A stretch of 64,000 nt of DNA from Lacibacter sp. H407 (GTDB taxonomy: Bacteria > Bacteroidota > Bacteroidia > Chitinophagales > Chitinophagaceae): assembly GCF_037892605.1 (NCBI RefSeq), contig NZ_JBBKTU010000001.1:2294001-2358000 (forward strand), written 5' to 3'. The notes below the pieces were generated by a model that did no database searches, was not told where the DNA came from, and worked only from the letters and a program-made list of their open reading frames with translations. Made by a program: the position numbers and the translations under genes. Positions 1-64,000 of this stretch are shown in pieces (the first letter of the stretch is position 1; each line of letters begins with the position of its first letter).

Positions 1-394
1 GTGCAGCCGGCATCCATAAACGAAAAGTAGGATCGGGAGCAACCGCATTCCCTTTTTGCGTGGCGGCCCATACTGCAGTTAAGCCCAGCAATTCCGATGA
101 CCCTGCTCCAATTACAATATGTTCTTTGGTATGTCCTGTGAGTGCGCCAATTTCTTCTCTCAGTTTAGTAGTAACATCCCAGGGATAGCGGTTACTGCCA
201 TTCACAGCATCCATCATTGCTTTGCGTGATGCTGGCGATGGACCGTGCGGATTTTCGTTGGAACTTAATTTGATGACTTTGTCAACATCGGGGAGCTGAA
301 TAAATTTTTCTGCTTCGGCGGCAAACAGATCCCGGCTAAAAGAGAAGGCGGCCAATGTAAGAGCGGTTTGTTTCAACAGATCACGACGTTGCAT
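1..394 (-). CDS. Histidinol-phosphate aminotransferase-like PLP enzyme (5' part only)
   Basis: The first 131 codons of a fold-type I PLP aminotransferase are visible; the gene continues past the left edge. The protein opens MQRRDLLK followed by an Ala/Leu/Phe-rich stretch, which resembles a twin-arginine export signal, so the enzyme may be periplasmic. Around residue 45 comes SSNENPHGPSP, the substrate-arm motif of HisC-type aminotransferases, and later the IGAGSSELLG segment that contacts the PLP phosphate. The catalytic lysine lies outside the window. HisC-like fold is well supported. The substrate is not: exported HisC homologues are usually not the biosynthetic enzyme. ATG 392-394 is the only sensible start. 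Confidence 0.8.
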   Translation of the reverse strand, partial: MQRRDLLKQTALTLAAFSFSRDLFAAEAEKFIQLPDVDKVIKLSSNENPHGPSPASRKAMMDAVNGSNRYPWDVTTKLREEIGALTGHTKEHIVIGAGSSELLGLTAVWAATQKGNAVAPDPTFRLWMPAA

Positions 395-455
395 AGCTGT
401 TTGTTTTAGTTCTGAAAGTTAATTCAAAAATATTTTTCCGGCTACGGGAATTGAG

Positions 456-956
456 TCAACGGTTGCCCAGCTCTATTATTTCGCAGTTTTTCATATCTGA
501 TCCGTCGATCACAAAACGGATCAGCGTACGCACTTTGTGCCAGCCTTGTTTGCCTGCTGCACCGGGATTCATGTGCAGACAATTGATCTTGTCATCATAG
601 ATCACTTTTAAAATATGTGAATGACCGGCAATGAACAGGTTGGGTTGATGCAGTTGCAATTCCTTTCTTGTGTCGGGGTTGTATTTGGGCGGCGCACCAC
701 CAATATGCCGGATCATCACTTTCACTTCTTCACAATAAAAAATCAATTGTTCGGGATAAATAGATCGAACATCCTGTCCATCAATATTGCCGTAAACACC
801 TCGTATCGATTTGCCACTTTGAGTTGCCAGACGATTAGCTAATTCAATAGTTCCAAAATCACCTGCATGCCATATTTCATCGCAATTTTTAAAATGATCG
901 AAGACAGTTTCGTCAAGGAAACCATGCGTGTCGGATATAAGTCCAATGCTTGTCAA
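456..956 (-). CDS. YfcE/MJ0936-type metallophosphoesterase
   Basis: A compact 166-residue calcineurin-like phosphoesterase. The full metal-binding set is visible: D9 and H11 in SDTHG, D33 in HAGDFG, N57 in GNIDG, H84 in HIGG, and H112/H114 in GHSH. Members of this family are small cytosolic phosphodiesterases with two divalent metals; the physiological substrate is usually unknown. It stands alone between the aminotransferase and the divergent hmgA. The start is the ATG directly before TSIGLISDTHG, which is where the family begins. The length is normal. Confidence 0.9.
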   Translation of the reverse strand: MTSIGLISDTHGFLDETVFDHFKNCDEIWHAGDFGTIELANRLATQSGKSIRGVYGNIDGQDVRSIYPEQLIFYCEEVKVMIRHIGGAPPKYNPDTRKELQLHQPNLFIAGHSHILKVIYDDKINCLHMNPGAAGKQGWHKVRTLIRFVIDGSDMKNCEIIELGNR

Positions 957-1143
957 TGTTGTAAGTAAAGTTTAGTAGATTTGATTTCCTGAAATGATGC
1001 TATGCCTTTCAACCGCAATTTCACATATTGGATCGATAAACGGAAGTGGAAATATATTTTTCTGCTGGCATCGTTAGAACTTTGCAAGAATTGATAATTG
1101 ACAAGTGTTCGAAATTATCAATTAACCAATTATCAGTTATTTT

Positions 1144-2301
1144 ATGGCACATTATTATACATTGGGAAATATTCCCCACAAACGTCATACACAGTTCCGC
1201 AAGCCCGATGGTGGTTTGTACAGCGAACAATTATTTTCAACCGAAGGTTTTAGTGATGATTATTCGTTGCTGTACCATTGTCATCCGCCAACGCAGATCA
1301 TTAAAACAGAGCCGCAGATTGATGTAAGTCCGCAGATTGCAGAAGAAAAAATGTTGCAGCACCGTTGTTTTGAAGGGTTTCATTTAAAACCTGGCGGTGA
1401 ATTTTTAGAAAGCCGTGTTCCTGTTTTAGTGAATGGCGATTGCCATATTGTTTTAGCAGCACCAACCAGTGGAACAAACGGTTATTTCTATAAAAATACA
1501 GATGCAGATGAAATGATCTTTGTACATGAAGGGAGCGGCACCGTGAAAACACAATATGGTGAATTGCCGTTCGGTTATGGTGATTACATTGTATTGCCAA
1601 GAGGAACCATCTATCAAATTGAATTCAATGATGCGAACAACCGCCTGTTTATTGTAGAATCGTTTACACCACTACGTTATCCAAAACGTTACATGAGTAA
1701 GTTTGGACAGTTGATGGAGCATGCTCCTTATTGCGAACGGGATATCCGTAAACCACAAGATCTCAAAACGCATGATGAGCATGGCGATTTTCTCATCCGG
1801 GCAAAAAAGAAGGGCATGTTATATGGTTTGCATTACGGCACACATCCATTTGATGTTGTAGGTTGGGATGGATGTTGTTATCCATATATTTTTTCCATTC
1901 ATGATTTTGAACCTATCACTGGTCGTGTACATCAGCCGCCACCAGTTCACCAAACATTTGAAACGAATGCATTTGTGGTTTGCTCGTTTGTACCGAGGTT
2001 ATATGATTATCATCCAAACGCAATTCCTGCTCCGTACAATCACAGTAATATTGATAGTGACGAAGTGATCTATTATGTGGATGGCGATTTTATGAGCAGG
2101 AAGAATGTAACAAGAGGAATGATCACGTTGCATCCTGCCGGTATTCCACATGGCCCTCATCCCGGTGCTGTTGAAAAAAGTATTGGTGCGAAGGAAACAA
2201 AAGAATTGGCGGTGATGGTGGATACTTTCCGGCCGTTGATGCTAACCAAACAGGCATTGGAAATTGAAAACGGAAATTATGTAATGAGTTGGGCGGAATA
2301 A
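1144..2301 (+). CDS. hmgA: Homogentisate 1,2-dioxygenase
   Basis: A 385-residue cupin-type Fe(II) dioxygenase that opens the ring of homogentisate to maleylacetoacetate in tyrosine/phenylalanine catabolism. The N-terminus (YYTLGNIPHKRHTQFRKPDG) is characteristic of the bacterial enzyme. Likely iron ligands lie in the C-terminal cupin: H300 and E307 in HSNIDSDE, and H336 in IPHGPHPG. The spacing of the first two ligands differs by one residue from what I recall for the human enzyme, so the exact ligand assignment is tentative. No other tyrosine-degradation gene is adjacent. An imperfect hairpin follows the stop codon. Confidence 0.93.
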   Translation: MAHYYTLGNIPHKRHTQFRKPDGGLYSEQLFSTEGFSDDYSLLYHCHPPTQIIKTEPQIDVSPQIAEEKMLQHRCFEGFHLKPGGEFLESRVPVLVNGDCHIVLAAPTSGTNGYFYKNTDADEMIFVHEGSGTVKTQYGELPFGYGDYIVLPRGTIYQIEFNDANNRLFIVESFTPLRYPKRYMSKFGQLMEHAPYCERDIRKPQDLKTHDEHGDFLIRAKKKGMLYGLHYGTHPFDVVGWDGCCYPYIFSIHDFEPITGRVHQPPPVHQTFETNAFVVCSFVPRLYDYHPNAIPAPYNHSNIDSDEVIYYVDGDFMSRKNVTRGMITLHPAGIPHGPHPGAVEKSIGAKETKELAVMVDTFRPLMLTKQALEIENGNYVMSWAE

Positions 2302-2309
2302 GAGAGGCA

Positions 2310-2356
2310 TAAAAAAAGAAAGAAAGGAGCTTCAAAAAGGCTCTTTTCTTTCTTAT
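2310..2356. terminator. Bidirectional hairpin between hmgA and the SPOR-like gene
   Basis: An A/G-rich arm (AAGAAAGGAGC) is followed by the matching GCTCTTTTCTTTCTT. This gives an imperfect stem between two convergent genes. The T-rich side would serve hmgA. Confidence 0.55.
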
Positions 2357-2367
2357 GAAGAATATGT

Positions 2368-2742
2368 TTATTCAACCACCTTTATTTCAAACTTCGCCGG
2401 TATCACAAATACATTGGCAAAATCAGCCTTCACTTTTTTCTGGTAACTGACTGCTTCGCTCTTGGTTAAAAAATTTCCAAAACGTATTTTATAATACGGA
2501 CTTTGATACATCAGGAATGTTTTCTGTTGCGGATATGTTGAAAGCAGCAGTGATTTTGCATTAATGGCTTCAGTTCTGTCGGTGGTATTCAGTACCTGGA
2601 GTTGGTAACCACTCACAGTCTTTGTTGTAACTGTCTTTTTCTTAACTGTTGTTGGAGCTGACGTAGTTGTCTTCGATCCTGTGCAGGCCGCCATAGCAAG
2701 AGGAAGAAAAGCGATATAGATGATTTTTTTGATGTGCATCAT
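2368..2742 (-). CDS. Small lipoprotein with SPOR-like domain
   Basis: About 124 residues. The N-terminus MMHIKKIIYIAFLPLAMAAC is a lipoprotein signal with Cys in the lipobox, so the product is likely attached to the inner or outer membrane. A Thr/Lys-rich linker follows, then about 75 residues with the pattern GYQLQVLNT...A...LLSTYPQQKTFL...YYKIRFGNFLTKSEA. This resembles SPOR domains, which bind denuded glycan strands of peptidoglycan at division sites. I chose the start at the double ATG (2737-2742), because the ten upstream codons of the longer frame would disrupt the signal peptide. Domain assignment is by pattern only. Confidence 0.75.
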   Translation of the reverse strand: MMHIKKIIYIAFLPLAMAACTGSKTTTSAPTTVKKKTVTTKTVSGYQLQVLNTTDRTEAINAKSLLLSTYPQQKTFLMYQSPYYKIRFGNFLTKSEAVSYQKKVKADFANVFVIPAKFEIKVVE

Positions 2743-2840
2743 GTGTGGATACACTGGAATGGCAAAATCCAAGCCAGAATCAATTGTCAGCTACGATTAC
2801 TTACTGTAATTTCTTGTAAACAAGAATGAGACGAAATACT

Positions 2841-3452
2841 TTAATTCCTGTTAAAGAAAAACACCCCAAGGTTTAGCGATAGCGTTTGCAAATTGTTTAC
2901 ATCATTATATTTAAACGCCGTGTAGTGGTAACGTAAACTAAGGTCGGCTCCTGCAAGTGAGTATTTACTAAAAGAAATACGTGTTCCGATTTCAGGTGCA
3001 ATGGAAAAACGTAATCCACTTTTTTCATCTACCAGTGTTCCATACCATTCTTGATAGTTCACCAAACTTGCGCCGGCGGCAATTCCAACGTATGGTTGAA
3101 ACAGCGAGCCTTCTTTGATCTTACTGTAACTTCCTTTCAACATCATCGGAATGGTTTGGATTGAATATGATTTTACAGCTGAAACATCCACCTCATTCAA
3201 TGCATATGTTTTCCGGTCTTTTTTTGCATACAGATCGTTGAATCCTCCTGTAACACCAATGGAAAATTCGTTTGTAAGAAAGTAACTGTAATCGGCAACA
3301 AATCCACGGAAAGTCGGCTTGTCAACCGATGCACGCACACTGCCGAGTGGAAGATGTGTTGATTGCTGTGCACTTATTTTCGATAGTCCCTGCTGAGCGG
3401 AAGCCGCATAACTAATACCGAAGCAAATAAATAAAAGGGATACTTTTTTCAT
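2841..3452 (-). CDS. Outer-membrane beta-barrel protein
   Basis: A 203-residue protein with a clear Sec signal (MKKVSLLFICFGISYAASAQQ). Alternating hydrophobic/polar strands follow, separated by short loops, and the C-terminal strand ends in aromatic residues (LNLGVFFFNRN), typical of small eight-stranded outer-membrane barrels. Segments such as FLTNEFSIGVTGGFND and FQPYVGIAAGASLV match the porin-family barrels common in Bacteroidota. It lies 24 bp downstream of the DUF4136 lipoprotein on the same strand and probably shares its transcript. No specific ligand can be inferred. Confidence 0.75.
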   Translation of the reverse strand: MKKVSLLFICFGISYAASAQQGLSKISAQQSTHLPLGSVRASVDKPTFRGFVADYSYFLTNEFSIGVTGGFNDLYAKKDRKTYALNEVDVSAVKSYSIQTIPMMLKGSYSKIKEGSLFQPYVGIAAGASLVNYQEWYGTLVDEKSGLRFSIAPEIGTRISFSKYSLAGADLSLRYHYTAFKYNDVNNLQTLSLNLGVFFFNRN

Positions 3453-3476
3453 ATTATTTTTCTTTCAGTGTGAAAA

Positions 3477-4106
3477 TTAATTTCTGCTGATGTATGGAGC
3501 AATATCAAACAATCCCTTTACAAGCAATGCCGGAGCCTGGTTGTTGAATATCTGAGAACCACGAATCGTTCCGCTCCAGAGAATTTGCAATGAATTACCA
3601 CTGGTATTTTTCAAGTCAATAATGTCAATGGCCCATGCAGATTCAGTTGTGTTATAGAATACAAATTGTGTAGGTGCCCATCCAAAACCGGGATAGCCCC
3701 AAAACGTTGGGTCCCAGTAGCCATAGTAGGGGTCCCACCAGCCATTAAACGCCGCCACATTGGTATAGCTGTTATCGATCCTTGCAATACTTATACCGAG
3801 GTCGGGATTGTTATCCTTGCCGGTGATACTGTAACCACGTGATTGCAACGTACTTTTTACTTCAGCGATCATTGATTGGGCAAGGGCGGTTGTTTCGTAA
3901 TTATTACTGCCTTGCCGGTTACTTATCAGAATAATGGAATCGGGTAATGTAAATGTTTGATAATTTGAAAAAGCGATTCCATTTTGTCCACTGCTGATGT
4001 ACACCCATGATTCTTCCGCAGTCAAATTTTTTATAGGATCCTTGCGGCAGGAGTTGACCAGCAACATCAAAGGCAGGGCTGTTGTAAGAAAGATCAATCG
4101 TTTCAT
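3477..4106 (-). CDS. DUF4136-type lipoprotein
   Basis: A 209-residue lipoprotein: MKRLIFLTTALPLMLLVNSC gives a lipobox with Cys20. The mature part has the DUF4136 pattern: an early FSNYQTFTLPDS, the central ALAQSMIAEVKSTLQSRGYS helix, then an aromatic region with repeated W, Y and G (WWDPYYGYWDP, FWGYPGFGW), and a C-terminal strand pair containing LKNTSGNSLQILWSG. The function of DUF4136 proteins is unknown; they are envelope lipoproteins. It is the promoter-proximal gene of a two-gene unit with the barrel protein downstream. Confidence 0.82.
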   Translation of the reverse strand: MKRLIFLTTALPLMLLVNSCRKDPIKNLTAEESWVYISSGQNGIAFSNYQTFTLPDSIILISNRQGSNNYETTALAQSMIAEVKSTLQSRGYSITGKDNNPDLGISIARIDNSYTNVAAFNGWWDPYYGYWDPTFWGYPGFGWAPTQFVFYNTTESAWAIDIIDLKNTSGNSLQILWSGTIRGSQIFNNQAPALLVKGLFDIAPYISRN

Positions 4107-4261
4107 ATCCTTTCTATTTAATTAATATATACTAGAAACAAAAAGAGGGCCATTTCGATTATAAACAATCTGTTAAGATCAAATGGACCTAACAACTTTC
4201 AGTTAGGCTGCATTTTTGTCATTATTTGTTTAAATTAGAGCAAACAAAAAAACGATTGCAT

Positions 4262-4669
4262 ATGATTAAAATTTCCGAACTCAAAGAAGGAGACCTTGTA
4301 ATGGTTGATTTTGAAGGCACACTCATGGAAGGAGAGGTGCTGGAAGTAAACAATGGCCAAAAACTGGCAAAAGTGCTCACTAACGGGCAAAATGAATTTT
4401 GGTATGCAGGCGAAGTGCTGAACCCCATCCCCTTAAGTGATGCAGCGCTGCAAAAAATTAATTTCCGGCGGGAAGATCAGCCGGACGGGTCGGTAAAATA
4501 CCTGAAAGGTGCTTTCAGGGTTCATCTCGATAGAAAAGATGATTTCAGCAATATAAGCTTTTGGTACAGGGAAGATAAACGCCATGTAAATCAACCGATT
4601 GCACTCCATCAGTTGCAGAATTATTATTTGGATATGACCAAGGTACATCTTACAGCAGAAGCAATTTAA
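4262..4669 (+). CDS. Conserved hypothetical protein, 135 aa
   Basis: I do not recognise a named family. The protein is short, soluble and acidic, without a signal peptide or membrane segment. The first half ([29 protein letters not shown]...[13 protein letters not shown]) reads like a small beta-barrel of the SH3/KOW kind. The second half has the short motif [24 protein letters not shown] take ATG 4262 rather than the in-frame alternative at 4226, because the protein starts cleanly as MIKISEL and Bacteroidota genes often have short leaders. It runs in the same direction as infA. Confidence 0.65.
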
Positions 4670-4740
4670 ATAGCAGAAAATTCTATTTTTGGCCCCGGTG
4701 TGGTAATTTTTTTTTGAAAATGCCTGCCGGGGCTGATTTT

Positions 4741-4774
4741 TTTGTATTCTTTTCCAGAAATCCTCCTATCTTTG
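4741..4774 (+). promoter_or_regulatory. Candidate Bacteroidota promoter of infA
   Basis: TTTG at 4741-4744 and TATCTTTG at 4767-4774 match the -33 (TTTG) and -7 (TAnnTTTG) elements, with a 22-nt spacer, slightly longer than the usual 19-21. The start codon at 4789 lies close behind, so the leader would be very short. Confidence 0.55.
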
Positions 4775-4788
4775 CGACCCCAAAAAGT

Positions 4789-5007
4789 ATGGCGAAACAA
4801 GCACTTATTAAGCAAGACGGTAAAATTTTAGAAGCATTGAGCAATGCTATGTTTCGGGTACAGCTTGAAAACGGGCACGAAATTCTGGCCACGATCTCAG
4901 GAAAAATGAGGATGCACTACATCCGAATCCTTCCGGGCGATAAAGTTGGTGTAGAAATGAGTCCCTACGATTTGAGCAGGGGTCGTATTATTTTCAGGTA
5001 TAAGTAA
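4789..5007 (+). CDS. infA: Translation initiation factor IF-1
   Basis: A 72-residue OB-fold protein that binds the ribosomal A site during initiation. It matches IF-1 from end to end: [24 protein letters not shown], then [25 protein letters not shown] and [18 protein letters not shown]. The longer frame from 4714 is rejected because IF-1 starts at MAK and the promoter -7 element lies inside the extension. It heads the cluster infA-rpmJ-rpsM-rpsK-rpsD-rpoA-rplQ. secY and map, which precede infA in many bacteria, are absent upstream. Confidence 0.97.
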
Positions 5008-5054
5008 AGTTTAACGCTGTAGGCTAAAGGCTGAGGGCAGTAAAAATAAAAACG

Positions 5055-5171
5055 ATGAAAGTTAGAGCATCCATCAAAAAGCGCAGCGTTGACTGCAAAA
5101 TTGTTCGCAGAAAGGGCCGCCTTTATGTGATTAACAAGAAGAATCCCCGCTTTAAGCAGCGCCAGGGATAA
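5055..5171 (+). CDS. rpmJ: 50S ribosomal protein L36 (zinc-free form)
   Basis: A 38-residue protein, [21 protein letters not shown]...NPRFKQRQG, recognisable as L36. The C+ form has a Cys-Cys-Cys-His zinc site. Here only one Cys (C14) remains, and the other positions are Ser/Asn/Phe, so this is the C- type that does not bind zinc. It sits between infA and rpsM, the standard place. ATG is at 5055 and TAA at 5169-5171. Confidence 0.96.
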
Positions 5172-5184
5172 TTCAATATGCAAT

Positions 5185-5229
5185 CAGCAATACGCAAATT
5201 GCCTATTGCCAATTGTCTATTGCCTGTTA
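5185..5229. repeat. Intergenic repeat of the TTGCCTATTGCCAATTG family
   Basis: The stretch between rpmJ and rpsM is built of variants of the words GCAAT, TTGCC and TATTGCC. The 17-nt core TTGCCTATTGCCAATTG (5199-5215) is made of the same words as the long repeat at 51593-51739. It is not coding. Confidence 0.6.
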
Positions 5230-5259
5230 GAATTAAAAGAAATTAAATAATAATAAGTT

Positions 5260-5640
5260 ATGGCTCGTATTGCCGGTGTTGATTTACCAAAGAACAAAAG
5301 AGGAGAAATAGGCCTTACCTATATCTATGGTATTGGTCCTTCTACTGCAAAGTACATCCTTGAGAAATCAGGTATTGATGTAAATAAAAAAGTGAACCAG
5401 TGGAATGATGACGAATTGAATGCAATTCGTAACGTTATTACCAACGAGTTTAAAGTAGAAGGTCAGTTGCGTAGTGAGGTGCAAATGAGCATCAAGCGTT
5501 TGCTTGATATTGCTTGCTACCGTGGCTTACGTCACCGTAAAGGATTACCGGTTCGTGGTCAACGTACCAAAACAAACAGCCGTACACGGAAAGGTAAACG
5601 CAAGACAGTTGCCGGAAAGAAAAAGGCAGCTAAGAAGTAA
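5260..5640 (+). CDS. rpsM: 30S ribosomal protein S13
   Basis: 126 residues, normal length. The S13 signature is present: [26 protein letters not shown] (helix-two-turn-helix start), the central [25 protein letters not shown], and a basic lysine-rich tail that contacts 16S rRNA and P-site tRNA. It is the third gene of the cluster. Confidence 0.97.
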
Positions 5641-5648
5641 TAAATGCC

Positions 5649-5679
5649 AAAAGCTGTTAGCCACGAGCTATCAGCTTTT
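5649..5679. repeat. Palindromic hairpin between rpsM and rpsK
   Basis: AAAAGCTGTTAGC (5649-5661) faces GCTATCAGCTTTT (5667-5679) with one mismatch in 13 bp and a 5-nt loop. It has no T-tract of terminator type inside the cluster. It looks like a dispersed palindrome or an RNA-processing hairpin. Confidence 0.6.
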
Positions 5680-5800
5680 AGCTTTTAATATGCACCGGTT
5701 CTTACAGATCAGCAGCAGATGTATGGTGCAACGGAGCGTTGGTCTGGTCTCGTGTTAAACGGGATTATTTTAAACACAAAGATTACCTAGGTTTTCAATT

Positions 5801-6205
5801 ATGGCAAAAGCACAACAGGTGAGCGCTAAAGCAGCCGCCAAGAAAAGAGTTGTAAAGGTTGATTCGCACGGTGATGCACATATCAGTGCCACGTTCAACA
5901 ACATCATTATCAGTTTAACCAACAAGCAAGGTCAGGTTATTTCATGGAGCAGCGCCGGTAAAATGGGCTTTAAAGGTTCCAAGAAAAACACTCCTTATGC
6001 TGCTCAGGTAGCATCTGCTGAAGCTGCGAAAAAAGCATTTGATGCAGGTGTAAAACGTGTGGACGTATTTGTAAAAGGTCCGGGTTCTGGTCGTGAAAGC
6101 GCCATCCGTGCTTTATCACAATCAGGTATTGAAGTAGCAATGATCAAAGATGTTACGCCTTTACCACACAATGGTTGTCGTCCTCCGAAAAAGAGAAGAG
6201 TTTAA
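5801..6205 (+). CDS. rpsK: 30S ribosomal protein S11
   Basis: 134 residues, normal length. Core motifs: [60 protein letters not shown], and the C-terminal [13 protein letters not shown] that reaches the platform of the 30S subunit. The N-terminal 15 residues are a basic/alanine-rich extension. It is followed by a 184-bp gap before rpsD. Confidence 0.97.
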
Positions 6206-6315
6206 TTAGAAATAAATATGGAGTGTGAAGTACAACGTACGTTTTTCGTACCTCGTACTTCTTACTTCGTTGTTAAGACATATTTGAATCGCCAAGATTC
6301 ATTCATTTAATAAAG

Positions 6316-6374
6316 GGTGACTGATTAATTTTTTAACGCTTTTACCGATCAGTTCACCGGTTTCTAAAAAGCGT
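6316..6374 (+). ncRNA. Candidate H-type pseudoknot in the rpsD leader
   Basis: Two helices interlock. Helix 1: GGTGACTGAT (6316-6325) pairs with ATCAGTTCACC (6348-6358), 10 bp with one bulged T. Helix 2: ACGCTTTT (6336-6343), which lies in the loop of helix 1, pairs perfectly with AAAAGCGT (6367-6374) downstream of helix 1. The connecting loops would be 10, 4 and 8 nt, which is feasible. The structure ends 15 nt before the rpsD start at 6390. S4 represses its own operon in E. coli through a pseudoknotted leader. That this one binds S4 is inference from position and topology. Confidence 0.5.
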
Positions 6375-6389
6375 AAATGAATAAAAACT

Positions 6390-6995
6390 ATGGCACGTTA
6401 CACAGGTCCAAAGACCAAGATCTCCCGTATTTTCGGTGAGCCAATTTTAGGAAATGGCAAATGGTTGGGTAAGAACAGCAACCCTCCTGGCCAGCACGGC
6501 GCACAACGTAAACGTAAAACGTTAGGTGAATACGCTTTACAGCTCCGTGAAAAACAAAAAGCCAAATACACTTATGGCTTATTGGAGAAACAATTCCGTA
6601 AAACATTTGATGAAGCTGCCCGTATCAAGGGCGTAACAGGTGAAAACCTGATCCGCTTACTGGAAGCACGTTTGGACAATGCAGTTTACCGTTTAGGTAT
6701 TTCTCCAAGTCGTCCGGGTGCACGCCAGCTCGTAAGTCACAAACACATTACCGTGAATGGTGAAGTAGTGAATGTTCCTTCGTATCAATTACAACCCGGC
6801 GACGTAATCAGCTTAAAAGATAAGAGCAAGGATAATGCATCTGTAACAGGCAAACTGGCAGGTAAAAATCCAAAGTTCAGCTGGTTAGACTGGAATGAAG
6901 CTGAAATGAAAGGTACGTTCATTGCATATCCAGAGCGTGAGAACGTTCCTGAGAATATCAAGGAGCAACTGATTGTGGAATTGTACAGCAAGTAA
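6390..6995 (+). CDS. rpsD: 30S ribosomal protein S4
   Basis: 201 residues. The N-terminal S4 part (MARYTGPKTKISRIFGEPI...NPPGQHG) lacks the zinc-binding cysteines found in some species. The S4 RNA-binding domain follows at about residues 90-155 (LIRLLEARLDNAVYRLGISPSRPGARQLVSHKHITVNGEVVNVPSYQLQPGDVI). It is a primary 16S rRNA binder and in several bacteria an autogenous repressor. A candidate pseudoknot lies directly upstream. Confidence 0.97.
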   Translation: MARYTGPKTKISRIFGEPILGNGKWLGKNSNPPGQHGAQRKRKTLGEYALQLREKQKAKYTYGLLEKQFRKTFDEAARIKGVTGENLIRLLEARLDNAVYRLGISPSRPGARQLVSHKHITVNGEVVNVPSYQLQPGDVISLKDKSKDNASVTGKLAGKNPKFSWLDWNEAEMKGTFIAYPERENVPENIKEQLIVELYSK

Positions 6996-7121
6996 TAATG
7001 AGTGATCAGTGATGAGTAATCAATGGTCAATACAGTTACAAAGCGTACAAGAGTGCGACGCAACAGCAGAATCATCAAGGCGTAACAGCCGATTACAAAA
7101 ATGTAAAACAGAAACTTCAAT

Positions 7122-8120
7122 ATGGCTATTTTGAATTTCGTAAAACCCGATAAAATTGTTCTTCAGAAAGCAACAGACTTTGAAGCACAATTTGAATTTC
7201 GTCCGCTTGAACCCGGTTATGGTGTTACCATTGGTAACGCACTGCGCCGTGTGTTGCTGAATTCATTGGAAGGATATGCAATTGTAGGTATTAAGATAGA
7301 GGGAGCTGACCATGAGTTTGGTACTGTAAAAGGAATCAGCGAAGATGTTGTGGAAATTATCCTCAACCTGAAGCAGGTTCGTTTTAAGAAAAAAGTTGAG
7401 CACGAAGTAAGTCACGAAAAGATCACGTTAAGTCTGAAAAATAAAACAGAATTTACTGCTGCTAACATTGGTGAAGCTTCTCCAAGTTTTGAAGTAATGA
7501 ATCCTGAATTGTTGATCTGCACAATGGATCCAAGTGCAAAGCTTGATATTGAGATCAACATTGCAAGAGGTCGTGGTTATGTACCTGCAGAAGATAACAA
7601 ACCAAAAGATGCTCCATTTGGATACATTGCTACTGACTCTATCTTTACGCCCATTAAAAACGTAAAGTACCTGATCGAAAATACACGTGTGGAACAGCGT
7701 ACTGATTTCGAAAAATTAGTAATGGATGTTGTTACAGATGGTACAATTCATCCGGAAGAGGCAGTAAAGCAAGCAAGCCGCATCTTGATTCAACACCTGA
7801 TGATCATTACTGATGAAAACATCACGTTTGATAATAAGGAAGAGAAGAAAGAAGATGTAGTGGATGAGCAAATGCTGCAATTACGTAAGGTATTGAAGAC
7901 TCCGTTGGAAGATCTCGATCTTTCAGTACGTGCCTTCAATTGTTTGAAAGCTGCAAAGATCAACTCATTGAGTGAATTGGTACAGTACGAGCAGGAAGAC
8001 CTGATGAAGTTCCGCAACTTCGGTCAAAAATCATTGGCTGAAATTGAGCAGGTGTTAGGCGAAAGAGGCTTACACTTTGGTATGGATCTTCACAAAATGG
8101 GATTGGATAATATCGATTAA
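7122..8120 (+). CDS. rpoA: RNA polymerase alpha subunit
   Basis: 332 residues, complete. The N-terminal dimerisation/assembly domain is recognisable from FEFRPLEPGYGVTIGNALRRVLLNSLEGYAIVGIKIEGADHEF. The C-terminal domain (about residues 260-325) contains LDLSVRAFNCLKAAKINSLSELVQYEQEDLMKFRNFGQKSLAEIEQVL, the helix-hairpin-helix module that touches UP elements and activators. It is followed by a perfect intrinsic-terminator hairpin, so rplQ may be partly uncoupled from it. Confidence 0.98.
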   Translation: MAILNFVKPDKIVLQKATDFEAQFEFRPLEPGYGVTIGNALRRVLLNSLEGYAIVGIKIEGADHEFGTVKGISEDVVEIILNLKQVRFKKKVEHEVSHEKITLSLKNKTEFTAANIGEASPSFEVMNPELLICTMDPSAKLDIEINIARGRGYVPAEDNKPKDAPFGYIATDSIFTPIKNVKYLIENTRVEQRTDFEKLVMDVVTDGTIHPEEAVKQASRILIQHLMIITDENITFDNKEEKKEDVVDEQMLQLRKVLKTPLEDLDLSVRAFNCLKAAKINSLSELVQYEQEDLMKFRNFGQKSLAEIEQVLGERGLHFGMDLHKMGLDNID

Positions 8121-8127
8121 TATTTTT

Positions 8128-8163
8128 TACTCAGCTGCAGTTACTGCAGCTGAGTATTTTTTT
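8128..8163 (+). terminator. Perfect hairpin with T-tract between rpoA and rplQ
   Basis: TACTCAGCTGCAG (8128-8140) pairs perfectly with CTGCAGCTGAGTA (8144-8156) around a 3-nt loop, followed by TTTTTTT (8157-8163). It has all properties of a strong intrinsic terminator, although rplQ follows 53 bp later. Confidence 0.85.
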
Positions 8164-8215
8164 AAACATAGTCTTGTAATTCCTGACACGGTACAAGATT
8201 CTAAATTTAAACGTC

Positions 8216-8725
8216 ATGCGTCACGGAGACAAAATCAAAAATCTGAGTCGTACCGCTTCTCACAGAAAAGCGTTGCTGACTAACCTAGCTATCGAGCTGA
8301 TCCAACACAAACGTATCGTTACTACCTTAACAAAGGCAAAAGCGTTACGTACATGGATCGAGCCTCTGATTACAAAAGCCAAAGACAATTCTACTCACTC
8401 ACGTCGTGTAGTGTTTAGTTACTTACAAAACAAAGAAGCTGTTACTGAACTGTTCAGCACTGTTGCTGAAAAAGTTGCCAGCCGCCCGGGTGGATATACA
8501 CGTGTATTGAAATTAGGTATACGTGTAGGTGATAACGCAGAAAAAGCCATGATTGAACTGGTTGATTTCAACGAGATCTACGGTAAAGGAAAAGGTGAAG
8601 CTGCTGCGCCTGCTAAGAAAACCCGTCGTGCCGGTGGTGCGAAGAAAAAGGCTGAAGCTACAACTGAAGAAGTTGCTGCTGCTCCTGCTGCTGAAGAAAC
8701 AAAAGAAGAAAAATCAGCTGAATAA
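8216..8725 (+). CDS. rplQ: 50S ribosomal protein L17 with C-terminal tail
   Basis: 169 residues. The first 115 or so are canonical L17 ([45 protein letters not shown], then [28 protein letters not shown]). The remaining 45 or so residues are an Ala/Lys/Glu-rich low-complexity tail, as seen in other Bacteroidota L17 proteins. It lies at the end of the ribosomal cluster, between two strong hairpins. Confidence 0.96.
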
Positions 8726-8751
8726 TATTCATGTTGAAAAGTTTTTGATAC

Positions 8752-8786
8752 AGAGGCAGGACATTTGGTTCTGCCTCTTTTATTTT
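8752..8786 (+). terminator. Intrinsic terminator after rplQ
   Basis: AGAGGCAGGAC (8752-8762) pairs with GTTCTGCCTCT (8768-8778) (one G-T pair, 5-nt loop), followed by TTTATTTT. It ends the ribosomal cluster just before carA. Confidence 0.85.
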
Positions 8787-8797
8787 GCATAATAATT

Positions 8798-9919
8798 ATG
8801 ACACAACCACATAAGCCAACAGGAACTCAAACTGCCATTCTCATGCTGGAAGATGGCAATGTATTTTACGGGAAAGCATTCGGGAAAATTGGTACTACTA
8901 CCGGTGAGATCTGTTTCAACACAGGTATGACAGGTTACCAGGAAGTATTTACTGATCCCAGTTATACCGGCCAGATCATTATCATGAACAATGTGCATAC
9001 CGGTAACTACGGCACATTTGCAAAAGATGTAGAAAGCAACAGTGTAAAAATCAAAGGTTTGATCGGCCGTAATCTTGAAGATCGTTTTTCAAGATATTTT
9101 GCTGACAAATCATTGCAGCAATACCTTGAAGAGCAGCATATTGTTTCTATTGAAGATGTAGATACAAGAGCCTTGGTAGCCCATGTGCGTACGAAAGGCG
9201 CCATGAACTGCATCATTTCATCGGAAATATTAGACGAAGCAAAACTGAAAGAAGAGTTAGCAAAGGTTCCCTCAATGGAAGGATTGGAGTTGGCAAGCAC
9301 AGTAAGTACAACAGAAGCATTTAATATGGGTGATGAAAATTCACCGATCCGTATTGCGGTAATGGATTTTGGTACTAAGCTGAACATTCTGCAATGCATG
9401 GTTGATCGGGGTGCTTATTTAAAAGTATTCCCTGCAAAAACAAAGATCGAAGAGCTGAAAGCGTTTAACCCTGCGGGTTACTTTATATCAAATGGTCCCG
9501 GCGATCCTGCCAGTATGGATTATGCCATTGACACAGTGAAGGCGATCATCAACGAGAAGAAGCCAACGTTTGGTATCTGTCTCGGTCATCAGTTGCTGGC
9601 GTTGGCAAATGATATTTCCACATTCAAAATGCATCATGGTCACCGTGGATTAAACCACCCGGTGAAAAACCTGGTGACAGGATTGTGTGAGATCACTACA
9701 CAAAATCATGGATTTGGTGTTGATCCGGAAGCGGTGCGTAAAGCAGCCAATGTCGAGATCACCCATGTGAACCTGAATGATGAATCAATTGAAGGGATTC
9801 GTTTGAAAGATCGTCCTGCGTTTTCGGTGCAGTATCATCCGGAGAGCACACCCGGCCCGCACGACAGCCGTTACCTGTTTGATGATTTTATTCAAATGAT
9901 CAAAAGCAGTTTAAATTAA
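8798..9919 (+). CDS. carA: Carbamoyl-phosphate synthase small (glutaminase) subunit
   Basis: 373 residues. CarA hydrolyses glutamine and channels ammonia to CarB for carbamoyl phosphate (pyrimidine and arginine synthesis). The N-terminal CarA domain has FGKIGTTTGEICFNTGMTGYQEVFTDPSYTGQI. The class I glutaminase domain has FISNGPGDPAS, the nucleophile C261 in FGICLGHQLLALA, and the His/Glu pair in YHPESTPGP. The start at 8798 (MTQPHK) is preferred to a longer frame that runs into the terminator. carB is not in the window. A clean terminator follows. Confidence 0.96.
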   Translation: MTQPHKPTGTQTAILMLEDGNVFYGKAFGKIGTTTGEICFNTGMTGYQEVFTDPSYTGQIIIMNNVHTGNYGTFAKDVESNSVKIKGLIGRNLEDRFSRYFADKSLQQYLEEQHIVSIEDVDTRALVAHVRTKGAMNCIISSEILDEAKLKEELAKVPSMEGLELASTVSTTEAFNMGDENSPIRIAVMDFGTKLNILQCMVDRGAYLKVFPAKTKIEELKAFNPAGYFISNGPGDPASMDYAIDTVKAIINEKKPTFGICLGHQLLALANDISTFKMHHGHRGLNHPVKNLVTGLCEITTQNHGFGVDPEAVRKAANVEITHVNLNDESIEGIRLKDRPAFSVQYHPESTPGPHDSRYLFDDFIQMIKSSLN

Positions 9920-9924
9920 TACCG

Positions 9925-9951
9925 AGCCCCGATTCAACATCGGGGCTTTTT
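9925..9951 (+). terminator. Intrinsic terminator after carA
   Basis: AGCCCCGAT (9925-9933) and ATCGGGGCT (9939-9947) form a perfect 9-bp stem with a 5-nt loop, followed by TTTT. Confidence 0.9.
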
Positions 9952-10066
9952 CATGTGTTCTTTTTTATTGATTTTTTGCCACATAGAATTCGCCACCAAA
10001 TTTTCAGTGATTGTTGCCTAAGCTATCTCGAAAATTTTGTGCCTCATTTCTTTTTATATTTATGCT

Positions 10067-10486
10067 ATGAAGAAGATCGCCATCATCAATGGGCCCAACT
10101 TAAACCTCCTTGGAAAACGGGAGCCGGGAGTTTATGGCAACAAGTCGTTTGAAGAATATTTTGAAGAGCTGAAAGCAAAATTTCCTGCTGTTGAGTTTCA
10201 TTATTATCAGAGCAATGTAGAAGGTGAGTTGATCAATGAACTACAGCGTGTTGGATTTTCGTATGATGGCATTGTACTGAATCCCGGTGGCTACACCCAT
10301 ACTTCCGTTGCCATTGGCGATGCCATTGCAGCCATTACAACACCTGTTGTGGAAGTGCATATTTCCAATATACATGCACGTGAAGAATTCCGGAAACTGT
10401 CGCATGTAAGTGCCAAGGCTGCCGGTAGTATTATTGGGTTGGGGATGAAAGGGTATGAGTTGGGAGTGTTTTATCTGCTACACTAG
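10067..10486 (+). CDS. aroQ: Type II 3-dehydroquinate dehydratase
   Basis: 139 residues, normal for the dodecameric type II enzyme of the shikimate pathway. Motifs: NGPNLNLLGKREPGVYG with the catalytic Tyr23, NPGGYTHTSVAI for substrate binding, and the catalytic His in EVHISNIHAREEFR. The start at 10067 (MKKIAIINGP) matches the family; the ten upstream codons of the longer frame do not. It is convergent with the minus-strand membrane cassette, with only 3 bp between the stop codons. Confidence 0.96.
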   Translation: MKKIAIINGPNLNLLGKREPGVYGNKSFEEYFEELKAKFPAVEFHYYQSNVEGELINELQRVGFSYDGIVLNPGGYTHTSVAIGDAIAAITTPVVEVHISNIHAREEFRKLSHVSAKAAGSIIGLGMKGYELGVFYLLH

Positions 10487-10489
10487 TGT

Positions 10490-11980
10490 TTACTTTTTCA
10501 GCAACGGAATTTGTTGCTGAAAGTATTTATTGAGGATGATCCTGAAGGTGTTGGGAGAGTATAGGTCATCTGGTATCTGGCTATAATCTTTATCAGGGAA
10601 GTATATTGCAGATAGGATTTTTTGTTTGTGATCTTGTGGGAATTTATTAAGATCGAAGCGTCTGTTACCATGATCGCCTTGGATTATTATAATTGAAGGA
10701 CGTTTATTGTTTCTAAGTATTTTATTAGCCAGTTCAATGATTGTTTTGTTTGCATACTTTACTTGGTTTAGATAGGTCGCTGTTGTATGGTATTGATTTT
10801 TGTATGATTCATAGCTCCAATTAATTGTATTGCCTTTTTCGTCAAATTTGAAAGGATCATGTGGTAAAAAAAAGTGTCCATAGAAAAACTTGGGTTTAAT
10901 AGTATCGATGGTTAATGAAGAGTCGATTAATTGATTGATTCTTTTAGTATATATTACCTCATCATTGATTCGTCGGTTAAAATCAGTAATAAAAGCCTTT
11001 TTATAAAAGCTAGTAAAATTCCAACCAATATCCTGTTTTACTTTTCTCAAAATAGTTTGGTTTTGAATCATATCTTCAGGAGAATTCCAATGGATATACT
11101 TTCGTACCAATGATTTATTATCCTTAAAGTCGAACATGCTAGCATTAATAAATGTGTAACCATTAGTTTGTAAGAACGGGACCAGTCTATTTTCTGCGAG
11201 TTTGATATTTATTGCATACTGTTGTTTTAAAATAAGTTCATTACTGTTTTTGGGCGAAAATTCAGTGAGCCCAAGTAGTGAATAAATGCACGCAACAGTA
11301 TGGTGATATGCGCTGGTTGCGCCAGCCGAAACTCTAAAATCAAGTTTACTCAAACTACTATCCAATGAGTTATTATTATAGTTGAATAGTGTATGAAGTG
11401 ATTTAGTACTGGGATGTTCATCAAATATTAGAAAAAAAATATCCGGCTTAATTTGTTCTTTTATTTCTATTTTATTTAGCACCGTGTTATTTTGGGTAAC
11501 TATTGCATTTCGTTCCTTGAGTGAAGCGAATCCGTATATAGAAAGTTGAAATATTTCATAACTCAATAATATTAGTATCGTAACATTTAAGAACAAGTGC
11601 GCTCTTTCAATCTTTTTCCTTGTTTTATGAACAAAATGATGAGTTAATATGAGGGAAATAAATAGGAGCGGAAGAAAAATGGAATATCTAGAGAAATAAC
11701 ATAGAAAAGGGACAGCCTTGATTTCCTTCATAAACGGTGCTGCAAAAAAATAAACTGAAAGTAATATAGAGGTTAATAATGCCGACTTTGACAAGTCTCT
11801 GAGGATTAACCAATAAAAAAAAAGTAAAACTGCTGGCGCTGTTATCCATGCAATTATTAGACCGGATATTTTCCCTAAATCAATTAAGCCTGCAAAATCA
11901 ATATAGTTATGAAGTATGAAAAATACTGGTATTGAAAAGCAATGAAGAAAATTCGGCAGTATTTTATGAAGTAGTTTCAT
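10490..11980 (-). CDS. Alkaline-phosphatase-superfamily membrane protein, copy 3 (most divergent)
   Basis: 496 residues: about five transmembrane helices in the first 150 residues, then a large catalytic domain. The domain carries the superfamily landmarks DIFFLIFDEHPSTKS (first metal Asp), SAYHHTVACIYSLLG (Thr in the nucleophile position), HFFLPHDPFKFD and IIIIQGDHGNRR (late metal ligands). The order matches LTA-synthase/sulfatase-type enzymes that work at the membrane surface, so it may transfer or cleave phosphate or sulfate groups on a lipid or glycan. It is related to the next two genes but more diverged, and reads visibly AT-rich. It is separated by 86 bp from the gene upstream. Confidence 0.72.
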   Translation of the reverse strand: MKLLHKILPNFLHCFSIPVFFILHNYIDFAGLIDLGKISGLIIAWITAPAVLLFFYWLILRDLSKSALLTSILLSVYFFAAPFMKEIKAVPFLCYFSRYSIFLPLLFISLILTHHFVHKTRKKIERAHLFLNVTILILLSYEIFQLSIYGFASLKERNAIVTQNNTVLNKIEIKEQIKPDIFFLIFDEHPSTKSLHTLFNYNNNSLDSSLSKLDFRVSAGATSAYHHTVACIYSLLGLTEFSPKNSNELILKQQYAINIKLAENRLVPFLQTNGYTFINASMFDFKDNKSLVRKYIHWNSPEDMIQNQTILRKVKQDIGWNFTSFYKKAFITDFNRRINDEVIYTKRINQLIDSSLTIDTIKPKFFYGHFFLPHDPFKFDEKGNTINWSYESYKNQYHTTATYLNQVKYANKTIIELANKILRNNKRPSIIIIQGDHGNRRFDLNKFPQDHKQKILSAIYFPDKDYSQIPDDLYSPNTFRIILNKYFQQQIPLLKK

Positions 11981-12066
11981 TATAATAACCTTGTTATATA
12001 TTTTTCAGTTTTCATACTTGTAACTAAAGAATATATTTTTTGTTTAAGGAAGTCGTTATAAATATT

Positions 12067-13656
12067 TTAATTGATTTTATTTAGTTGAATCTTTTCAGAT
12101 TTTATAACTGTTTCTTTTTGAGCAGTTACTAATGTGCTGCTATCTTTTAATAGATTTAGATTTGCGCCGAAATATTTATTTAGTACTATTCGAAAGGTGT
12201 TAACCGGCGAAAGTGAATCATACAAAAGTTCATAGTTCTGGTCAGGGAAATAAATAGAGTTGAAATTTTGGAATGTATAACCTTCTTTATCGCCCTCTTG
12301 AGAACGAAAACCATGGTCGCCTTCAATAATTATAATGGTATTTTTTTTATTATGTAATTGAATGTAGTTTGTTAATTCTCTGATTATTTTGCCAGCATAC
12401 ACAACTTGATGGTAGTATGAATCTGAATTTCCTGGGCCAACTTTAAGTATTGTTTTTTCAGCAGTTTTTACTTTACCAGTGCTGTCAAATATATATGGGT
12501 CATGTGGCAGCATAAAATGGCCGTAAACAAATTTTTGCTTACCTGTTAATGAACAGCTGTTTTTAATCATCGAAATTGTCGTGTCAAAATAGTTCTTCTT
12601 ATCAGCATTCCTTTTATCGATTATTTTAAATTGTCGATTTTTTATAAAAGGCACGTCGATGCGGTTATAATTCCAAAAAATATCTCTGTAAATACGTCCA
12701 GGAAGTGTTTTGAAAGAATAATGATGTTGTCTCATATTTAAGAAGTAAGAATCTCCTGGCCAGTCTTCATTATCAAATGAGATAGGTTGATAGTTATGAA
12801 TATTGTATTTTTCTTTTTTAAGAATTTGAAATAATGAATTATTTAGTATTGAAGAGGACCCCCAGAAATATACTTTTGGGTCATTCATAACTGGAGCTAT
12901 CCAAGGTGGCAGATACTCCATGTTAAATGTGCTGGTAAGTGAATGAATTGTCCAGTTGTAATTCGCTGCGCCATTCGTAACAACATAAAATCCTTTTTTC
13001 AGTAAATGAGAATCTAATTGATAGGTATTCTTTTTGAAATTTTGTTGCATACTTTTTGATGAAGCTAACGCATCAAATACAAGAAAGTAAATATCTGGCT
13101 TCAAGGAATCTGGCAGCGTTTTCGAAGGCTGATAGTCATTGAATACATTAAAGCGAAAATCAATAAGGTTGTCAACACTTTTGTCAATTTGATACCGCTT
13201 AATGCTATTTGGTATTTCTGAAAGAATTAAAATGGTAAATAACAGGTTCAGGAATAAATATGCATCATCAAACGTTCTTTTTCTTTTTTTTAAGATCAAA
13301 AATATAATCAAAAACAGAAGAAAAGTTGCAGGAATTACAACTATGAATTTCGAAACGTAGCTCTGAGGAAGAAGCTGTTTTAAACTGTCGTGCAGATAAC
13401 CAAAAGCAAGACAGCATAGGCTGATGATAAAAGTAGATATAGCTGCTTTTTTGAAGTTACGAAACAGCTTAAAAGAAATGAAACATAAAACGAATGCACA
13501 AACGAGTACAACTAACAAATTTATGAAGACATATTTCAACGAAAGAAAGCCAAATAATTCATTGTAACCGCTGTAAATAAAAAATAAAGGTAACAGTACA
13601 AGGAATAATGGCCATGTGCTAAAAAAATGTTTCAATTTCAGATAAAACCTTTTCAT
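12067..13656 (-). CDS. Alkaline-phosphatase-superfamily membrane protein, copy 2
   Basis: 529 residues with about five membrane helices (roughly 15-30, 40-62, 72-90, 101-122, 132-148), then the catalytic domain. Landmarks: DIYFLVFDALASSKS with D195 as the likely metal ligand, GAANYNWTIHSLTSTFNMEYLP with the probable nucleophile Thr, YGHFMLPHDPYIFDSTGK and IIIIEGDHGFRSQEG. The C-terminus has VNTFRIVLNKYFGANLNLLKDSS, shared with the neighbouring copies. It is separated by 4 bp from copy 1, so the two are surely co-transcribed. The membrane topology puts the catalytic domain most likely on the periplasmic side. The substrate is unknown. Confidence 0.75.
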   Translation of the reverse strand: MKRFYLKLKHFFSTWPLFLVLLPLFFIYSGYNELFGFLSLKYVFINLLVVLVCAFVLCFISFKLFRNFKKAAISTFIISLCCLAFGYLHDSLKQLLPQSYVSKFIVVIPATFLLFLIIFLILKKRKRTFDDAYLFLNLLFTILILSEIPNSIKRYQIDKSVDNLIDFRFNVFNDYQPSKTLPDSLKPDIYFLVFDALASSKSMQQNFKKNTYQLDSHLLKKGFYVVTNGAANYNWTIHSLTSTFNMEYLPPWIAPVMNDPKVYFWGSSSILNNSLFQILKKEKYNIHNYQPISFDNEDWPGDSYFLNMRQHHYSFKTLPGRIYRDIFWNYNRIDVPFIKNRQFKIIDKRNADKKNYFDTTISMIKNSCSLTGKQKFVYGHFMLPHDPYIFDSTGKVKTAEKTILKVGPGNSDSYYHQVVYAGKIIRELTNYIQLHNKKNTIIIIEGDHGFRSQEGDKEGYTFQNFNSIYFPDQNYELLYDSLSPVNTFRIVLNKYFGANLNLLKDSSTLVTAQKETVIKSEKIQLNKIN

Positions 13657-13660
13657 TGAC

Positions 13661-15208
13661 TTATTTTTCGCCAGGTAAAGTGTAAGGGATGAAAATACTG
13701 CTATCTTTTAATAATGGAAGGTTCGCAGTAAAGAATTTATTCAAAACCAACCGAAAAGAGTTTACAGGACTCATCGTGCTATAGTGTTGCGTGTAATCAT
13801 TATCGGGAAGATAAACACTATTGAAGTTGTCAAATATCATATACCCTTTCTTGCCAGTAATATTCCTGTAGCCATGGTCGCCTTCTATAATTATGACAGT
13901 ATTCTGACGGTTAGTTTTTTTGATGTGCACCACGAGTTCTTGAATAATTTTGTTAGCGAATTTCACTTGTTCAATAAACGCTGCCGGCTGTTCCTCCTCT
14001 GAATATAAAATCGTTTTTTCCGTTGGCTTTAGTTTTCCTGAACTGTCAAAAATAAAAGGATCATGTGGCAGTTGGAAATGCGCATATACAAATTGTTTTT
14101 TTTCTTTAGTCAGCGAACAGCTTTTTTTTACCAGTAGTTTTGTTTGCAGCAAATCGTTTTGAAGAGTAAGATTTCGACTATGATATTTTTTGAAATTTCG
14201 GTTATTTAATATTTTCATATTTAACCGAGAAACATTCCAGCCGAGGTCACGATAAACTCTGCCGGGTAGTGTTTGATAGAAATAATTCATATACAGTATA
14301 TTGCCAAAGAATAATTTGCCATGCCAGTCTTTATTAGCAAACGAAATCGGTTGGTATTGTTTGATTTCATAATTCTGCTGCTCTAGTATGCGGGTCAGTG
14401 AGTTGTCAAGTAATGAAGCTGTGGCTTTGAAGTACATTTTTGCTTCATCCTGATAAAGATTAACAGCAGGGGTGTAGTCCATATTGAGCGTGCTGCTTAC
14501 AGACAAAACAGTTAGGTTGTAATTGCTTTTGGATTTTGAATGGACATAGAATTTTTCTTTTAGTAGAAAGCTGTCTAGAAAACTATTGTCAAACCCCCAT
14601 TCGGACTTCATGGCAATTGAAGATGGAAGAGCATCAAAAACCAGAAAATAAATATCTGGTTTTATCGAGTCGGGGATAGTTGTATTAATCCTAGCCTGTT
14701 TACTGGCATTAAAGCGGTTATCAAGTAATTTTTTTTCATTCTTGTAGTTTGAAAATTGAATAATACTGTCAACTAGTTCATACAGCAGCAATGAGAAGAT
14801 CAACGTATTTATAAAAAAAAAATGGCGTTGAAACAGGCTATTCCTTTTTTTGATAAGTACAAAGAATACAACAAGAAGAAAAAGGGAAATCACAAATATA
14901 AATTTGTAGCTACTGAAAAATCCGTCACCCATTATTTTCTTAGTGCTATCATGTAAAAAACCAAATGACAAAATAAATAGTAGTAACCAAAAACTGAGAA
15001 TTACGGCTTTTCTTTTGTTCCTTATAAAAATGTAGCAACATGCATAAAGTAAAAGTGAAGTAAGAAGTACGATTGATAAGTTCAGAATTACAAACGAGGC
15101 CGGGAAAAAACCGAAAAAGGCATTGTTCCCATGCAGAATAAACACAAGTGGGAGTAATGCCAAGAAGTATGCTTTTTGTTGAAGTTTTATTTTCAATTTT
15201 TTTTTCAT
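13661..15208 (-). CDS. Alkaline-phosphatase-superfamily membrane protein, copy 1
   Basis: 515 residues and clearly paralogous to copy 2 over the whole length. It has five membrane helices in the first 150 residues and then DIYFLVFDALPSSIA, SNYNLTVLSVSSTLNMDYTP, YAHFQLPHDPFIFDSSGK, IIIIEGDHGYRNITG and VNSFRLVLNKFFTANLPLLKDSS. It lies 18 bp after the kinase-like/methyltransferase gene. I call it a sulfatase/phosphotransferase-like enzyme from the ordered metal-binding motifs. Whether it is a hydrolase or a transferase cannot be read from sequence alone. Confidence 0.75.
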   Translation of the reverse strand: MKKKLKIKLQQKAYFLALLPLVFILHGNNAFFGFFPASFVILNLSIVLLTSLLLYACCYIFIRNKRKAVILSFWLLLFILSFGFLHDSTKKIMGDGFFSSYKFIFVISLFLLVVFFVLIKKRNSLFQRHFFFINTLIFSLLLYELVDSIIQFSNYKNEKKLLDNRFNASKQARINTTIPDSIKPDIYFLVFDALPSSIAMKSEWGFDNSFLDSFLLKEKFYVHSKSKSNYNLTVLSVSSTLNMDYTPAVNLYQDEAKMYFKATASLLDNSLTRILEQQNYEIKQYQPISFANKDWHGKLFFGNILYMNYFYQTLPGRVYRDLGWNVSRLNMKILNNRNFKKYHSRNLTLQNDLLQTKLLVKKSCSLTKEKKQFVYAHFQLPHDPFIFDSSGKLKPTEKTILYSEEEQPAAFIEQVKFANKIIQELVVHIKKTNRQNTVIIIEGDHGYRNITGKKGYMIFDNFNSVYLPDNDYTQHYSTMSPVNSFRLVLNKFFTANLPLLKDSSIFIPYTLPGEK

Positions 15209-15226
15209 GCGTTAAAAAGGACGGAA

Positions 15227-16600
15227 TTATTTTTTTTGATAAACAAACATTGTTCTTTTTGAACCGGGAACATCTGTTTTTTGCTTCAGTATAAACCGTT
15301 CTTCAAATGCTACCTCAAATTGATCTTCTGTATACCCTTCGAAAATATCTTTCCGCCATTGCAACATGCCCACTACTTTCGGATCTGTTTTCGGCACAAA
15401 TTCAATAATAAGGGTTTTACAGATAGAAGCAAAGAAGGATGCAAGTTGTTCAAACGAAATATTTTTAGCAATTGCAAGGTGATGGATCAAGGCCAGCGCC
15501 AAACAGACATCGAATGATTTTCGTTGAAAAAAAGAAGTGCGTTCGGCATTCGTCCAGCCCATACCCGGGCTAGGGTAAGTAAGGTCAACAACCAAAGGTA
15601 AAATGTGCTGTTGCTTTTCTTTTTTCAACCGCTGATAAAGTGAATCAATACAGGCACTGTCAAAATCAGTAGAAACCACCATCGCCTCTTTTTTACAGAG
15701 TAACGAAAATTCACCTTCGTTTGCACCAAGATCAATTACTGAGGAATAGTTCAAGCTTCCCAATAAGGAGGAAACAATTTCTTTTTTAGCAGACAGATAG
15801 TCATCACTCAAAATTGTTTCGTCGTAATAATTATTCCAGGTAGTTGTTGTGCTGGGCAGTTTCAAGTTACTGATACAATCTTCAAGATTCTGTAGAATTT
15901 GCTCAATATTTTTCTGTGAAATTTTTTTGGTTGACCCGTTTGCGGTTCCGGTTGCTTTACCAGACATGTTTGCATGAAGATGAACATGCAGATAAATAGA
16001 TGGTTTCAGCTTTGTCTTAAGTGGTAGCAATTTCGACGTGATGTTGGCTGGAACTCCATCGGGATAACTCAACATCAACTTGTGAACTTCAAAACCGGTG
16101 TACTGTGCAAGCAATAGTGGATTTAAAAAGCATTCGCAGAACTGACGATACGCAACCCATGCTTCACCTTGCTCATATCGCTCAAAGGAAAGCGTATCGA
16201 TCAGCTTTGCTTTCCCATCAACAAACTGAATATTTGTATGCGTTGCATCTTTCAGGATCATTCCTTTTTGCAAAGCTGCTTTGCAAATGGAAAGCGTTGT
16301 CAATGCCGCATCTTTCAACTGGCTAAAACTCCACTCCCATGCATATGACAACAGAGGAATATATTGCGGCACAAGTGTTAGATACCAATCTGCACGGCCT
16401 GTATGATTTTCCTGTAACGCAGTGTAGGGAAGCAATAATTTTTTCTTGAGTAACTCATCCGATAACCCAGAGGATTGCAACAACTCATAATGCGCTTTAT
16501 ACAGCGACGAAACAAACCTGTACACCGTTCCCTCTTTTTCATAGATAAAACCGGAAGGGTCACGAAACGAAGCAGGATGATGATTAATCAGTTGACTCAT
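15227..16600 (-). CDS. Kinase-like domain fused to SAM-dependent methyltransferase
   Basis: 457 residues. The N-terminal 190 or so residues resemble a minimal protein-kinase/aminoglycoside-phosphotransferase fold. After GMILKD118-ATHTN123-IQF comes KLID135TLSF, matching the catalytic HxDxxxxN loop and the following metal Asp, but with Lys-Asp instead of His-x-Asp. The C-terminal part (about 280-457) is a class I methyltransferase: VIDLGANEGEF (motif I, 288-298), STDFD at 310-314, VVDLTYP and LALALIHHL. The start at 16600 (MSQLINHHP) overlaps the preceding small gene by 17 nt; the longer frame from 16699 would lie inside that gene. It is similar in outline to proteins often annotated as NoeA-like. 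The target is unknown. Confidence 0.75.
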   Translation of the reverse strand: MSQLINHHPASFRDPSGFIYEKEGTVYRFVSSLYKAHYELLQSSGLSDELLKKKLLLPYTALQENHTGRADWYLTLVPQYIPLLSYAWEWSFSQLKDAALTTLSICKAALQKGMILKDATHTNIQFVDGKAKLIDTLSFERYEQGEAWVAYRQFCECFLNPLLLAQYTGFEVHKLMLSYPDGVPANITSKLLPLKTKLKPSIYLHVHLHANMSGKATGTANGSTKKISQKNIEQILQNLEDCISNLKLPSTTTTWNNYYDETILSDDYLSAKKEIVSSLLGSLNYSSVIDLGANEGEFSLLCKKEAMVVSTDFDSACIDSLYQRLKKEKQQHILPLVVDLTYPSPGMGWTNAERTSFFQRKSFDVCLALALIHHLAIAKNISFEQLASFFASICKTLIIEFVPKTDPKVVGMLQWRKDIFEGYTEDQFEVAFEERFILKQKTDVPGSKRTMFVYQKK

Positions 16601-16757
16601 TTTTTTCTTCTTCTGTTTCAGGTTTGGGTTTGCTGAAAAAACTTTTGATCCAGTTCCATCCGGTTTTGAAATAGAAGATAACACCAAGCACAGCAGCAAT
16701 AATCACCTGAATGAGGTAACTGCCACTACCGGGATCAAGGTATAAGAGTTGCATCAT
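16584..16757 (-). CDS. 57-residue membrane protein with LDPGSGS motif
   Basis: A short gene encoding MMQLLYLDPGSGSYLIQVII, then a hydrophobic run AAVLGVIFYF (one transmembrane helix of about 18 residues), a TGWNWIKSFF segment and an acidic/lysine tail. The start ATG (16755-16757) shares ATGA with the stop of the M42 peptidase, and the 3' end overlaps the methyltransferase start by 17 nt. The gene is therefore translationally coupled on both sides, which strongly supports that it is real. Small proteins with a DPG(S/T)GS motif before one helix occur next to polysaccharide or sulfatase-like genes in other bacteria (recalled, not searched). Confidence 0.8.
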   Translation of the reverse strand: MMQLLYLDPGSGSYLIQVIIAAVLGVIFYFKTGWNWIKSFFSKPKPETEEEKNESTD

Positions 16758-17869
16758 AAATATCGTAGGTTGGTTTTTGGAGATAGCGCCAGTAACGTCT
16801 CATACATCAGATGAATGGTGTTTTCAATGTCGCTTTTGTGCAACATTTCTACTGTTGTATGCATGTAACGCAATGGAATACTGATAAGCACAGATGGACA
16901 TCCATCATTTGCATAAGCAAACGAATCAGTATCAGTGCCAGTGCTCCGGCTTAGTGAACGCCATTGCACCGGAATTTTTTTCTTCTCAGCAACATCTGTT
17001 ACAAAGTCAAGTAATTTATTATGAACAGCCGGAGCTGTTGCAAGCGATGGTCCTTTACCGCAACTGATATCACCTTCTACAATTTTACTGATCATTGGTG
17101 TTGTGGTATCATGTGTAACATCAGTAACAATGGCAATATCCGGTTTAATACGGCGGGCGATCATTTCTGCACCACGTAAGCCAATTTCTTCCTGTACCGC
17201 ATTTACAATGTATAATCCGTATGGAAGTGTTTTTTTGTTTTCTTTCAGCAAACGTGCTACTTCAGCGATCATAAAACCACCAATGCGGTTATCAAATGCA
17301 CGGGCGATGTAATAGTCATGTGCCAGTTCATCAAACCCTTCTTCGTAGGTAACCACACAACCTACTTTAATACCTAATTCTTCAACTTCTTTTTTGGTAC
17401 GTGCACCGCAATCGAGCCACAGGTTATCAACTCTTGGTTGCGGTTCTTTAGCATCAGGATTACCAAGACGGGTATGGATAGCAGGCCATCCAAACACCGC
17501 TTTTATAATTCCTTTTTTACCATGGATCAACACACGTTTAGCGGGGGCGATCTGATGATCCACACCGCCATTTCGTTTCAGATAAATCAATCCTTCTGCT
17601 GTAATATAATTTACAAACCAGCTGATCTCATCAGCATGCGCTTCAATTACTACTTTGAAAGTATGTTGCGGATTAATAACACCTACTGCTGAACCATACG
17701 GATCAGTAAAGTGTGTATCAATATATGGCTTCAGATATTCGAGCCATACTTTTTGTCCGCTGGTTTCAAAACCAACCGGCGAATGTGTATTATGATAGTT
17801 CTTTAAAAAGTCGAGTGAAGTGTTGGTGAGAATGGATTTCTTCTTTGCTGATTTTGTTGCTTTTGCCAT
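16754..17869 (-). CDS. M42-family metalloaminopeptidase
   Basis: 371 residues. M42 enzymes are dodecameric cytosolic aminopeptidases with two metal ions. The ligand set is visible: H78 and D80 in EAHADEISW, D193 in ARAFDNRIGG, the general base/ligand pair E227-E228 in AVQEEIGLRG, D250 in IVTDVTHD, and the late His in YMHTTVEML. The Lys/Ala-rich first 12 residues are a short basic extension. Its stop overlaps the ATG of the small LDPGSGS gene, so it could be the first gene of the cassette, although its peptidase role does not obviously match the membrane genes. Confidence 0.92.
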   Translation of the reverse strand: MAKATKSAKKKSILTNTSLDFLKNYHNTHSPVGFETSGQKVWLEYLKPYIDTHFTDPYGSAVGVINPQHTFKVVIEAHADEISWFVNYITAEGLIYLKRNGGVDHQIAPAKRVLIHGKKGIIKAVFGWPAIHTRLGNPDAKEPQPRVDNLWLDCGARTKKEVEELGIKVGCVVTYEEGFDELAHDYYIARAFDNRIGGFMIAEVARLLKENKKTLPYGLYIVNAVQEEIGLRGAEMIARRIKPDIAIVTDVTHDTTTPMISKIVEGDISCGKGPSLATAPAVHNKLLDFVTDVAEKKKIPVQWRSLSRSTGTDTDSFAYANDGCPSVLISIPLRYMHTTVEMLHKSDIENTIHLMYETLLALSPKTNLRYL

Positions 17870-17957
17870 CGTATGAGTGCTTTCAGCAAATGTACGGGTT
17901 CAGTTCTTTTAAATAGCCGGGCAGTATTACTTTTTACCAACGTCTCGCCCGGGTTGG

Positions 17958-18809
17958 TCAGAGCAGGAGAAGCAAACTGAGAATGGATGAGAGAATAAGC
18001 AGGCCATCGACCCAGCCAAGATAGAAGTAATCGCTATTCTGTTTTTTCGAAATCCGAAGCAGATACATGGCAACAACTCCAGGTATCAATTGGAGCAAGT
18101 GTACATAAGTATCAAAGCGGATAGCTAAGAAAATAACAGAGAACGAATACAGTATTACGTTTACGATAAAGAACACCTGAAACTGTTGCTCATTCATAAT
18201 ATTGGCCGGCGTGTGTACGCCCATTTCAAAATCCCTTAGCCGGTCACGATAGTCAAAGATCATAGTGGCAATTGCTACCAATAGAAGCCGGCTGATAAAC
18301 AGAAACACTTCGTTGATGTTTGGCTCCACTTCAAAAAAAGCAAGCGGCAAAACTACAGTGGCATAAGCCCACACAAAACCTATAAAATAACTTTTGATGA
18401 AGGTGAGGAACGATGGCAGTTTGATGGGCTTTCGAAGTAATAACGGTGCTGTATAGGCTGCATTGAAAACAATGGCAAGTACAATATGTGTATTGATGCT
18501 TTTGATCTTCCACCAGAACCACAGAGTAGCCAGCAGCGATAAAATATTCAAAACAAAAGTGAAACGTTTTGTTTCGTTGAACCATTGCAGTTGTTCGGAT
18601 GCATTGCTTTTGGCAGCAGCAAAGCTGAAATGGGCATTGTAACTGAGTAATGTTGCAAAGAAAACGAAGGCGATCAGTGTAAGCGGATATTCAAATAAAG
18701 AATAGAATAATTTGGTTTGTACGCATAGAGCAGCGGCACAAAGTGCTATAATAATATGATGAAATAGTACAAAACGGAACAACTTTTGCATTAGTGCCCT
18801 TGCATACAT
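17958..18809 (-). CDS. UbiA-like polytopic membrane protein
   Basis: 283 residues with about eight hydrophobic segments. The overall pattern and the motif IFDYRDRLRDFEMGVHTPA (second Asp-rich motif of UbiA prenyltransferases, around residue 185) suggest a UbiA relative. The first Asp-rich motif, usually NxxxDxxxD, is replaced by YNAHFSFAAAKS, so catalysis by the usual mechanism is doubtful. A start at 18791 (MQKLFRF) is possible; 18809 lies 3 bp after the stop of the upstream lipoprotein gene. The function is unknown. Confidence 0.65.
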   Translation of the reverse strand: MYARALMQKLFRFVLFHHIIIALCAAALCVQTKLFYSLFEYPLTLIAFVFFATLLSYNAHFSFAAAKSNASEQLQWFNETKRFTFVLNILSLLATLWFWWKIKSINTHIVLAIVFNAAYTAPLLLRKPIKLPSFLTFIKSYFIGFVWAYATVVLPLAFFEVEPNINEVFLFISRLLLVAIATMIFDYRDRLRDFEMGVHTPANIMNEQQFQVFFIVNVILYSFSVIFLAIRFDTYVHLLQLIPGVVAMYLLRISKKQNSDYFYLGWVDGLLILSSILSLLLLL

Positions 18810-18812
18810 TTA

Positions 18813-19286
18813 CTAAAAAGGCAAAAGTATAGCTTCGGTGCGTAATGTATCGCTGGTATTTCCTGCCTTATCAGTAATGGCGAAATTAAAGTAAGAAGTG
18901 TCAGGATCGGTACATTGATTGGTAATGATAGCGTAACCGGGTAATGAAATGTTCGCAAATTTTACACGGAGCAATACTTTTTGGTTTGCACTGCCTGGGT
19001 ATTCAGGTACAGGGTAAATAAGTCCGATAATGGTACTGCTGGTTGTGCAGGTCGGATTTTGTCCCGCATACACTTTGTCAATATAAATTTCACCCTGCAC
19101 ATCTCCTTCGGCATCGGTCACTTCAAGTTCAAATTCCAGAATGGCACCGTTTGTTCCCCCGCCGCTTTGTACGTTCGCAGTTTTTATTTCTTTTAGCTTG
19201 ATCTGTGGCTTTGTCGTAAAGTTGTCTTTCTTACAGGCCGTAAAGAGCGCAGCGAATAAAAAAAGATATAATAGTTTTGCTTTCAT
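18813..19286 (-). CDS. Small lipoprotein of unknown function
   Basis: 157 residues. MKAKLLYLFLFAALFTACKKDN is a lipoprotein signal with Cys18 in the lipobox. The mature part is a beta-rich domain (ILEFELEVTDAEGDVQGEIYIDKVYAG, then LRVKFANISLPGYAIITNQC and SYFNFAITDKAGNTSDTLRT), resembling an Ig-like extracellular domain. The longer frame up to 19685 is rejected because the signal peptide begins at 19286 and the extension covers the divergent gene. It is co-directional with the UbiA-like gene, 3 bp apart. Confidence 0.75.
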   Translation of the reverse strand: MKAKLLYLFLFAALFTACKKDNFTTKPQIKLKEIKTANVQSGGGTNGAILEFELEVTDAEGDVQGEIYIDKVYAGQNPTCTTSSTIIGLIYPVPEYPGSANQKVLLRVKFANISLPGYAIITNQCTDPDTSYFNFAITDKAGNTSDTLRTEAILLPF

Positions 19287-19334
19287 GCGGAAATATTCTG
19301 TTTCAAATTTAAGCATTAATAATCCACTAAAAAA

Positions 19335-20315
19335 TTGATTCCATCGTTTGTTAACAATCTTTTTGAGGTAGGACCCGCTTCTTTCAACAAAGCGGCCCTT
19401 GATGGCTTTCGTTTTCAGTATGAAACCAACGAAGTGTACCGTCGTTTTTGTGACGCACTCCAGTTTCAGGCAAATAATATACCTGATTATACCAGCATTC
19501 CCTTTTTGCCAATTGGTTTCTTCAAAACAAAGCAGCTGATGAGTACCATATTTGAGCCGGAAGCTGTTTTTGAAAGCAGTGGCACTACGCAAACTATTCA
19601 AAGCCGGCATTATGTAAAAAGTATTGCTTTGTACGAGCAGGCATTTTTCAATGGATTTGACTTGCAGTATGGAGCCCCGGAACAATTCTGTATACTGGGA
19701 TTATTGCCTTCTTATCTTGAACGAAGTCATTCTTCGCTGGTTTATATGGTGAAACGCCTGATGGATAAAAGTGCACATCCTGCCAATGGGTTTTACCTGC
19801 ATGAGTTTAAAAGGTTGGCAAATACAATAATGGAGCTTGAAGAAAAGAAGCAGCCAACGTTATTATTTGGTGTTACGTTTGCATTGCTTGATTTTGCTGA
19901 ACAATTTGAATTACCTCTTCGGTACACAACTATTTTGGAAACAGGTGGTATGAAAGGACGTAGAGAAGAGTTGACACGTGAAGAGGTTCATTTGCAATTG
20001 AAAAAAAGTTTTGGGTTGCCATCGATCCATTCAGAATACGGTATGACGGAATTATTAAGCCAGGCCTATTCAACAGGTGATGGAATTTTTCGTTGTCCAC
20101 CGTGGATGAAAGTATTGGTGCGTGATGAAGACGATCCGCTGCATATCCGCACAAAAGGGAAAGGAGCTATTAATATTATTGACCTTGCCAATATTTATTC
20201 CTGCTGCTTTATTGCTACGGATGATGTGGGCGAAGTATTTGAAGATGGCAGTTTTCGTATCCTTGGCCGTATGGATAACAGCGATATCAGAGGCTGCAGT
20301 TTGCTGGCACTGTAG
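19335..20315 (+). CDS. LuxE/PaaK-like acyl-protein synthetase family protein
   Basis: 326 residues of the adenylate-forming superfamily, LuxE branch. The phosphate-binding loop is FESSGTTQ (79-86), and the adenine motif is HSEYGMTELLSQAYS near residue 230. This family activates fatty or aryl acids as acyl-AMP. The only in-frame start is TTG at 19335 (an upstream TAA lies at 19320-19322), so it is a rare TTG-initiated gene. It lies 98 bp upstream of rlmK in the same direction. The substrate is unknown. Confidence 0.8.
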   Translation: MIPSFVNNLFEVGPASFNKAALDGFRFQYETNEVYRRFCDALQFQANNIPDYTSIPFLPIGFFKTKQLMSTIFEPEAVFESSGTTQTIQSRHYVKSIALYEQAFFNGFDLQYGAPEQFCILGLLPSYLERSHSSLVYMVKRLMDKSAHPANGFYLHEFKRLANTIMELEEKKQPTLLFGVTFALLDFAEQFELPLRYTTILETGGMKGRREELTREEVHLQLKKSFGLPSIHSEYGMTELLSQAYSTGDGIFRCPPWMKVLVRDEDDPLHIRTKGKGAINIIDLANIYSCCFIATDDVGEVFEDGSFRILGRMDNSDIRGCSLLAL

Positions 20316-20413
20316 GGAAATCGAAAGTGGGAAGTCGAAAATACAGAAACACTTAGGGAGAATGAAAAGCACAAGATCTATAACTCATCACTCATTATTC
20401 ATCACTCATCACC

Positions 20414-21361
20414 ATGCTCTCAGATAAATTACAAATGTTTCAGAACCGGTTAACGAAAGTGTACAAACACCGGAGTAAACAGGCTAAACGTATGGGCATC
20501 AGTTGTTACAGGTTGTACGATAAAGATCTTCCTGAATTTCCTGTGAGCATTGATCTATATGACAGCAGGGTTTGTGTGAGCGAATACAAAGCGAAACATA
20601 ATCTTACAGAAGAAGAACATCTGGATTGGCTGGATGGAACGGTGCAGGTAATTGCAAACGTATTGCAGATCAGTGATGAACAGATATATACAAAAGAACG
20701 AAGAAGAAAAAGCGATCGGCATGCCCAGTATCAAAAAACTGCCGAAGAAAAAGAGTTTTTTGAAGTGCAGGAAAATGGGTTGAAATTTTTGGTGAACCTT
20801 TCTGATTATCTGGACACAGGTTTGTTTCTAGATCACCGCACTACAAGAAAAATGGTGATGGAAGAAGCAACCGGAAAAAAAGTATTGAACCTGTTTGCTT
20901 ATACCGGTTCTTTCAGCGTGTATGCTGCTGCTGGAGGTGCAGAAGAAGTAATAACCGTTGACCTGTCGAATACCTATATCGACTGGGCGAAGAAAAATTT
21001 TGAAACTAATTTTCTTATTGATCAAAAGAAATACAAATTTGAAGTGGCAGATGTAAAACAATATTTACAAACGCTTACACCGAACACATTCGATCTGGTG
21101 GTGATGGATCCTCCTACGTTCAGCAACAGTAAAAAGATGAAAGATTTTCTGGATATCCAGCAGGATCATGTTGAGTTGTTGAATCAAACATTGAAAGCAA
21201 TGAAGCCCGGTGCTGTTTTATATTTCAGCAATAATGCCCGGAAGTTTGAATTGCAGGAAGCAGAAATTCAGGCATCGTCAATTAAGGACATTACGAAAGC
21301 AACCACACCCTTCGACTTTGAAGGAAAACTACAACGCTGGTGCTGGCGAATGATCAAATAA
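20414..21361 (+). CDS. rlmK: 23S rRNA methyltransferase, RlmK type (stand-alone)
   Basis: 315 residues matching the C-terminal half of E. coli RlmKL, which makes m7G in 23S rRNA (position 2069 in E. coli). Matches include ISCYRLYDKDLPEFPVSIDLY, the RR.KS...YQK segment, FLVNLSDYLDTGLFLDHR, motif I LNLFAYTGSFSVYAA and the catalytic DPPTFSNSK. The N-terminal RlmL half is absent, as is usual in Bacteroidota. The ATG at 20414 follows closely on a short repeat of ATCACTCATT words. Confidence 0.9.
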   Translation: MLSDKLQMFQNRLTKVYKHRSKQAKRMGISCYRLYDKDLPEFPVSIDLYDSRVCVSEYKAKHNLTEEEHLDWLDGTVQVIANVLQISDEQIYTKERRRKSDRHAQYQKTAEEKEFFEVQENGLKFLVNLSDYLDTGLFLDHRTTRKMVMEEATGKKVLNLFAYTGSFSVYAAAGGAEEVITVDLSNTYIDWAKKNFETNFLIDQKKYKFEVADVKQYLQTLTPNTFDLVVMDPPTFSNSKKMKDFLDIQQDHVELLNQTLKAMKPGAVLYFSNNARKFELQEAEIQASSIKDITKATTPFDFEGKLQRWCWRMIK

Positions 21362-21490
21362 AAGAGAAACACGTATATTTCCCTTGTAGTATTACGTACG
21401 CATTTGAGTACATAAACAAAGCGCTGGAATTGGAATTTACAGTTATTAGAAGTACTTTTTCAGTCTCAAAAGTCCTCAAAATCCAGAACT

Positions 21491-23713
21491 ATGAAACCAG
21501 TACTTCCTTCACTAAAGGGCAATCCCCGTTTTAAACAGGTTTTTGTATTTGCCGCAGTAGGATTAATTCTATTTGCAGGCATCGGTATGAATTTCATGAT
21601 TGAGTCAAAAGTACTTCGATCGGTAAAGGAACATACTGCACAAAGCGATTCTGTTAGTAAGCACCAGCAATACCAACAGATCGTGGAAAAAACAATGTTT
21701 CTCATTACACAGAGCGATCACAATCTCGAAGATTATCTGCAAACCGGGGCGCTTTCCAAGAAAGAAGGGTTTTCGAAAAATATCACAGCTATTGAACAAA
21801 ACTTAACGGAAGTCAAAAGTACTTATGCCGGTTATGTGCCGAAATACCTGGTGAACATTTTTGTACATAAAGCAGCGAATAGAATTGAGATGAATAAAAC
21901 TATTCTCAGTGTGTATGACAACGAAGGGCAGTCGAATGCACTTGCTTTGATCGATGGCGAACAATACAAATCATCTTTAAAGCAAATAACACTGGGTGCG
22001 CAAGAGTTGATTGGTGCATTGGGATTGGAAATTGCACAACTCAATAAAGCGATCGGTGCCGAAAAAGCAGAAATGCTGAGCCTTGATAAAAAGTGGAATA
22101 TTGTTTCGCTGATCTTTATGTCAATCATCGCCTTGCTGGTATTGTATAAAATGATCGAAACAAACAGACTTAACGAAAACCTTTCTGTAGCTATTCAGAA
22201 AGAACAGCAGGCGCAATTGGTGAAAGATCAGTTCATCTCCAACGTTACACATGAACTACGTACACCGCTCAACTCCATTATCGGTTATACAAACCTGTTA
22301 TTGAAGAAGGAACATACACCTGAGAACAGGCAGTGGATCCAATCAATGAAAATATCGGGCAATTTATTAATGGAAGTGATCAATGATGTGCTGGATTATT
22401 CTAAACTGGAATCGGGTCATCTGCAATTTGCAAAAGAACCATTACAGTTGAATACGGTAATGGATAATTTATACAACGTTTTACTGAATAGAGCGGAAAG
22501 TAAAAATCTTTCACTGGTTGTGGAAATGGAGAACGATGTGCCCATGCATTTGTTAGGCGATGAGAAAAAACTAATGCAAATTTTGGTAAACCTCACCGGT
22601 AACTCCATCAAATTTACAGAAGAGGGAACTGTGAAAGTACAGGCATCATTGCTAAAGAATGGAAACGACAAAGCGTGGATCAGCTTTGTGGTACAGGATA
22701 CAGGTATTGGTATTGATGAGGAAAAACTTCCACATGTATTCGAACGGTTTTACCAGGTTGAATCGGGTACTTCAAAAAAATATTTCGGAACAGGATTAGG
22801 CCTGCCTATTGTAAAGCAGTTAGTGGAAATGCAGGGTGGTGAGATCAGTGCAAGTTCAATTCCGGGCGAAGGAACAAGGTTCGAAGTATTGCTGCCATTT
22901 GCATTGAATCAATCACCTATTGTTGAAGCTGAAATAACTATAACAGAAAGGAATCAACAACCTTTAGTATCAAAGCGTATTTTGATTGTTGATGACAATG
23001 AAATGAACCGTGACCTGATGGGCTATTTACTCAAAGAACATCATTTCCAATATGAAAAAGCAGAGAATGGGATCATTGCTTTGCAAATGTTACAGCAACA
23101 TAGCTTTGATTTTATTTTAATGGATATTCAAATGCCCGGCATAAGTGGAATTGAAACAACCAAACGGATCAGGGCTGAATTAAAGTTGCAAACACCAATC
23201 ATTGGCTTAAGTGCATTTTGCCAGGCTGAAGAACAACAGGCAGCGATTAATTCGGGTATGAATGCTTACCTCACCAAGCCTGTGGATGAAGTAAAATTAT
23301 TCGAACTGCTGAATCACTACAACGATTGGGATACACAACCGGCACAAAAAAATAATACACAACTCAAACTGGTGAATATTGAATACCTGCAACGACTCAC
23401 CGGCGGTAAAAAAGAAAATATTGAAGATCTACTTGCAAAAGCCTTTGATTTTTTACCGGGCGAAATAAAAAAATTACAGGAATCCTTCGCAGCTGAAGAT
23501 CCGGCATTACTGAAAGAAGTGGCGCATAATATGAAATCTACATTACGCATATTAGGCGTAGCAGAAGATATATCCGGAAAAGTAATTTTGATTGAAAAAG
23601 GAGATATTTCTGTTACTGCTGAGAAAGAGCAAATCAAACATCTGATCGATGAAATTGATAATTCTGTGCAGGTAGTATTGCAGGAACTGCGGGAATATCT
23701 TGCCGCCGCTTAA
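21491..23713 (+). CDS. Hybrid histidine kinase with REC and HPt domains
   Basis: 740 residues. Order: transmembrane helix about 15-32, an extracytoplasmic helical region of about 165 residues resembling CHASE3, a second helix about 205-222, HisKA with H254 in FISNVTHELRTPLNSIIG, HATPase (NLTGNSIKFTEEG, DTGIGIDEEKLPHVFERF, GTGLGLPI), a receiver domain with phospho-acceptor D545 in FILMDIQMPG, and a C-terminal HPt with H679 in EVAHNMKST. All phosphorelay residues are present. No DNA-binding output domain is fused, so a separate response regulator must exist outside the window. The signal is unknown. Confidence 0.92.
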   Translation: MKPVLPSLKGNPRFKQVFVFAAVGLILFAGIGMNFMIESKVLRSVKEHTAQSDSVSKHQQYQQIVEKTMFLITQSDHNLEDYLQTGALSKKEGFSKNITAIEQNLTEVKSTYAGYVPKYLVNIFVHKAANRIEMNKTILSVYDNEGQSNALALIDGEQYKSSLKQITLGAQELIGALGLEIAQLNKAIGAEKAEMLSLDKKWNIVSLIFMSIIALLVLYKMIETNRLNENLSVAIQKEQQAQLVKDQFISNVTHELRTPLNSIIGYTNLLLKKEHTPENRQWIQSMKISGNLLMEVINDVLDYSKLESGHLQFAKEPLQLNTVMDNLYNVLLNRAESKNLSLVVEMENDVPMHLLGDEKKLMQILVNLTGNSIKFTEEGTVKVQASLLKNGNDKAWISFVVQDTGIGIDEEKLPHVFERFYQVESGTSKKYFGTGLGLPIVKQLVEMQGGEISASSIPGEGTRFEVLLPFALNQSPIVEAEITITERNQQPLVSKRILIVDDNEMNRDLMGYLLKEHHFQYEKAENGIIALQMLQQHSFDFILMDIQMPGISGIETTKRIRAELKLQTPIIGLSAFCQAEEQQAAINSGMNAYLTKPVDEVKLFELLNHYNDWDTQPAQKNNTQLKLVNIEYLQRLTGGKKENIEDLLAKAFDFLPGEIKKLQESFAAEDPALLKEVAHNMKSTLRILGVAEDISGKVILIEKGDISVTAEKEQIKHLIDEIDNSVQVVLQELREYLAAA

Positions 23714-23836
23714 TCTTTTTGAGTCACTCGCTTTCAAGGGTCGGTCACCCGCCTGTATTTTTTGGGTGGTCCACCAGATTAGTATTAACTGTATGATTTC
23801 TATTCTTCGCTTATCTTGCAATCAAATACGATTGCA

Positions 23837-24532
23837 ATGAACAAAGTTGTTTCCAATGCCGATGAAGCAATAAAAGATATTCCCGATGGAGCAACCCTTA
23901 TGCTTGGTGGTTTTGGTTTGTGCGGCATTCCCGAAAACTGTATTTCCGCTTTAGTAAAAAAAGGAACAAAACACCTTACATGCATTTCCAACAATGCAGG
24001 TGTTGATGATTTTGGTATTGGCTTAATGCTGAAACAAAAGCAGGTAAAAAAAATGATCTCCTCTTATGTTGGTGAAAATGCAGAATTTGAACGCCAGTTG
24101 CTGAGTGGTGAATTGGAAGTAGAACTAATTCCCCAAGGAACATTGGCTACCCGATGCATGGCAGCCGGTTATGGAATGCCTGCTATTTATACACCAGCCG
24201 GAGTTGGAACAGAAGTAGCCGAGGGAAAAGAAGTCCGGAATTTCAACGGGAAAGATTATTTACTTGAATATGCGTTTGATGCAGACTATGCCATTGTAAA
24301 AGCATGGAAGGGCGATACAATGGGCAATCTCATATTTAAAGACACCGCAAGAAACTTTAATCCATTAATGGCAATGGCAGGCAAGATCACTATTGCTGAA
24401 GTGGAAGAATTGGTTGAACCGGGAGTGTTAGATGCAAACGAAATTCACACACCGGGCATTTATGTGCATCGCATTTTCAAAGGAACGAATTATGAAAAGC
24501 GGATTGAACAGAAGACAGTAAGAAAGAAATAA
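23837..24532 (+). CDS. scoA: 3-oxoacid CoA-transferase subunit A
   Basis: 231 residues. It carries [18 protein letters not shown] (CoA-binding [10 protein letters not shown] at 24-33), [16 protein letters not shown] and the usual AKPYG-like central part replaced by [16 protein letters not shown]. The enzyme moves CoA from succinyl-CoA to acetoacetate, or a similar pair, in ketone-body or branched-chain use. ATG 23837 is preferred to the TTG at 23816. A TATCTTG box at 23812-23818 may be the -7 element. Subunit B follows after a palindromic repeat. Confidence 0.9.
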
Positions 24533-24604
24533 ACCACAAAGCCACAGAGACACAAAGCAGCACGAAGCCTTTGTGGAACTTTGCGCCTTGGAGTCTTCGT
24601 GGTT
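24532..24604. repeat. Palindromic CACAAAG repeat between scoA and scoB
   Basis: AACCACAAAG at the left end and CTTCGTGGTT at the right end face each other, with the inner words ACACAAAG and CTTTGTGG also complementary. The 73-bp imperfect palindrome is probably a dispersed intergenic repeat rather than a terminator, as it splits two subunits of one enzyme. Confidence 0.6.
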
Positions 24605-24617
24605 CAAAAATTATCAT

Positions 24618-25274
24618 ATGGCTTTAACAAAAGAACAAATTGCCCAACGCATCGCCAAAGAATTAAAAGATGGATTCTATGTAAACCTTGGCATTGGAAT
24701 TCCAACCTTGGTGGCGAATTATATTCCTGCAGGCATTCATGTAGAATTACAAAGTGAAAATGGATTGCTGGGCATGGGACCCTTTCCATTTGAAGGGGAA
24801 GAGGATCCCGATCTCATCAACGCAGGTAAACAAACCATCACCACATTACCCGGCTCTGCTTTTTTTGATAGCGCCATGAGCTTTGGAATGATCCGTGCAG
24901 GAAAAGTTGATCTCACGGTACTTGGGGCAATGGAAGTAAGTGAGCAAGGTGATATTGCCAATTGGAAAATTCCGGGCAAGATGGTGAAAGGAATGGGTGG
25001 AGCCATGGATCTTGTTGCAAGTGCAAAAAATATTATTGTGGCCATGATGCATACCAATCCAAAAGGCGAAAGCAAATTGTTACCGCAATGTGCCTTGCCT
25101 TTAACAGGAACAAAATGCGTCAAGAAAATCGTCAGCGATCTCGCCGTTTTGGATGTAACTCCCGATGGATTTAAATTACTGGAACGTGCTCCCGGTGTTT
25201 CAGTGGAAGAAATTGTTTCAAAGACCGCAGGAAAGTTGATCGTAGAAGGTGAAATACCTGAGATGACATTTTGA
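24618..25274 (+). CDS. scoB: 3-oxoacid CoA-transferase subunit B
   Basis: 218 residues. The active-site glutamate that forms the CoA thioester is E47 in LQSENGLLG; VNLGIGIPTLVANYI precedes it, and the GAMEVSEQGDIANWKIPGKM region is typical. ATG 24618 (MALTKEQIAQRIA) fits the family. The longer frame from 24573 runs into the repeat. It forms a heterodimer or tetramer with ScoA. A strong bidirectional terminator follows. Confidence 0.92.
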   Translation: MALTKEQIAQRIAKELKDGFYVNLGIGIPTLVANYIPAGIHVELQSENGLLGMGPFPFEGEEDPDLINAGKQTITTLPGSAFFDSAMSFGMIRAGKVDLTVLGAMEVSEQGDIANWKIPGKMVKGMGGAMDLVASAKNIIVAMMHTNPKGESKLLPQCALPLTGTKCVKKIVSDLAVLDVTPDGFKLLERAPGVSVEEIVSKTAGKLIVEGEIPEMTF

Positions 25275-25296
25275 AAAATGAAATTATAATGCAATA

Positions 25297-25327
25297 AAAA
25301 ATCCCGGTTACTACAACCGGGATTTTT
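25297..25327. terminator. Bidirectional terminator between scoB and peroxiredoxin
   Basis: AAAAATCCCGGTT (25297-25309) and AACCGGGATTTTT (25315-25327) form a perfect 13-bp palindrome around a 5-nt loop, with T-tracts on both strands between convergent genes. Confidence 0.92.
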
Positions 25328-25343
25328 ATTTGAACGCTGACAA

Positions 25344-26066
25344 TTAAACCAATTCAGCTTCTAATTCCAGTTCTTCTTTTGGCAATGGTTTCATACAGAA
25401 GAACCAATCTTTACAATACACATCCTTTTCTTTACCAGCCATGCGTTCCTTTGCAACACCACAACTGTTAGCCGGTGGCACTATCACATCTTCACCCGGA
25501 ATCCAATCGGCAGGAAGTGCCACTGCATGTTTGTCGGCTGTTTGTAGGCCCATCAATACACGTTTCAATTCTTTAAAATTGCGACCTAATGAAAGTGGAT
25601 AATAGATGATGGCTCTGATGATGCCCTTTGGATCAATGAAGAACACAGCTCTCACTGCTTTAGTAGAACTTTCTCCGGGTTGTATCATGCCATACATTTT
25701 GGCAATTTCCATTGTAATATCTTCAATCAAAGGAAACTTTACTTCTACATCTTTCCAACCACGAAATTCAATTTTATCTTTGATAGTTCGTAGCCATGCA
25801 ATATGACTGTATAATCCATCCACACTCAATCCCACTAATTGTGTATTGAGTTTTGCAAATTCAGGCTCCATTTTAGCGAAGGTCATAAACTCAGAGGTGC
25901 AGACGGGTGTAAAGTCGGCCGGATGGCTAAACAGTACGATCCATTTACCTTGATAATCGTTGGGGAAATGAATATTGCCTTGTGTGGTTACTGCAGTAAA
26001 CGAAGGAGCTGGATCGCCGATGCGTGGCATACTGATTGCAGTTGGGTTTTCTATTTCGTTGAACAT
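25344..26066 (-). CDS. Peroxiredoxin of the Prx6/archaeal type
   Basis: 240 residues. The peroxidatic cysteine is C56 in HPADFTPVCTSE. A long C-terminal arm carries C202, C218 and C224 (SCGVAKERMAG..., VYCKDWFFC), as in the archaeal two-cysteine Prx6 enzymes, where such cysteines act as resolving residues. It reduces H2O2 and alkyl peroxides in the cytosol; the reductant is not apparent here. It is convergent with scoB. The 400 bp upstream hold no gene. Confidence 0.92.
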   Translation of the reverse strand: MFNEIENPTAISMPRIGDPAPSFTAVTTQGNIHFPNDYQGKWIVLFSHPADFTPVCTSEFMTFAKMEPEFAKLNTQLVGLSVDGLYSHIAWLRTIKDKIEFRGWKDVEVKFPLIEDITMEIAKMYGMIQPGESSTKAVRAVFFIDPKGIIRAIIYYPLSLGRNFKELKRVLMGLQTADKHAVALPADWIPGEDVIVPPANSCGVAKERMAGKEKDVYCKDWFFCMKPLPKEELELEAELV

Positions 26067-26466
26067 AAAAATTAGTTTTAATTGAATAAACGGTTAACTA
26101 TTGAAGATACAGTTATGATACCCTGTTTTCCAGTGAGCGAAGTCATGGATTATTGTGATTGTGGGAAGGAAATTCCACTTCAGATAGGCATACTTTGCAA
26201 TAAGGCGTAGACATTTCAATAGGAATTCAAAATAAGAAACGGATTCTTGGATTTTGTAGTTTTTGACGGTTCCATTTAAAGTTTGGCAAGGTTTTTATCC
26301 TTCTTTGTGCAGCACAGCAATTGTAATTGCCGAATCTATCTGTACAGGCGCATAAGTAATCATTGATGAATGTATGTTGATACATTTTCATCGATAAAAT
26401 TATTTATGGAATTACGTCTGCATGCCCGAAAAGCATCTGCATTAATCATTTATTAAAAAGAATGTT
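26067..26466. other. 400-bp intergenic region between peroxiredoxin and OmpA-lipoprotein genes
   Basis: No open frame of coding character and no RNA gene was seen. It is the shared upstream region of two divergent genes. TTTGGCA followed by a T-run at about 26282-26297 recalls the -24 part of a sigma-54 promoter, but the -12 GC is missing, so I do not call it. Confidence 0.4.
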
Positions 26467-27336
26467 ATGAAACTGAATTACCTGGTAGCAGTTATCTGCG
26501 CCGCACTATTATTTACATCTTGTGTTAGCAGTAAGAAGTTTAAAAAATCGCAGGCCGACTATGCACAATTGCAAACCCGTTATGTAACGCTTGAGGGAAC
26601 ATTGGCTGATTGTAATAACCAGAAAGCCGGACTGGAGCGGGAAAAAGCAGATCTCAACAAACGCATTGCCGATCTCAACAAAGAAATTGAAAACATCAAG
26701 CAGAATTATACACAGGCTGTAATGCAATTAGAAAATCTGTCGGTAATCTCCAAACAACAGGCCGAAAGTATTAAACAATCTTTGCAGAACATTGGTGCAA
26801 AAGACGCTTACATTCAAACCTTGCAACAACAAATGGCTTATAAAGATTCGCTCAATATGGTATTGGTGATGAATTTGAAAGGAGCTATTGGCAATATTGA
26901 AGATGAAGACATTAATATTAAAGTAGATAAAGGGGTAGTGTACATTGATATCTCCGATAAATTATTATTCAAGAGTGGCAGCTATGATGTAACAGATCGG
27001 GCAAAAGAAGTATTAGGTAAAGTTGCATTGGTATTAAAGAATCAACCCGATATTGAATTTATGGTGGAAGGACATACCGATAACGTTCCTTTCCGTGGTA
27101 ATGCATCATTGATCGACAATTGGGATTTAAGTGTAAAACGTGCAACTGCTATTGTTCGTTTATTGCAGAAACAATATGGTTTAGATCCGGCGAAAATGGC
27201 AGCTGCCGGTCGTGGTGAATATCACCCAGTAGGGACTAATGATACAAAAGAAGGAAAGGCATTGAACAGGAGAACAAGAATTGTGATTCTTCCACAGTTA
27301 GATCAGTTCTTTAAATTGTTAGAGCCGCAGAAATAA
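26467..27336 (+). CDS. OmpA-family lipoprotein with coiled coil
   Basis: 289 residues. The lipoprotein signal ends at Cys19 (ALLFTSC). Residues about 30-125 are heptad-like and rich in K, E, Q and L (KADLNKRIADLNKEIENIKQ), a coiled coil. The C-terminal OmpA domain (about 180-280) has the peptidoglycan-binding motifs FMVEGHTDNVPF, LSVKRATAIVRLL, AAAGRGEYHPVGTND and LNRRTRIVI. It probably links the outer membrane to the cell wall. A strong terminator follows. Confidence 0.92.
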   Translation: MKLNYLVAVICAALLFTSCVSSKKFKKSQADYAQLQTRYVTLEGTLADCNNQKAGLEREKADLNKRIADLNKEIENIKQNYTQAVMQLENLSVISKQQAESIKQSLQNIGAKDAYIQTLQQQMAYKDSLNMVLVMNLKGAIGNIEDEDINIKVDKGVVYIDISDKLLFKSGSYDVTDRAKEVLGKVALVLKNQPDIEFMVEGHTDNVPFRGNASLIDNWDLSVKRATAIVRLLQKQYGLDPAKMAAAGRGEYHPVGTNDTKEGKALNRRTRIVILPQLDQFFKLLEPQK

Positions 27337-27354
27337 TAATCAATCAGCATAAAT

Positions 27355-27384
27355 CGAAAAGGCCACAGTAATGTGGCCTTTTCG
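27355..27384. terminator. Bidirectional terminator after the OmpA-family gene
   Basis: CGAAAAGGCCACA (27355-27367) and TGTGGCCTTTTCG (27372-27384) form a perfect 13-bp stem with a GTAA loop between convergent genes. Confidence 0.9.
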
Positions 27385-27405
27385 TATTGAAAGCAAATGC
27401 TTCTA

Positions 27406-28947
27406 TCAATTTGTTGTATATACTTTAATAAAACCATCCGTTTCGCTGCTGGCAATAAATAAACTTTTACCATTTGGGCTTTTATCGGCTGATACAAATA
27501 ACACACCTTCAGGTCCAACGCCTGTATTGAGCCATTGACTGAACACCGGTTTAGTTGGGTTTGTAATATCGTAGATCATTACGGCATTGGCTCTTTCCAA
27601 ACCAACAAACAACAGGCTCTTGTTTCCAACACGACCGGTGGTAATGCCTTCCGGTTCGCAACCTTTATCATCGCTTCTTCCATCAGGATATTTGCCAAGT
27701 TCATTTGCTTTCAGATCGATCTGGTTTTTGCTATCATAAACCAATTGACCAGTTAAACCATTCCAGATGCTGAATGAGCGTGCACCATAAGAATACAATT
27801 CATCATAATCACCATCGCCATCGGTATCGCCCAATGTAGTGGTGATATTTAAACGACCAAGTTGTGGATTTGTTTTTAATGCTGCAGCATCAGGAAATGC
27901 AAGTGCATCCAATAGAATAGGTGGTAAATTTGGTTCATGGATGCGTCTTATTTCTGAAAAGCCTGCATATTCTCTGGCATCTCCTTCATTGGCAGAGTAA
28001 ATAAACGGAACACCATTGTGACTGTTTACAGCAATCGCATCAGGTAAATACATTCCTTTTACCGGCCAGTTTCCGAAAATAACACCACCATCTCTGTCAC
28101 TTGGATCAATTGTATTCATCGGGTTGTTGTAATCCTTAAACCCTAATGGAAAAATATCCGTAATGGTTTTTGTAGTGAGATCAATTTTAGCAATACCATT
28201 GTTCTCCTGCAAGGTAACCCATGCAGTTTGGCTGTTGCTTGCAACTGCAATGTATTCAGGTTCTACATCCTGTTCAAAACTTGCATTTTTGCCAAACAAA
28301 CGAAAGCCTTTTGTTTTTAATTCAGCCGCTCTTGTAGCAAACTTGCTGAAGTCAATTGTTGTGGCTGTGTAGTTATTATTTACATCAATAATTGAAACTG
28401 TGCCCAGCGGGTCAATGGTATAGGAATCATTTGGCTCACCTTCGTTTGCTGTAAGAATAAAATTACCATCGGGTGTAAACGTGATCATATCAGGTAATGC
28501 ACCAACAGTTACAACGGCAATAGCATCATATGTTGTTGTATTAAATACAACCACTTTACCATTATTTGTTTTAGGAATTGCTTCAATTGCTGCTGCAAGT
28601 TTGCCATTGCTCACACTCACACTATTTACCAATCCACCATAAATGGCAATATTGATATTTCCTGTAACTACAGGCGATGCAGGATTACTTAGATCAACAA
28701 CTTCAATACGATTATTACCTGCGCTGTTGTTTACCACAAATAGTTTTTTTGTATCGGCATCGTAGGTACTGATCTCGGCAGCACCAAGTCCGCCACCAAT
28801 GGCAAGACTGCCTATTTCTGAAAAGCTGCTTGACTCCTGGCGTGCGGCAAAGCCAGTATTCTGTTTCGAATCTTGTTGGTCTGTACCAAGCTTTGTACAG
28901 GCATTCAGTAATACAATGCTGCTGATGAGTAAAAGGGATTTTCTCAT
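27406..28947 (-). CDS. Choice-of-anchor I family beta-propeller lipoprotein
   Basis: 513 residues. The signal MRKSLLLISSIVLLNAC gives a lipoprotein with Cys17. The rest is a beta-propeller with repeated blocks such as VVDLSNPASPVV, PDMITFTPDGNFILTANEGEPNDSY, and GVPFIYSANEGDAREYAGF. These match the choice-of-anchor I (mesenchyme-specific glycoprotein-like) family, extracellular proteins of unknown activity. A calcium-like DTDGDGDYDELY loop lies at about residue 370. It is probably surface-exposed or periplasmic. No co-transcribed partner is evident. Confidence 0.85.
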   Translation of the reverse strand: MRKSLLLISSIVLLNACTKLGTDQQDSKQNTGFAARQESSSFSEIGSLAIGGGLGAAEISTYDADTKKLFVVNNSAGNNRIEVVDLSNPASPVVTGNINIAIYGGLVNSVSVSNGKLAAAIEAIPKTNNGKVVVFNTTTYDAIAVVTVGALPDMITFTPDGNFILTANEGEPNDSYTIDPLGTVSIIDVNNNYTATTIDFSKFATRAAELKTKGFRLFGKNASFEQDVEPEYIAVASNSQTAWVTLQENNGIAKIDLTTKTITDIFPLGFKDYNNPMNTIDPSDRDGGVIFGNWPVKGMYLPDAIAVNSHNGVPFIYSANEGDAREYAGFSEIRRIHEPNLPPILLDALAFPDAAALKTNPQLGRLNITTTLGDTDGDGDYDELYSYGARSFSIWNGLTGQLVYDSKNQIDLKANELGKYPDGRSDDKGCEPEGITTGRVGNKSLLFVGLERANAVMIYDITNPTKPVFSQWLNTGVGPEGVLFVSADKSPNGKSLFIASSETDGFIKVYTTN

Positions 28948-29103
28948 TTTGTAAGTTTATTAGTTGAGCGGCAATGGTAGCGGGAGATTGTTAAGGGAAT
29001 ATGACGGGAAGGTTATGAAAAGATGAAGTAAGGCTGCAGTTTCGCTCTTACCTGCTTGCAGATTTTCTTTTTTGATTTTATATTAACGGATAAATAGCAG
29101 CCT

Positions 29104-29670
29104 ATGCAAGTCATCAGAAGTATTCAAAACCGCATTTATGAAATAAGGGGAGAACGGGTAATGTTAGATTTTGACCTGGCAGCCCTTTATGATGTTCCTA
29201 CAAAAGTCCTTAATCAGTCCGTAAAGCGGAATATTGCAAGATTTCCCAAAGATTTTATGTTTCAACTGACTGTTGAGGATTATGAATCCATTCGTTTTCA
29301 GGTAGAAACACTGGAGGCATCTAATTCTTCAAGGTCACAAATTGTGACCTTGAAAACTGGCCGTGGGCATAACAGGAAATATATGCCTTACGCCTTCACC
29401 GAACAAGGTGTAGCTATGCTCAGCGGCATCCTTAGTAGCGACAATGCCATTCAAATGAACATTGCCATCATGCGGGCTTTTGTAGAAATCAGAAGAATAT
29501 TGCTGAAAGAAAATGATTTGAAAGAACAACTAAAAGAAATCAAGGAACGATTGGGCGAACATGATGTGCAACTCAACCAGATTTACGATGCGATGGAAAA
29601 TCTGCTTGATGAAAAAGCTGCGGACCGGAAGTGGGATGAGCGGGAGAGGATTGGGTTTAGGAAAAAATAA
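29104..29670 (+). CDS. ORF6N domain protein
   Basis: 188 residues. The ORF6N DNA-binding domain covers residues 5-95: IRSIQNRIYEIRGERVMLDFDLAALYDVPTKVLNQSVKRNIARFPKDFMFQLT. AFTEQGVAMLSGILSSDNAIQMNIAIMRAFVEIRR follows, then a coiled coil (NDLKEQLKEIKERLGEHDVQLNQIYDAMENLL). Such proteins are found in phages and as isolated chromosomal genes in Bacteroidota; their role is unclear. There are no other phage genes nearby. A GC-richer non-coding block follows. Confidence 0.9.
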   Translation: MQVIRSIQNRIYEIRGERVMLDFDLAALYDVPTKVLNQSVKRNIARFPKDFMFQLTVEDYESIRFQVETLEASNSSRSQIVTLKTGRGHNRKYMPYAFTEQGVAMLSGILSSDNAIQMNIAIMRAFVEIRRILLKENDLKEQLKEIKERLGEHDVQLNQIYDAMENLLDEKAADRKWDERERIGFRKK

Positions 29671-29878
29671 TGGCTGATAGAAATATTCCGCCCACGGGCT
29701 GCCGGATTGCAGCGGCACCGCAGCGTAGCGGAGGTACAGCGAAAAGCCGGAACTACTGTCGCCCAAAGCCCTAAAGGTCACAGCCCCAATCCTAATTCCC
29801 CAAAACTTCAGGCCGGCCCAGCCCCAATTTCCCCACATCCATTCCCCAAATTGCCAATTTTTCCGCTTTTCGAACATT
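29671..29878. repeat. GC-rich block upstream of the suf operon
   Basis: About 200 bp whose base composition differs from its surroundings (runs such as CCGCAGCGTAGCGGAGG and GGCCGGCCCAGCCCC). The frame on the minus strand is low in coding character. It contains short inverted pairs and may be a dispersed repeat. A similar GC-rich passage lies at about 51745-51900. I cannot assign a function. Confidence 0.35.
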
Positions 29879-29924
29879 ATCTATACTTTTTCGTATAGAT
29901 TAATCTGTACTTTTGTGTATAGAT
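29879..29924 (+). promoter_or_regulatory. Twin palindromic operators over the suf promoter
   Basis: Site 1 is ATCTATAC-N6-GTATAGAT (29879-29900, perfect 8-bp arms). Site 2 is ATCTGTAC-N6-GTATAGAT (29903-29924, one mismatch). The centres are 24 bp apart, so both sites lie on roughly the same helix face. TACTTTTG (29908-29915), an exact TAnnTTTG -7 element, is embedded in site 2. A bound dimer would block RNA polymerase. The obvious candidate is the Rrf2 regulator encoded at the end of the same operon. Confidence 0.75.
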
Positions 29925-29970
29925 AGTAATTGTTCAAGATTTTAGGTAAACAGATTAAACAAATCGAATC

Positions 29971-31416
29971 ATGAGTGAGATGCTCAATACACTGGAGCAA
30001 ACGGCCCTGAGTGAGTACAAATATGGTTGGGTAACCGACATTGAAGCCGACGAGGCGCCTCCCGGACTAAGCGAAGACATTGTGCGTTTCATCAGCGCCA
30101 AAAAGAACGAACCCGAGTGGATGCTGGAATGGAGACTTAAAGCCTACCGTCATTGGTTAAAAATGACCGAGCCGGAATGGGCCAATGTGAAATACCCAAA
30201 GGTTGATTACAATTCCATTAAATATTACAGCGCTCCCAAGCAAAAGAAAACGCTCAACAGTTTAGACGAGGTAGACCCTGAATTACGGGCTACGTTTGAA
30301 AAGCTGGGCATTTCTTTGGATGAGCAAAAGCGTTTGAGTAATGTGGCGGTGGATGCGGTGATCGATTCCGTTTCTATTGCAACAACATTTAAAAAAGAAC
30401 TTGCTGAGCTCGGTATTATTTTCTGCAGCATGAGTGAAGCGGTACAGGAACATCCTGAACTCATCAAAAAATGGTTGGGTTCGGTTGTGCCGATGACAGA
30501 CAATTATTTCTCTGCATTGAACAGTGCGGTGTTCAGCGATGGTAGTTTCTGCTACATTCCAAAAGGTGTAAAAAGTCCGATGGAGTTGAGTACGTACTTC
30601 CGCATCAACGCCGAAAACACGGGACAGTTTGAGCGTACATTGATCGTTGCCGAAGAAGGCAGCTATGTAAGTTACCTCGAAGGTTGTACTGCTCCTATGC
30701 GTGATGAAAATCAATTGCACGCTGCGGTGGTTGAAATTGTTGCACTCGATAATGCTGAAGTAAAATATTCAACCGTACAAAACTGGTACCCTGGCGATAA
30801 AGATGGTAAAGGTGGTATCTACAACTTCGTTACGAAGCGTGGTATTTGTGCAGGTGTAAATTCAAAGATCAGCTGGACACAGGTTGAAACTGGTTCTGCT
30901 GTAACATGGAAATATCCTTCAGTAATTCTGAAAGGTGATAACAGCCAGGGTGAATTTTATTCTGTTGCTGTTACCAACAATCATCAGCAAGCCGATACCG
31001 GTACCAAGATGATGCACATTGGTAAGAACACAAGAAGCCGCATTGTATCGAAAGGTATTTCTGCAGGCTTCAGTCAAAACTCCTATCGTGGCTTGGTGCA
31101 GGTTGGTAAGAATGCTGTTAATGCAAGAAACTTTTCACAGTGTGATAGTTTGTTGCTCGGCGATAAATGTGGTGCACACACTTTCCCTTACATTGAAGTA
31201 AAGAACAGCACTGCTCAGGTAGAGCATGAAGCCACCACTTCTAAAATTGGTGAAGACCAGATCTTCTATTGCAATCAACGTGGCTTGGATACAGAAACTG
31301 CAGTTGCATTGATCATTAATGGTTTTGCTAAAGAAGTAATGAATCAGTTGCCGATGGAGTTTGCTGTGGAAGCACAGAAACTGTTGGCGATCTCATTAGA
31401 AGGAAGTGTTGGTTAA
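29971..31416 (+). CDS. sufB: Fe-S cluster scaffold protein SufB
   Basis: 481 residues. With SufC and SufD it forms the SufBC2D scaffold that builds [Fe-S] clusters. Recognisable passages are [59 protein letters not shown], and the C-terminal [21 protein letters not shown] with the conserved Glu/Cys region. It is the first gene of the operon, 47 bp after the twin operators. The ATG ([10 protein letters not shown]) at 29971 is the only good start. Confidence 0.97.
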
Positions 31417-31448
31417 TCAAATTTTCAAATTCACAATTTTCAAAGTAT

Positions 31449-32213
31449 ATGTTATCAATAAAAAATTTACAGGCAAGGATTGAAGAGAAGGAAATCTTAA
31501 AAGGTATCAATCTTGATATTAAACCAGGTGAAGTACATGCCATCATGGGACCAAACGGTAGCGGTAAATCTACATTAGCTTCTGTATTGGCTGGTCGTGC
31601 TGATTACGAAGTAACCGCCGGCAGTGTTGAGTTCTTGGGAAAAGATCTGTTAGAGCTTTCTCCTGAAGATCGTGCACGTGAAGGTGTGTTCCTTGCATTT
31701 CAATACCCAATTGAAATTCCCGGTGTAAGCACCACCAACTTTGTAAAAACAGCGGTGAACGAAATTCGAAAGTATCGTGGTGAAGAACCAATGGATGCAG
31801 TTGCTTTCTTAAAGCTGATGAAAGAAAGAATGAAGCTTGTGAATATTGACCAGGCTTTGTTAAGCCGTTCATTGAACGAAGGTTTCAGCGGTGGTGAAAA
31901 GAAACGTAATGAAATTTTCCAGATGGCGATGCTTGAACCAAAGCTGGCGATCCTGGATGAAACAGATAGTGGTTTGGATATTGATGCCCTGCGTATTGTT
32001 GCAGAAGGTGTAAACAAACTCAAATCAAAAGACAACGCTACATTGGTGATTACGCACTACCAACGCTTGCTCGATTATATCGTTCCTGATTATGTACACA
32101 TCCTCTACAAAGGACGTATTGTAAAAACAGGTGGTAAAGAATTAGCACTTGAACTGGAAGAAAAAGGATACGATTTCATTAAAGAAGAATTGGGAGAAGA
32201 AGTAGAAGCGTAA
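31449..32213 (+). CDS. sufC: Fe-S assembly ATPase SufC
   Basis: 254 residues, ABC-type ATPase without membrane part. Walker A GPNGSGKST (37-45), signature FSGGEKKRNEIFQ, Walker B LAILDETDSGLD and the switch His in VITHYQRLL are present. It drives conformational change of the SufBCD scaffold. It lies 32 bp after sufB. Confidence 0.97.
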   Translation: MLSIKNLQARIEEKEILKGINLDIKPGEVHAIMGPNGSGKSTLASVLAGRADYEVTAGSVEFLGKDLLELSPEDRAREGVFLAFQYPIEIPGVSTTNFVKTAVNEIRKYRGEEPMDAVAFLKLMKERMKLVNIDQALLSRSLNEGFSGGEKKRNEIFQMAMLEPKLAILDETDSGLDIDALRIVAEGVNKLKSKDNATLVITHYQRLLDYIVPDYVHILYKGRIVKTGGKELALELEEKGYDFIKEELGEEVEA

Positions 32214-32219
32214 ACATTG

Positions 32220-32278
32220 CTCACAGATTAAAGAGATTTACACAGATTTTTTCTGTGGTCATCAGTGAAATCAGTGAG
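32220..32278. repeat. CTCACAGATT palindromic repeat between sufC and sufD
   Basis: CTCACAGATT at the left and AATCAGTGAG at the right end make an imperfect palindrome of 59 bp; the inner words ACACAGA and TCTGTGG also pair. A longer relative lies at 35636-35747. Confidence 0.6.
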
Positions 32279-32293
32279 AGAAAAAAAATCAAG

Positions 32294-33601
32294 ATGTCAG
32301 AATTAAAAGAATTAATACAGGATAAGCTCAATAAAGAATCGTTCAGTGGGAATGGTTCATTAAAGGCTTTGAGTCAAAAAGGATTGGAACTGTTCAATGA
32401 GCAGGGCATTCCAACGGTAAAGCATGAAGAGTGGAAGTATACACGTATCAGTGCTGTGCTCAACAAAGATTTTTCTTATGCAGAAGGTGCAACAGCAATC
32501 ACTGCAAAGGACGTGGAAGAGTTTCGTTTGCCGGGTCATGAAGCAGCCAACGAATTGGTATTTGTAAACGGCATTTATCATGCAGAACTTTCTAATATCC
32601 AATCATCTGTTGACGAGTTGGTGATTCTTCCGTTGAGTGAAGCAGTGAAAGGCGAATACAAATCGATTGTTGACAGCAATCTTGGTCATAGCGCCGGTTA
32701 TCATAAAGATGGGATCAATGCCTTGAACAATGCGTTTGCTTACCAGGGCTTGTTTATTTCTGTAAAGAAAAACAAATCTGTAGAGCATCCTTTGTATTGC
32801 TATTATATTAACGATGCAAGAACAGTGAATGTGTTATCGCAACCACGTACGTTGATTCACGTGGCAGTGAATGCAGAAGTAAAGATCGTTGAAGAAGAAG
32901 TAACGATTGGTACAAGTGATTCATTCATCAATAAGATCTCTGAAATTGTTGTTGAAGAAAATGCACAGGTGCATTTATATAAAATTCAGAACGAGGACAG
33001 TCACAGCAGTTGCGTAAAAACAACCCATGTGCGCCAGGTAGGGGTGAGCAAGGTGAATTCTGTAACCATTACACTCAATGGTGGTGTTATCCGAAACAAC
33101 CTCAACTTTATTTTAGAAGCGCCGGGTTGCGAAAGCAATATGTATGGATTGTATTGCGTGAAAGGTGATACACATGTAGATAATCATACCATCGTTGACA
33201 ACAAAATGCCTAACAGTTTAAGCAATGAATTGTACAAAGGCATTATTGATGAAAATGCAACGGCGGTGTTCAATGGTAAGATTTTTGTACGTCAGGATGC
33301 ACAAAAGACAAACGCTTATCAAAGCAATAAGAATATTTTATTGAGCGATACTGCAACCGTGAACACCAAACCACAGCTGGAGATTTTTGCTGATGATGTA
33401 AAATGTTCTCACGGTTGTACCATTGGCAGACTGGATGATGAGGCATTGTTTTACCTGCAATCAAGAGGTATTGGTGATAAAGCTGCAAAAGCTTTATTAC
33501 TGCATGCGTTCGCTATTGAGATTTTGGAGAAGATTGAACTGGAGCCGATCCGCCAGTATGTAGATCAGATCATTTCTGAGCGTTTGGATTTTGAAATATA
33601 A
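32294..33601 (+). CDS. sufD: Fe-S cluster scaffold protein SufD
   Basis: 435 residues, SufB/SufD family. N-terminal helical part (LIQDKLNKESFSGNGSLKALSQKGLELFNEQG, KHEEWKYTRISAVLN), then the beta-helix and the C-terminal KCSHGCTIGRLDDEALFYLQSRGIGDKAAKALLLHAFA, which includes the conserved Cys-His. ATG 32294 is preferred to the GTG at 32255, which lies inside the repeat. It partners with SufB and SufC. Confidence 0.95.
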   Translation: MSELKELIQDKLNKESFSGNGSLKALSQKGLELFNEQGIPTVKHEEWKYTRISAVLNKDFSYAEGATAITAKDVEEFRLPGHEAANELVFVNGIYHAELSNIQSSVDELVILPLSEAVKGEYKSIVDSNLGHSAGYHKDGINALNNAFAYQGLFISVKKNKSVEHPLYCYYINDARTVNVLSQPRTLIHVAVNAEVKIVEEEVTIGTSDSFINKISEIVVEENAQVHLYKIQNEDSHSSCVKTTHVRQVGVSKVNSVTITLNGGVIRNNLNFILEAPGCESNMYGLYCVKGDTHVDNHTIVDNKMPNSLSNELYKGIIDENATAVFNGKIFVRQDAQKTNAYQSNKNILLSDTATVNTKPQLEIFADDVKCSHGCTIGRLDDEALFYLQSRGIGDKAAKALLLHAFAIEILEKIELEPIRQYVDQIISERLDFEI

Positions 33602-33631
33602 TTGAAGTGTAAGTCGCATAAATAGAAACTT

Positions 33632-34873
33632 ATGTCAGCAACAGCTTTACATATTGCGTTTGATGTAGATCAGGTAAGAAGACACTTTCCGATATTGAAG
33701 CGTGAGGTAAAAGGAAAGCCCTTGGTCTATTTTGATAATGCAGCCACTACACAGAAACCTGTAGAAGTGATTGATGCGTTATCAAGCTACTATCAATATT
33801 TTAATGCAAATATCCACCGTGGTATTCACTCACTCGCTGAAGAAGCAACTGCAGCTTACGAAGCAACAAGAGATACGGTGCAACAATTCATTAATGCCAA
33901 GCAACGTGAAGAAATCATTTTCACAAGAGGTGTAACTGAAAGCATCAATCTCGTTGCATATACATGGGCACGTACAAATCTGAAAGCCGGTGATGAGATC
34001 ATCATCAGCGGAATGGAACATCACAGCAATATTGTTCCCTGGCAGTTGATCACTGAAATGACAGGTGCAAAACTGAAAGTGATTCCTGTTGATGATAATG
34101 GTGAATTGATGATGGATGAATTTCACAAACTGCTGAGCGAAAAAGTGAAGCTGGTTTCTGTAGTGCATGCATCCAATTCACTTGGTACTATCAACCCTGT
34201 AAAAGAAATGATTGATGCAGCACATAAGATTGGAGCAATTGTAATGCTGGATGGTGCACAATCAACTGTTCATTTAGATATTGATGTGGAGGAACTCGAT
34301 TGTGATTTCTTTGCCATCAGTTCACATAAAGTATATGGCCCCACAGGTATTGGTGTGTTGTATGGCAAAAGAGCTTTGCTCGAGGCCATGCCTCCCTTCA
34401 TGGGCGGTGGTGAAATGATCAAAGACGTTACGTTTGAAAAAACAACCTGGAACGAATTGCCTTATAAGTTTGAAGCAGGTACACCCAATATTGCTGATAC
34501 TGTTGCATTAAAAGCAGCGATCGATTTTGTACAGCGCATCGGCAAGAAGCAGATCCGTTTACACGAAGAAGAACTGTTACGGTATGCAACAAAAGAATTA
34601 CAAAATATTGATGGCATCCGTTTAATTGGACAGGCAAAGCAGAAAGTAAGTGTTGCATCATTTGTCGTGGAAGGAGTTCATCCACAGGACTTAGGTATTC
34701 TGTTGGATAATCAAGGTGTGGCGGTACGTACAGGTCACCATTGCACACAGCCATTAATGAACCGCTTTGGTATCCCCGGCACTACAAGAGCAAGTTTTGC
34801 GATGTACAATACCAAAGACGAAATTGATGTGATGATTGCAGGGTTACATAAAGCAATTAAGTTATTAAGATGA
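33632..34873 (+). CDS. sufS: Cysteine desulfurase SufS
   Basis: 413 residues, type II PLP desulfurase. The PLP lysine is K233 in AISSHKVYGPTG. The persulfide cysteine is C371 in VRTGHHCTQPLM. GMEHHSNIVPWQ and GAQSTVHLDIDVEELDCDF also match. It takes sulfur from cysteine and hands it to SufE. The stop overlaps the sufE start (ATGA), so the two are translationally coupled. Confidence 0.97.
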   Translation: MSATALHIAFDVDQVRRHFPILKREVKGKPLVYFDNAATTQKPVEVIDALSSYYQYFNANIHRGIHSLAEEATAAYEATRDTVQQFINAKQREEIIFTRGVTESINLVAYTWARTNLKAGDEIIISGMEHHSNIVPWQLITEMTGAKLKVIPVDDNGELMMDEFHKLLSEKVKLVSVVHASNSLGTINPVKEMIDAAHKIGAIVMLDGAQSTVHLDIDVEELDCDFFAISSHKVYGPTGIGVLYGKRALLEAMPPFMGGGEMIKDVTFEKTTWNELPYKFEAGTPNIADTVALKAAIDFVQRIGKKQIRLHEEELLRYATKELQNIDGIRLIGQAKQKVSVASFVVEGVHPQDLGILLDNQGVAVRTGHHCTQPLMNRFGIPGTTRASFAMYNTKDEIDVMIAGLHKAIKLLR

Positions 34874-35313
34874 GTGAAGTGAAATCGATAGCAGAAATAG
34901 AAGAAGAAATAGTTGATGATTTTTCCCTGTTTGATACATGGGATGAAAAGTATGAATACATCATCGACATGGGGAAGAAGTTGAAGCCATTGGAAGATGA
35001 ACACAAGAAAGACGAGAATAAGATTAAAGGTTGTCAGAGTACTGTATGGATGGTGAGTGAGTTGAAAGATGGGAAAGTATATTACCGTGCAGAAAGTGAT
35101 GCCGTGATCGTAAAGGGTTTGGTGAGTATGCTCATTCGTGTATTGAGCGGACATGCACCGAAGGAGATCATTGATGCAAAGCTGGATTTTATTGATAAGA
35201 TCGGTATGAAGCAACACCTGGCGCAGACAAGAAGCAATGGTTTGCTGAGCATGGTGAAACAAATGAAATTAGATGCAACAGTTTATTTAGCACAACAAGC
35301 AAGTAAGAACTGA
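34870..35313 (+). CDS. sufE: Sulfur acceptor SufE
   Basis: 147 residues, normal for SufE. The sulfur-accepting cysteine is C55 in NKIKGCQSTVWM. DTWDEKYEYIIDMGKKL and VKGLVSMLIRVLSGHAPKEI are typical family segments. It accepts persulfide from SufS and stimulates the desulfurase. It is coupled to sufS (ATGA) and to the next gene (TGATG). Confidence 0.96.
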   Translation: MSEVKSIAEIEEEIVDDFSLFDTWDEKYEYIIDMGKKLKPLEDEHKKDENKIKGCQSTVWMVSELKDGKVYYRAESDAVIVKGLVSMLIRVLSGHAPKEIIDAKLDFIDKIGMKQHLAQTRSNGLLSMVKQMKLDATVYLAQQASKN

Positions 35314-35630
35314 TGAGTTTAAACAAAGAAGATATCAAAGAAAAGATCATCGAAAAACTGCAAACGGTATTCGATCCCGAGTTGCCGGTGAATATTTATG
35401 ATCTTGGATTGATCTATAATATTGATGTGAATGACAAGGGATATGCGAATATCACGATGACATTAACCGCACCAAGTTGTCCGGCCGCACAATCATTACC
35501 CGTTGAAGTAGATCAAAAGACAAGAGAAGTAGAAGGAGTGACGGATGCAAATGTGATGATCACCTGGACACCCAAGTGGGAGAAGAGTATGATGAGTGAA
35601 GTGGCAGCATTGGAATTAGGATTTATGTAG
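35313..35630 (+). CDS. SufT-like MIP18/DUF59 family protein
   Basis: 105 residues of the DUF59 (MIP18/PaaD) fold. FDPELPVNIYDLGLIYNIDVNDKGYANITMTLTAPSCPAAQSLP carries the conserved Asp-Pro-Glu and the Cys of the family. Such proteins help mature [Fe-S] proteins, and in suf clusters are called SufT. The start overlaps the sufE stop by one base. Confidence 0.93.
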   Translation: MSLNKEDIKEKIIEKLQTVFDPELPVNIYDLGLIYNIDVNDKGYANITMTLTAPSCPAAQSLPVEVDQKTREVEGVTDANVMITWTPKWEKSMMSEVAALELGFM

Positions 35631-35635
35631 AGTTG

Positions 35636-35747
35636 CTCACAGATTACGCAGATAAACACAGATACTTTTCTGCTGATCAATGAGCTTTTAAAACAATAAC
35701 AATCACCCAAACAGATTTCATCTGTGTTCATCAGTGAAATCTGTGAG
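35636..35747. repeat. CTCACAGATT long palindrome upstream of the bacilliredoxin gene
   Basis: The left arm CTCACAGATTACGCAGAT (35636-35653, continuing AAACACAGAT) and the right arm ending GAAATCTGTGAG at 35747 are complementary over about 28 bp with a few mismatches. About 55 nt lie between the arms. It is the same family as 32220-32278. Confidence 0.65.
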
Positions 35748-35760
35748 AAACAAATAAATT

Positions 35761-36312
35761 ATGGCAAAGATCTCTTTAGATAGTTTAATGGGCAATGAAG
35801 GTTCCAGCTATCCCGAACAAATAGCAGCACCTTACCGTAAAGAGCTGGTGGATGCAGGTTTTGAACAAATGATGACAGTGGAAGATGTAGAAAAAGTACT
35901 GGCAGGTAATCCCGGAAAAACAATATTGGTTGTATTGAACAGCGTATGTGGTTGCAGCGCAAGAGTAAGTCGCCCTGGTGCATTACTGAGTTTCTTTAAT
36001 CATGTGGTACCTGATGTTAAAGCAACCTTGTTTGCAGGGATGGAAAAAGAAGCAGTTGTGCATTTCCGTGCAAAATACCTGAACGGTGTTACACCTTCTT
36101 CGCCCAATGTGTTGTTGTTGAAAGATGGAAAAGTATTGTTGCACCTGCAACGTCACCAGATCGAAACAACTGATGCCGGTACCATTGCCGATGCATTGAT
36201 CACTGCTTACAACGAACACTGCACAAAGCAATCAACCGAAGCAGAGCGTGAAGAGTTAAGAACTTATTTCAAAAATTTATACCAGGTAGATCCATTAGCA
36301 ACACAAGCATAA
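35761..36312 (+). CDS. Bacilliredoxin-like protein (BrxA/BrxB, YphP/YqiW family)
   Basis: 183 residues. The CGC active site is C63-G64-C65 in LNSVCGCSARVSRPG, characteristic of bacilliredoxins that reduce mixed disulfides of bacillithiol. Family members are about 145 residues; this one has about 35 extra residues at the C-terminus (EREELRTYFKNLYQVDP). It lies between the suf genes and the Rrf2 gene, so it may protect or deliver sulfur during cluster assembly; that is inference. Confidence 0.88.
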   Translation: MAKISLDSLMGNEGSSYPEQIAAPYRKELVDAGFEQMMTVEDVEKVLAGNPGKTILVVLNSVCGCSARVSRPGALLSFFNHVVPDVKATLFAGMEKEAVVHFRAKYLNGVTPSSPNVLLLKDGKVLLHLQRHQIETTDAGTIADALITAYNEHCTKQSTEAEREELRTYFKNLYQVDPLATQA

Positions 36313-36322
36313 ACCATCTCAC

Positions 36323-36799
36323 ATGAAAATTACTTCATCAGAAGAGTACGGTATCAGGATCCTCATCCGCATTGCATCGGCTAATCCCGTTGAAGGATTG
36401 AGTATTCCGCAGTTGAGTGAAGCAGAGAAGCTTACCGAGCCGCATGTGGCAAAGATCTGCCGCACATTGCGTATGGAAGGCTTCATCAACAGCACGCCCG
36501 GTTATAAAGGCGGTTATGTGTTGGCGAAACCTGCTGAACAGATCATCATTAATGATGTGTTGAAAGCATTGGGTGGTATGTTGTTCGATCAGCAGTTTTG
36601 TGATACACATACAGGTCTTGGACGTTTGTGTACCAACTCGGTTGATTGCAGTACACGTTCTTTGTGGAAAATGATCCAGTACACCCTTGATAATCTCCTC
36701 AATAAATTAACGCTGAAAGATTTGATGGTGAATGAAAAGGAAGTAGAATTGAAACTGGAAGCGATATTGCAGCGAAATGTGGAGGAGTTGTTGAAGTAA
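36323..36799 (+). CDS. Rrf2-family Fe-S-sensing regulator
   Basis: 158 residues. N-terminal winged helix (MKITSSEEYGIRILIRIASA, LSEAEKLTEPHVAKICRTLRMEGFINSTPGYKGGYVLAKP) and three cysteines C93, C103 and C109 with the spacing of IscR-type cluster ligands (CDTHTGLGRLCTNSVDC). It probably holds an [Fe-S] cluster and represses the suf operon when cluster supply is adequate, through the two palindromes at 29879-29924. It is 10 bp after the bacilliredoxin gene and ends the operon. Confidence 0.92.
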   Translation: MKITSSEEYGIRILIRIASANPVEGLSIPQLSEAEKLTEPHVAKICRTLRMEGFINSTPGYKGGYVLAKPAEQIIINDVLKALGGMLFDQQFCDTHTGLGRLCTNSVDCSTRSLWKMIQYTLDNLLNKLTLKDLMVNEKEVELKLEAILQRNVEELLK

Positions 36800-36818
36800 G
36801 AACAAAATCATTATATTA

Positions 36819-36848
36819 AAAAAGGCTTTCAAATCTGAAAGCCTTTTT
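36819..36848. terminator. Bidirectional terminator at the end of the suf operon
   Basis: AAAAAGGCTTTCA (36819-36831) and TGAAAGCCTTTTT (36836-36848) form a perfect 13-bp stem with an AATC loop between convergent genes. Confidence 0.92.
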
Positions 36849-36851
36849 CTT

Positions 36852-38141
36852 TTATATTTTCCAATCCACAATCTCATTCACCCATTCTTTCTTCTCAGGT
36901 GCAGTGATCTTAATATAGTTATCGGTATAACCTTCCATCATGCCGTTTTTGCTGTGCCCTTCAAACAGCACAGGTCTTGTTTCGCCTGCATGTTGCTCAG
37001 TGAAGTATTGCATCTTCATGTAAGAAAGGTTGCGGAGTGTTTTGTTACGTTCGTAGCGTGTGGTCATTGGTACAACAGGATCAAGTGTTAATGCATGTGT
37101 GTTATCACGTTCAGAATAAGTGAACACATGCAAATACGATACATCGAGTGAGTGCAGGAATTCAAATGTTTCCTGAAAGAGTTCGTCTGTTTCGCCGGGG
37201 AAACCAACAATTACATCCACACCAATACAGCAATGCGGCATCAGTTCTTTAATCAATGCCACACGTTCGGTATAGAGTTCACGCTTGTAACGGCGGCGCA
37301 TCATACCTAAAATGGTATTGCTTCCACTTTGCAAGGGAATATGAAAATGCGGCATGAACTTTTTGCTCCTGCTTACAAATTCAATGATCTCGTTGGTAAG
37401 CAGGTTGGGTTCAATGGAAGAGATGCGGTAACGTTCAATACCTTCCACTTCATCTAACTGCTGAATGAGGTCGAAGAAGTTTTCTTCACGGTTATGGATC
37501 GAAAGGGAACCATTGCCATCGGCACCTTTACCAAAATCACCAAGGTTCACACCCGTCAATACAATTTCTTTGCTGCCACCATCTGCAATTTCTTTTGCAT
37601 TGGCAATCACGTTCGCCACATTATCACTTCTGCTTTTGCCACGTGCCTGCGGAATGGTGCAGAACGAACAGGTATAATCGCAACCGTCCTGTACTTTTAA
37701 AAATGTACGTGTACGGTCGTTGATGGAATAAGAAGCATTGAAACCACTTACATCTTCAATTTCGCAACTGCTGATCTTTGCACTATCGCCTTTCGCCAGT
37801 TCTTTAATGTGCGAAACAATATTGAATTTTTCTGCAGCACCCAGCACTAAATCAACACCTGGAATCTCTGCTATTTCTTTTGGTTTTAATTGCGCATAAC
37901 AACCGGTGATCACTACTAAACTTTCCGGCGATTTACGTTGAATGCGACGCACCAGCTGACGACATTCTTTATCAGCATTATCAGTAACCGAACAGGTGTT
38001 GATCACATATACATCGGCCAGGTCATCAAACTCTTTCTTCTCAAAACCTTCATTTTCCATCAGGCGACTGATGGTGGAAGTTTCGGAGTAGTTGAGTTTA
38101 CAACCGAGTGTGTGAAATGCGACTGATTTTGCTGCTGCCAT
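36852..38141 (-). CDS. mtaB: tRNA A37 methylthiotransferase MtaB-like
   Basis: 429 residues, radical SAM methylthiotransferase. N-terminal domain cysteines C14 (TLGCKLNYSE), C50 (INTCSVTDNAD) and C81 (ITGCYAQLKP) bind the auxiliary cluster. C154, C158 and C161 (DGCDYTCSFC) bind the radical-SAM cluster, followed by TIPQARGKSRS. A TRAM-like tail ends the protein. MtaB converts t6A to ms2t6A at position 37 of tRNA. The start at 38141 (MAAAKSVAFHTLGC) is chosen because the 57 upstream codons lie in a repeat-like stretch. Confidence 0.93.
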   Translation of the reverse strand: MAAAKSVAFHTLGCKLNYSETSTISRLMENEGFEKKEFDDLADVYVINTCSVTDNADKECRQLVRRIQRKSPESLVVITGCYAQLKPKEIAEIPGVDLVLGAAEKFNIVSHIKELAKGDSAKISSCEIEDVSGFNASYSINDRTRTFLKVQDGCDYTCSFCTIPQARGKSRSDNVANVIANAKEIADGGSKEIVLTGVNLGDFGKGADGNGSLSIHNREENFFDLIQQLDEVEGIERYRISSIEPNLLTNEIIEFVSRSKKFMPHFHIPLQSGSNTILGMMRRRYKRELYTERVALIKELMPHCCIGVDVIVGFPGETDELFQETFEFLHSLDVSYLHVFTYSERDNTHALTLDPVVPMTTRYERNKTLRNLSYMKMQYFTEQHAGETRPVLFEGHSKNGMMEGYTDNYIKITAPEKKEWVNEIVDWKI

Positions 38142-38188
38142 AAAGGGTTGCAAAGATAGCAAAGAACAGAGAAAGGATTGTAATGAAT

Positions 38189-38257
38189 GATCGAAAACCC
38201 ACCCCTTGCTGTCTTTACTAGTGTGTAACACGCCGATGCCCCTCCCAAGGAGGGGAT
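38189..38257. repeat. ACCCACCCC/CCTCC repeat, left copy
   Basis: GAAAACCCACCCC (38193-38205) is followed about 33 nt later by CCCCTCC-CAA-GGAGGGG (38239-38255, perfect 7-bp hairpin) and ATAG. An inverted relative lies beyond the SNF2 gene at 41306-41372. Confidence 0.55.
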
Positions 38258-38304
38258 AGATATTCCGCTGTGGAAAAACTAAAATGCTTGCTGACCTCCA
38301 AAAG

Positions 38305-38335
38305 GTTGGCAACCACTGGACAACCCCTTATTTTT
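38305..38335 (+). promoter_or_regulatory. Promoter of the SNF2 helicase gene
   Basis: TTG (38305-38307), a 20-nt spacer and TATTTTTG (38328-38335) match the Bacteroidota -33/-7 consensus exactly in the -7 box. The start codon at 38351 lies 15 nt downstream of the box, which decides against the earlier GTG at 38270. Confidence 0.7.
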
Positions 38336-38350
38336 GCCGCCTTCTTTTCT

Positions 38351-41197
38351 ATGGACAACCGTAATACCAAAACATATTTACTCTTTCAGCCGAAACATCT
38401 GTTTACCAGGCGACCGATGCTGGAAATCAGGCAATTGATCAAAACACCTACCGGTGTTACGCCGGGTGAACAACCGCTGAACCGTGCACAGCTAAAAGTT
38501 TTCTTTCCCAACCTAACTGATGACGGAATGAAAACGCTGCTGAGTTTTTCAAAATGGGAATGGCAGAAAACAGAAGCAGATATCGTTGGCCAATCGCAAT
38601 ACATCAAAGATGAAAAGGAACGGGCCTTGATGCAGAAAAAAGCAATGACCCGTAAACTGCAATCGATGATGAGTGCAGTGCGGCAATTGCAGGGCGTTGA
38701 GTTTTATCATCCTGCTGCTCAAACAGTGAAATGCGTTTTTTATGCGTATCCTGTTGAATTGGCTTTTCATGCAACAACAAATGAAGATCAATACAAGCTT
38801 GAAGTATATGTGGTGAAAGGAAAAGAGCGCATGCCGTTGACAGAATTCAAGCGTTATCATTTTTTAGTGGAAACAGAATCCTGTTATTATCAACTTACTT
38901 CAAAAAGTCATGATGCCATTGAATGGTTGCAGCAACATGATGCAACGAAGTGGACAACCAACGATCCTGCTGCATTTGAACAGGTGTTGAATAAATTAAG
39001 AGAGTGGGAGTTGAAAGTAGATGCATCCGTCATTGCAAAAGGTGAAGAGTTGATTGCAGAGCCGCAGCCACAGGTAATGCTCAGTGAACTTAATAACACA
39101 TTCTTAAAACTCGAACCACGATTTGTGTACGATGGGTATGTGGTGGATGGCCCGTTTGAAGAAGTAACCAAACAATCATCAGGGGATAAAATAATTTCCA
39201 TTGTTCGTCATAAACAGAAAGAAGAAGAGTTGGTGGAGTTTCTTCGTTCGCTGCATGAAAAGTTTGCGAATCAAAGCAATGGATTCTTCTATCTCAATTT
39301 TGCAGAAGCGCAGAAGAAAGGTTGGTTTCTGAAAGTCTATCACAAGTTGCTCGAGCTGAATATCGATCTGCTTGGTATTGATCTGATGAAGCATTTCCGT
39401 TACTCACCGCATATTGCAGAGACAGTAATCAGCAAACAGGAAGTGGAAGGCAACTGGATCTGTGTAGCTATGACGGTGAAGTTTGGGAAGGAAGCGATAC
39501 CATTAAACTACTTACAGAAAAGTTTAATGAACGGACAGAAAGCCGTGATGTTGAAAGATGGAAGTTTGGGTGTGTTGGGCGAAGAATGGTTGAAGCAATA
39601 CGGCATGATGATCCGTCATGGTAAAGTGCGCAAAGAAGAATTGCTGGTGCCAAAGTGGTTGCTGATGAGTGAAGCAGCAGGCGAAACAGAAGCAGATGCA
39701 TCGATTAAAACAGATATCAGCGCAACATGGTACAGCAAATGGAAACAATGGGAAAAGCAGGAAGATGCATTGTATGCATTGCCGAAAGGATTAACTGTTG
39801 AACAACTACGACCTTATCAGCAAAAAGGATATGAGTGGTTGCGTTTGCTATCGGAGATTGGCGGTAGCGGTTGTTTGGCCGATGATATGGGTTTGGGTAA
39901 AACATTACAAACGATCACATTCCTTTTACATAAAATTGAAGAACAACCAACCGATCAGCACTTGGTTGTTGCTCCTGCAAGTTTGTTGTACAACTGGCAA
40001 AAGGAATTAGAAAAATTTGCACCCGTTGTAAAGGCAGTTGTGTTTCATGGTGCCGGAAGAGATGAAGAAGAGTTGAGAGATGAAACAAACAGAATCATCA
40101 TCACCAGTTATGGTACGTTACGACAGGATATTGAGTTGTTGCAAACTATTCCGTGGAATACAGTGGTGATTGATGAAAGTCAGAATATTAAAAACCCATC
40201 TGCACAAATAACAAAAGCAACCTGGCAACTCGTTGCGAAAACAAAAATTGCTTTGAGTGGTACGCCGGTGATGAATGGCACTGGCGATCTCTTCAGCCAG
40301 ATGCATTTTCTCTTACCTGGTTTATTGGGCAGCAACGAGTTTTTCAGAAGAGAATATGCTATTCCCATTGAGCAGAAAGGCGATGCAGAGAAAGCAGCGG
40401 CTTTACAAAAACTCATTCGTCCGTTTGTATTGCGCAGAACCAAAGAACAGGCTGCGCCTGATCTTCCTGCAAAAACAGAATCGATTCTCTGGTGCGAAAT
40501 GGAAACCGATCAACGTGCAGCTTACGAAAGCATCAAAGAAAATGTGCGTGGAAATATTTTAATGGACATCAGCGAGAATGGATTGAACAAAGGCAAGATG
40601 AGTGTGCTGGCTGGCTTGACAAAACTCCGTCAGATCTGTAATAGTTGCGAATTGGTGAATGATGAAGATGTATTTGTGTACGACAGTATAAAAACAAAAG
40701 TGCTCATTGATGAATTAAAGACGATCATACCGCAACACCGTGCATTGGTGTTCAGTCAATTTACTTCCATGCTTGATCTGCTGGAACGTGATTTGCAAAA
40801 AGAAAACATTAAATACATCCGCCTTGATGGACAAACAAAAATTTCAGAACGCCAGGAACTGGTTACAGAATTTCAGAATGAAGAGAGTGATGTAGCCGTG
40901 TTCCTGTTGAGTTTGAAAGCAGGTAATGCCGGTTTGACTTTAACCGCTGCGGATTATGTCTTCCTCTTTGATCCCTGGTGGAATACGGCTGTGGAAAACC
41001 AGGCCATTGACCGAACACATCGTATCGGTCAGCAATCCCAGGTATTTGCCTACCGAATGATCTGTAAAGACAGTATTGAAGAAAAGATCATGAAGATGGC
41101 TGCGGGTAAAAAGAAATTAGCCGAAGATCTTATTACAGCTGAAGAGGGATTTGTCAAGAGTTTAACGCTGGATGATATTAAGTATTTGTTGGAATAA
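38351..41197 (+). CDS. SNF2-family DNA-dependent ATPase/helicase
   Basis: 948 residues. The C-terminal half carries a full SF2 motor: Walker A DDMGLGKTLQ (K517), Walker B VVIDESQNIKN, LSGTPVMNGTGD, ALVFSQFTSMLDLLERDL, LLSLKAGNAGLTLTAADYVFLFDPWWN and DRTHRIGQ. The first 480 or so residues have no motif that I recognise; this architecture is common in Bacteroidota. It is likely to remodel protein-DNA or polymerase complexes rather than unwind DNA. The promoter and start are discussed at 38305. It is flanked by inverted repeats. Confidence 0.93.
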   Translation: MDNRNTKTYLLFQPKHLFTRRPMLEIRQLIKTPTGVTPGEQPLNRAQLKVFFPNLTDDGMKTLLSFSKWEWQKTEADIVGQSQYIKDEKERALMQKKAMTRKLQSMMSAVRQLQGVEFYHPAAQTVKCVFYAYPVELAFHATTNEDQYKLEVYVVKGKERMPLTEFKRYHFLVETESCYYQLTSKSHDAIEWLQQHDATKWTTNDPAAFEQVLNKLREWELKVDASVIAKGEELIAEPQPQVMLSELNNTFLKLEPRFVYDGYVVDGPFEEVTKQSSGDKIISIVRHKQKEEELVEFLRSLHEKFANQSNGFFYLNFAEAQKKGWFLKVYHKLLELNIDLLGIDLMKHFRYSPHIAETVISKQEVEGNWICVAMTVKFGKEAIPLNYLQKSLMNGQKAVMLKDGSLGVLGEEWLKQYGMMIRHGKVRKEELLVPKWLLMSEAAGETEADASIKTDISATWYSKWKQWEKQEDALYALPKGLTVEQLRPYQQKGYEWLRLLSEIGGSGCLADDMGLGKTLQTITFLLHKIEEQPTDQHLVVAPASLLYNWQKELEKFAPVVKAVVFHGAGRDEEELRDETNRIIITSYGTLRQDIELLQTIPWNTVVIDESQNIKNPSAQITKATWQLVAKTKIALSGTPVMNGTGDLFSQMHFLLPGLLGSNEFFRREYAIPIEQKGDAEKAAALQKLIRPFVLRRTKEQAAPDLPAKTESILWCEMETDQRAAYESIKENVRGNILMDISENGLNKGKMSVLAGLTKLRQICNSCELVNDEDVFVYDSIKTKVLIDELKTIIPQHRALVFSQFTSMLDLLERDLQKENIKYIRLDGQTKISERQELVTEFQNEESDVAVFLLSLKAGNAGLTLTAADYVFLFDPWWNTAVENQAIDRTHRIGQQSQVFAYRMICKDSIEEKIMKMAAGKKKLAEDLITAEEGFVKSLTLDDIKYLLE

Positions 41198-41199
41198 TT

Positions 41200-41215
41200 G
41201 TCTGAACCATGATTT
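41200..41215. repeat. Solo terminal repeat GTCTGAACCATGATTT
   Basis: These 16 bp are identical to the outer 16 bp of the right inverted repeat of the GxxExxY unit (61509 back to 61494), here 3 bp after the SNF2 stop codon. No clear opposite end or gene follows, so it may be a decayed copy. Confidence 0.6.
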
Positions 41216-41305
41216 ATAGGATTTTTAGGATTCAGAAGATGTTGTGATGAACTCTGATCTTGAAACTACAGTTCAGATAATTTGTAGAATCGTTCATCAG
41301 GGTGT

Positions 41306-41372
41306 TATCCCTTCCTTGGAGGTAAACGAGCGAAGCGAAGGTTAGGAACATCGTTCGGGGGTGGGTTTCATC
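41306..41372. repeat. ACCCACCCC/CCTCC repeat, right inverted copy
   Basis: TATCCCTTCCTTGGAGG near 41306 and GGGGTGGGTTTCATC at 41358-41372 are, read in reverse, the same two words in the same order as in 38189-38257. Confidence 0.5.
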
Positions 41373-41405
41373 AAAAAACAATATTATTGTACAGCAAATA
41401 CAAAA

Positions 41406-41864
41406 ATGAAAAAATCACTTCCTTATCTCTTGCTCATCATATTGCTGCTCGCAGCAGTTATGATCCGTCGTTGCAACAACACGGACAATGTAAGCGATAA
41501 TCAAAAAACAAAAGACCGTACAGAAGATACCAAACGTGAAGAGGCGAAAACGGATAATCAGAAATCAAATCTTGATGTGTTTCGTGACCCTACTTCAGAA
41601 TTTTATTTCACCAAGCATGCACGTTGCCGAATGAAATGTCGCCACATCACACAGGAAGAAGTAAAAGAAATTGTGCAGAAAGCAGATGTGAATTATAAGA
41701 AGAGTGAACTCGATGCAGCACCAGGACCAAAGTATGCGTTGGAAGGAATAACATCGAGAGATAATCAACGTATACGTATCATTGTAGCACCGAAGCAACG
41801 GCATTTAACGATTGTAACCGTGATCGATCTTGATGAAGAGTGGGAGTGCCCGAGTTGTAAATGA
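41406..41864 (+). CDS. DUF4258 protein with membrane anchor and cysteine pairs
   Basis: 152 residues. The first 20 residues (MKKSLPYLLLIILLLAAVMIRR) form a membrane anchor or uncleaved signal. A polar linker rich in K, E, D and N follows. The C-terminal 85 or so residues match DUF4258: FYFTKHARCRMKCRHITQEEVKEIV, ALEGITSRDNQRIRIIVAPKQRHLTIVTVIDL. Four cysteines form two pairs (CRMKC and CPSC), which could bind a metal. ATG 41406 precedes the hydrophobic segment; the longer frame from 41361 has no support. Confidence 0.75.
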   Translation: MKKSLPYLLLIILLLAAVMIRRCNNTDNVSDNQKTKDRTEDTKREEAKTDNQKSNLDVFRDPTSEFYFTKHARCRMKCRHITQEEVKEIVQKADVNYKKSELDAAPGPKYALEGITSRDNQRIRIIVAPKQRHLTIVTVIDLDEEWECPSCK

Positions 41865-41869
41865 TGATC

Positions 41870-41944
41870 TGTCATCCCGACGAAGGAGGGATCTGCCGGT
41901 CATTTGCACATAGCCAAACAGATGTCTCCTTCGTCGACATGACA
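41870..41944. repeat. TGTCATCCCGACGAAGGAG palindrome
   Basis: The left arm TGTCATCCCGACGAAGGAGG and the right arm CTCCTTCGTCGACATGACA pair over about 26 bp with four mismatches, around a loop of some 23 nt. This is a dispersed intergenic hairpin between two co-directional genes. Confidence 0.65.
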
Positions 41945-41952
41945 ATAAATAC

Positions 41953-42723
41953 ATGAAAATTTTACTCAAACCACTGCAAATCATCTACGTCATCTATGCC
42001 ATGATTCTTTTTGTGGTAACGATGTTCATCGTTATTCCCTTTGTGATCATTGCTTCTTTCTTTGGAAAGATCAAAGGTGGCAACGCTGTTATGCGCATTG
42101 TACATTGGTGGGCCGATGTGTGGTTATTCATGATCGGTATTTTTCATGTGCGTATTGTTGAGCAAGAAATAAAAAAGCATCAGCCTTATATTTTTGTGAG
42201 CAATCATAATTCGTATATGGATATTCCGCAGATGTTGAAAGCAATCCGCAGTCCATTACGCATTTTGGGCAAAGCGGAAACAGGTAAAATACCGCTCTTC
42301 GGAATCATTTATAATGCAGCAGTAGTAACGGTGCTGAGAGGAAGTGCTCAAAACAGAGCGAAAAGTGTAAAGACATTAAAAAGCGTGTTAAGCAAAGAGA
42401 TCTCCATTTATATTGCTCCTGAAGGAACATTTAATATGACCGATAAACCGTTGATCGATTTTTATGATGGCGCATTTCGCCTCGCTATCGAAACGGAAAC
42501 ACCCATTAAGCCGATGTTGTTTCTCGATTCGGTTGATCGTTTACATTGGAGCAGCGTTTTTGCAATGACTCCGGGTAAATTAAGAACGGTTTATCTCGAA
42601 GAAATTTCTCCTGAAGGTTATACTCCCTTTGATGCAGATCAATTGAAAAAGAAAGTATATGATCTGATGGAGAAAAAGTTGATTGAATATAAAGCAAGCT
42701 GGATCGAAAGTGGTGAGTCGTGA
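41953..42723 (+). CDS. plsC: 1-acyl-sn-glycerol-3-phosphate acyltransferase (PlsC-like)
   Basis: 256 residues. A hydrophobic N-terminus (IIYVIYAMILFVVTMFIVIPFVIIASFF) anchors the protein. The acyltransferase motif is NHNSYMDIP (HX4D), followed by GKAETGKIPLFG, VLRGS and IAPEGTFN. It adds the second acyl chain in phosphatidic acid synthesis. It lies downstream of the DUF4258 gene and upstream of priA. Confidence 0.9.
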   Translation: MKILLKPLQIIYVIYAMILFVVTMFIVIPFVIIASFFGKIKGGNAVMRIVHWWADVWLFMIGIFHVRIVEQEIKKHQPYIFVSNHNSYMDIPQMLKAIRSPLRILGKAETGKIPLFGIIYNAAVVTVLRGSAQNRAKSVKTLKSVLSKEISIYIAPEGTFNMTDKPLIDFYDGAFRLAIETETPIKPMLFLDSVDRLHWSSVFAMTPGKLRTVYLEEISPEGYTPFDADQLKKKVYDLMEKKLIEYKASWIESGES

Positions 42724-42807
42724 GTAGGTGTTCGATAATTTTTACTGTCTAATTCGCTCTATACTCTTTAAATTGCATATTCACCATTCACTATTGACCA
42801 TTCACAC

Positions 42808-45246
42808 GTGTTCGCTGAAGTCATCATACCACTTGCTCTCCCCAAAAACTATACCTGGAGCATTCCTGAACGTTTGCAGGAACAGGTGCGTGTGGGCGTA
42901 CGTGTAGAAGTGGAGTTGCGCAAGAAACGGTATGCAGGTGTTATAAAAACATTGCACAATAATAAACCAGCGGCTTTTGATCCAAAGTACATTTTGAATG
43001 TCTTGGATGTTGAACCTATCATTCATGAAGAGCAATTAAAGTTGTGGCAATGGATAGCAGACTATTATTTGTGTACCGAAGGTGAAGTGATGGCAGCTGC
43101 ATTGCCTGCACATTTTAAACTCAGCAGCGAAACTATTTTAGTTTATAATGAAGAGATTGGTGAAGATTTTACTACACTCGATCACGATGAATATTTAGTG
43201 GCTGAAGCATTGTTGATACGCAAAGAATTGAAGTTGCCCGAAGTACAACAAATACTTGATACATCACATGTGTATCCTGTAGTGAAACGGTTGATTGAAA
43301 AGCGTGTTTGCTTTGTGTGGGAATCACTGAAAGAAACGTACTCAGCTAAGAAAGAAACATTTGTTTTGCTGAATCCGCAATATGATAATGAAGATCAGTT
43401 AAGCGAGTTGCTCAACAACTGGAGCCGTGCACCCAAGCAAATGGAATTGCTGTTAAGCTATCTGCACCTAATCAAAACAGAAGGTGAAGTAAGTAAAACA
43501 GCGCTGTTGAAAAAGAGTGGTGCAAGTGATGCTCAGTTGAAAGGGTTGGTTGAGAAGAATATTTTGTTCTTAGAAAAGTGTTCGGTCGATCGTTTGCAGA
43601 ACCTGCCGAGAAATGTATCAATCGATTTTGAATTAACAGCTGCACAACAAACATCATTGGAGGAGATACGAAAATCGTTTGAAGCGAAATCGGTTTGTCT
43701 GTTGCATGGAGTAACTGGCAGTGGGAAAACATTGCTCTACATTAAACTCATTGAAGAGTATATTAAAAAGGGGAAACAGGTATTGTATCTGTTACCGGAG
43801 ATTGCCCTCACTGCACAGATCATTCGTCGACTGCAAAAGCATTTTGGTGGTTACATTGGTATTTATCACAGCAAGTTTAACCAGAACGAACGTATAGAGA
43901 TATGGAACAAGATCAAGAGTGGTGAAATGAAAGTGGTGCTGGGTGCAAGAAGTTCCTTGTTTCTTCCCTTTGCAGATCTTGGTCTAATTGTTTGTGATGA
44001 AGAGCACGACAGCAGTTACAAGCAACAGCAACCTGCTCCACGTTATAATTCCCGTGATGCAGCAGTTTATTATGCAACTGTGTTTGGTGCGAAAGTATTA
44101 TTGGGAAGTGGCACACCTTCCATTGAAACCTATTACAACACACAAACAGAAAAGTATAGCCTGGTTGAATTGAATGAACGTTATGGTGAAGGTGAGTTAC
44201 CTGCCATTGAACTGATCGATACCAAGCCACTCTTCAAACAAACAAAAGAAAAAGTAATGATTGCACCGGCTTTGCAAAAAGCCATTGAAGAATCATTAGA
44301 AAAAAAGAAACAAGTGATCCTGTTTCAAAACAGGAGAGGTTATACGCCTCACCAGGTATGTAAAGCCTGTGGCTGGATCCCGAATTGCAGGTATTGTGAT
44401 GTGAGTTTAACCTATCACAAATTCAAAAATAAATTACAGTGCCATTACTGCGGAACAATTTATCCAACTGTTACAACTTGCGAAGCCTGCGGCAGTCACG
44501 ATTTTATGCAGCAGAATTTTGGTACCGAAAAAGTGGAAGAGCAATTACAGGAATTAATTCCGCATGCAAAAATTGCACGCATGGATTATGATACAGTGAG
44601 TGGTAAAACAGCCCACGATCAGTTGATACAAAATTTTGAGCAGCATCGTATTGATGTATTGGTTGGTACGCAAATGGTGGTGAAGGGATTGGATTTTGAA
44701 CATGTGAATCTCGTTGGTATACTCGATGCAGATAGCTTATTAAGCTTTGCTGATTTTCGTGTGAACGAACGTGGTTTTCAATTGATGGAGCAGGTGAGTG
44801 GTCGTGCCGGACGAAAAGATGCACATGGCAAAGTATTGATACAGGTAGCTAACACCAATCACCCGGTTTTAAAGTATGTGGTAGCGCATGATTACAAATC
44901 GTTTTATGCAGAAGAGATACAAGGCAGGCGGCAGTTTTTTTATCCGCCGTTTTCACGTATCATTCAACTTACGTTTCGGCATAAACACAAGGAAGTAGTG
45001 GAAGCGGCGGCACAACTCGTGGCAGAAAATATGAAACCACTGTTTGCAAATTATATGGTTGGACCGGCAGAACCGGTGGTGAACCGCATCCGTAATCAAT
45101 ACATCATGGAGCTGCTGTTTAAATTACCGAAAGATGCACAGTTGATTCATCAATGTAAAGAGATGATCCTTGCACAAGAAATACATTTACATAATCATCC
45201 GAATTTGAAGAGTGTGGTGATTATACCGGATGTAGATAAGATATAA
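42808..45246 (+). CDS. priA: Primosomal replication-restart helicase PriA
   Basis: 812 residues. N-terminal DNA-binding domain FAEVIIPLALPKNYTWSIPE..VRVGVRVEVELRKKRYAGVI; helicase core with Walker A GVTGSGKTLLY, DEEH box CDEEHDSSYKQ and GSGTPSIETYYN; an insert with the zinc-binding cysteines CKACGWIPNCRYCDVSL and CHYCG...CEACGS; then VGTQMVVKGLDFEHVNLVGI and QVSGRAGRKDAHGKV. It reloads the replisome at stalled forks. The start is GTG at 42808, directly before FAEVIIPL, the usual first residues. Confidence 0.96.
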   Translation: MFAEVIIPLALPKNYTWSIPERLQEQVRVGVRVEVELRKKRYAGVIKTLHNNKPAAFDPKYILNVLDVEPIIHEEQLKLWQWIADYYLCTEGEVMAAALPAHFKLSSETILVYNEEIGEDFTTLDHDEYLVAEALLIRKELKLPEVQQILDTSHVYPVVKRLIEKRVCFVWESLKETYSAKKETFVLLNPQYDNEDQLSELLNNWSRAPKQMELLLSYLHLIKTEGEVSKTALLKKSGASDAQLKGLVEKNILFLEKCSVDRLQNLPRNVSIDFELTAAQQTSLEEIRKSFEAKSVCLLHGVTGSGKTLLYIKLIEEYIKKGKQVLYLLPEIALTAQIIRRLQKHFGGYIGIYHSKFNQNERIEIWNKIKSGEMKVVLGARSSLFLPFADLGLIVCDEEHDSSYKQQQPAPRYNSRDAAVYYATVFGAKVLLGSGTPSIETYYNTQTEKYSLVELNERYGEGELPAIELIDTKPLFKQTKEKVMIAPALQKAIEESLEKKKQVILFQNRRGYTPHQVCKACGWIPNCRYCDVSLTYHKFKNKLQCHYCGTIYPTVTTCEACGSHDFMQQNFGTEKVEEQLQELIPHAKIARMDYDTVSGKTAHDQLIQNFEQHRIDVLVGTQMVVKGLDFEHVNLVGILDADSLLSFADFRVNERGFQLMEQVSGRAGRKDAHGKVLIQVANTNHPVLKYVVAHDYKSFYAEEIQGRRQFFYPPFSRIIQLTFRHKHKEVVEAAAQLVAENMKPLFANYMVGPAEPVVNRIRNQYIMELLFKLPKDAQLIHQCKEMILAQEIHLHNHPNLKSVVIIPDVDKI

Positions 45247-45291
45247 TACGGTCGGGACGCTTTAAGCGGGCTGAACGTTAAAATTTGTATC

Positions 45292-45813
45292 TCAACGTTG
45301 AGCCGTATTCAAATAATCGATCGGGTTCAAATAAAACATCTTTTTCCATCCTTGAATGGAATCATCTTTTCTCCAGGGTAATGGTAAAATTGATCGGATC
45401 GTATAATGCAAATGAGGTGCTTTGCCTTTTGCATTACCTGTTGTTCCAACAGTGCCAATTACTTCTTTACGATTTGTCCATGTAAGTGTTGAAGTTTTTA
45501 TTTCTTTCAGATGTGCATAGTAATGCAATCTCCATTTTGGTCCAAGTATCAATACAATGTTGCCGCCTTTTTTGATTTCACCTGTGTAAAGAACCAAGCC
45601 TCCAGTCGAGGCAACAACATCAGTTCCTTCTTTCGAAAATATATCAACACCTTTATGTGTTACAGACGTTCCCCATGGATATGCCCAGAATGATTGTTGA
45701 TTATAACTTTGTTTAGTTGCACTTTTAACCGGGTTCACAAACCTTTCGGGTATAAGAAATCCCAAAACAAGTATAACAGCTGCGCCAAGAATAAATCGCT
45801 TAAACAATTTCAT
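45292..45813 (-). CDS. M23-family (LytM-type) peptidase
   Basis: 173 residues. An N-terminal helix (FILGAAVILVLGFLIPERF) anchors or exports it. The LytM domain has GTSVTHKGVDIFSKEGTDV (HxxxD) and APHLHYTI (HxH), the zinc ligands, around the strand VLYTGEIKKGGNIVLILG. Such enzymes cut peptidoglycan cross-bridges or peptides. It is convergent with priA; a hairpin (45270-45280 with 45294-45304) spans its stop codon. Confidence 0.88.
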   Translation of the reverse strand: MKLFKRFILGAAVILVLGFLIPERFVNPVKSATKQSYNQQSFWAYPWGTSVTHKGVDIFSKEGTDVVASTGGLVLYTGEIKKGGNIVLILGPKWRLHYYAHLKEIKTSTLTWTNRKEVIGTVGTTGNAKGKAPHLHYTIRSILPLPWRKDDSIQGWKKMFYLNPIDYLNTAQR

Positions 45814-46234
45814 GTTATTGCATAACGGCCAGCACTGAAAGATATTCTTGCATGGTCTTCTTTTTGCAATCTCTTTACATCTTAATCATGCTGAATATCA
45901 CAAAAGCAAATCCCTCCGTTTTAGCGGAGGGACGTGCAGGAATTTTGTTCCATCAATTCGGTAAATGTGTCTCTTGTCGTGTTTTTTAATAGGGTTGATG
46001 GATCATCGGTTTCATGGATACGAATTCTGTTTAGTTTTCAAAGGATTTAAATTTCTGTTAGTTCGAATAGAGTACGGATTTTTCTATCAGGTATTGGATT
46101 CTTAATTACTGATGTAAAAGTCGGAAGAGTTTTGAATAGTTGCTCGGGTACATTTGACCGATTTTTTTGCGGAAATTTCCATCGTGGTTTTACGACATAT
46201 TATTTTTATTCATCAGCCTTGTATCGGTACACGC
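45814..46234. other. Gene-free stretch between the M23 gene and the RRM gene
   Basis: I see no coding frame with normal composition. A perfect 8-bp hairpin TCCCTCCG-N6-CGGAGGGA lies at 45911-45932; its T-rich side faces left. A 34-codon frame spanning it is rejected. Confidence 0.45.
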
Positions 46235-46262
46235 AAAAAAAATCCCTCCGGTAAGAGGGATT
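46235..46262 (-). terminator. Terminator of the RRM gene
   Basis: On the minus strand AATCCCTC (46262-46255) pairs with GAGGGATT (46248-46241), followed by a T-run (46240-46235). Confidence 0.85.
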
Positions 46263-46290
46263 GTATAAATGTAGTTTACTTGCGTACAAA

Positions 46291-46704
46291 TTAATAACGT
46301 CGGCCACCGCCTCCGCCACCACTATAACCACCGCCGCCACCGCTTCCGCCGCCGTAGCCACCACCGCCACTTGGACGTCCACCACCATAGCCGCCTCCGC
46401 CACCTGGTCTTCCTCCACTGTAGCCACCGCCACCTCTGTTACCACCACCACCACCTGGGCGATCTTCGGCCTGCTTCACCACCAATGGTTTTCTGCTGCG
46501 ACCTAATGTAATATCATTGAGCAATTCAATTGCATCTTTACCATCTTGTTCTTCCTGCATCGTTACAAAACCAAAGCCGCGGCTTTTTCCTGTTTCACGA
46601 TCGATCGATACTTTCGCAGAAACTACTTTACCAAATTTTTCAAAAATTTCTTCTAATTCGGCGTCATCTACATCATAGGGTAGGCCGGCAACAAATAAAT
46701 TCAT
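46291..46704 (-). CDS. RRM RNA-binding protein with glycine-rich tail
   Basis: 137 residues. The RRM domain (1-78) has RNP2 LFVAGLPYDV and RNP1 SRGFGFVTM. The remaining 55 or so residues are repeats of GGGYGGGRP and similar, like cyanobacterial and Bacteroidota cold-related RNA-binding proteins. The tail could drive weak multivalent interactions. It is monocistronic with its own terminator. Confidence 0.93.
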   Translation of the reverse strand: MNLFVAGLPYDVDDAELEEIFEKFGKVVSAKVSIDRETGKSRGFGFVTMQEEQDGKDAIELLNDITLGRSRKPLVVKQAEDRPGGGGGNRGGGGYSGGRPGGGGGYGGGRPSGGGGYGGGSGGGGGYSGGGGGGRRY

Positions 46705-46787
46705 TACAAATATTTTTTGTAAATCTACTTAACTATTGCTTTCGCCGTGCATATTTGATGGAGATTATCAGGAAAAAGACCGATCTG

Positions 46788-47459
46788 TCAAAAACGGGTC
46801 ATGGCATTGTAATCGTAAAGGTTTATTCCCGGCTTATTTGCTTTTGCAGCCAGCAACATTGCTTTGGCAACAGTTTTGCCTTCGATAGCTTTGTATTTTG
46901 ATGGAAGGAGAAAGGAGAATATCCGAAAAATTACGGTGCCGATCACTTCACCCAATCGTTTTTCTTTTCGTTCGCCAACCAATAACGACGGACGAAAAAT
47001 ATGTAATCCATCAAAAGGAAATGTAGCGATCACTTCTTCCACTTCACCTTTCAACCGAGAATAAAAAATGCGTGAATGCGCATCTGCGCCAATGGCCGAT
47101 ACCAATAGATACTGTTTGAAACCTGCTTCACTGCCAAACCTTGCTGCATTTACAGGTATGTCAAAATCAATGGAACGATACAACAGCTTATCGCCTTTTA
47201 CATTTGCATTGGTAGTGCCGATACAGGAAAAAATACAATCGCCGGTGCCGATATTTTTTTTGTACGCTTCGTAATCTGAAAAATCGGTGATGCATACTTC
47301 CAGTTTCGGATGTTGTATTGCAATCGGTCGGCGCACCAGCACACGTACGGTTGAAAACGCATCATCGTTTAACAGTTGTTCCACCAGTGAAGAACCGATT
47401 AATCCGGTGGCACCTAACACAACAGCAGTTTGTCCGTTTATAATTTGTTTATTTTGCAT
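46788..47459 (-). CDS. NAD(P)H-binding oxidoreductase (atypical SDR)
   Basis: 223 residues. The Rossmann motif is VVLGATGLIGSSLVEQLL. FSCIGTTNANVKGDKLLYRSIDFDIPVNAA and YLLVSAIGADAHSRIFYSRLKGEVEEVI (Tyr-x-x-x-Lys-like) and LHIFRPSLLVGERKEKR match the NAD(P)-binding proteins related to HTATIP2/YwnB. The substrate is unknown. It is divergent from murB, with only 4 bp between the two start codons. Confidence 0.85.
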   Translation of the reverse strand: MQNKQIINGQTAVVLGATGLIGSSLVEQLLNDDAFSTVRVLVRRPIAIQHPKLEVCITDFSDYEAYKKNIGTGDCIFSCIGTTNANVKGDKLLYRSIDFDIPVNAARFGSEAGFKQYLLVSAIGADAHSRIFYSRLKGEVEEVIATFPFDGLHIFRPSLLVGERKEKRLGEVIGTVIFRIFSFLLPSKYKAIEGKTVAKAMLLAAKANKPGINLYDYNAMTRF

Positions 47460-47463
47460 CCAG

Positions 47464-48486
47464 ATGCAAATTCACGAAAATCTTTCACTCCGGCAATACA
47501 ATACATTTGGAATTGATGTAAAAGCAAAACTATTTGCTGATTTTTCATCAGCAGATGAGTTACAGGAAATAATCAAATACGTACATCAGTTATCACCACG
47601 TAGTGCAAGATTTATTCTTGGCGGCGGCAGCAATTTATTATTCACGAAAGATGTAAATGGCCTGGTACTGAAAAACGAAATCGGAGGCATCCGAATAATT
47701 AAAGAAGATGATGCATTCGTGTATCTCAAGGTTGGCGCAGGTGTTAACTGGCATGGCTTCGTACAACATTGTGTGCAGCAGGGTTGGGGCGGCGTAGAGA
47801 ATTTAAGTTTGATACCCGGAAATGTTGGTGCCAGTCCCATGCAGAATATTGGTGCATATGGTGTAGAGATCAAAGATGTGTTTGAAGAACTGGAAGCATA
47901 TCATCTCAACGATAAAAAGACAATAACGTTCTCGAATAATGATTGCGCATTTGGTTACAGAGAAAGCGTATTCAAGCGACAGTATAAAGATCAGTTTGTG
48001 ATTTTGAATGTAACGTTTAAGCTTCGCAAGCAGCCCGTATTCAATACAAGTTATGGCCCTATCAATCAGGAGTTGGAGCAGATGGGTATAAAAGAATTAT
48101 CTGTAGCAGCTATATCCCAAGCGGTGATCAATATCCGTTCGTCGAAATTACCCGACCCCAAAGTGATTGGTAATGCAGGAAGCTTTTTCAAAAACCCATC
48201 GGTGAATAAGGAACAATTTGATCAGTTGAAAAATGAATTTTCGTCGCTGGTTGCGTTTGTAAATCCGGATGGAACAATGAAACTGGCGGCCGGATGGTTG
48301 ATTGAAAAATGTGGCTGGAAAGGCTATCGGAAAGGTGATGCAGGTTGTCATGCAAAACAGGCATTGGTGCTGGTAAATTATGGTACAGCAACAGGTAAAG
48401 AGATTTTTGATTTAAGTGAAGAGATCATGCAAAGTGTGAAGCAGAAATTTGGTGTGGAGCTGGAGAGAGAAGTGAATATTATGTAG
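47464..48486 (+). CDS. murB: UDP-N-acetylenolpyruvoylglucosamine reductase
   Basis: 340 residues, FAD enzyme making UDP-MurNAc for peptidoglycan. It has LSLRQYNTFGIDVKAKLF, the FAD loop ILGGGSNLLF, IPGNVGASPMQNIGAYGVEI, FGYRESVFKR (Tyr/Arg at the active site), NAGSFFKNP (catalytic Ser) and AGWLIEKCGWKGYRKGDAG. Type I, no deletion. ATG 47464 is the family start; the longer frame from 47287 overlaps the divergent gene. Confidence 0.96.
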   Translation: MQIHENLSLRQYNTFGIDVKAKLFADFSSADELQEIIKYVHQLSPRSARFILGGGSNLLFTKDVNGLVLKNEIGGIRIIKEDDAFVYLKVGAGVNWHGFVQHCVQQGWGGVENLSLIPGNVGASPMQNIGAYGVEIKDVFEELEAYHLNDKKTITFSNNDCAFGYRESVFKRQYKDQFVILNVTFKLRKQPVFNTSYGPINQELEQMGIKELSVAAISQAVINIRSSKLPDPKVIGNAGSFFKNPSVNKEQFDQLKNEFSSLVAFVNPDGTMKLAAGWLIEKCGWKGYRKGDAGCHAKQALVLVNYGTATGKEIFDLSEEIMQSVKQKFGVELEREVNIM

Positions 48487-48564
48487 AAGTTACAAGCAAA
48501 TGCAGGAGTTGAAACAAGTCGGAGCTTTTTATTACAACAAATCTTGCTCAATAATATCAACGAT

Positions 48565-49080
48565 ATGAAATCATCTATTCTACTTCTTTTGGTTCTATGT
48601 TTAGGTATTGCTGTGAATGCACAGGATAGTTTATTTAAAAAACTTGATAAGGCAATTTTTGTTGAGTTTTTTGGCCCCGGTTTTCAAGCCAGCATAAATT
48701 ATCAACAAAAGATTTTGAATGTGAATGAAACGAACGGGCTTTTTTTTCGTGTTGGACTGGGAGCAGGCGGAGGAATTCGTGATTCGATAAGAGGTCCGCT
48801 GTTTCTCACAATACCCGTTGGATTGCATTATAATTTTTCAAAGTCGTCCAGGTTTGAAGTAGGAGCTGGCGCAATCCCTTTTGTTATTTTGAATGACCGC
48901 CCATCTCTTGCAGGTTATGCTTCTTTTGCGTATTACATTACAAAGTCGCCAAAGTTGCGGATATTCTTTTCGCCTATTTTCCACAGCAGCAGTTTGAAAC
49001 AGAGATATTTTGGAGTGAACAGTCCGGTTACAATTTACGGTGGTCTCGACTGGATCATTCTTCCGCTGAAGAAAAAATGA
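48565..49080 (+). CDS. Small outer-membrane-like protein
   Basis: 171 residues. Sec signal MKSSILLLLVLCLGIAVNAQD. The mature chain has alternating strands (FVEFFGPGFQASINYQQKIL, GLFFRVGLGAGGGIRD, GPLFLTIPVGLHYNF, RFEVGAGAIPFVIL) that suggest a beta-barrel. It ends in YGGLDWIILPLKKK without the usual terminal aromatic, so assembly in the outer membrane is uncertain. I know no family name. Confidence 0.65.
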   Translation: MKSSILLLLVLCLGIAVNAQDSLFKKLDKAIFVEFFGPGFQASINYQQKILNVNETNGLFFRVGLGAGGGIRDSIRGPLFLTIPVGLHYNFSKSSRFEVGAGAIPFVILNDRPSLAGYASFAYYITKSPKLRIFFSPIFHSSSLKQRYFGVNSPVTIYGGLDWIILPLKKK

Positions 49081-49152
49081 AATTCAAAGAAATTAGGAAT
49101 CAAACATCACGCAAAACTCGCAGCTAAAGGGTCACAGCTCGCAGCTTTCTTC

Positions 49153-49782
49153 TCAACTTACCACCCAACTCATCACCAACTCTTTCATAAAACGATAGTG
49201 AACAGTTAACGGCAGCGGATCAAATTTTTGGAAACTGCAAATGAGTTTTCCTTCTTCATCGTTGCCTTCAATATTTTGAATATGCATGTGCTCACGAAAA
49301 TCCACACCACCATCTCCAAACCATTTGAACATCGATTCCTTGGTACTCCATAACAAAGTGGCAAGCTGTAACAGTTGAGCCGTACTCATTTGTTCGTCCA
49401 GAAACATTTTTTCATGGAGCGTTAAAAATTTGTGGCTGATGCGGAGAATTTTATCGGTTGGTTGTTCAATATCCACACCCACCCGTTGATTGGAACTTAC
49501 AATAGCTGCCGCATAATTGCCGCAATGCGAAATAGAAAAATGGTATTTCTCATCGGGCAGAAACGGCTTTCTTGTATCAGCGATCAGAATCTCATGCAAC
49601 GGAAAATCTTCAAACAGCAAAGGCAGCAAATAACGCCCGGCCAAGTGTTGCAGCCGCTTATGCGGATGCGAAACATCACGCTTTAACGGAACCTTTTCAA
49701 GGAAAAAATCTTCGGGTTCTTCAATGTGCCAAAGCCCTGCTTTGGTGTTGCTGTTGATAGTATGTTGATAAACGAGCGGCAA
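49153..49782 (-). CDS. 4'-phosphopantetheinyl transferase
   Basis: 209 residues, Sfp/AcpS superfamily. The Mg/CoA-binding motifs are VGVDIEQP (D104, E106) and LLWSTKESMFKWFG (W145, K148, E149), with FSISHCGNYAAAIVSS in front. It attaches the phosphopantetheine arm to carrier proteins. It is convergent with the small outer-membrane-like gene and divergent from dcd. Confidence 0.9.
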   Translation of the reverse strand: MPLVYQHTINSNTKAGLWHIEEPEDFFLEKVPLKRDVSHPHKRLQHLAGRYLLPLLFEDFPLHEILIADTRKPFLPDEKYHFSISHCGNYAAAIVSSNQRVGVDIEQPTDKILRISHKFLTLHEKMFLDEQMSTAQLLQLATLLWSTKESMFKWFGDGGVDFREHMHIQNIEGNDEEGKLICSFQKFDPLPLTVHYRFMKELVMSWVVS

Positions 49783-49850
49783 ATTCAGATTTAAGATTTT
49801 AGATTGCAGGTTTTAGATTCATACATTCACGCAAAGCTAAAGAGAACAAA

Positions 49851-50387
49851 ATGATTTTAAGTGATAAGCGCATTTTAGAAGAGATCGAAAAAGGTACCAT
49901 TAAAGTTGAACCTTACGATCGTGAGTGTTTAGGCAGTAACAGTTACGATGTGCATTTGGGAAGTACGCTGGCAACGTACACTGAACATATGATCGATGCA
50001 AAAAAGCACAACCAGATCGAATACATTGAAATTCCTGAAGAGGGATTTGTGTTGTATCCGCATATTTTTTATTTAGGTGTTACTTTGGAATACACGGAAA
50101 CACATGCACATGTTCCCTTCCTCGAAGGTAAATCCTCAACAGGTCGTTTGGGTATCGATATTCATGCAACAGCAGGAAAAGGCGATGTTGGTTTTTGTGG
50201 AAACTGGACATTGGAAATATCCGTAAAGCAACCCGTAAAAATTTATAAAGGGATGCCCATTGGTCAGCTTATTTATTTTCCTGTTGATGGAGAAATTGAA
50301 GTGAAGTACAATCAAAAGGCAAATGCAAAATATAGTGGGCAACACAACAAGCCGGTAGAGAGTATGATGTGGAAGAATAAATTCTAG
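49851..50387 (+). CDS. dcd: dCTP deaminase
   Basis: 178 residues. MILSDKRILEEIEKGTIKVEPYD, SNSYDVHLG, the active-site segment LEGKSSTGRLGIDIHATAGKGDVGF, and MPIGQLIYFPVDGE define the Dcd/DUT fold. It makes dUTP for dTMP synthesis. It is followed by a strong palindromic terminator. Confidence 0.95.
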   Translation: MILSDKRILEEIEKGTIKVEPYDRECLGSNSYDVHLGSTLATYTEHMIDAKKHNQIEYIEIPEEGFVLYPHIFYLGVTLEYTETHAHVPFLEGKSSTGRLGIDIHATAGKGDVGFCGNWTLEISVKQPVKIYKGMPIGQLIYFPVDGEIEVKYNQKANAKYSGQHNKPVESMMWKNKF

Positions 50388-50403
50388 GTTCGTAGGCAAC
50401 TAA

Positions 50404-50460
50404 GTTGAAAGGTTGAAAAGTTGATTGGGAGCGTCGTCAACTTTTCAACCTTTTAATTTT
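50404..50460. terminator. Bidirectional hairpin between dcd and the DUF3810 gene
   Basis: AAGGTTGAAAAGTTGA (50409-50424) pairs perfectly over 16 bp with TCAACTTTTCAACCTT (50437-50452), loop 12 nt, with T-rich sequence behind. Confidence 0.85.
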
Positions 50461-51552
50461 TCAACTTCCCTTCTCCTGATACTTCTTCCTGTACGCAATC
50501 AACCAGCCCGTTACTTCACCATAACTTTCAATGCCTTTCCGTTGACGGTTTTGTTTGAGATAGTAATCGTATAATGCGTCGGTCCAATCGCTGAGGAAAG
50601 AGCGATGTTTTTTGATATACGCAGCATACGCCCTCATGTCCCTTCTTGCACCGGGATGAATTTGTTTTCCCATTTCTTTGGCAGCCGTTGAATCAACCAT
50701 TTTCAGGTTGTTCCATGCATACAAAAACATATCGAAGTAAGAAGAATATTGCAGTAATGTATCGGATGAATTGGTAGCGGCCATAAAACCTACAAAGTTG
50801 GCTTCACTTTCGCTGGCATAACCAACCTGATGTGCCATTTCATGACAGGTTACATAAGGTTGCAGAAAATTCGGGATAGCTGTATTCACCTGTCCTTCGC
50901 CGGTAAAGGGATTGTAATATCCCTGGAAGCCCACATAGTTTCCAATAATACCAAACATGGAAGCTTTCATGGATGCATGACGGTAACGGATAAACGGAAA
51001 TGAGTTTTCAACGTTCTTATAACCTTCACGTGCCGATTGGAACATCCGTTCCCTGCTCATCACGGTATCTTTTCGCTGCAAACAAATTTCTTTGCTGTTG
51101 TTCATTTTCTGCAGGAGAAATTGGTTGAGCTCAATCAACTGTTGTTTTTCAAACTTTCCGTTTTCCAAGGCCAGCTGATATTCGATCCCATTGCGATAAT
51201 AATTCAACCCCCAGAACAAATAGAAATACACATACACAAACAGCAGAATGATGCCGGCAGTAAAAAGAGGCGTGAGCTTTTTCTTCCAACTGTCTGTTTT
51301 ATGAAACAACCGCACCACAAATTTGCCGAGTTGCCACAATACACTGATAGTTACAATGGAATAAATGATGTCGCCAAAACTAAACGGCATCCAGCCAAAC
51401 AGGATGCGTAAGGTGCTGGCCAGCTTCGGATAAAAGCCGGTGGCATAATTTTTCTCGATCCAATCGTGGTTGCCGGATATGAAAAAGATAAACAGGGCAA
51501 GGATGGACAGGGCACTGACAAGTGAAATGCGTATAAGTTTACCGTAGGTCAT
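50461..51552 (-). CDS. DUF3810 membrane protein with HExxH zinc site
   Basis: 363 residues. Three hydrophobic segments in the first 130 residues (ISLVSALSILALFIFFI, FGDIIYSIVTISVLW, LFTAGIILLFVYVYFYLFWG) precede a soluble domain with TCHEMAHQVGYASESEANFVGFMAA. This is a gluzincin-like HExxH...E motif, so the protein is probably a membrane-bound metallopeptidase. The start is taken at 51552 (MTYGKLIRIS) before the first helix. The family (DUF3810) is uncharacterised. Confidence 0.85.
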   Translation of the reverse strand: MTYGKLIRISLVSALSILALFIFFISGNHDWIEKNYATGFYPKLASTLRILFGWMPFSFGDIIYSIVTISVLWQLGKFVVRLFHKTDSWKKKLTPLFTAGIILLFVYVYFYLFWGLNYYRNGIEYQLALENGKFEKQQLIELNQFLLQKMNNSKEICLQRKDTVMSRERMFQSAREGYKNVENSFPFIRYRHASMKASMFGIIGNYVGFQGYYNPFTGEGQVNTAIPNFLQPYVTCHEMAHQVGYASESEANFVGFMAATNSSDTLLQYSSYFDMFLYAWNNLKMVDSTAAKEMGKQIHPGARRDMRAYAAYIKKHRSFLSDWTDALYDYYLKQNRQRKGIESYGEVTGWLIAYRKKYQEKGS

Positions 51553-51592
51553 CAGATTCAAAATTAAGGGAGGAAGGGGAATGGCCAATATT

Positions 51593-51739
51593 CAATAGGC
51601 AATTGGCAATAGTCAATATTAAATAGGTAATTAGCAATAGGCAATGGTCAATAGGCAAGACGGAAAGGGATTGGGAATTTGGAATTAGGGATTTGGGTAT
51701 TTGGCTTTTTGCCAATTGCTTATTGCCAATTGCCTATTG
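51593..51739. repeat. Long inverted repeat of CAATAGGCAATTGGCAATA
   Basis: CAATAGGCAATTGGCAATA (51593-51611) has an exact reverse complement at 51721-51739. The 109 nt between contain further degenerate copies of the same words. Related words lie at 5185-5229. The following stretch up to 51900 is GC-richer and carries no gene. Confidence 0.75.
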
Positions 51740-51925
51740 CCCGGCTTAGCCCCGACCGTCGTGGATGCCCCGAAGGCTTTGCGCTTGTGCTGACAATCAA
51801 TCAAAATCTTAGCTTTGCAGTGGGTTGAAACGGCTTTTACAGCGGAGCAGGAACAAAGGGCGGGAAACCGCTGCCCACGCAGGGAACCGAAGGCTTCTGC
51901 TCTTAAAAATAAACCCGCTTTTTCG

Positions 51926-51957
51926 TTTGGCTGATACTTGAATTTCGGCTACCTTTG
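51926..51957 (+). promoter_or_regulatory. Promoter of yceD-rpmF-plsX
   Basis: TTTG (51926-51929), 20-nt spacer, TACCTTTG (51950-51957): a textbook Bacteroidota -33/-7 promoter. Transcription would start near 51963, 18 nt before the yceD ATG. Confidence 0.8.
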
Positions 51958-51980
51958 CAAACTCTTTAAAATAGGGTGAT

Positions 51981-52523
51981 ATGGGAACTCGCCGGGAATA
52001 TGAAATAGCTTTTGTGGGATTGAAGCCCGGCATACATGAGTTTCAGTATGAAATTGATGACAGGTTCTTTGAAGAATTCGGGAAACAGGACTTTGAAAAC
52101 TGTAAGGCAAACGTAAAGCTGGAGCTGGAAAAGAATACCGGTTTTATGATGCTGAAGTTTGAGGTGGGCGGTACAGCCGGCGTTCTTTGCGACCGCTGCG
52201 GTAACGATTTACCTTTAGAACTGTGGGACGAATTCGAGATGCTGGTGAAAATGACCGATGAACCGGAGAAGATGAATGAAGAAGAGGAGAGCCCCGATGT
52301 GCATTATATCTCCCGAACCGAAAGTCATTTACACGTGAAGAACTGGATCTATGAGTTCATCATACTCAGCATCCCCATGCAAAAAATGTGCAGGGAAAGT
52401 GAAATGGGCGGACCGCATTGCAACAAAGAAGTGCTGGCTCGTCTTGCTCAACTCAACCCGCAGCCAAACGATAGTAATAACACATCCATCTGGAAAGGGT
52501 TGGATAAATTCAGAAACGAGTAA
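51981..52523 (+). CDS. YceD-like DUF177 protein
   Basis: 180 residues. The DUF177 pattern is LCDRCGNDLPLELWDEFEMLV, with a cysteine pair, and a later MCRESEMGGPHCNKEVLARL. Proteins of this family precede rpmF in many bacteria, and E. coli YceD has been linked to 23S rRNA/ribosome maturation. It is the first gene of the yceD-rpmF-plsX unit, 11 bp before rpmF. Confidence 0.9.
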   Translation: MGTRREYEIAFVGLKPGIHEFQYEIDDRFFEEFGKQDFENCKANVKLELEKNTGFMMLKFEVGGTAGVLCDRCGNDLPLELWDEFEMLVKMTDEPEKMNEEEESPDVHYISRTESHLHVKNWIYEFIILSIPMQKMCRESEMGGPHCNKEVLARLAQLNPQPNDSNNTSIWKGLDKFRNE

Positions 52524-52534
52524 AATTTAAAGAT

Positions 52535-52729
52535 ATGCCGAATCCAAAACGCAGACATTCGCAGCAACGCAGTGCAAAGCGTCGTACACACTACACCGCC
52601 GTGCAAGTTACCTTAACAAAGGACAGCACTACCGGCGAAACACATCCACGTCACCGTGCGCATGTGAGTGAAGGTAAGTTGTACTACAAAGGAAAATTAG
52701 TAGCTGAGAAAGCTCCTGCTAAAGCGTAA
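52535..52729 (+). CDS. rpmF: 50S ribosomal protein L32
   Basis: 64 residues: MPNPKRRHSQQRSAKRRTHY, followed by the core HPRHRAHVSEGKLYYKGKLV. It lacks the zinc cysteines of the C+ form. Standard position between yceD and plsX. Confidence 0.96.
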   Translation: MPNPKRRHSQQRSAKRRTHYTAVQVTLTKDSTTGETHPRHRAHVSEGKLYYKGKLVAEKAPAKA

Positions 52730-52752
52730 GCTTTTATAACTAACTTACCTGC

Positions 52753-53709
52753 ATGGTCATAGGTATTGACATGATGGGTGGCGACTACGCCCCTCAGCAA
52801 TCGCTGTTGGGCGTAGATTTGTTTTTAGCCGATGCTGTTCCCGGAATTGAACTGGTGTTGATCGGGAATGAGCAAGTGCTGCGTGAACATTTTTCCACAC
52901 TTCCTCCTTCTGTTTCGTTTGTGCATGCAACCGAGGTGATCGATATGCACGAACCGCCCACACGTGCCCTGCGTGATAAACCGGGTTCATCGATGAACAT
53001 TGGTTTCGACTTGCTGGCCAAAGGCAATGTGGATGCATTTGTAAGCGCTGGTAACACAGGCGCTATGATGGTGGGTGTATTTTATACCATCAAAGCCATT
53101 GAAGGAGTATTGCGTCCAACCATTTCAACCGTTATTCCAAAAGTACAAGGTGGTTATGGGTTGATTCTGGATGTGGGATTACAAGCCGATTGTAAACCCG
53201 AAAATCTGTTGCAAAATGCTATTCTCGGCAGCATCTATGCACAAACCATTCTGGAGATCGAAAATCCATCAGTTGCACTGATCAATATCGGAGAAGAAGA
53301 GGGAAAAGGAAACCTGCTGGCACAGGCGGCCTATCGCTTGCTGAAAGAAAATAAGCTGATCAATTTTATCGGGAATATTGAAGGGCGTGAAATACTTACA
53401 GGTAAGGCAGATGTAATGGTGTGTGACGGCTTTACCGGTAATGTGATCCTGAAACTGGGAGAATCGATCTTTGATATTTCAAAATCACGCAACCTTGATG
53501 AAGATGATTATTTCAAGCGGTTCAATTTCGAAACCTATGGCGGCACACCCATTTTAGGTGTTGACAAGCCGGTGATTGTTGGTCATGGCATTTCTACTCC
53601 AAAGGCCTACCGTAATATGATTCATTTAGCCACAAAAATGATCGAAACAAAACTGCTGGAGAAGATGAAAGAAAAATTTGTGAGTGAGGAAGGCGAAGAA
53701 GCAAGCTGA
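52753..53709 (+). CDS. plsX: Phosphate acyltransferase PlsX
   Basis: 318 residues. It starts with VIGIDMMGGDYAPQQSLLGV and carries RDKPGSSMNIGFDLLAKGNVDAFVSAGNTGAMM, INIGEEEGKGN and VMVCDGFTGNVILKLGES. It converts acyl-ACP to acyl-phosphate for phospholipid synthesis. fabH, which often follows, is replaced here by a terminator and a tRNA gene on the other strand. Confidence 0.95.
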   Translation: MVIGIDMMGGDYAPQQSLLGVDLFLADAVPGIELVLIGNEQVLREHFSTLPPSVSFVHATEVIDMHEPPTRALRDKPGSSMNIGFDLLAKGNVDAFVSAGNTGAMMVGVFYTIKAIEGVLRPTISTVIPKVQGGYGLILDVGLQADCKPENLLQNAILGSIYAQTILEIENPSVALINIGEEEGKGNLLAQAAYRLLKENKLINFIGNIEGREILTGKADVMVCDGFTGNVILKLGESIFDISKSRNLDEDDYFKRFNFETYGGTPILGVDKPVIVGHGISTPKAYRNMIHLATKMIETKLLEKMKEKFVSEEGEEAS

Positions 53710-53730
53710 TATAAACTTATAAAAAACAGA

Positions 53731-53759
53731 AAAGCCTCCGAAAGGAGGCTTTAGTTTTT
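53731..53759 (+). terminator. Terminator after plsX
   Basis: AAAGCCTCC (53731-53739) and GGAGGCTTT (53744-53752) with a GAAA tetraloop, followed by AGTTTTT. Confidence 0.9.
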
Positions 53760-53762
53760 CTG

Positions 53763-53835
53763 TGATCCCGCTGGGACTCGAACCCAGGACCCCAACATTA
53801 AAAGTGTCGTGCTCTACCAACTGAGCTACGGAATC
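53763..53835 (-). tRNA. tRNA-Lys (TTT anticodon)
   Basis: 73 nt on the minus strand. The acceptor arm GATTCCG pairs with CGGGATC (one G-T). The D arm has GCTCAGTTGGTAGAGC, the anticodon stem CGACA/TGTTG encloses CTTTTAA with anticodon TTT, and the T arm is CTGGG-TTCGAGT-CCCAG. The discriminator is A; CCA is not encoded. Confidence 0.95.
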
Positions 53836-53987
53836 GTTCCAAAAAATTATTTGTTTTTTGGGAGTGCAAAAATAGGGTAATTACATTTCGCTCCCAACTT
53901 TTATCAAAAAATGTTTTCTTTTTTATAAAAATCAATTCAGTGGCATTGGATGTGGCTGACGTATTTTTGTTTTCTAATCAATTTTGA

Positions 53988-54791
53988 ATGGAGTTTACAA
54001 ATAAAGTAGTGGTAATTACAGGGGGCAGTGATGGAATAGGAAAAGCATTGGTGGAGATCTTATTGCAAAAAGGAGCAAAGGTTGCAACCTGCGGCCGTAA
54101 TCATGATAAGTTATATTCATTGCAGCAACAATTTGCAGGCGCCTCGTTACATACATCCGTTGCTGATGTAAGCAATGAAGACGATTGTAAACGTTTCATC
54201 AGCTCAACTGTAACTGCATTTGACGGTATTGATATTCTCATCAACAATGCAGGATTATCGATGCGTGCTTTAATTGTTGATTCGGATGTGCAGGCATTCA
54301 AGCGCTTGATGGATGTAAATTTCTGGGGCACTGTTTATACAACCAAGGCTGCATTACCCTATATCATTGAACGAAAAGGAAGCATCGCCGGTATTTCTTC
54401 TATTGTTGGAAACAGAGGTATACCCGGCCGCAGTGCTTATTCAGCATCTAAATTTGCAATGCAAGGTTGGCTGGAAGCACTGCGTGTAGAAATGTTTCAT
54501 CATGGTGTAAATGTATTGTGGGTGTCGCCCGGTTTTATTGCAACCAATATCCGTTCAGTAGCATTGAATGCAGAAGGTAAACCCATTGGTGAAACACCGA
54601 TGGATGAATCGAAACTGATGAGCCCTGAAGAATGTGCAATGCATATACTTACTGCAATTGCAAAACGGAAACGTTCCATTGTACTAACGGTTACCGGTAA
54701 GGCAACTGTATGGATGAGTAAATTTTTACCGGGCATTGCAGATAAATACATTCATAAGTTTTTCTTTAAGGAAGGGAAACTCATTAAGTAA
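53988..54791 (+). CDS. Short-chain dehydrogenase/reductase
   Basis: 267 residues, classical SDR: cofactor motif TGGSDGIGKA, LINNAG, catalytic Ser in GISSIVG and Y-x-x-x-K in AYSASKFAMQGW. The C-terminal part (AIAKRKRSIVLTVTGKATVWMSKFLPGIADKYIHKFFFKEG) resembles the DHRS7-like branch. Substrate unknown. An exact TATTTTTG -7 box lies at 53962-53969 but no clear -33 element. Confidence 0.9.
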   Translation: MEFTNKVVVITGGSDGIGKALVEILLQKGAKVATCGRNHDKLYSLQQQFAGASLHTSVADVSNEDDCKRFISSTVTAFDGIDILINNAGLSMRALIVDSDVQAFKRLMDVNFWGTVYTTKAALPYIIERKGSIAGISSIVGNRGIPGRSAYSASKFAMQGWLEALRVEMFHHGVNVLWVSPGFIATNIRSVALNAEGKPIGETPMDESKLMSPEECAMHILTAIAKRKRSIVLTVTGKATVWMSKFLPGIADKYIHKFFFKEGKLIK

Positions 54792-54889
54792 TCTGGTTGT
54801 TGCAAGTGCTGCAATCAATACAGCATGCAGTTTCCTTCTGCTTCCTATCGATTATTTTTTATCTTTCGTTTTTAATTGTTTATTTCTGA

Positions 54890-55711
54890 ATGGCGTTACT
54901 AACCCTTACATCTGACATTGGTGAGCAGGACTACCTGGCCGGGGCAGTAAAAGCTGTTTTGTTACGGCAGGATCCAACTTTTCAATTACTGGATATTACC
55001 CATCAGCTTTCACCAAACAATGATCCGCAAGCCGCTTACATTATCCGCAACGCTACTAAACAATTTCCGCAGGGTACATTTCATATCATCCTGGTGAATT
55101 TGTTTCAATACAAGCCTGAACACTTGTTGATGGTGCGACATAACGATCAGTATTTCTGTATGGCCGATAACGGACTCATCACCATGATCCTTGAAGAAAC
55201 ACCGGATGAAGTGGTGGCGTTACCATTGGATAAATCCATTGCACGAAACACTTTGGCTTGTGCCGAAGTATTTGGCCGGGCCATTAAAGAAGTGGCTGCC
55301 GGTACAGCAATGAAACAGTTGGGCGATGCATCAGTATCGATCCAGGTGCGGAATCCGTTGCGACCCATCAGCACCAGTCAGTACATCGAAGGGCAAATTA
55401 TTTCCATTGATCATTTTGAAAATGTGATCGTAAACATTACACACGAAGAATTTGAAGCACAGCGAAAAGGCCGCAGGTTTAAGATTGTGTTCAAACGTGA
55501 TGAAGTGATCGACCGTGTAAGTGAAACTTATGCCGACGTGCCGGAAGGAGAAAAGCTGGCGCTCTTTAATTCAGCAGGTTACCTCGAGATCGCTATCAAC
55601 AAAGGAAATGCTGCCGGGCTGTTTGGCTTGCAGGGATTTTCTGAAAAAAGCACAAGCCAGTACACGCAAAGCCGGTTGTTTTATCAAACAGTGAGGGTTT
55701 ACTTTGAGTAA
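54890..55711 (+). CDS. SAM hydrolase/adenosyltransferase family protein (DUF62)
   Basis: 273 residues. N-terminal LTLTSDIGEQDYLAGAVKAVLL and DITHQLSPNNDPQAAYIIRNA, MADNGLITMIL, and a C-terminal beta-barrel with IISIDHFENVIVNITHEEF. Members use water to break S-adenosylmethionine into adenosine and methionine. It runs in the same direction as the DUF2723 gene, 115 bp away. Confidence 0.9.
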   Translation: MALLTLTSDIGEQDYLAGAVKAVLLRQDPTFQLLDITHQLSPNNDPQAAYIIRNATKQFPQGTFHIILVNLFQYKPEHLLMVRHNDQYFCMADNGLITMILEETPDEVVALPLDKSIARNTLACAEVFGRAIKEVAAGTAMKQLGDASVSIQVRNPLRPISTSQYIEGQIISIDHFENVIVNITHEEFEAQRKGRRFKIVFKRDEVIDRVSETYADVPEGEKLALFNSAGYLEIAINKGNAAGLFGLQGFSEKSTSQYTQSRLFYQTVRVYFE

Positions 55712-55775
55712 AAGCAGCCCATCAAATTATCCTGTTAAAACAATTGTTAAATACTCGTTTCTACCCTCATCTCCT

Positions 55776-55783
55776 TATTTTTG
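55776..55783 (+). promoter_or_regulatory. Candidate -7 element of the GT117 gene
   Basis: TATTTTTG is an exact TAnnTTTG box, 43 nt before the start codon at 55827. No convincing TTTG lies at the right distance upstream. Confidence 0.45.
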
Positions 55784-55826
55784 CCTCCTCCCACTTTAAC
55801 CGGGAACTTCAAAACCAACGCTTCAT

Positions 55827-58800
55827 ATGAATTTTCAAAAGCTCAACAACATTACAGGCTGGATTATTGGTCTTGTGGCCTGCGCTGTGTACGTGTTAAC
55901 CATGGAACCTACAGGTAGTTTGTGGGATACAGGTGAATTTATTTCCTGTGCATACAAATTAGGTATTCCACATCCTCCGGGCGCACCGTTGTTTATTATG
56001 CTCGGCCGCTTATTTACCTTGTTTACGCCGGGTGATGCTGCGATTGGTGTAAACCTTCTTTCCGCTTTATCAAGTGGTTTCACCATTATGTTCCTGTTCT
56101 GGACCATTACACATTTTGGCCGCAGACTGGTGCAGAAAGGAGATGAAGAATTACAGGGCAATCAATTATTTACGGTGATGGCAGCCGGTGTTATCGGCGC
56201 ATTAGCTTATACATTCAGCGATTCGTTTTGGTACAGTGCGGTAGAAGGTGAAGTATATGCCTTGTCATCTTTCTTTACAGCCATTGTATTCTGGATGATC
56301 CTGAAATGGGAACATGAAGATTCAAGAGCGGGTGAGGATGATATTAAACGTACACGTGCAGAACGCTGGATCGTGTTGACGTTCTTTATGATGGGATTAA
56401 GTATTGGAGTTCACTTATTGAACCTCCTTACTATTCCTGCCATTGTAATGGTGTATTATTTCCGCAGATATAAACCAACATGGACGGGTGGCATTATTGC
56501 CTTCCTTATTGGTTGTGTAATTACCGGTGTTATTCAGAAAGCCGTTATTCAGTGGAGTATTGGCAGTGCCGGTTGGTTCGATCGTTTATTTGTAAACAGT
56601 TTCGGCTTACCATTCTTCAGTGGATTTATTTTCTTCTTTGTGTTGCTGGGTGTTGGTATCTGGTTTGGTTTACGTTGGGCACAAGCCAATCACAATCGTT
56701 TTTTGCGTTTGGGCTTGTGGTGTTTAACGTTTATGCTCATCGGATATTCAGCTTACTTAACTACCATGATCCGTTCCAATGCCAATCCCGGTATTGATAT
56801 GAACGATGTGAACAATCCTATTTCATTAGTAAGCTATCTCAGTCGTGAGCAATATGGTGATGTGCCATTGTTGAAAGGCCAAATGTTTACAGCAGAAGCA
56901 GAAGAGTATGCAGAAGAAGGTGATTCGTACCAGCGTGTGGGCGATCGTTATGAAGTAACAGGTAAAAAAAGAAAAGCAGTTTATCCTGCTGATAAAACGA
57001 TGGTGTTTCCACGTGTATGGGATGCAAGTAACGATCAGGGACATGCAGATTATTATGCACAGTTTCTTGGTATTGGCAAATACCAGGATCGTCAAACAGG
57101 AAAAGTTTCTTACGAGCGTGATCCTGATATGGCCGATAACTTTAAATTCTTCTTTGGCTACCAGGTAAACATCATGTACTTCCGTTATTTCATGTGGAAT
57201 TTTGCAGGAAAGCAAAATGACGTGCAAGGTTTGGGCGAACGCCGAAACAGTAACTGGATCAGCGGTATTTCATTTGTTGATGACACGAGATTGGGAAATC
57301 AAAAGTTGATGCCAGACAGCTTAAAAAATAGTCCGGCAAATAATAAGTATTTTTTATTGCCATTCTTTTTGGGCGTTTTTGGATTAGTATTTCAATTCAC
57401 ACGGAAAAATAAAGATGGGTTGATTGTAGGTTTGTTATTCTTATTTACCGGTTTGGCCATTGTATTGTATTTGAACCAGGCGGGTCCGCAACCACGTGAA
57501 CGTGATTATGCATACGTAGGAAGTTTTTACGCATTTGCAATCTGGATTGGCTTGTCTGTTGTTGGACTTGTTGAATCTGTAAAACGTAGCAGGCAGGAGT
57601 TTCTAACAATGCTTTTATCAGGCGCTGTAATAACATTTCTTGCTCTTATAATGAGTACTCTTTCGGGTTCTTTCGCAGGTTCATTTGGCTCCTCACTTAG
57701 TAGTACAATTATTTTTGCAGCTGTTATTGCCCTTTTGTATTTCTTACTAAAAGCCATGTCTGGAAATGGCAAGAATGAAAAATCGCTTGTATTAGCAACC
57801 TCTATTATTTGTTTGGCTGTGCCACTCTTAATGGCTGTTCAAAACTGGGATGATCATGATCGCAGCAAAAAAACAATTGCTCCAGATCTGGCAACCAACT
57901 ATCTTGAAAGTTGCGCACCCAACGCCATTTTATTTACAGTAGGTGATAACGATACGTATCCGCTTTGGTATGCACAGGAAGTAAAAGGTATTCGCCCCGA
58001 TGTGCGAGTTATCAATACAAGTTTATTAGGAACCGATTGGTATATCAATCAGCTTCGTTATAAAGTAAACGAAAGTGATGTGATCGATGTGATTTGGAAT
58101 GAAGATCAAATTGCCGGCGACAAACGCAATGTAACCTATCATATTCCGGTGTCACAAACGGATACTGCGTATTATGACCTGTACACCATGATGAAAGATC
58201 AGGTAGGCAGCGATGCAGAAAGCAAAATGTATCGTTCACAGGGTGGCGAACTCATCAACTATTTCCCTGCTAATCGTTTTAAAGTACCGGTTGATCCGAA
58301 CATTGTTCGCCAAAACGGAACTGTAACGGCAAAAGACAGTGTGTTGAGTGAAATGCGTTTTACTGTTCCAAAAAGTTACCTCTTCAAAAACGACGCAGCG
58401 ATCCTCAACATTATTGCTGCTAATAAATGGAAGCGTCCGATCTACTTTACGCAACCCTATCAGCTTGGCTTTGATGAGTTTTTGCGCCAGGATGGTTTAA
58501 CCTTCCGTTTGGTACCTGTACCAAATGCAAGAGGCACAGCAAATGTTGACTGGATGTTTGATAAGGTGATGAACAAGTTCAAATATGGCGGTGCGCAAAA
58601 AGAGAATGTTTATTTTGATGAAGAGAACCGCAGGCATATGGTGAACATCCGTAATGCACATACCGTTCTTGCAATGAACCTGATCGCTGCAGGACGTAAA
58701 GAAGATGCGAAGAAAGTGTTGCAACGTGCCGATCAGATGATGAAAGATAAGAATGTGCCTTATGCTATGGCATCACGTTATGGTAACGATCATAACGAGA

Positions 58801-59096
58801 AGAGTTTCTATTTTGCTGTAACTGCTTTCCAGGCAGGTGATCTTGAATTAGGAAAGCGTATTATGGAAGCAGTGAAAAAAGATGCACAACAGCAAATGGC
58901 ATTCTACGAATCTATTACAAGTGCTGATGGTGCAACACCATCGGAATACGAATACCAAATGGCAAAACAATTGGTTGAAGGAATTGACAATGCGTTAAAG
59001 CAATACACACAGGCGGGCGGAACAGCTCCGCAAGACACACTTCAAAATAAAGAAGTACCGCAAACAATCAAAAACACAACAGATTCGCAGAAATAA
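55827..59096 (+). CDS. DUF2723 / GT117-type membrane glycosyltransferase
   Basis: 1089 residues. About twelve transmembrane helices in the first 670 residues, with the characteristic MEPTGSLWDTGEFISCAYKLGIPHPPGAPLFIMLGRLF (acidic residue as probable catalytic base) and, after the helices, GDNDTYPLWYAQEVKGIRPDVRVINTSLLGTDWYINQL. A helical C-terminal region resembles TPR repeats (NLIAAGRKEDAKKVLQRADQMM). The family is related to protein O-mannosyltransferases and is thought to glycosylate exported proteins in Bacteroidota. A strong terminator follows. Confidence 0.9.
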   Translation: MNFQKLNNITGWIIGLVACAVYVLTMEPTGSLWDTGEFISCAYKLGIPHPPGAPLFIMLGRLFTLFTPGDAAIGVNLLSALSSGFTIMFLFWTITHFGRRLVQKGDEELQGNQLFTVMAAGVIGALAYTFSDSFWYSAVEGEVYALSSFFTAIVFWMILKWEHEDSRAGEDDIKRTRAERWIVLTFFMMGLSIGVHLLNLLTIPAIVMVYYFRRYKPTWTGGIIAFLIGCVITGVIQKAVIQWSIGSAGWFDRLFVNSFGLPFFSGFIFFFVLLGVGIWFGLRWAQANHNRFLRLGLWCLTFMLIGYSAYLTTMIRSNANPGIDMNDVNNPISLVSYLSREQYGDVPLLKGQMFTAEAEEYAEEGDSYQRVGDRYEVTGKKRKAVYPADKTMVFPRVWDASNDQGHADYYAQFLGIGKYQDRQTGKVSYERDPDMADNFKFFFGYQVNIMYFRYFMWNFAGKQNDVQGLGERRNSNWISGISFVDDTRLGNQKLMPDSLKNSPANNKYFLLPFFLGVFGLVFQFTRKNKDGLIVGLLFLFTGLAIVLYLNQAGPQPRERDYAYVGSFYAFAIWIGLSVVGLVESVKRSRQEFLTMLLSGAVITFLALIMSTLSGSFAGSFGSSLSSTIIFAAVIALLYFLLKAMSGNGKNEKSLVLATSIICLAVPLLMAVQNWDDHDRSKKTIAPDLATNYLESCAPNAILFTVGDNDTYPLWYAQEVKGIRPDVRVINTSLLGTDWYINQLRYKVNESDVIDVIWNEDQIAGDKRNVTYHIPVSQTDTAYYDLYTMMKDQVGSDAESKMYRSQGGELINYFPANRFKVPVDPNIVRQNGTVTAKDSVLSEMRFTVPKSYLFKNDAAILNIIAANKWKRPIYFTQPYQLGFDEFLRQDGLTFRLVPVPNARGTANVDWMFDKVMNKFKYGGAQKENVYFDEENRRHMVNIRNAHTVLAMNLIAAGRKEDAKKVLQRADQMMKDKNVPYAMASRYGNDHNEKSFYFAVTAFQAGDLELGKRIMEAVKKDAQQQMAFYESITSADGATPSEYEYQMAKQLVEGIDNALKQYTQAGGTAPQDTLQNKEVPQTIKNTTDSQK

Positions 59097-59101
59097 AAAA
59101 T

Positions 59102-59132
59102 AAACCCCCGAAATTTTCGGGGGTTTATTTTT
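59102..59132. terminator. Bidirectional terminator after GT117
   Basis: AAACCCCCG (59102-59110) and CGGGGGTTT (59118-59126), 7-nt A/T loop, then ATTTTT. It lies between convergent genes. Confidence 0.9.
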
Positions 59133-59134
59133 AG

Positions 59135-59734
59135 CTATTGTTGTTTATTCTTCCTGTATTCATTCTCCACGCTTTGGACAACCGAGACAGCATACTTTAC
59201 AAACTTAGTGCTTTGCAAGTCGATCTGTTTGTTGAGAGAGCGATACATGCCTGTTGAAGTAATGGCTACCCGTTGAAATTTTATCACTTCACTAATATCG
59301 CTGCTGAGTTTTGGTTCAAGACTTGTTCTGGAGCTGGGAATATAGATCCACCCAAACGGAACTGCAAATCCGGTTGCAATGAGTGTAGCGGCTGTTCCAA
59401 TACCGGCTAAGCTGATGGCTGTACCGATCAGATTTTCTTTACGGCCAATAAATTTCACCTTCGCTACTTTAATATGGCAGTTGGTTGTTTGCACACCACT
59501 GTTCAGCGACAATTTGAACGGATGCTCTTCCGTATTATACACCTCCACAAACTTGGTCATTTTTTGCAGCAGCGCCTGTTTGTATTCGTATTGTTGAATA
59601 AGGCGCAGGTCCAGTTCAAGATGCAGGGTATCGATCGATGCAGTTGGCTTCAGCAGCATTTTTTGCTGCCTGCAGGAGCTGAATAGAAGAATTCCAAGGA
59701 AAGCGAAAATGACAAAATGGGTGTGCTTCAACAT
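59135..59734 (-). CDS. Lipoprotein of unknown function, 199 aa
   Basis: The signal MLKHTHFVIFAFLGILLFSSC gives a lipobox Cys21. The mature protein has an N-terminal beta/alpha part, a central hydrophobic glycine/alanine-rich segment (LIGTAISLAGIGTAATLIATGFAVPFGWIY) that may sit in a membrane, and a polar C-terminus. I do not recognise a family. It is convergent with GT117 and divergent from the VWA gene. Confidence 0.65.
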   Translation of the reverse strand: MLKHTHFVIFAFLGILLFSSCRQQKMLLKPTASIDTLHLELDLRLIQQYEYKQALLQKMTKFVEVYNTEEHPFKLSLNSGVQTTNCHIKVAKVKFIGRKENLIGTAISLAGIGTAATLIATGFAVPFGWIYIPSSRTSLEPKLSSDISEVIKFQRVAITSTGMYRSLNKQIDLQSTKFVKYAVSVVQSVENEYRKNKQQ

Positions 59735-59875
59735 GAATATGTGTTTTTTCTGCCGGTAAATTAAGAAAACACCGGAAAATATGTCAAGAACTTTTCGGGT
59801 TCAGTTTTTGTTATCTCTCCTGAAGTTAACATTGGCCACAAAGCCGGTAACTGATTTTAAAGTAAATTGTATACT

Positions 59876-60973
59876 ATGATAGGACACTTCTTTTCCAAAT
59901 ACGATCCATCAGAAAACAGTAAATCAAAGTTTGAGCAATTGCTCGATCTGTTTACACAATTGTTGACTTATACCAGTGGTGATGTAACAGAAGCAATGGA
60001 TTGGCTGAATCAACTCGACCGTAAATTTCAACTTACCAACGATGAATATGGCATGGGCGATTTTATTGAAGAGCTGAAAGAGAAAGGTTATCTCGAAGAA
60101 AACCAGATCACCGGACAATTCAATATCACCTCCAAAACAGAACAAACTATTCGTCGGCAATCGCTGGAAGAAATTTTCGGCAAACTCAAAAAAACAAAAC
60201 AAGGCAATCATACAACGTTTAAGCCGGGCATGGGCGATGAGATCAATCCTGAAACAAGGCCCTTCCAGTTTGGTGATACATTGGAGCAAATTGATTTTAC
60301 AAGTTCTATCCGCAATGCACAGATCAACCATGGTATTGATAGTTTTCAGATGCGGGAAGATGATCTGGAAATTCGTGAAACAGATTTCAAAACACAAACA
60401 TCTACTGTGCTGATGATCGATATTTCACATTCAATGATCTTGTATGGTGAAGACAGAATTACGCCGGCAAAAAAAGTAGCAATGGCGCTGAGTGAATTGA
60501 TTACCACACGTTATCCGAAAGATACACTGGACATTGTGGTGTTTGGAAATGATGCATGGTCGATCGAAGTAAAAGATTTACCGTATTTGCAGGTAGGTCC
60601 TTATCATACCAACACTGTTGCAGGACTTGAATTGGCCATGGAGATTTTACGCCGTCGAAAAAATCCGAACAAACAGATCTTCATGATCACCGATGGTAAG
60701 CCAACCTGTTTGAAGATCGGTAAGAAATATTATAAAAATAGTTTTGGCTTAGATCGTAAAGTGGTGAACCGTTGTATCAATCTGGCGGCACAATGTAAAA
60801 AACTGAAAATACCCATTACTACGTTTATGATCGCAACCGATCCTTATCTGCAACGTTTTGTACAGGAGTTTACAGAAACCAATCATGGCAAAGCATTCTT
60901 TGCATCGCTGGATAAACTGGGAGCATTTATTTTTAAGGATTTTGAAAGCGGTAAGAGGAAGACAGTTTACTAG
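59876..60973 (+). CDS. VWA-domain protein, partner of MoxR-like ATPase
   Basis: 365 residues. A helical N-terminal region (1-165) is followed by a von Willebrand A domain with the MIDAS motif D182-I-S-H-S186 in VLMIDISHSMILYGEDR; a later FMITDGKPTC supplies another metal-contacting Asp. VWA proteins of this kind act with MoxR/RavA-like AAA ATPases as metal-insertion or protein-remodelling chaperones. The MoxR gene lies downstream but is separated by the GxxExxY unit. I prefer ATG 59876 to the TTG at 59867. The stop TAG uses the first base of the inverted repeat. Confidence 0.88.
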   Translation: MIGHFFSKYDPSENSKSKFEQLLDLFTQLLTYTSGDVTEAMDWLNQLDRKFQLTNDEYGMGDFIEELKEKGYLEENQITGQFNITSKTEQTIRRQSLEEIFGKLKKTKQGNHTTFKPGMGDEINPETRPFQFGDTLEQIDFTSSIRNAQINHGIDSFQMREDDLEIRETDFKTQTSTVLMIDISHSMILYGEDRITPAKKVAMALSELITTRYPKDTLDIVVFGNDAWSIEVKDLPYLQVGPYHTNTVAGLELAMEILRRRKNPNKQIFMITDGKPTCLKIGKKYYKNSFGLDRKVVNRCINLAAQCKKLKIPITTFMIATDPYLQRFVQEFTETNHGKAFFASLDKLGAFIFKDFESGKRKTVY

Positions 60974-61509
60974 TCAGAACCATGATTTGGGTGGATTTGG
61001 AAGATGAAGAAGAGAAGTATACAGAATAGAGTAGCTACGCTTTTTATATAACCTAAGAATTACCTGAATGATGGCGCAACCAGACTATAAATACAAAGAG
61101 ATAACAGAGAAAATCATTGGTGCAGCAATGAAAGTTCATTCAGCTCTCGGCAACGGGTTTCAGGAAGTAATTTATCAACGGGCGTTGGAAATTGAGTTGG
61201 CAGATTCCGGTGTGCAATTTAAGCGGGAGTTGGAAATGCCAATATTTTATAAGGGTATCGAAATAGGAATGAGGCGAGTTGACTTTTTCATTGAGGAGAA
61301 AATTATGGTAGAATTAAAAGCAATCATTCAGTTAGAAAATGTTCATTTAGCTCAAGCAAAAAATTATCTTGAAGCATATAATGTTCAGGTTGGGTTACTC
61401 ATCAATTTTGGCAGCATCAGCTTGCAATTCAAAAGACTTGAAAATTCAAAATACGTATCAATCAATAATCAAAATAATCAATAAAATCCACCCAAATCAT
61501 GGTTCAGAC
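60973..61509. mobile_element. 537-bp GxxExxY unit with 26-bp terminal inverted repeats
   Basis: The left end 60973-60998 begins GTCAGAACCATGATTTGGGT; the right end 61484-61509 is its reverse complement with a single mismatch (A/T at position 4). Directly outside both ends lies the direct repeat ACTA (60969-60972 and 61510-61513), as a 4-bp target duplication would leave. Inside is one gene, 61068-61484, whose stop codon touches the right repeat. There is no transposase. The outer 16 bp recur at 41200-41215. Confidence 0.7.
61068..61484 (+). CDS. GxxExxY protein (PD-(D/E)XK nuclease-like)
   Basis: 138 residues. The name-giving motif is G30-F-Q-E33-V-I-Y36 in ALGNGFQEVIYQRALEIEL. Downstream, D72 in RRVDFFIEE and E82-x-K84 in VELKA form the E...D...ExK pattern of PD-(D/E)XK nuclease folds. 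Members are common, short and of unknown function. This one fills the unit between two inverted repeats. The start could be either codon of the ATGATG at 61068. Confidence 0.88.
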   Translation: MMAQPDYKYKEITEKIIGAAMKVHSALGNGFQEVIYQRALEIELADSGVQFKRELEMPIFYKGIEIGMRRVDFFIEEKIMVELKAIIQLENVHLAQAKNYLEAYNVQVGLLINFGSISLQFKRLENSKYVSINNQNNQ

Positions 61510-63010
61510 ACTAGGTGAATTAAAGAAAAGCGGCTATCAATCAAAGAGTATCAAAGAAGAAGTGCGGCAAAATTTAATTGCCAAGCTTCAGCAAAACGAA
61601 AATGTATTTCATGGCATATTGGGTTATGAAGATTCAGTAATCCCTGATGTTGAGCGTGCTTTATTATCACGTCACAACATTTTGTTTCTTGGCTTGCGTG
61701 GACAGGCAAAAACAAGAATGGCCCGTTTGATGACGGAGTTACTCGATGAATATATTCCCGTTGTTGCAGGTAGTGAAGTAAATGATGATCCGTTTCATCC
61801 CATTTCTCATTTTGCAAAAGAATTAATTGCAGAGAAAGGTGATGCAACGCCGATTGAGTGGATCCATCGTTCAAAACGTTATGGCGAAAAATTAGCAACG
61901 CCTGATGTAAGTGTGGCCGATCTTATTGGTGATATTGATCCCATCAAAGCTGCGAATCTGAAATTGAGTTTTGCAGATGAACGGGTGATCCATTACGGCA
62001 TTATTCCACGCAGCAACCGTTCGGTGTTTGTGATCAATGAAATTCCCGATCTGCAGGCACGCATCCAGGTTTCGTTGTTCAACATTTTGGAAGAAGGCGA
62101 TGTGCAGATACGTGGTTTTAAATTACGTTTACCACTAGACATTCTGTTTGTGTTTACAGCCAACCCGGAAGATTATACCAACCGTGGATCAATTGTAACG
62201 CCGTTGAAAGATCGTATCGAAAGCCAGATCCTCACACACTATCCAAAAACAATTGATGTAGGATTGGCGATCACGGAACAGGAAGCAGCCATTCATCCGG
62301 AGCAATCGAAGAAAGTAGAGATCGGCGATTTGATGAAACGCATTATTGAGCAAGTTGCGTTTGAAGCAAGAAACAGTGAGTACGTCGATAAGAAGAGTGG
62401 TGTGAGTGCGAGGTTAACGATCTCTGCGTATGAAAATGCAGTGAGTACGGCAGAGCTTCGTGCCATTCAGAATAAAGAAAAACAAACACAAGTGTGGATG
62501 AGTGATTTGATCGGTGTAATTCCGTCGATCACCGGAAAAATTGAATTAGTATATGAAGGCGAACAGGAAGGTCCATACCAGGTGGCGTTTCATTTGTTGG
62601 ATAAAGCCATCCGTACGCAGTTTCTGCAATACTTTCCCAACCCCGAGCAAATTAAAAAACGCAGAGGCGAAGCGGCAACCGATAATCCTTATAAATCAAT
62701 TAGCAATTGGTTCGACAAAGGCAATCAGTTAAGCTTATTGATGAATACAAAAGATGAAGCAAAAATTCAGCAGTTGTACAGTGTTGATGGATTGTATCCG
62801 CTTGTGAAAAAATATTTCAAAGGTGCCAATGAAAAACAGTCAGCGCTTTTAATGGAGTTTGTACTGCATGGGTTGGCTGCTTATTCCATCATCAGTAAAA
62901 AAGTAGTGGAAGGACGTATTGAATTCAATGATCTGATGGGAAGTATCATTAATCTGAATACAAAGGGCGGCGAAGAAGAGGAAGATTTTGATAGCGACGA
63001 TTTAAATTAA
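61499..63010 (+). CDS. MoxR-like AAA ATPase (magnesium chelatase-related)
   Basis: 503 residues. AAA core: ILFLGLRGQAKTRMARL (Walker A, K71-T72), SVFVINEIPDL (Walker B region, with Asn-Glu instead of Asp-Glu), and FVFTANPEDYTNRG (sensor 1 type). The C-terminal half is helical. ATPases of this group work with VWA proteins such as the one at 59876. The start ATG (61499-61501) lies inside the right inverted repeat of the GxxExxY unit, so the first codons MVQT come partly from the repeat. A terminator follows. Confidence 0.9.
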   Translation: MVQTLGELKKSGYQSKSIKEEVRQNLIAKLQQNENVFHGILGYEDSVIPDVERALLSRHNILFLGLRGQAKTRMARLMTELLDEYIPVVAGSEVNDDPFHPISHFAKELIAEKGDATPIEWIHRSKRYGEKLATPDVSVADLIGDIDPIKAANLKLSFADERVIHYGIIPRSNRSVFVINEIPDLQARIQVSLFNILEEGDVQIRGFKLRLPLDILFVFTANPEDYTNRGSIVTPLKDRIESQILTHYPKTIDVGLAITEQEAAIHPEQSKKVEIGDLMKRIIEQVAFEARNSEYVDKKSGVSARLTISAYENAVSTAELRAIQNKEKQTQVWMSDLIGVIPSITGKIELVYEGEQEGPYQVAFHLLDKAIRTQFLQYFPNPEQIKKRRGEAATDNPYKSISNWFDKGNQLSLLMNTKDEAKIQQLYSVDGLYPLVKKYFKGANEKQSALLMEFVLHGLAAYSIISKKVVEGRIEFNDLMGSIINLNTKGGEEEEDFDSDDLN

Positions 63011-63013
63011 TAG

Positions 63014-63046
63014 AAAAGGGCGATACAATTTTGTGTCGCCTTTTTT
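63014..63046. terminator. Bidirectional terminator between the MoxR and peptidase genes
   Basis: GGCGATACAA (63019-63028) and TTGTGTCGCC (63031-63040) pair with one wobble, flanked by A- and T-runs on the two sides. Confidence 0.85.
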
Positions 63047-63048
63047 AG

Positions 63049-64000
63049 TTACATAGCTGCAGGATCCTGATTCAACACCACACAAATACTGTTGTACAAG
63101 TGCGGGTATTGCTCCTTTAAAGCAATAGGCTTTTCAAAAAACAATTCAACAGATGTTGCCCAGAATTCATTTTTATTGCTGAGTGCATTTGCATCAAATA
63201 GATTGCTGGTCTTATTTTTTTCAGCGTTCAATACTTCATCATCAACCCGATCGTAGTGCTCAAAATCTTCTTTGAAAGCATTGCTGCGATTGGGTTTGCG
63301 GAACAGGTATTGCACCTGGAGCGCATGTGCCATTTCATGCAAGCCCACATTCTTTCCGTCGGTAGGTTGTTGATAATCTTCCAGAAAATGTTTCCACGAA
63401 AGTGTGATCGATCTTCCCTGCACATTTCCCATCAATACCCGCAGCGGATCGTAAGCAATGTATTCTTCCGGATGAATAATGATGTTTGAAAAATGCGGGA
63501 GTAAATAATCCCGTAACCCAAATGTGATCTGTATAGCAGCAGCCGAAACAAGAATCGGCATTTCCCGATATCCTTTCGGCGAATAAATATAAAAATCTTT
63601 GCTGCGGATAAAGCGCTGCACCCGCTCTGTAAACAACAGTTGATCTTCAATGCCCAGTTTTTGAAAGTAGGGATTGTACTTTTTACAAACACGGTGAATT
63701 TCTTCGGTGCTGAATTTCAATGTGCGGCCGGGATAGGTATGGCAGGTAATACCTCCTTCTAATTCGTTGGTGGAAATAGTTGCTGCAGTTTCCGGCTCTG
63801 CATTGTGTTTCCACATTTGGCGGAAAACAACGATGCCGATAAAAATAAAAAAAAGAATAACAGGCACGGGAATTTCATCATCGGCATAATTATCTTCTAC
63901 ATCAACTGCTCCCGGCGGTTCAACCAACGTAAATGCATTGTAAAACGAATCAACTAAGTATTGTTGCTCCGGACTGCCTTTCAACGAATCGGGCAATGCA
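63049..64000 (-). CDS. M90/MtfA-like zinc peptidase (N-terminus beyond window)
   Basis: At least 317 codons; the frame is open to the window edge, so the true start is probably outside. One transmembrane helix (VPVILFFIFIGIVVFRQMW) is followed by the MtfA-like domain: FTERVQRFIRSKDFYIY, VSAAAIQITFG, and the zinc site GLHEMAHALQVQ (HExxH) with the later Glu in NEFWATSVELFFE. E. coli MtfA is a peptidase that also titrates the Mlc repressor; here the membrane anchor suggests a different role. Confidence 0.88.
   Translation of the reverse strand, partial: ALPDSLKGSPEQQYLVDSFYNAFTLVEPPGAVDVEDNYADDEIPVPVILFFIFIGIVVFRQMWKHNAEPETAATISTNELEGGITCHTYPGRTLKFSTEEIHRVCKKYNPYFQKLGIEDQLLFTERVQRFIRSKDFYIYSPKGYREMPILVSAAAIQITFGLRDYLLPHFSNIIIHPEEYIAYDPLRVLMGNVQGRSITLSWKHFLEDYQQPTDGKNVGLHEMAHALQVQYLFRKPNRSNAFKEDFEHYDRVDDEVLNAEKNKTSNLFDANALSNKNEFWATSVELFFEKPIALKEQYPHLYNSICVVLNQDPAAM

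Follow-up and report, generated by a model that had tools for sequence, protein, structure and literature searches.

Between a VWA-domain gene and a MoxR-like gene lies a small gene of the GxxExxY family enclosed by inverted repeats, and this arrangement raises the question of whether gene and repeats form one mobile unit and, if so, which enzyme would act on the repeats. The locus was examined within the window, i.e. the whole 64-kb stretch of DNA analysed here, and compared with other GxxExxY loci. GxxExxY is scarcely mentioned in the open-licence literature, where a full-text search gave two papers that each name it once, and no link between the family and repeats was found in the open-licence papers searched.

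The cassette between the VWA and MoxR genes

The original prediction described 26-bp inverted repeats around the GxxExxY gene, and these are borne out, since 25 of 26 positions are complementary between 60973-60998 and 61484-61509. Nine overlapping inverted 14-mer pairs are found at the cassette versus zero to two pairs in each of 20 shuffles, and the cassette is the sole place in the window with inverted 14-mers spaced 350-750 bp apart. As had also been proposed, the interior holds a single ORF of at least 80 aa, the ORFs of the cassette match no transposase family, and the unit sits exactly between the VWA and MoxR genes (Table 1). On its minus strand the right arm carries some four to five (T/G)GATT iterons, the innermost of which overlap the 3′ end of the GxxExxY coding sequence (the inner boundary was placed by eye). 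Rfam gave no match at 60000-62500.

Table 1. Features of the GxxExxY cassette and its surroundings (positions in the window)
Feature	Position	Strand	Description
Whole cassette	60973..61509	+	537 bp; unit boundary by analogy with L085/L087
Left arm	60973..60998	+	End box GTCAGAACC, then iterons (TGATTTGGG TGGATTT); box recurs in relatives' flanks
Right arm	61458..61509	-	26-bp repeat core 61484-61509; minus-strand end box GTCTGAACC
GxxExxY gene	61068..61484	+	138 aa, predicted Cas4/RecB-like PD-(D/E)XK nuclease; TIGR04256, PF13366
VWA-domain gene, upstream	59867..60973	+	Last base of TAG stop is first left-arm base
MoxR-like AAA gene, downstream	61499..63010	+	Starts within right-arm sequence (ATG and first codons, MVQT)
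Left ACTA	60969..60972	.	VWA codons, not target duplication
Right ACTA	61510..61513	.	MoxR codons, not target duplication

The start codon of the MoxR gene lies inside the right arm, a feature that the original prediction overlooked.

An ACTA duplication had been claimed immediately outside the repeats, and here the claim fails. The left ACTA lies within the Tyr-stop codons TAC TAG of the VWA gene, the final G being the first base of the arm, and the right ACTA lies within the MoxR codons ACA CTA GGT (Thr-Leu-Gly) and varies as coding sequence in congeners. In 51 two-ended loci the outside flanks matched no better than shuffled pairs at lengths of 1-13. ACTA was rejected as a target duplication on both grounds, and judged from these sequences the direct repeat is a coincidence. 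Of the proposed mobile-element anatomy, the unit of gene and arms stands and the IS-like 4-bp duplication falls.

The GxxExxY protein as a predicted nuclease

The protein matches TIGR04256 with 133.6 bits (cut-off 35 bits) and PF13366 (PDDEXK_3), its only Pfam match, with 133.4 bits (cut-off 22 bits). The PD-(D/E)XK-like pattern noticed earlier (E33, D72, E82 and K84) shows no variation across 26 aligned sequences, that of the window among them. A sequence search for a solved relative gave nothing useful. The predicted structure (pLDDT 89.9) had Cas4 SSO0001 as its best match among those listed (Z 9.4, rmsd 3.3, 101 aligned), and Foldseek supports a Cas4/RecB-like fold (E 5e-4); BpuSI, HsdR, Hjc and others matched at mid-level Z, which is taken as a shared fold only. 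The structural model predicts a Cas4-like PD-(D/E)XK nuclease. PADLOC returned the Cas4b profile only, and weakly (E 0.003), and PHROGs one matching family of unknown function. In a sample of 40 genomes from the class, to which that of the window belongs, 28 carry PF13366 genes.

Arms around GxxExxY genes in other genomes

Copies of the repeat around other GxxExxY genes, the check put forward in the original prediction, are present. The GTC[TA]GAAC[CT] box was sought in 80 close relatives and occurs in the left flank of 52, in the right flank of 45 and in both flanks of 35, with 0.0105 per flank expected by chance; the set was picked by similarity and includes orthologous insertions (e.g. L014-L019). 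In a class-wide sample, strong inverted repeats (IR score of at least 18) were found at 49 of 69 GxxExxY genes versus 5 of 63 neighbour ORFs (Fisher 3e-14). Counter to the unit, equal scores were attained by 42 of 1710 random intervals from the loci of the 80-relative set, the highest being 40. Strong arms are absent at 20 of the 69 genes, including L003 and L005 of the window's genome; L001 was entered among these misses owing to a mis-picked start. The association of GxxExxY with terminal repeats is strongly supported in Bacteroidota, and extends to loci of several other phyla. An ordinary operon gene bordered by repeats through chance would likewise share the orientation of its operon and evolve under purifying selection, as is seen here, but repeats far beyond chance and controls in the 80 relatives, the class sample and the window shuffles make this explanation extremely improbable.

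The arms are arrays of short iterons with a period of 8-10 bp, and their sequence tracks the protein lineage; the arms of another lineage are of the CGCTAAGGCACAAAGACGCAAAG type. Across different genomes arm similarity correlates with protein similarity (Mantel rho 0.26, p 5e-4; nearest-neighbour arm score 11.8 versus 6.7), a correlation that also follows from plain co-inheritance. The arms of eight orthologous units are 85% and 83% identical versus 30% by a crude spacer measure, and such conservation in place exceeds what is predicted for an inert insertion. At the level of sequence, the gene and its lineage-matched arms demonstrably form a unit, and because of this lineage-matched DNA partner the function of the GxxExxY family is directly testable.

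Copies and orphan arms within genomes

Two units, L085 and L087, from separate contigs of a single metagenome bin, are 94.6% identical over 466 bp, with the identity ending at most 3 bp from both arm ends and with non-homologous flanks. The pair has a dN of 0.003 and a dS of 0.28, and owing to this dS the copy event is not recent. The same genome harbours 41 arm-only places, three pairs of which are doublets of 125-136 bp, and its scattered arms, dozens in number, are about 44 bp each. The window's genome has 14 matches to the end sequence (two are the cassette's own arms and 12 lie beyond) versus 2 for the reversed pattern, and one pair of matches forms a 90-bp doublet. At the solo-doublet site the doublet is also present in G156 and G147, a different palindromic sequence (CCCC..AAAGGGG) in G148, G151 and G149, and a simple hairpin in G150 and G153.

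Orphan arms need movement in trans in any case, and this, together with the want of a recognised transposase in the unit, is congenial to the idea that GxxExxY is a passenger whose arms are recognised in trans by another transposase or a host recombinase. That arm sequence between genomes tracks the GxxExxY lineage speaks against it, as do the four Y1 (RAYT-type) genes of the window's genome, the best flanking repeats of which differ in sequence from the arms; these RAYTs are disfavoured as movers, and the passenger explanation as a whole is improbable.

Placement at operon junctions

The units often lie flush between operon genes. Cassette and neighbour are co-oriented 34:1 in one locus set and 43:3 in another, which is a trait of ordinary operon genes too, and in 28 of the 51 loci the left end coincides with a stop codon, versus 2.4% of random positions. 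Arms can supply the start or stop codon of a neighbour, an example of inserted repeats providing both signals.

Congeners compared at the VWA-MoxR and solo-doublet sites yielded no clean empty/filled pair, and no movement was observed. At the VWA-MoxR junction G083 and G148 retain a right-arm scar that is used as the MoxR start, and other sequence is found in G155 and G157. The same gene order without the repeats, regarded in the original prediction as evidence against it, was encountered in some congeners, whose junction shows a scar, a different cassette or neither of these. Two junctions hold different GxxExxY units in congeneric species, and at one junction a congener bears a unit of the 23S-rRNA-IVS type (four-helix) with arrays of its own. 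This sharing of junctions among species is compatible with a free-standing homing endonuclease.

The arms might alternatively be binding sites that work in place, by autoregulation or DNA looping of the operon, with spread only through homologous recombination of flanking genes and with orphan arms as decayed copies or decoys. Conservation of the arms in situ agrees with this, as does a junction that is occupied by a cassette in several species, and where congeners differ in the cassette at a junction, the whole junction could have been exchanged. Flank recombination, however, would not place 95%-identical units that end at the arms at unrelated sites, and the dispersal of arms over a genome, dozens of them and each about 44 bp long, is left unaccounted for; we regard this explanation as unlikely, if somewhat less so than the passenger.

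Long inverted arms with stop and start codons at opposite ends also bring to mind an IVS-like RNA element, the arms of which would pair in the operon mRNA, with the loop excised by RNase III or the GxxExxY protein and with stop and start meeting at the stem base. S23-type units occur at the identical junction, and PMC4990558 describes excision of rRNA IVS by RNase III. Yet the wobble asymmetry test gave no support to an RNA stem, with G-U 56 versus A-C 66 (50 loci), G-U 106 versus A-C 121 at 49 loci from the class sample, and G-U 29 versus A-C 23 in four-helix units (23 loci), and the iteron linkers are often unlike between the two arms. The RNA element is quite improbable, more so than the passenger.

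A model for the cassettes

The favoured interpretation of these comparisons is that the GxxExxY protein would act on its own arms, and we infer a mobility driven by the nuclease. To the fuller reading, in which the loci represent a widespread, REPIN/RAYT-like family of compact cassettes with a Cas4-fold nuclease (GxxExxY) acting on its inverted iteron arms, we give roughly an even chance. In such a cassette a GxxExxY gene lies between inverted arms, each made up of an end box or first iteron and then an array of short iterons. The nuclease may bind the iterons and nick or cut at the arm ends, and a duplication-free route, either single-strand transfer or recombinational repair, could then spread cassettes and orphan arms, akin to RAYT transposases acting on REP/REPIN repeats. 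Many units have little promoter room, as in L004, where the ATG comes directly after the arm, and therefore would persist best where the operon transcribes them, which would in turn explain both the co-orientation and the stop/start junctions. If true, a Cas4-fold nuclease with iteron ends of its own would be a new kind of mobility enzyme.

One may speculate further, and with distinctly less confidence, that GxxExxY and S23/four-helix units are two parallel classes of selfish, iteron-armed cassettes in operons and rivals for the same junctions. The protein of each class would mobilise its cassettes by way of a separate iteron code, of 8-10 bp for GxxExxY and 7 bp for S23/four-helix. The 23S rRNA IVS would then be a cassette of this kind left behind in an rRNA gene, and arrays of heptamers in front of start codons (e.g. 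TAACTGA) would be orphan arms. The lineage-matched arms link the GxxExxY family to S23/IVS elements and suggest where short intergenic repeat arrays may come from.

Comparison with known systems

With Cas4/lambda-exonuclease-like nucleases GxxExxY has in common the fold and the residues E, D, ExK and QxxxY. It differs from Cas4 as a stand-alone protein of 138 aa encoded between VWA and MoxR genes, with the Cas4b profile weak.

Bacterial MITEs and IS resemble the cassettes in their terminal inverted repeats and small non-coding doublets. Target-site duplication is not produced by every IS family; the cassettes differ in having neither a transposase family match nor a target duplication (51 loci), and in ends made of iterons.

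The PD-(D/E)XK fold is tied to repeats in Rpn as well. The PD-(D/E)XK_2 'transposases' (TIGR01784, PF12784; Rpn/YhgA-like) combine this fold with MITE-like repeats, as a paper on Thiomargarita describes (PMC4853749). They are of another family, whereas the window protein matches PF13366 only.

The 23S rRNA IVS with S23 (PF05635) likewise has a small ORF inside inverted repeats, and a four-helix cassette occupies a junction where congeners carry a GxxExxY cassette. According to PMC4990558, the IVS of Coxiella carries a terminal stem of 28 bp, with heptamers repeated in tandem ahead of the ORF, and these heptamers resemble the 7-bp iterons of the four-helix cassettes described here. GxxExxY differs in its fold, its iteron period (8-10 versus 7), its place in a protein-coding operon instead of a 23S rRNA gene, and in giving no sign of RNA-level pairing.

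RAYT/REPIN systems comprise one repeat-flanked gene, orphan single and doublet repeats in the genome, no target duplication and long vertical persistence. RAYT is a Y1 HUH enzyme and its repeats are REP hairpins, whereas the cassette has a predicted PD-(D/E)XK nuclease, with PF13366 and no Y1 domain as its Pfam match, and arms that are iteron arrays. A repeat-flanked gene, dispersed orphan singles and doublets (41 places in one genome, 12 in that of the window), the lack of target duplication and long vertical persistence are shared by both.

The cassette and its arms

The near-perfect terminal inverted repeats of the original prediction were recovered, and the interior holds a single ORF of at least 80 aa, a GxxExxY gene, with a VWA gene upstream and a MoxR-like AAA gene downstream. 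Among inverted 14-mers spaced 350-750 bp, the repeat pair was the sole place found in the window (9 overlapping pairs; 0-2 in each of 20 shuffles). The G of the VWA TAG stop is common to gene and left arm, and the MoxR ATG lies within the right arm so that the MoxR N-terminus MVQT is made from arm sequence. At loci L094, L150, L014, L017 and L022, too, the downstream gene takes its start codon and opening residues (MVQ or MVQT) from the right-arm sequence ATGGTTCAGAC, which at L094 and L150 persists as a scar without the cassette.

Features of the cassette in the window
Feature	Position	Description
Left arm core	60973-60998	25/26 complementary to right
GxxExxY ORF	61068-61484	TIGR04256, PF13366
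Right arm core	61484-61509	25/26 complementary to left
MoxR start codon	61499	ATG

The suggested tie between GxxExxY genes and terminal repeats holds well beyond this locus. Flanking inverted repeats were sought around 80 GxxExxY relatives, the top 80 of 572 confirmed candidates, from Bacteroidota, Calditrichota, Ignavibacteria, Anaerolineales, Poribacteria and other groups. A score of at least 18 was reached at 55/80, against 42/1710 same-length control intervals drawn from these loci, where the highest score was 40. The box GTC[TA]GAAC[CT] was present on the left at 52 of the 80, on the right at 45 and on both sides at 35. Since the relatives had been picked by similarity, a class-wide sample was drawn from 40 genomes, 28 with PF13366 (78 rows); omission of nine partial, interrupted or second-domain rows, with the interrupted gene L266 kept, left 69 genes, five of them from the window's genome. 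Here 49/69 genes scored at least 18, compared to 5/63 neighbouring ORFs of the same loci (Fisher 3e-14). Strong arms were absent in 20/69, including L003 and L005 of the window's genome, and L001 of the same genome is among these misses solely through a mis-picked start. By comparison, gene and arms are established as one unit.

In the GTCTGAAC class an arm combines an end box with a run of TGATT-like iterons after it, spaced at about 9 bp (autocorrelation +0.12 and +0.09 at lags 9 and 17), and other lineages carry CACGGATG, CACAGAGG, CGCAAAGA and ACGAAT types. The class-sample excess is small and spread (+0.04, +0.04 and +0.03 at lags 8-10; control flanks about 0 to -0.02). Because linkers are frequently unlike between the two arms of a locus, and no excess of G-U over A-C was found among arm mismatches in the first locus set (56 vs 66) or the class sample (106 vs 121), the arms look more like putative protein binding sites in DNA than like an RNA stem. 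Between genomes, the more similar two proteins are, the more similar their arms tend to be (rho 0.26, p 5e-4; 2000 permutations reached 0.135 at most), as expected for a co-inherited or co-evolving pair.

The predicted nuclease

The proposed residue pattern E33, D72, E82 and K84 is invariant in a 26-sequence alignment, whose 42 invariant columns also include Q96 and Y100. The AlphaFold2 model (pLDDT 89.9) found its best PDB matches in chains of the Cas4 protein SSO0001, entry 4ic1 (Foldseek E 5e-4; VIA Z 9.4 with 101 residues aligned), and PADLOC gave a weak Cas4b match (E 0.003). GxxExxY is likely a nuclease, with a complete active site predicted.

Placement in operons and absence of a target duplication

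Both ends could be defined in 51 of 81 loci examined. Between co-directional genes the cassettes were co-oriented in 34 cases and opposed in one (the other 16 had other or unknown neighbours), and in the class sample in 43 against three (23 other). Since ordinary operon genes are likewise co-oriented, this shows a fit to operons, not a mechanism. The left end falls at an upstream stop codon in 28/51 loci, versus 2.4% of random positions, and in 12 of those 28 the TGA of GTCTGA is itself the stop. At the right end an ATG lies one base outside in 12/51 and within the arm (MVQT) in 4/51; in the wider interval searched at the right end a start codon is common by chance (27%).

Downstream genes are diverse (aminotransferase IV, aconitase C, phosphomethylpyrimidine kinase, HsdS, HsdM, DNA methylase and RhuM by Pfam, in 10 picked from the 51 loci). 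Type I restriction-modification or RhuM genes adjoin several cassettes, by Pfam at L042, L068 and L089 and as judged from N-termini at L048, L050, L055 and others.

The ACTA repeat outside the arms, originally taken as a duplication, has another origin: the left copy is the VWA Tyr-stop and the right copy belongs to MoxR Thr-Leu-Gly codons, and congeners have TAT-TAA or TAT-TAG and ACA-TTA or ACT-TTA, respectively, at these positions. Outside-flank identity in the 51 loci equalled that of shuffled locus pairs at lengths 1-13. Codon origin and flank test together rule out ACTA as a target-site duplication.

Variation at two junctions and arm conservation

The VWA-MoxR junction was readable in 11/14 genomes of the genus. 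The same gene order without the window's repeats, named in the original prediction as refuting, does occur in some congeners, where a scar, another cassette or neither is present. Among 128 family genomes with a match, a GxxExxY gene stood at MoxR in 4/30 loci examined (the window's own, L103, L115, L119). At the FAA-hydrolase / flavin-reductase junction, G147 and G155 aligned along the whole length (alignment only), and L183 in G148 is possibly a gene swap within a cassette.

Content of two junctions in genomes of the genus (G000, the window's genome)
Junction	Content	Genomes
VWA-MoxR	window-type cassette	G000, G156
VWA-MoxR	right-arm scar alone, serving as MoxR start	G083, G148
VWA-MoxR	other GxxExxY cassette, GCCGGGAAG-type arms	G147, G149, G150, G153, G154 (G149 by Pfam, rest by tblastn)
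VWA-MoxR	neither cassette nor scar	G155, G157
FAA-hydrolase / flavin-reductase	GxxExxY, AACCGCTAAG-type arms	G000, G083, G151
FAA-hydrolase / flavin-reductase	diverged GxxExxY gene, unlike left array	G154
FAA-hydrolase / flavin-reductase	23S_rRNA_IVP four-helix cassette, TTATGAGTTATGAG-type arms	G153, G157
FAA-hydrolase / flavin-reductase	left arm, directly then 155-aa ORF without Pfam match replacing GxxExxY	G148 (L183)
FAA-hydrolase / flavin-reductase	short sequence	G156 (arm-like), G158
FAA-hydrolase / flavin-reductase	differing upstream DNA	G149, G150
FAA-hydrolase / flavin-reductase	split	G152

Eight VWA-MoxR units (two congeners and L014-L019), compared in 28 pairs, show arm identities of 85% and 83%, against 30% for bases 46-71 counted from the left end, a crude, ungapped figure for a region partly coding in shorter units. 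The arms are thus maintained at this junction. Between G000 and G156 the GxxExxY genes show dN 0.12 with dS saturated. Arm maintenance fits lasting activity and a role in place alike, and is the chief tension within a reading of the unit as mobile.

Spread of units and orphan arms

Two cassettes of one Fibrimonadaceae metagenome bin, L085 and L087, share 94.6% identity along 466 bp; at either arm the similarity breaks off no more than 3 bp from the end, and the flanks are non-homologous. A dS of 0.28 with a dN of 0.003 shows that the pair is under purifying selection and that the copying was not recent. The bin has at least 41 arm-only places (81 rows merge to 44 places, three being cassettes), a lower bound since 40 of 97 candidates were scored, and these include three doublets of 125-136 bp. 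In the window's genome the 19-bp end sequence (up to 3 mismatches) gave 14 matches, against 2 for the reversed control; two are the cassette's own arms and the others include a 90-bp doublet. That the predicted nuclease drives the spread of its unit is our favoured reading, at even odds.

At the site of an arm pair without a gene in the window's genome, three congeners (L211, L212, L213) carry a different palindrome (CCCC..CCCCTAAAGGGGAG), which suggests turnover between different elements at a single terminator-like position.

Comparison with known systems

The PF05635 (S23-type, four-helix) sample comprised 35 genes, 28 loci of 114 rows (one partial; L302-L329) and seven of the window's genome (L137-L143). 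Strong flanking inverted arrays (score at least 18) occurred at 23/35, the control ORFs being those of the GxxExxY class sample, and a 7-bp period stands out sharply (+0.27 and +0.21 at lags 7 and 14); all 28 genes with co-directional neighbours were co-oriented. This period is akin to the heptamers of the Coxiella 23S rRNA intervening sequence (IVS), for which an excerpt of PMC4990558 gives a terminal stem of 28 bp and, ahead of the S23 ORF, heptamers in tandem. Unexplained TAACTGA heptamer arrays directly ahead of start codons in Beggiatoaceae, Cyanobacteria and Bacteroidetes, described in an excerpt of PMC4679880, resemble orphan 7-bp iteron arms.

The Y1-transposase (RAYT-type) genes L146 and L147 of the window's genome have CTCC-rich flanking repeats (AGCTCCGTAGGAGCG at L147), unlike GxxExxY arms. 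RAYT/REPIN systems and S23/IVS elements are closest in behaviour to the gene-arm unit, but judged by the features tested it belongs to neither.
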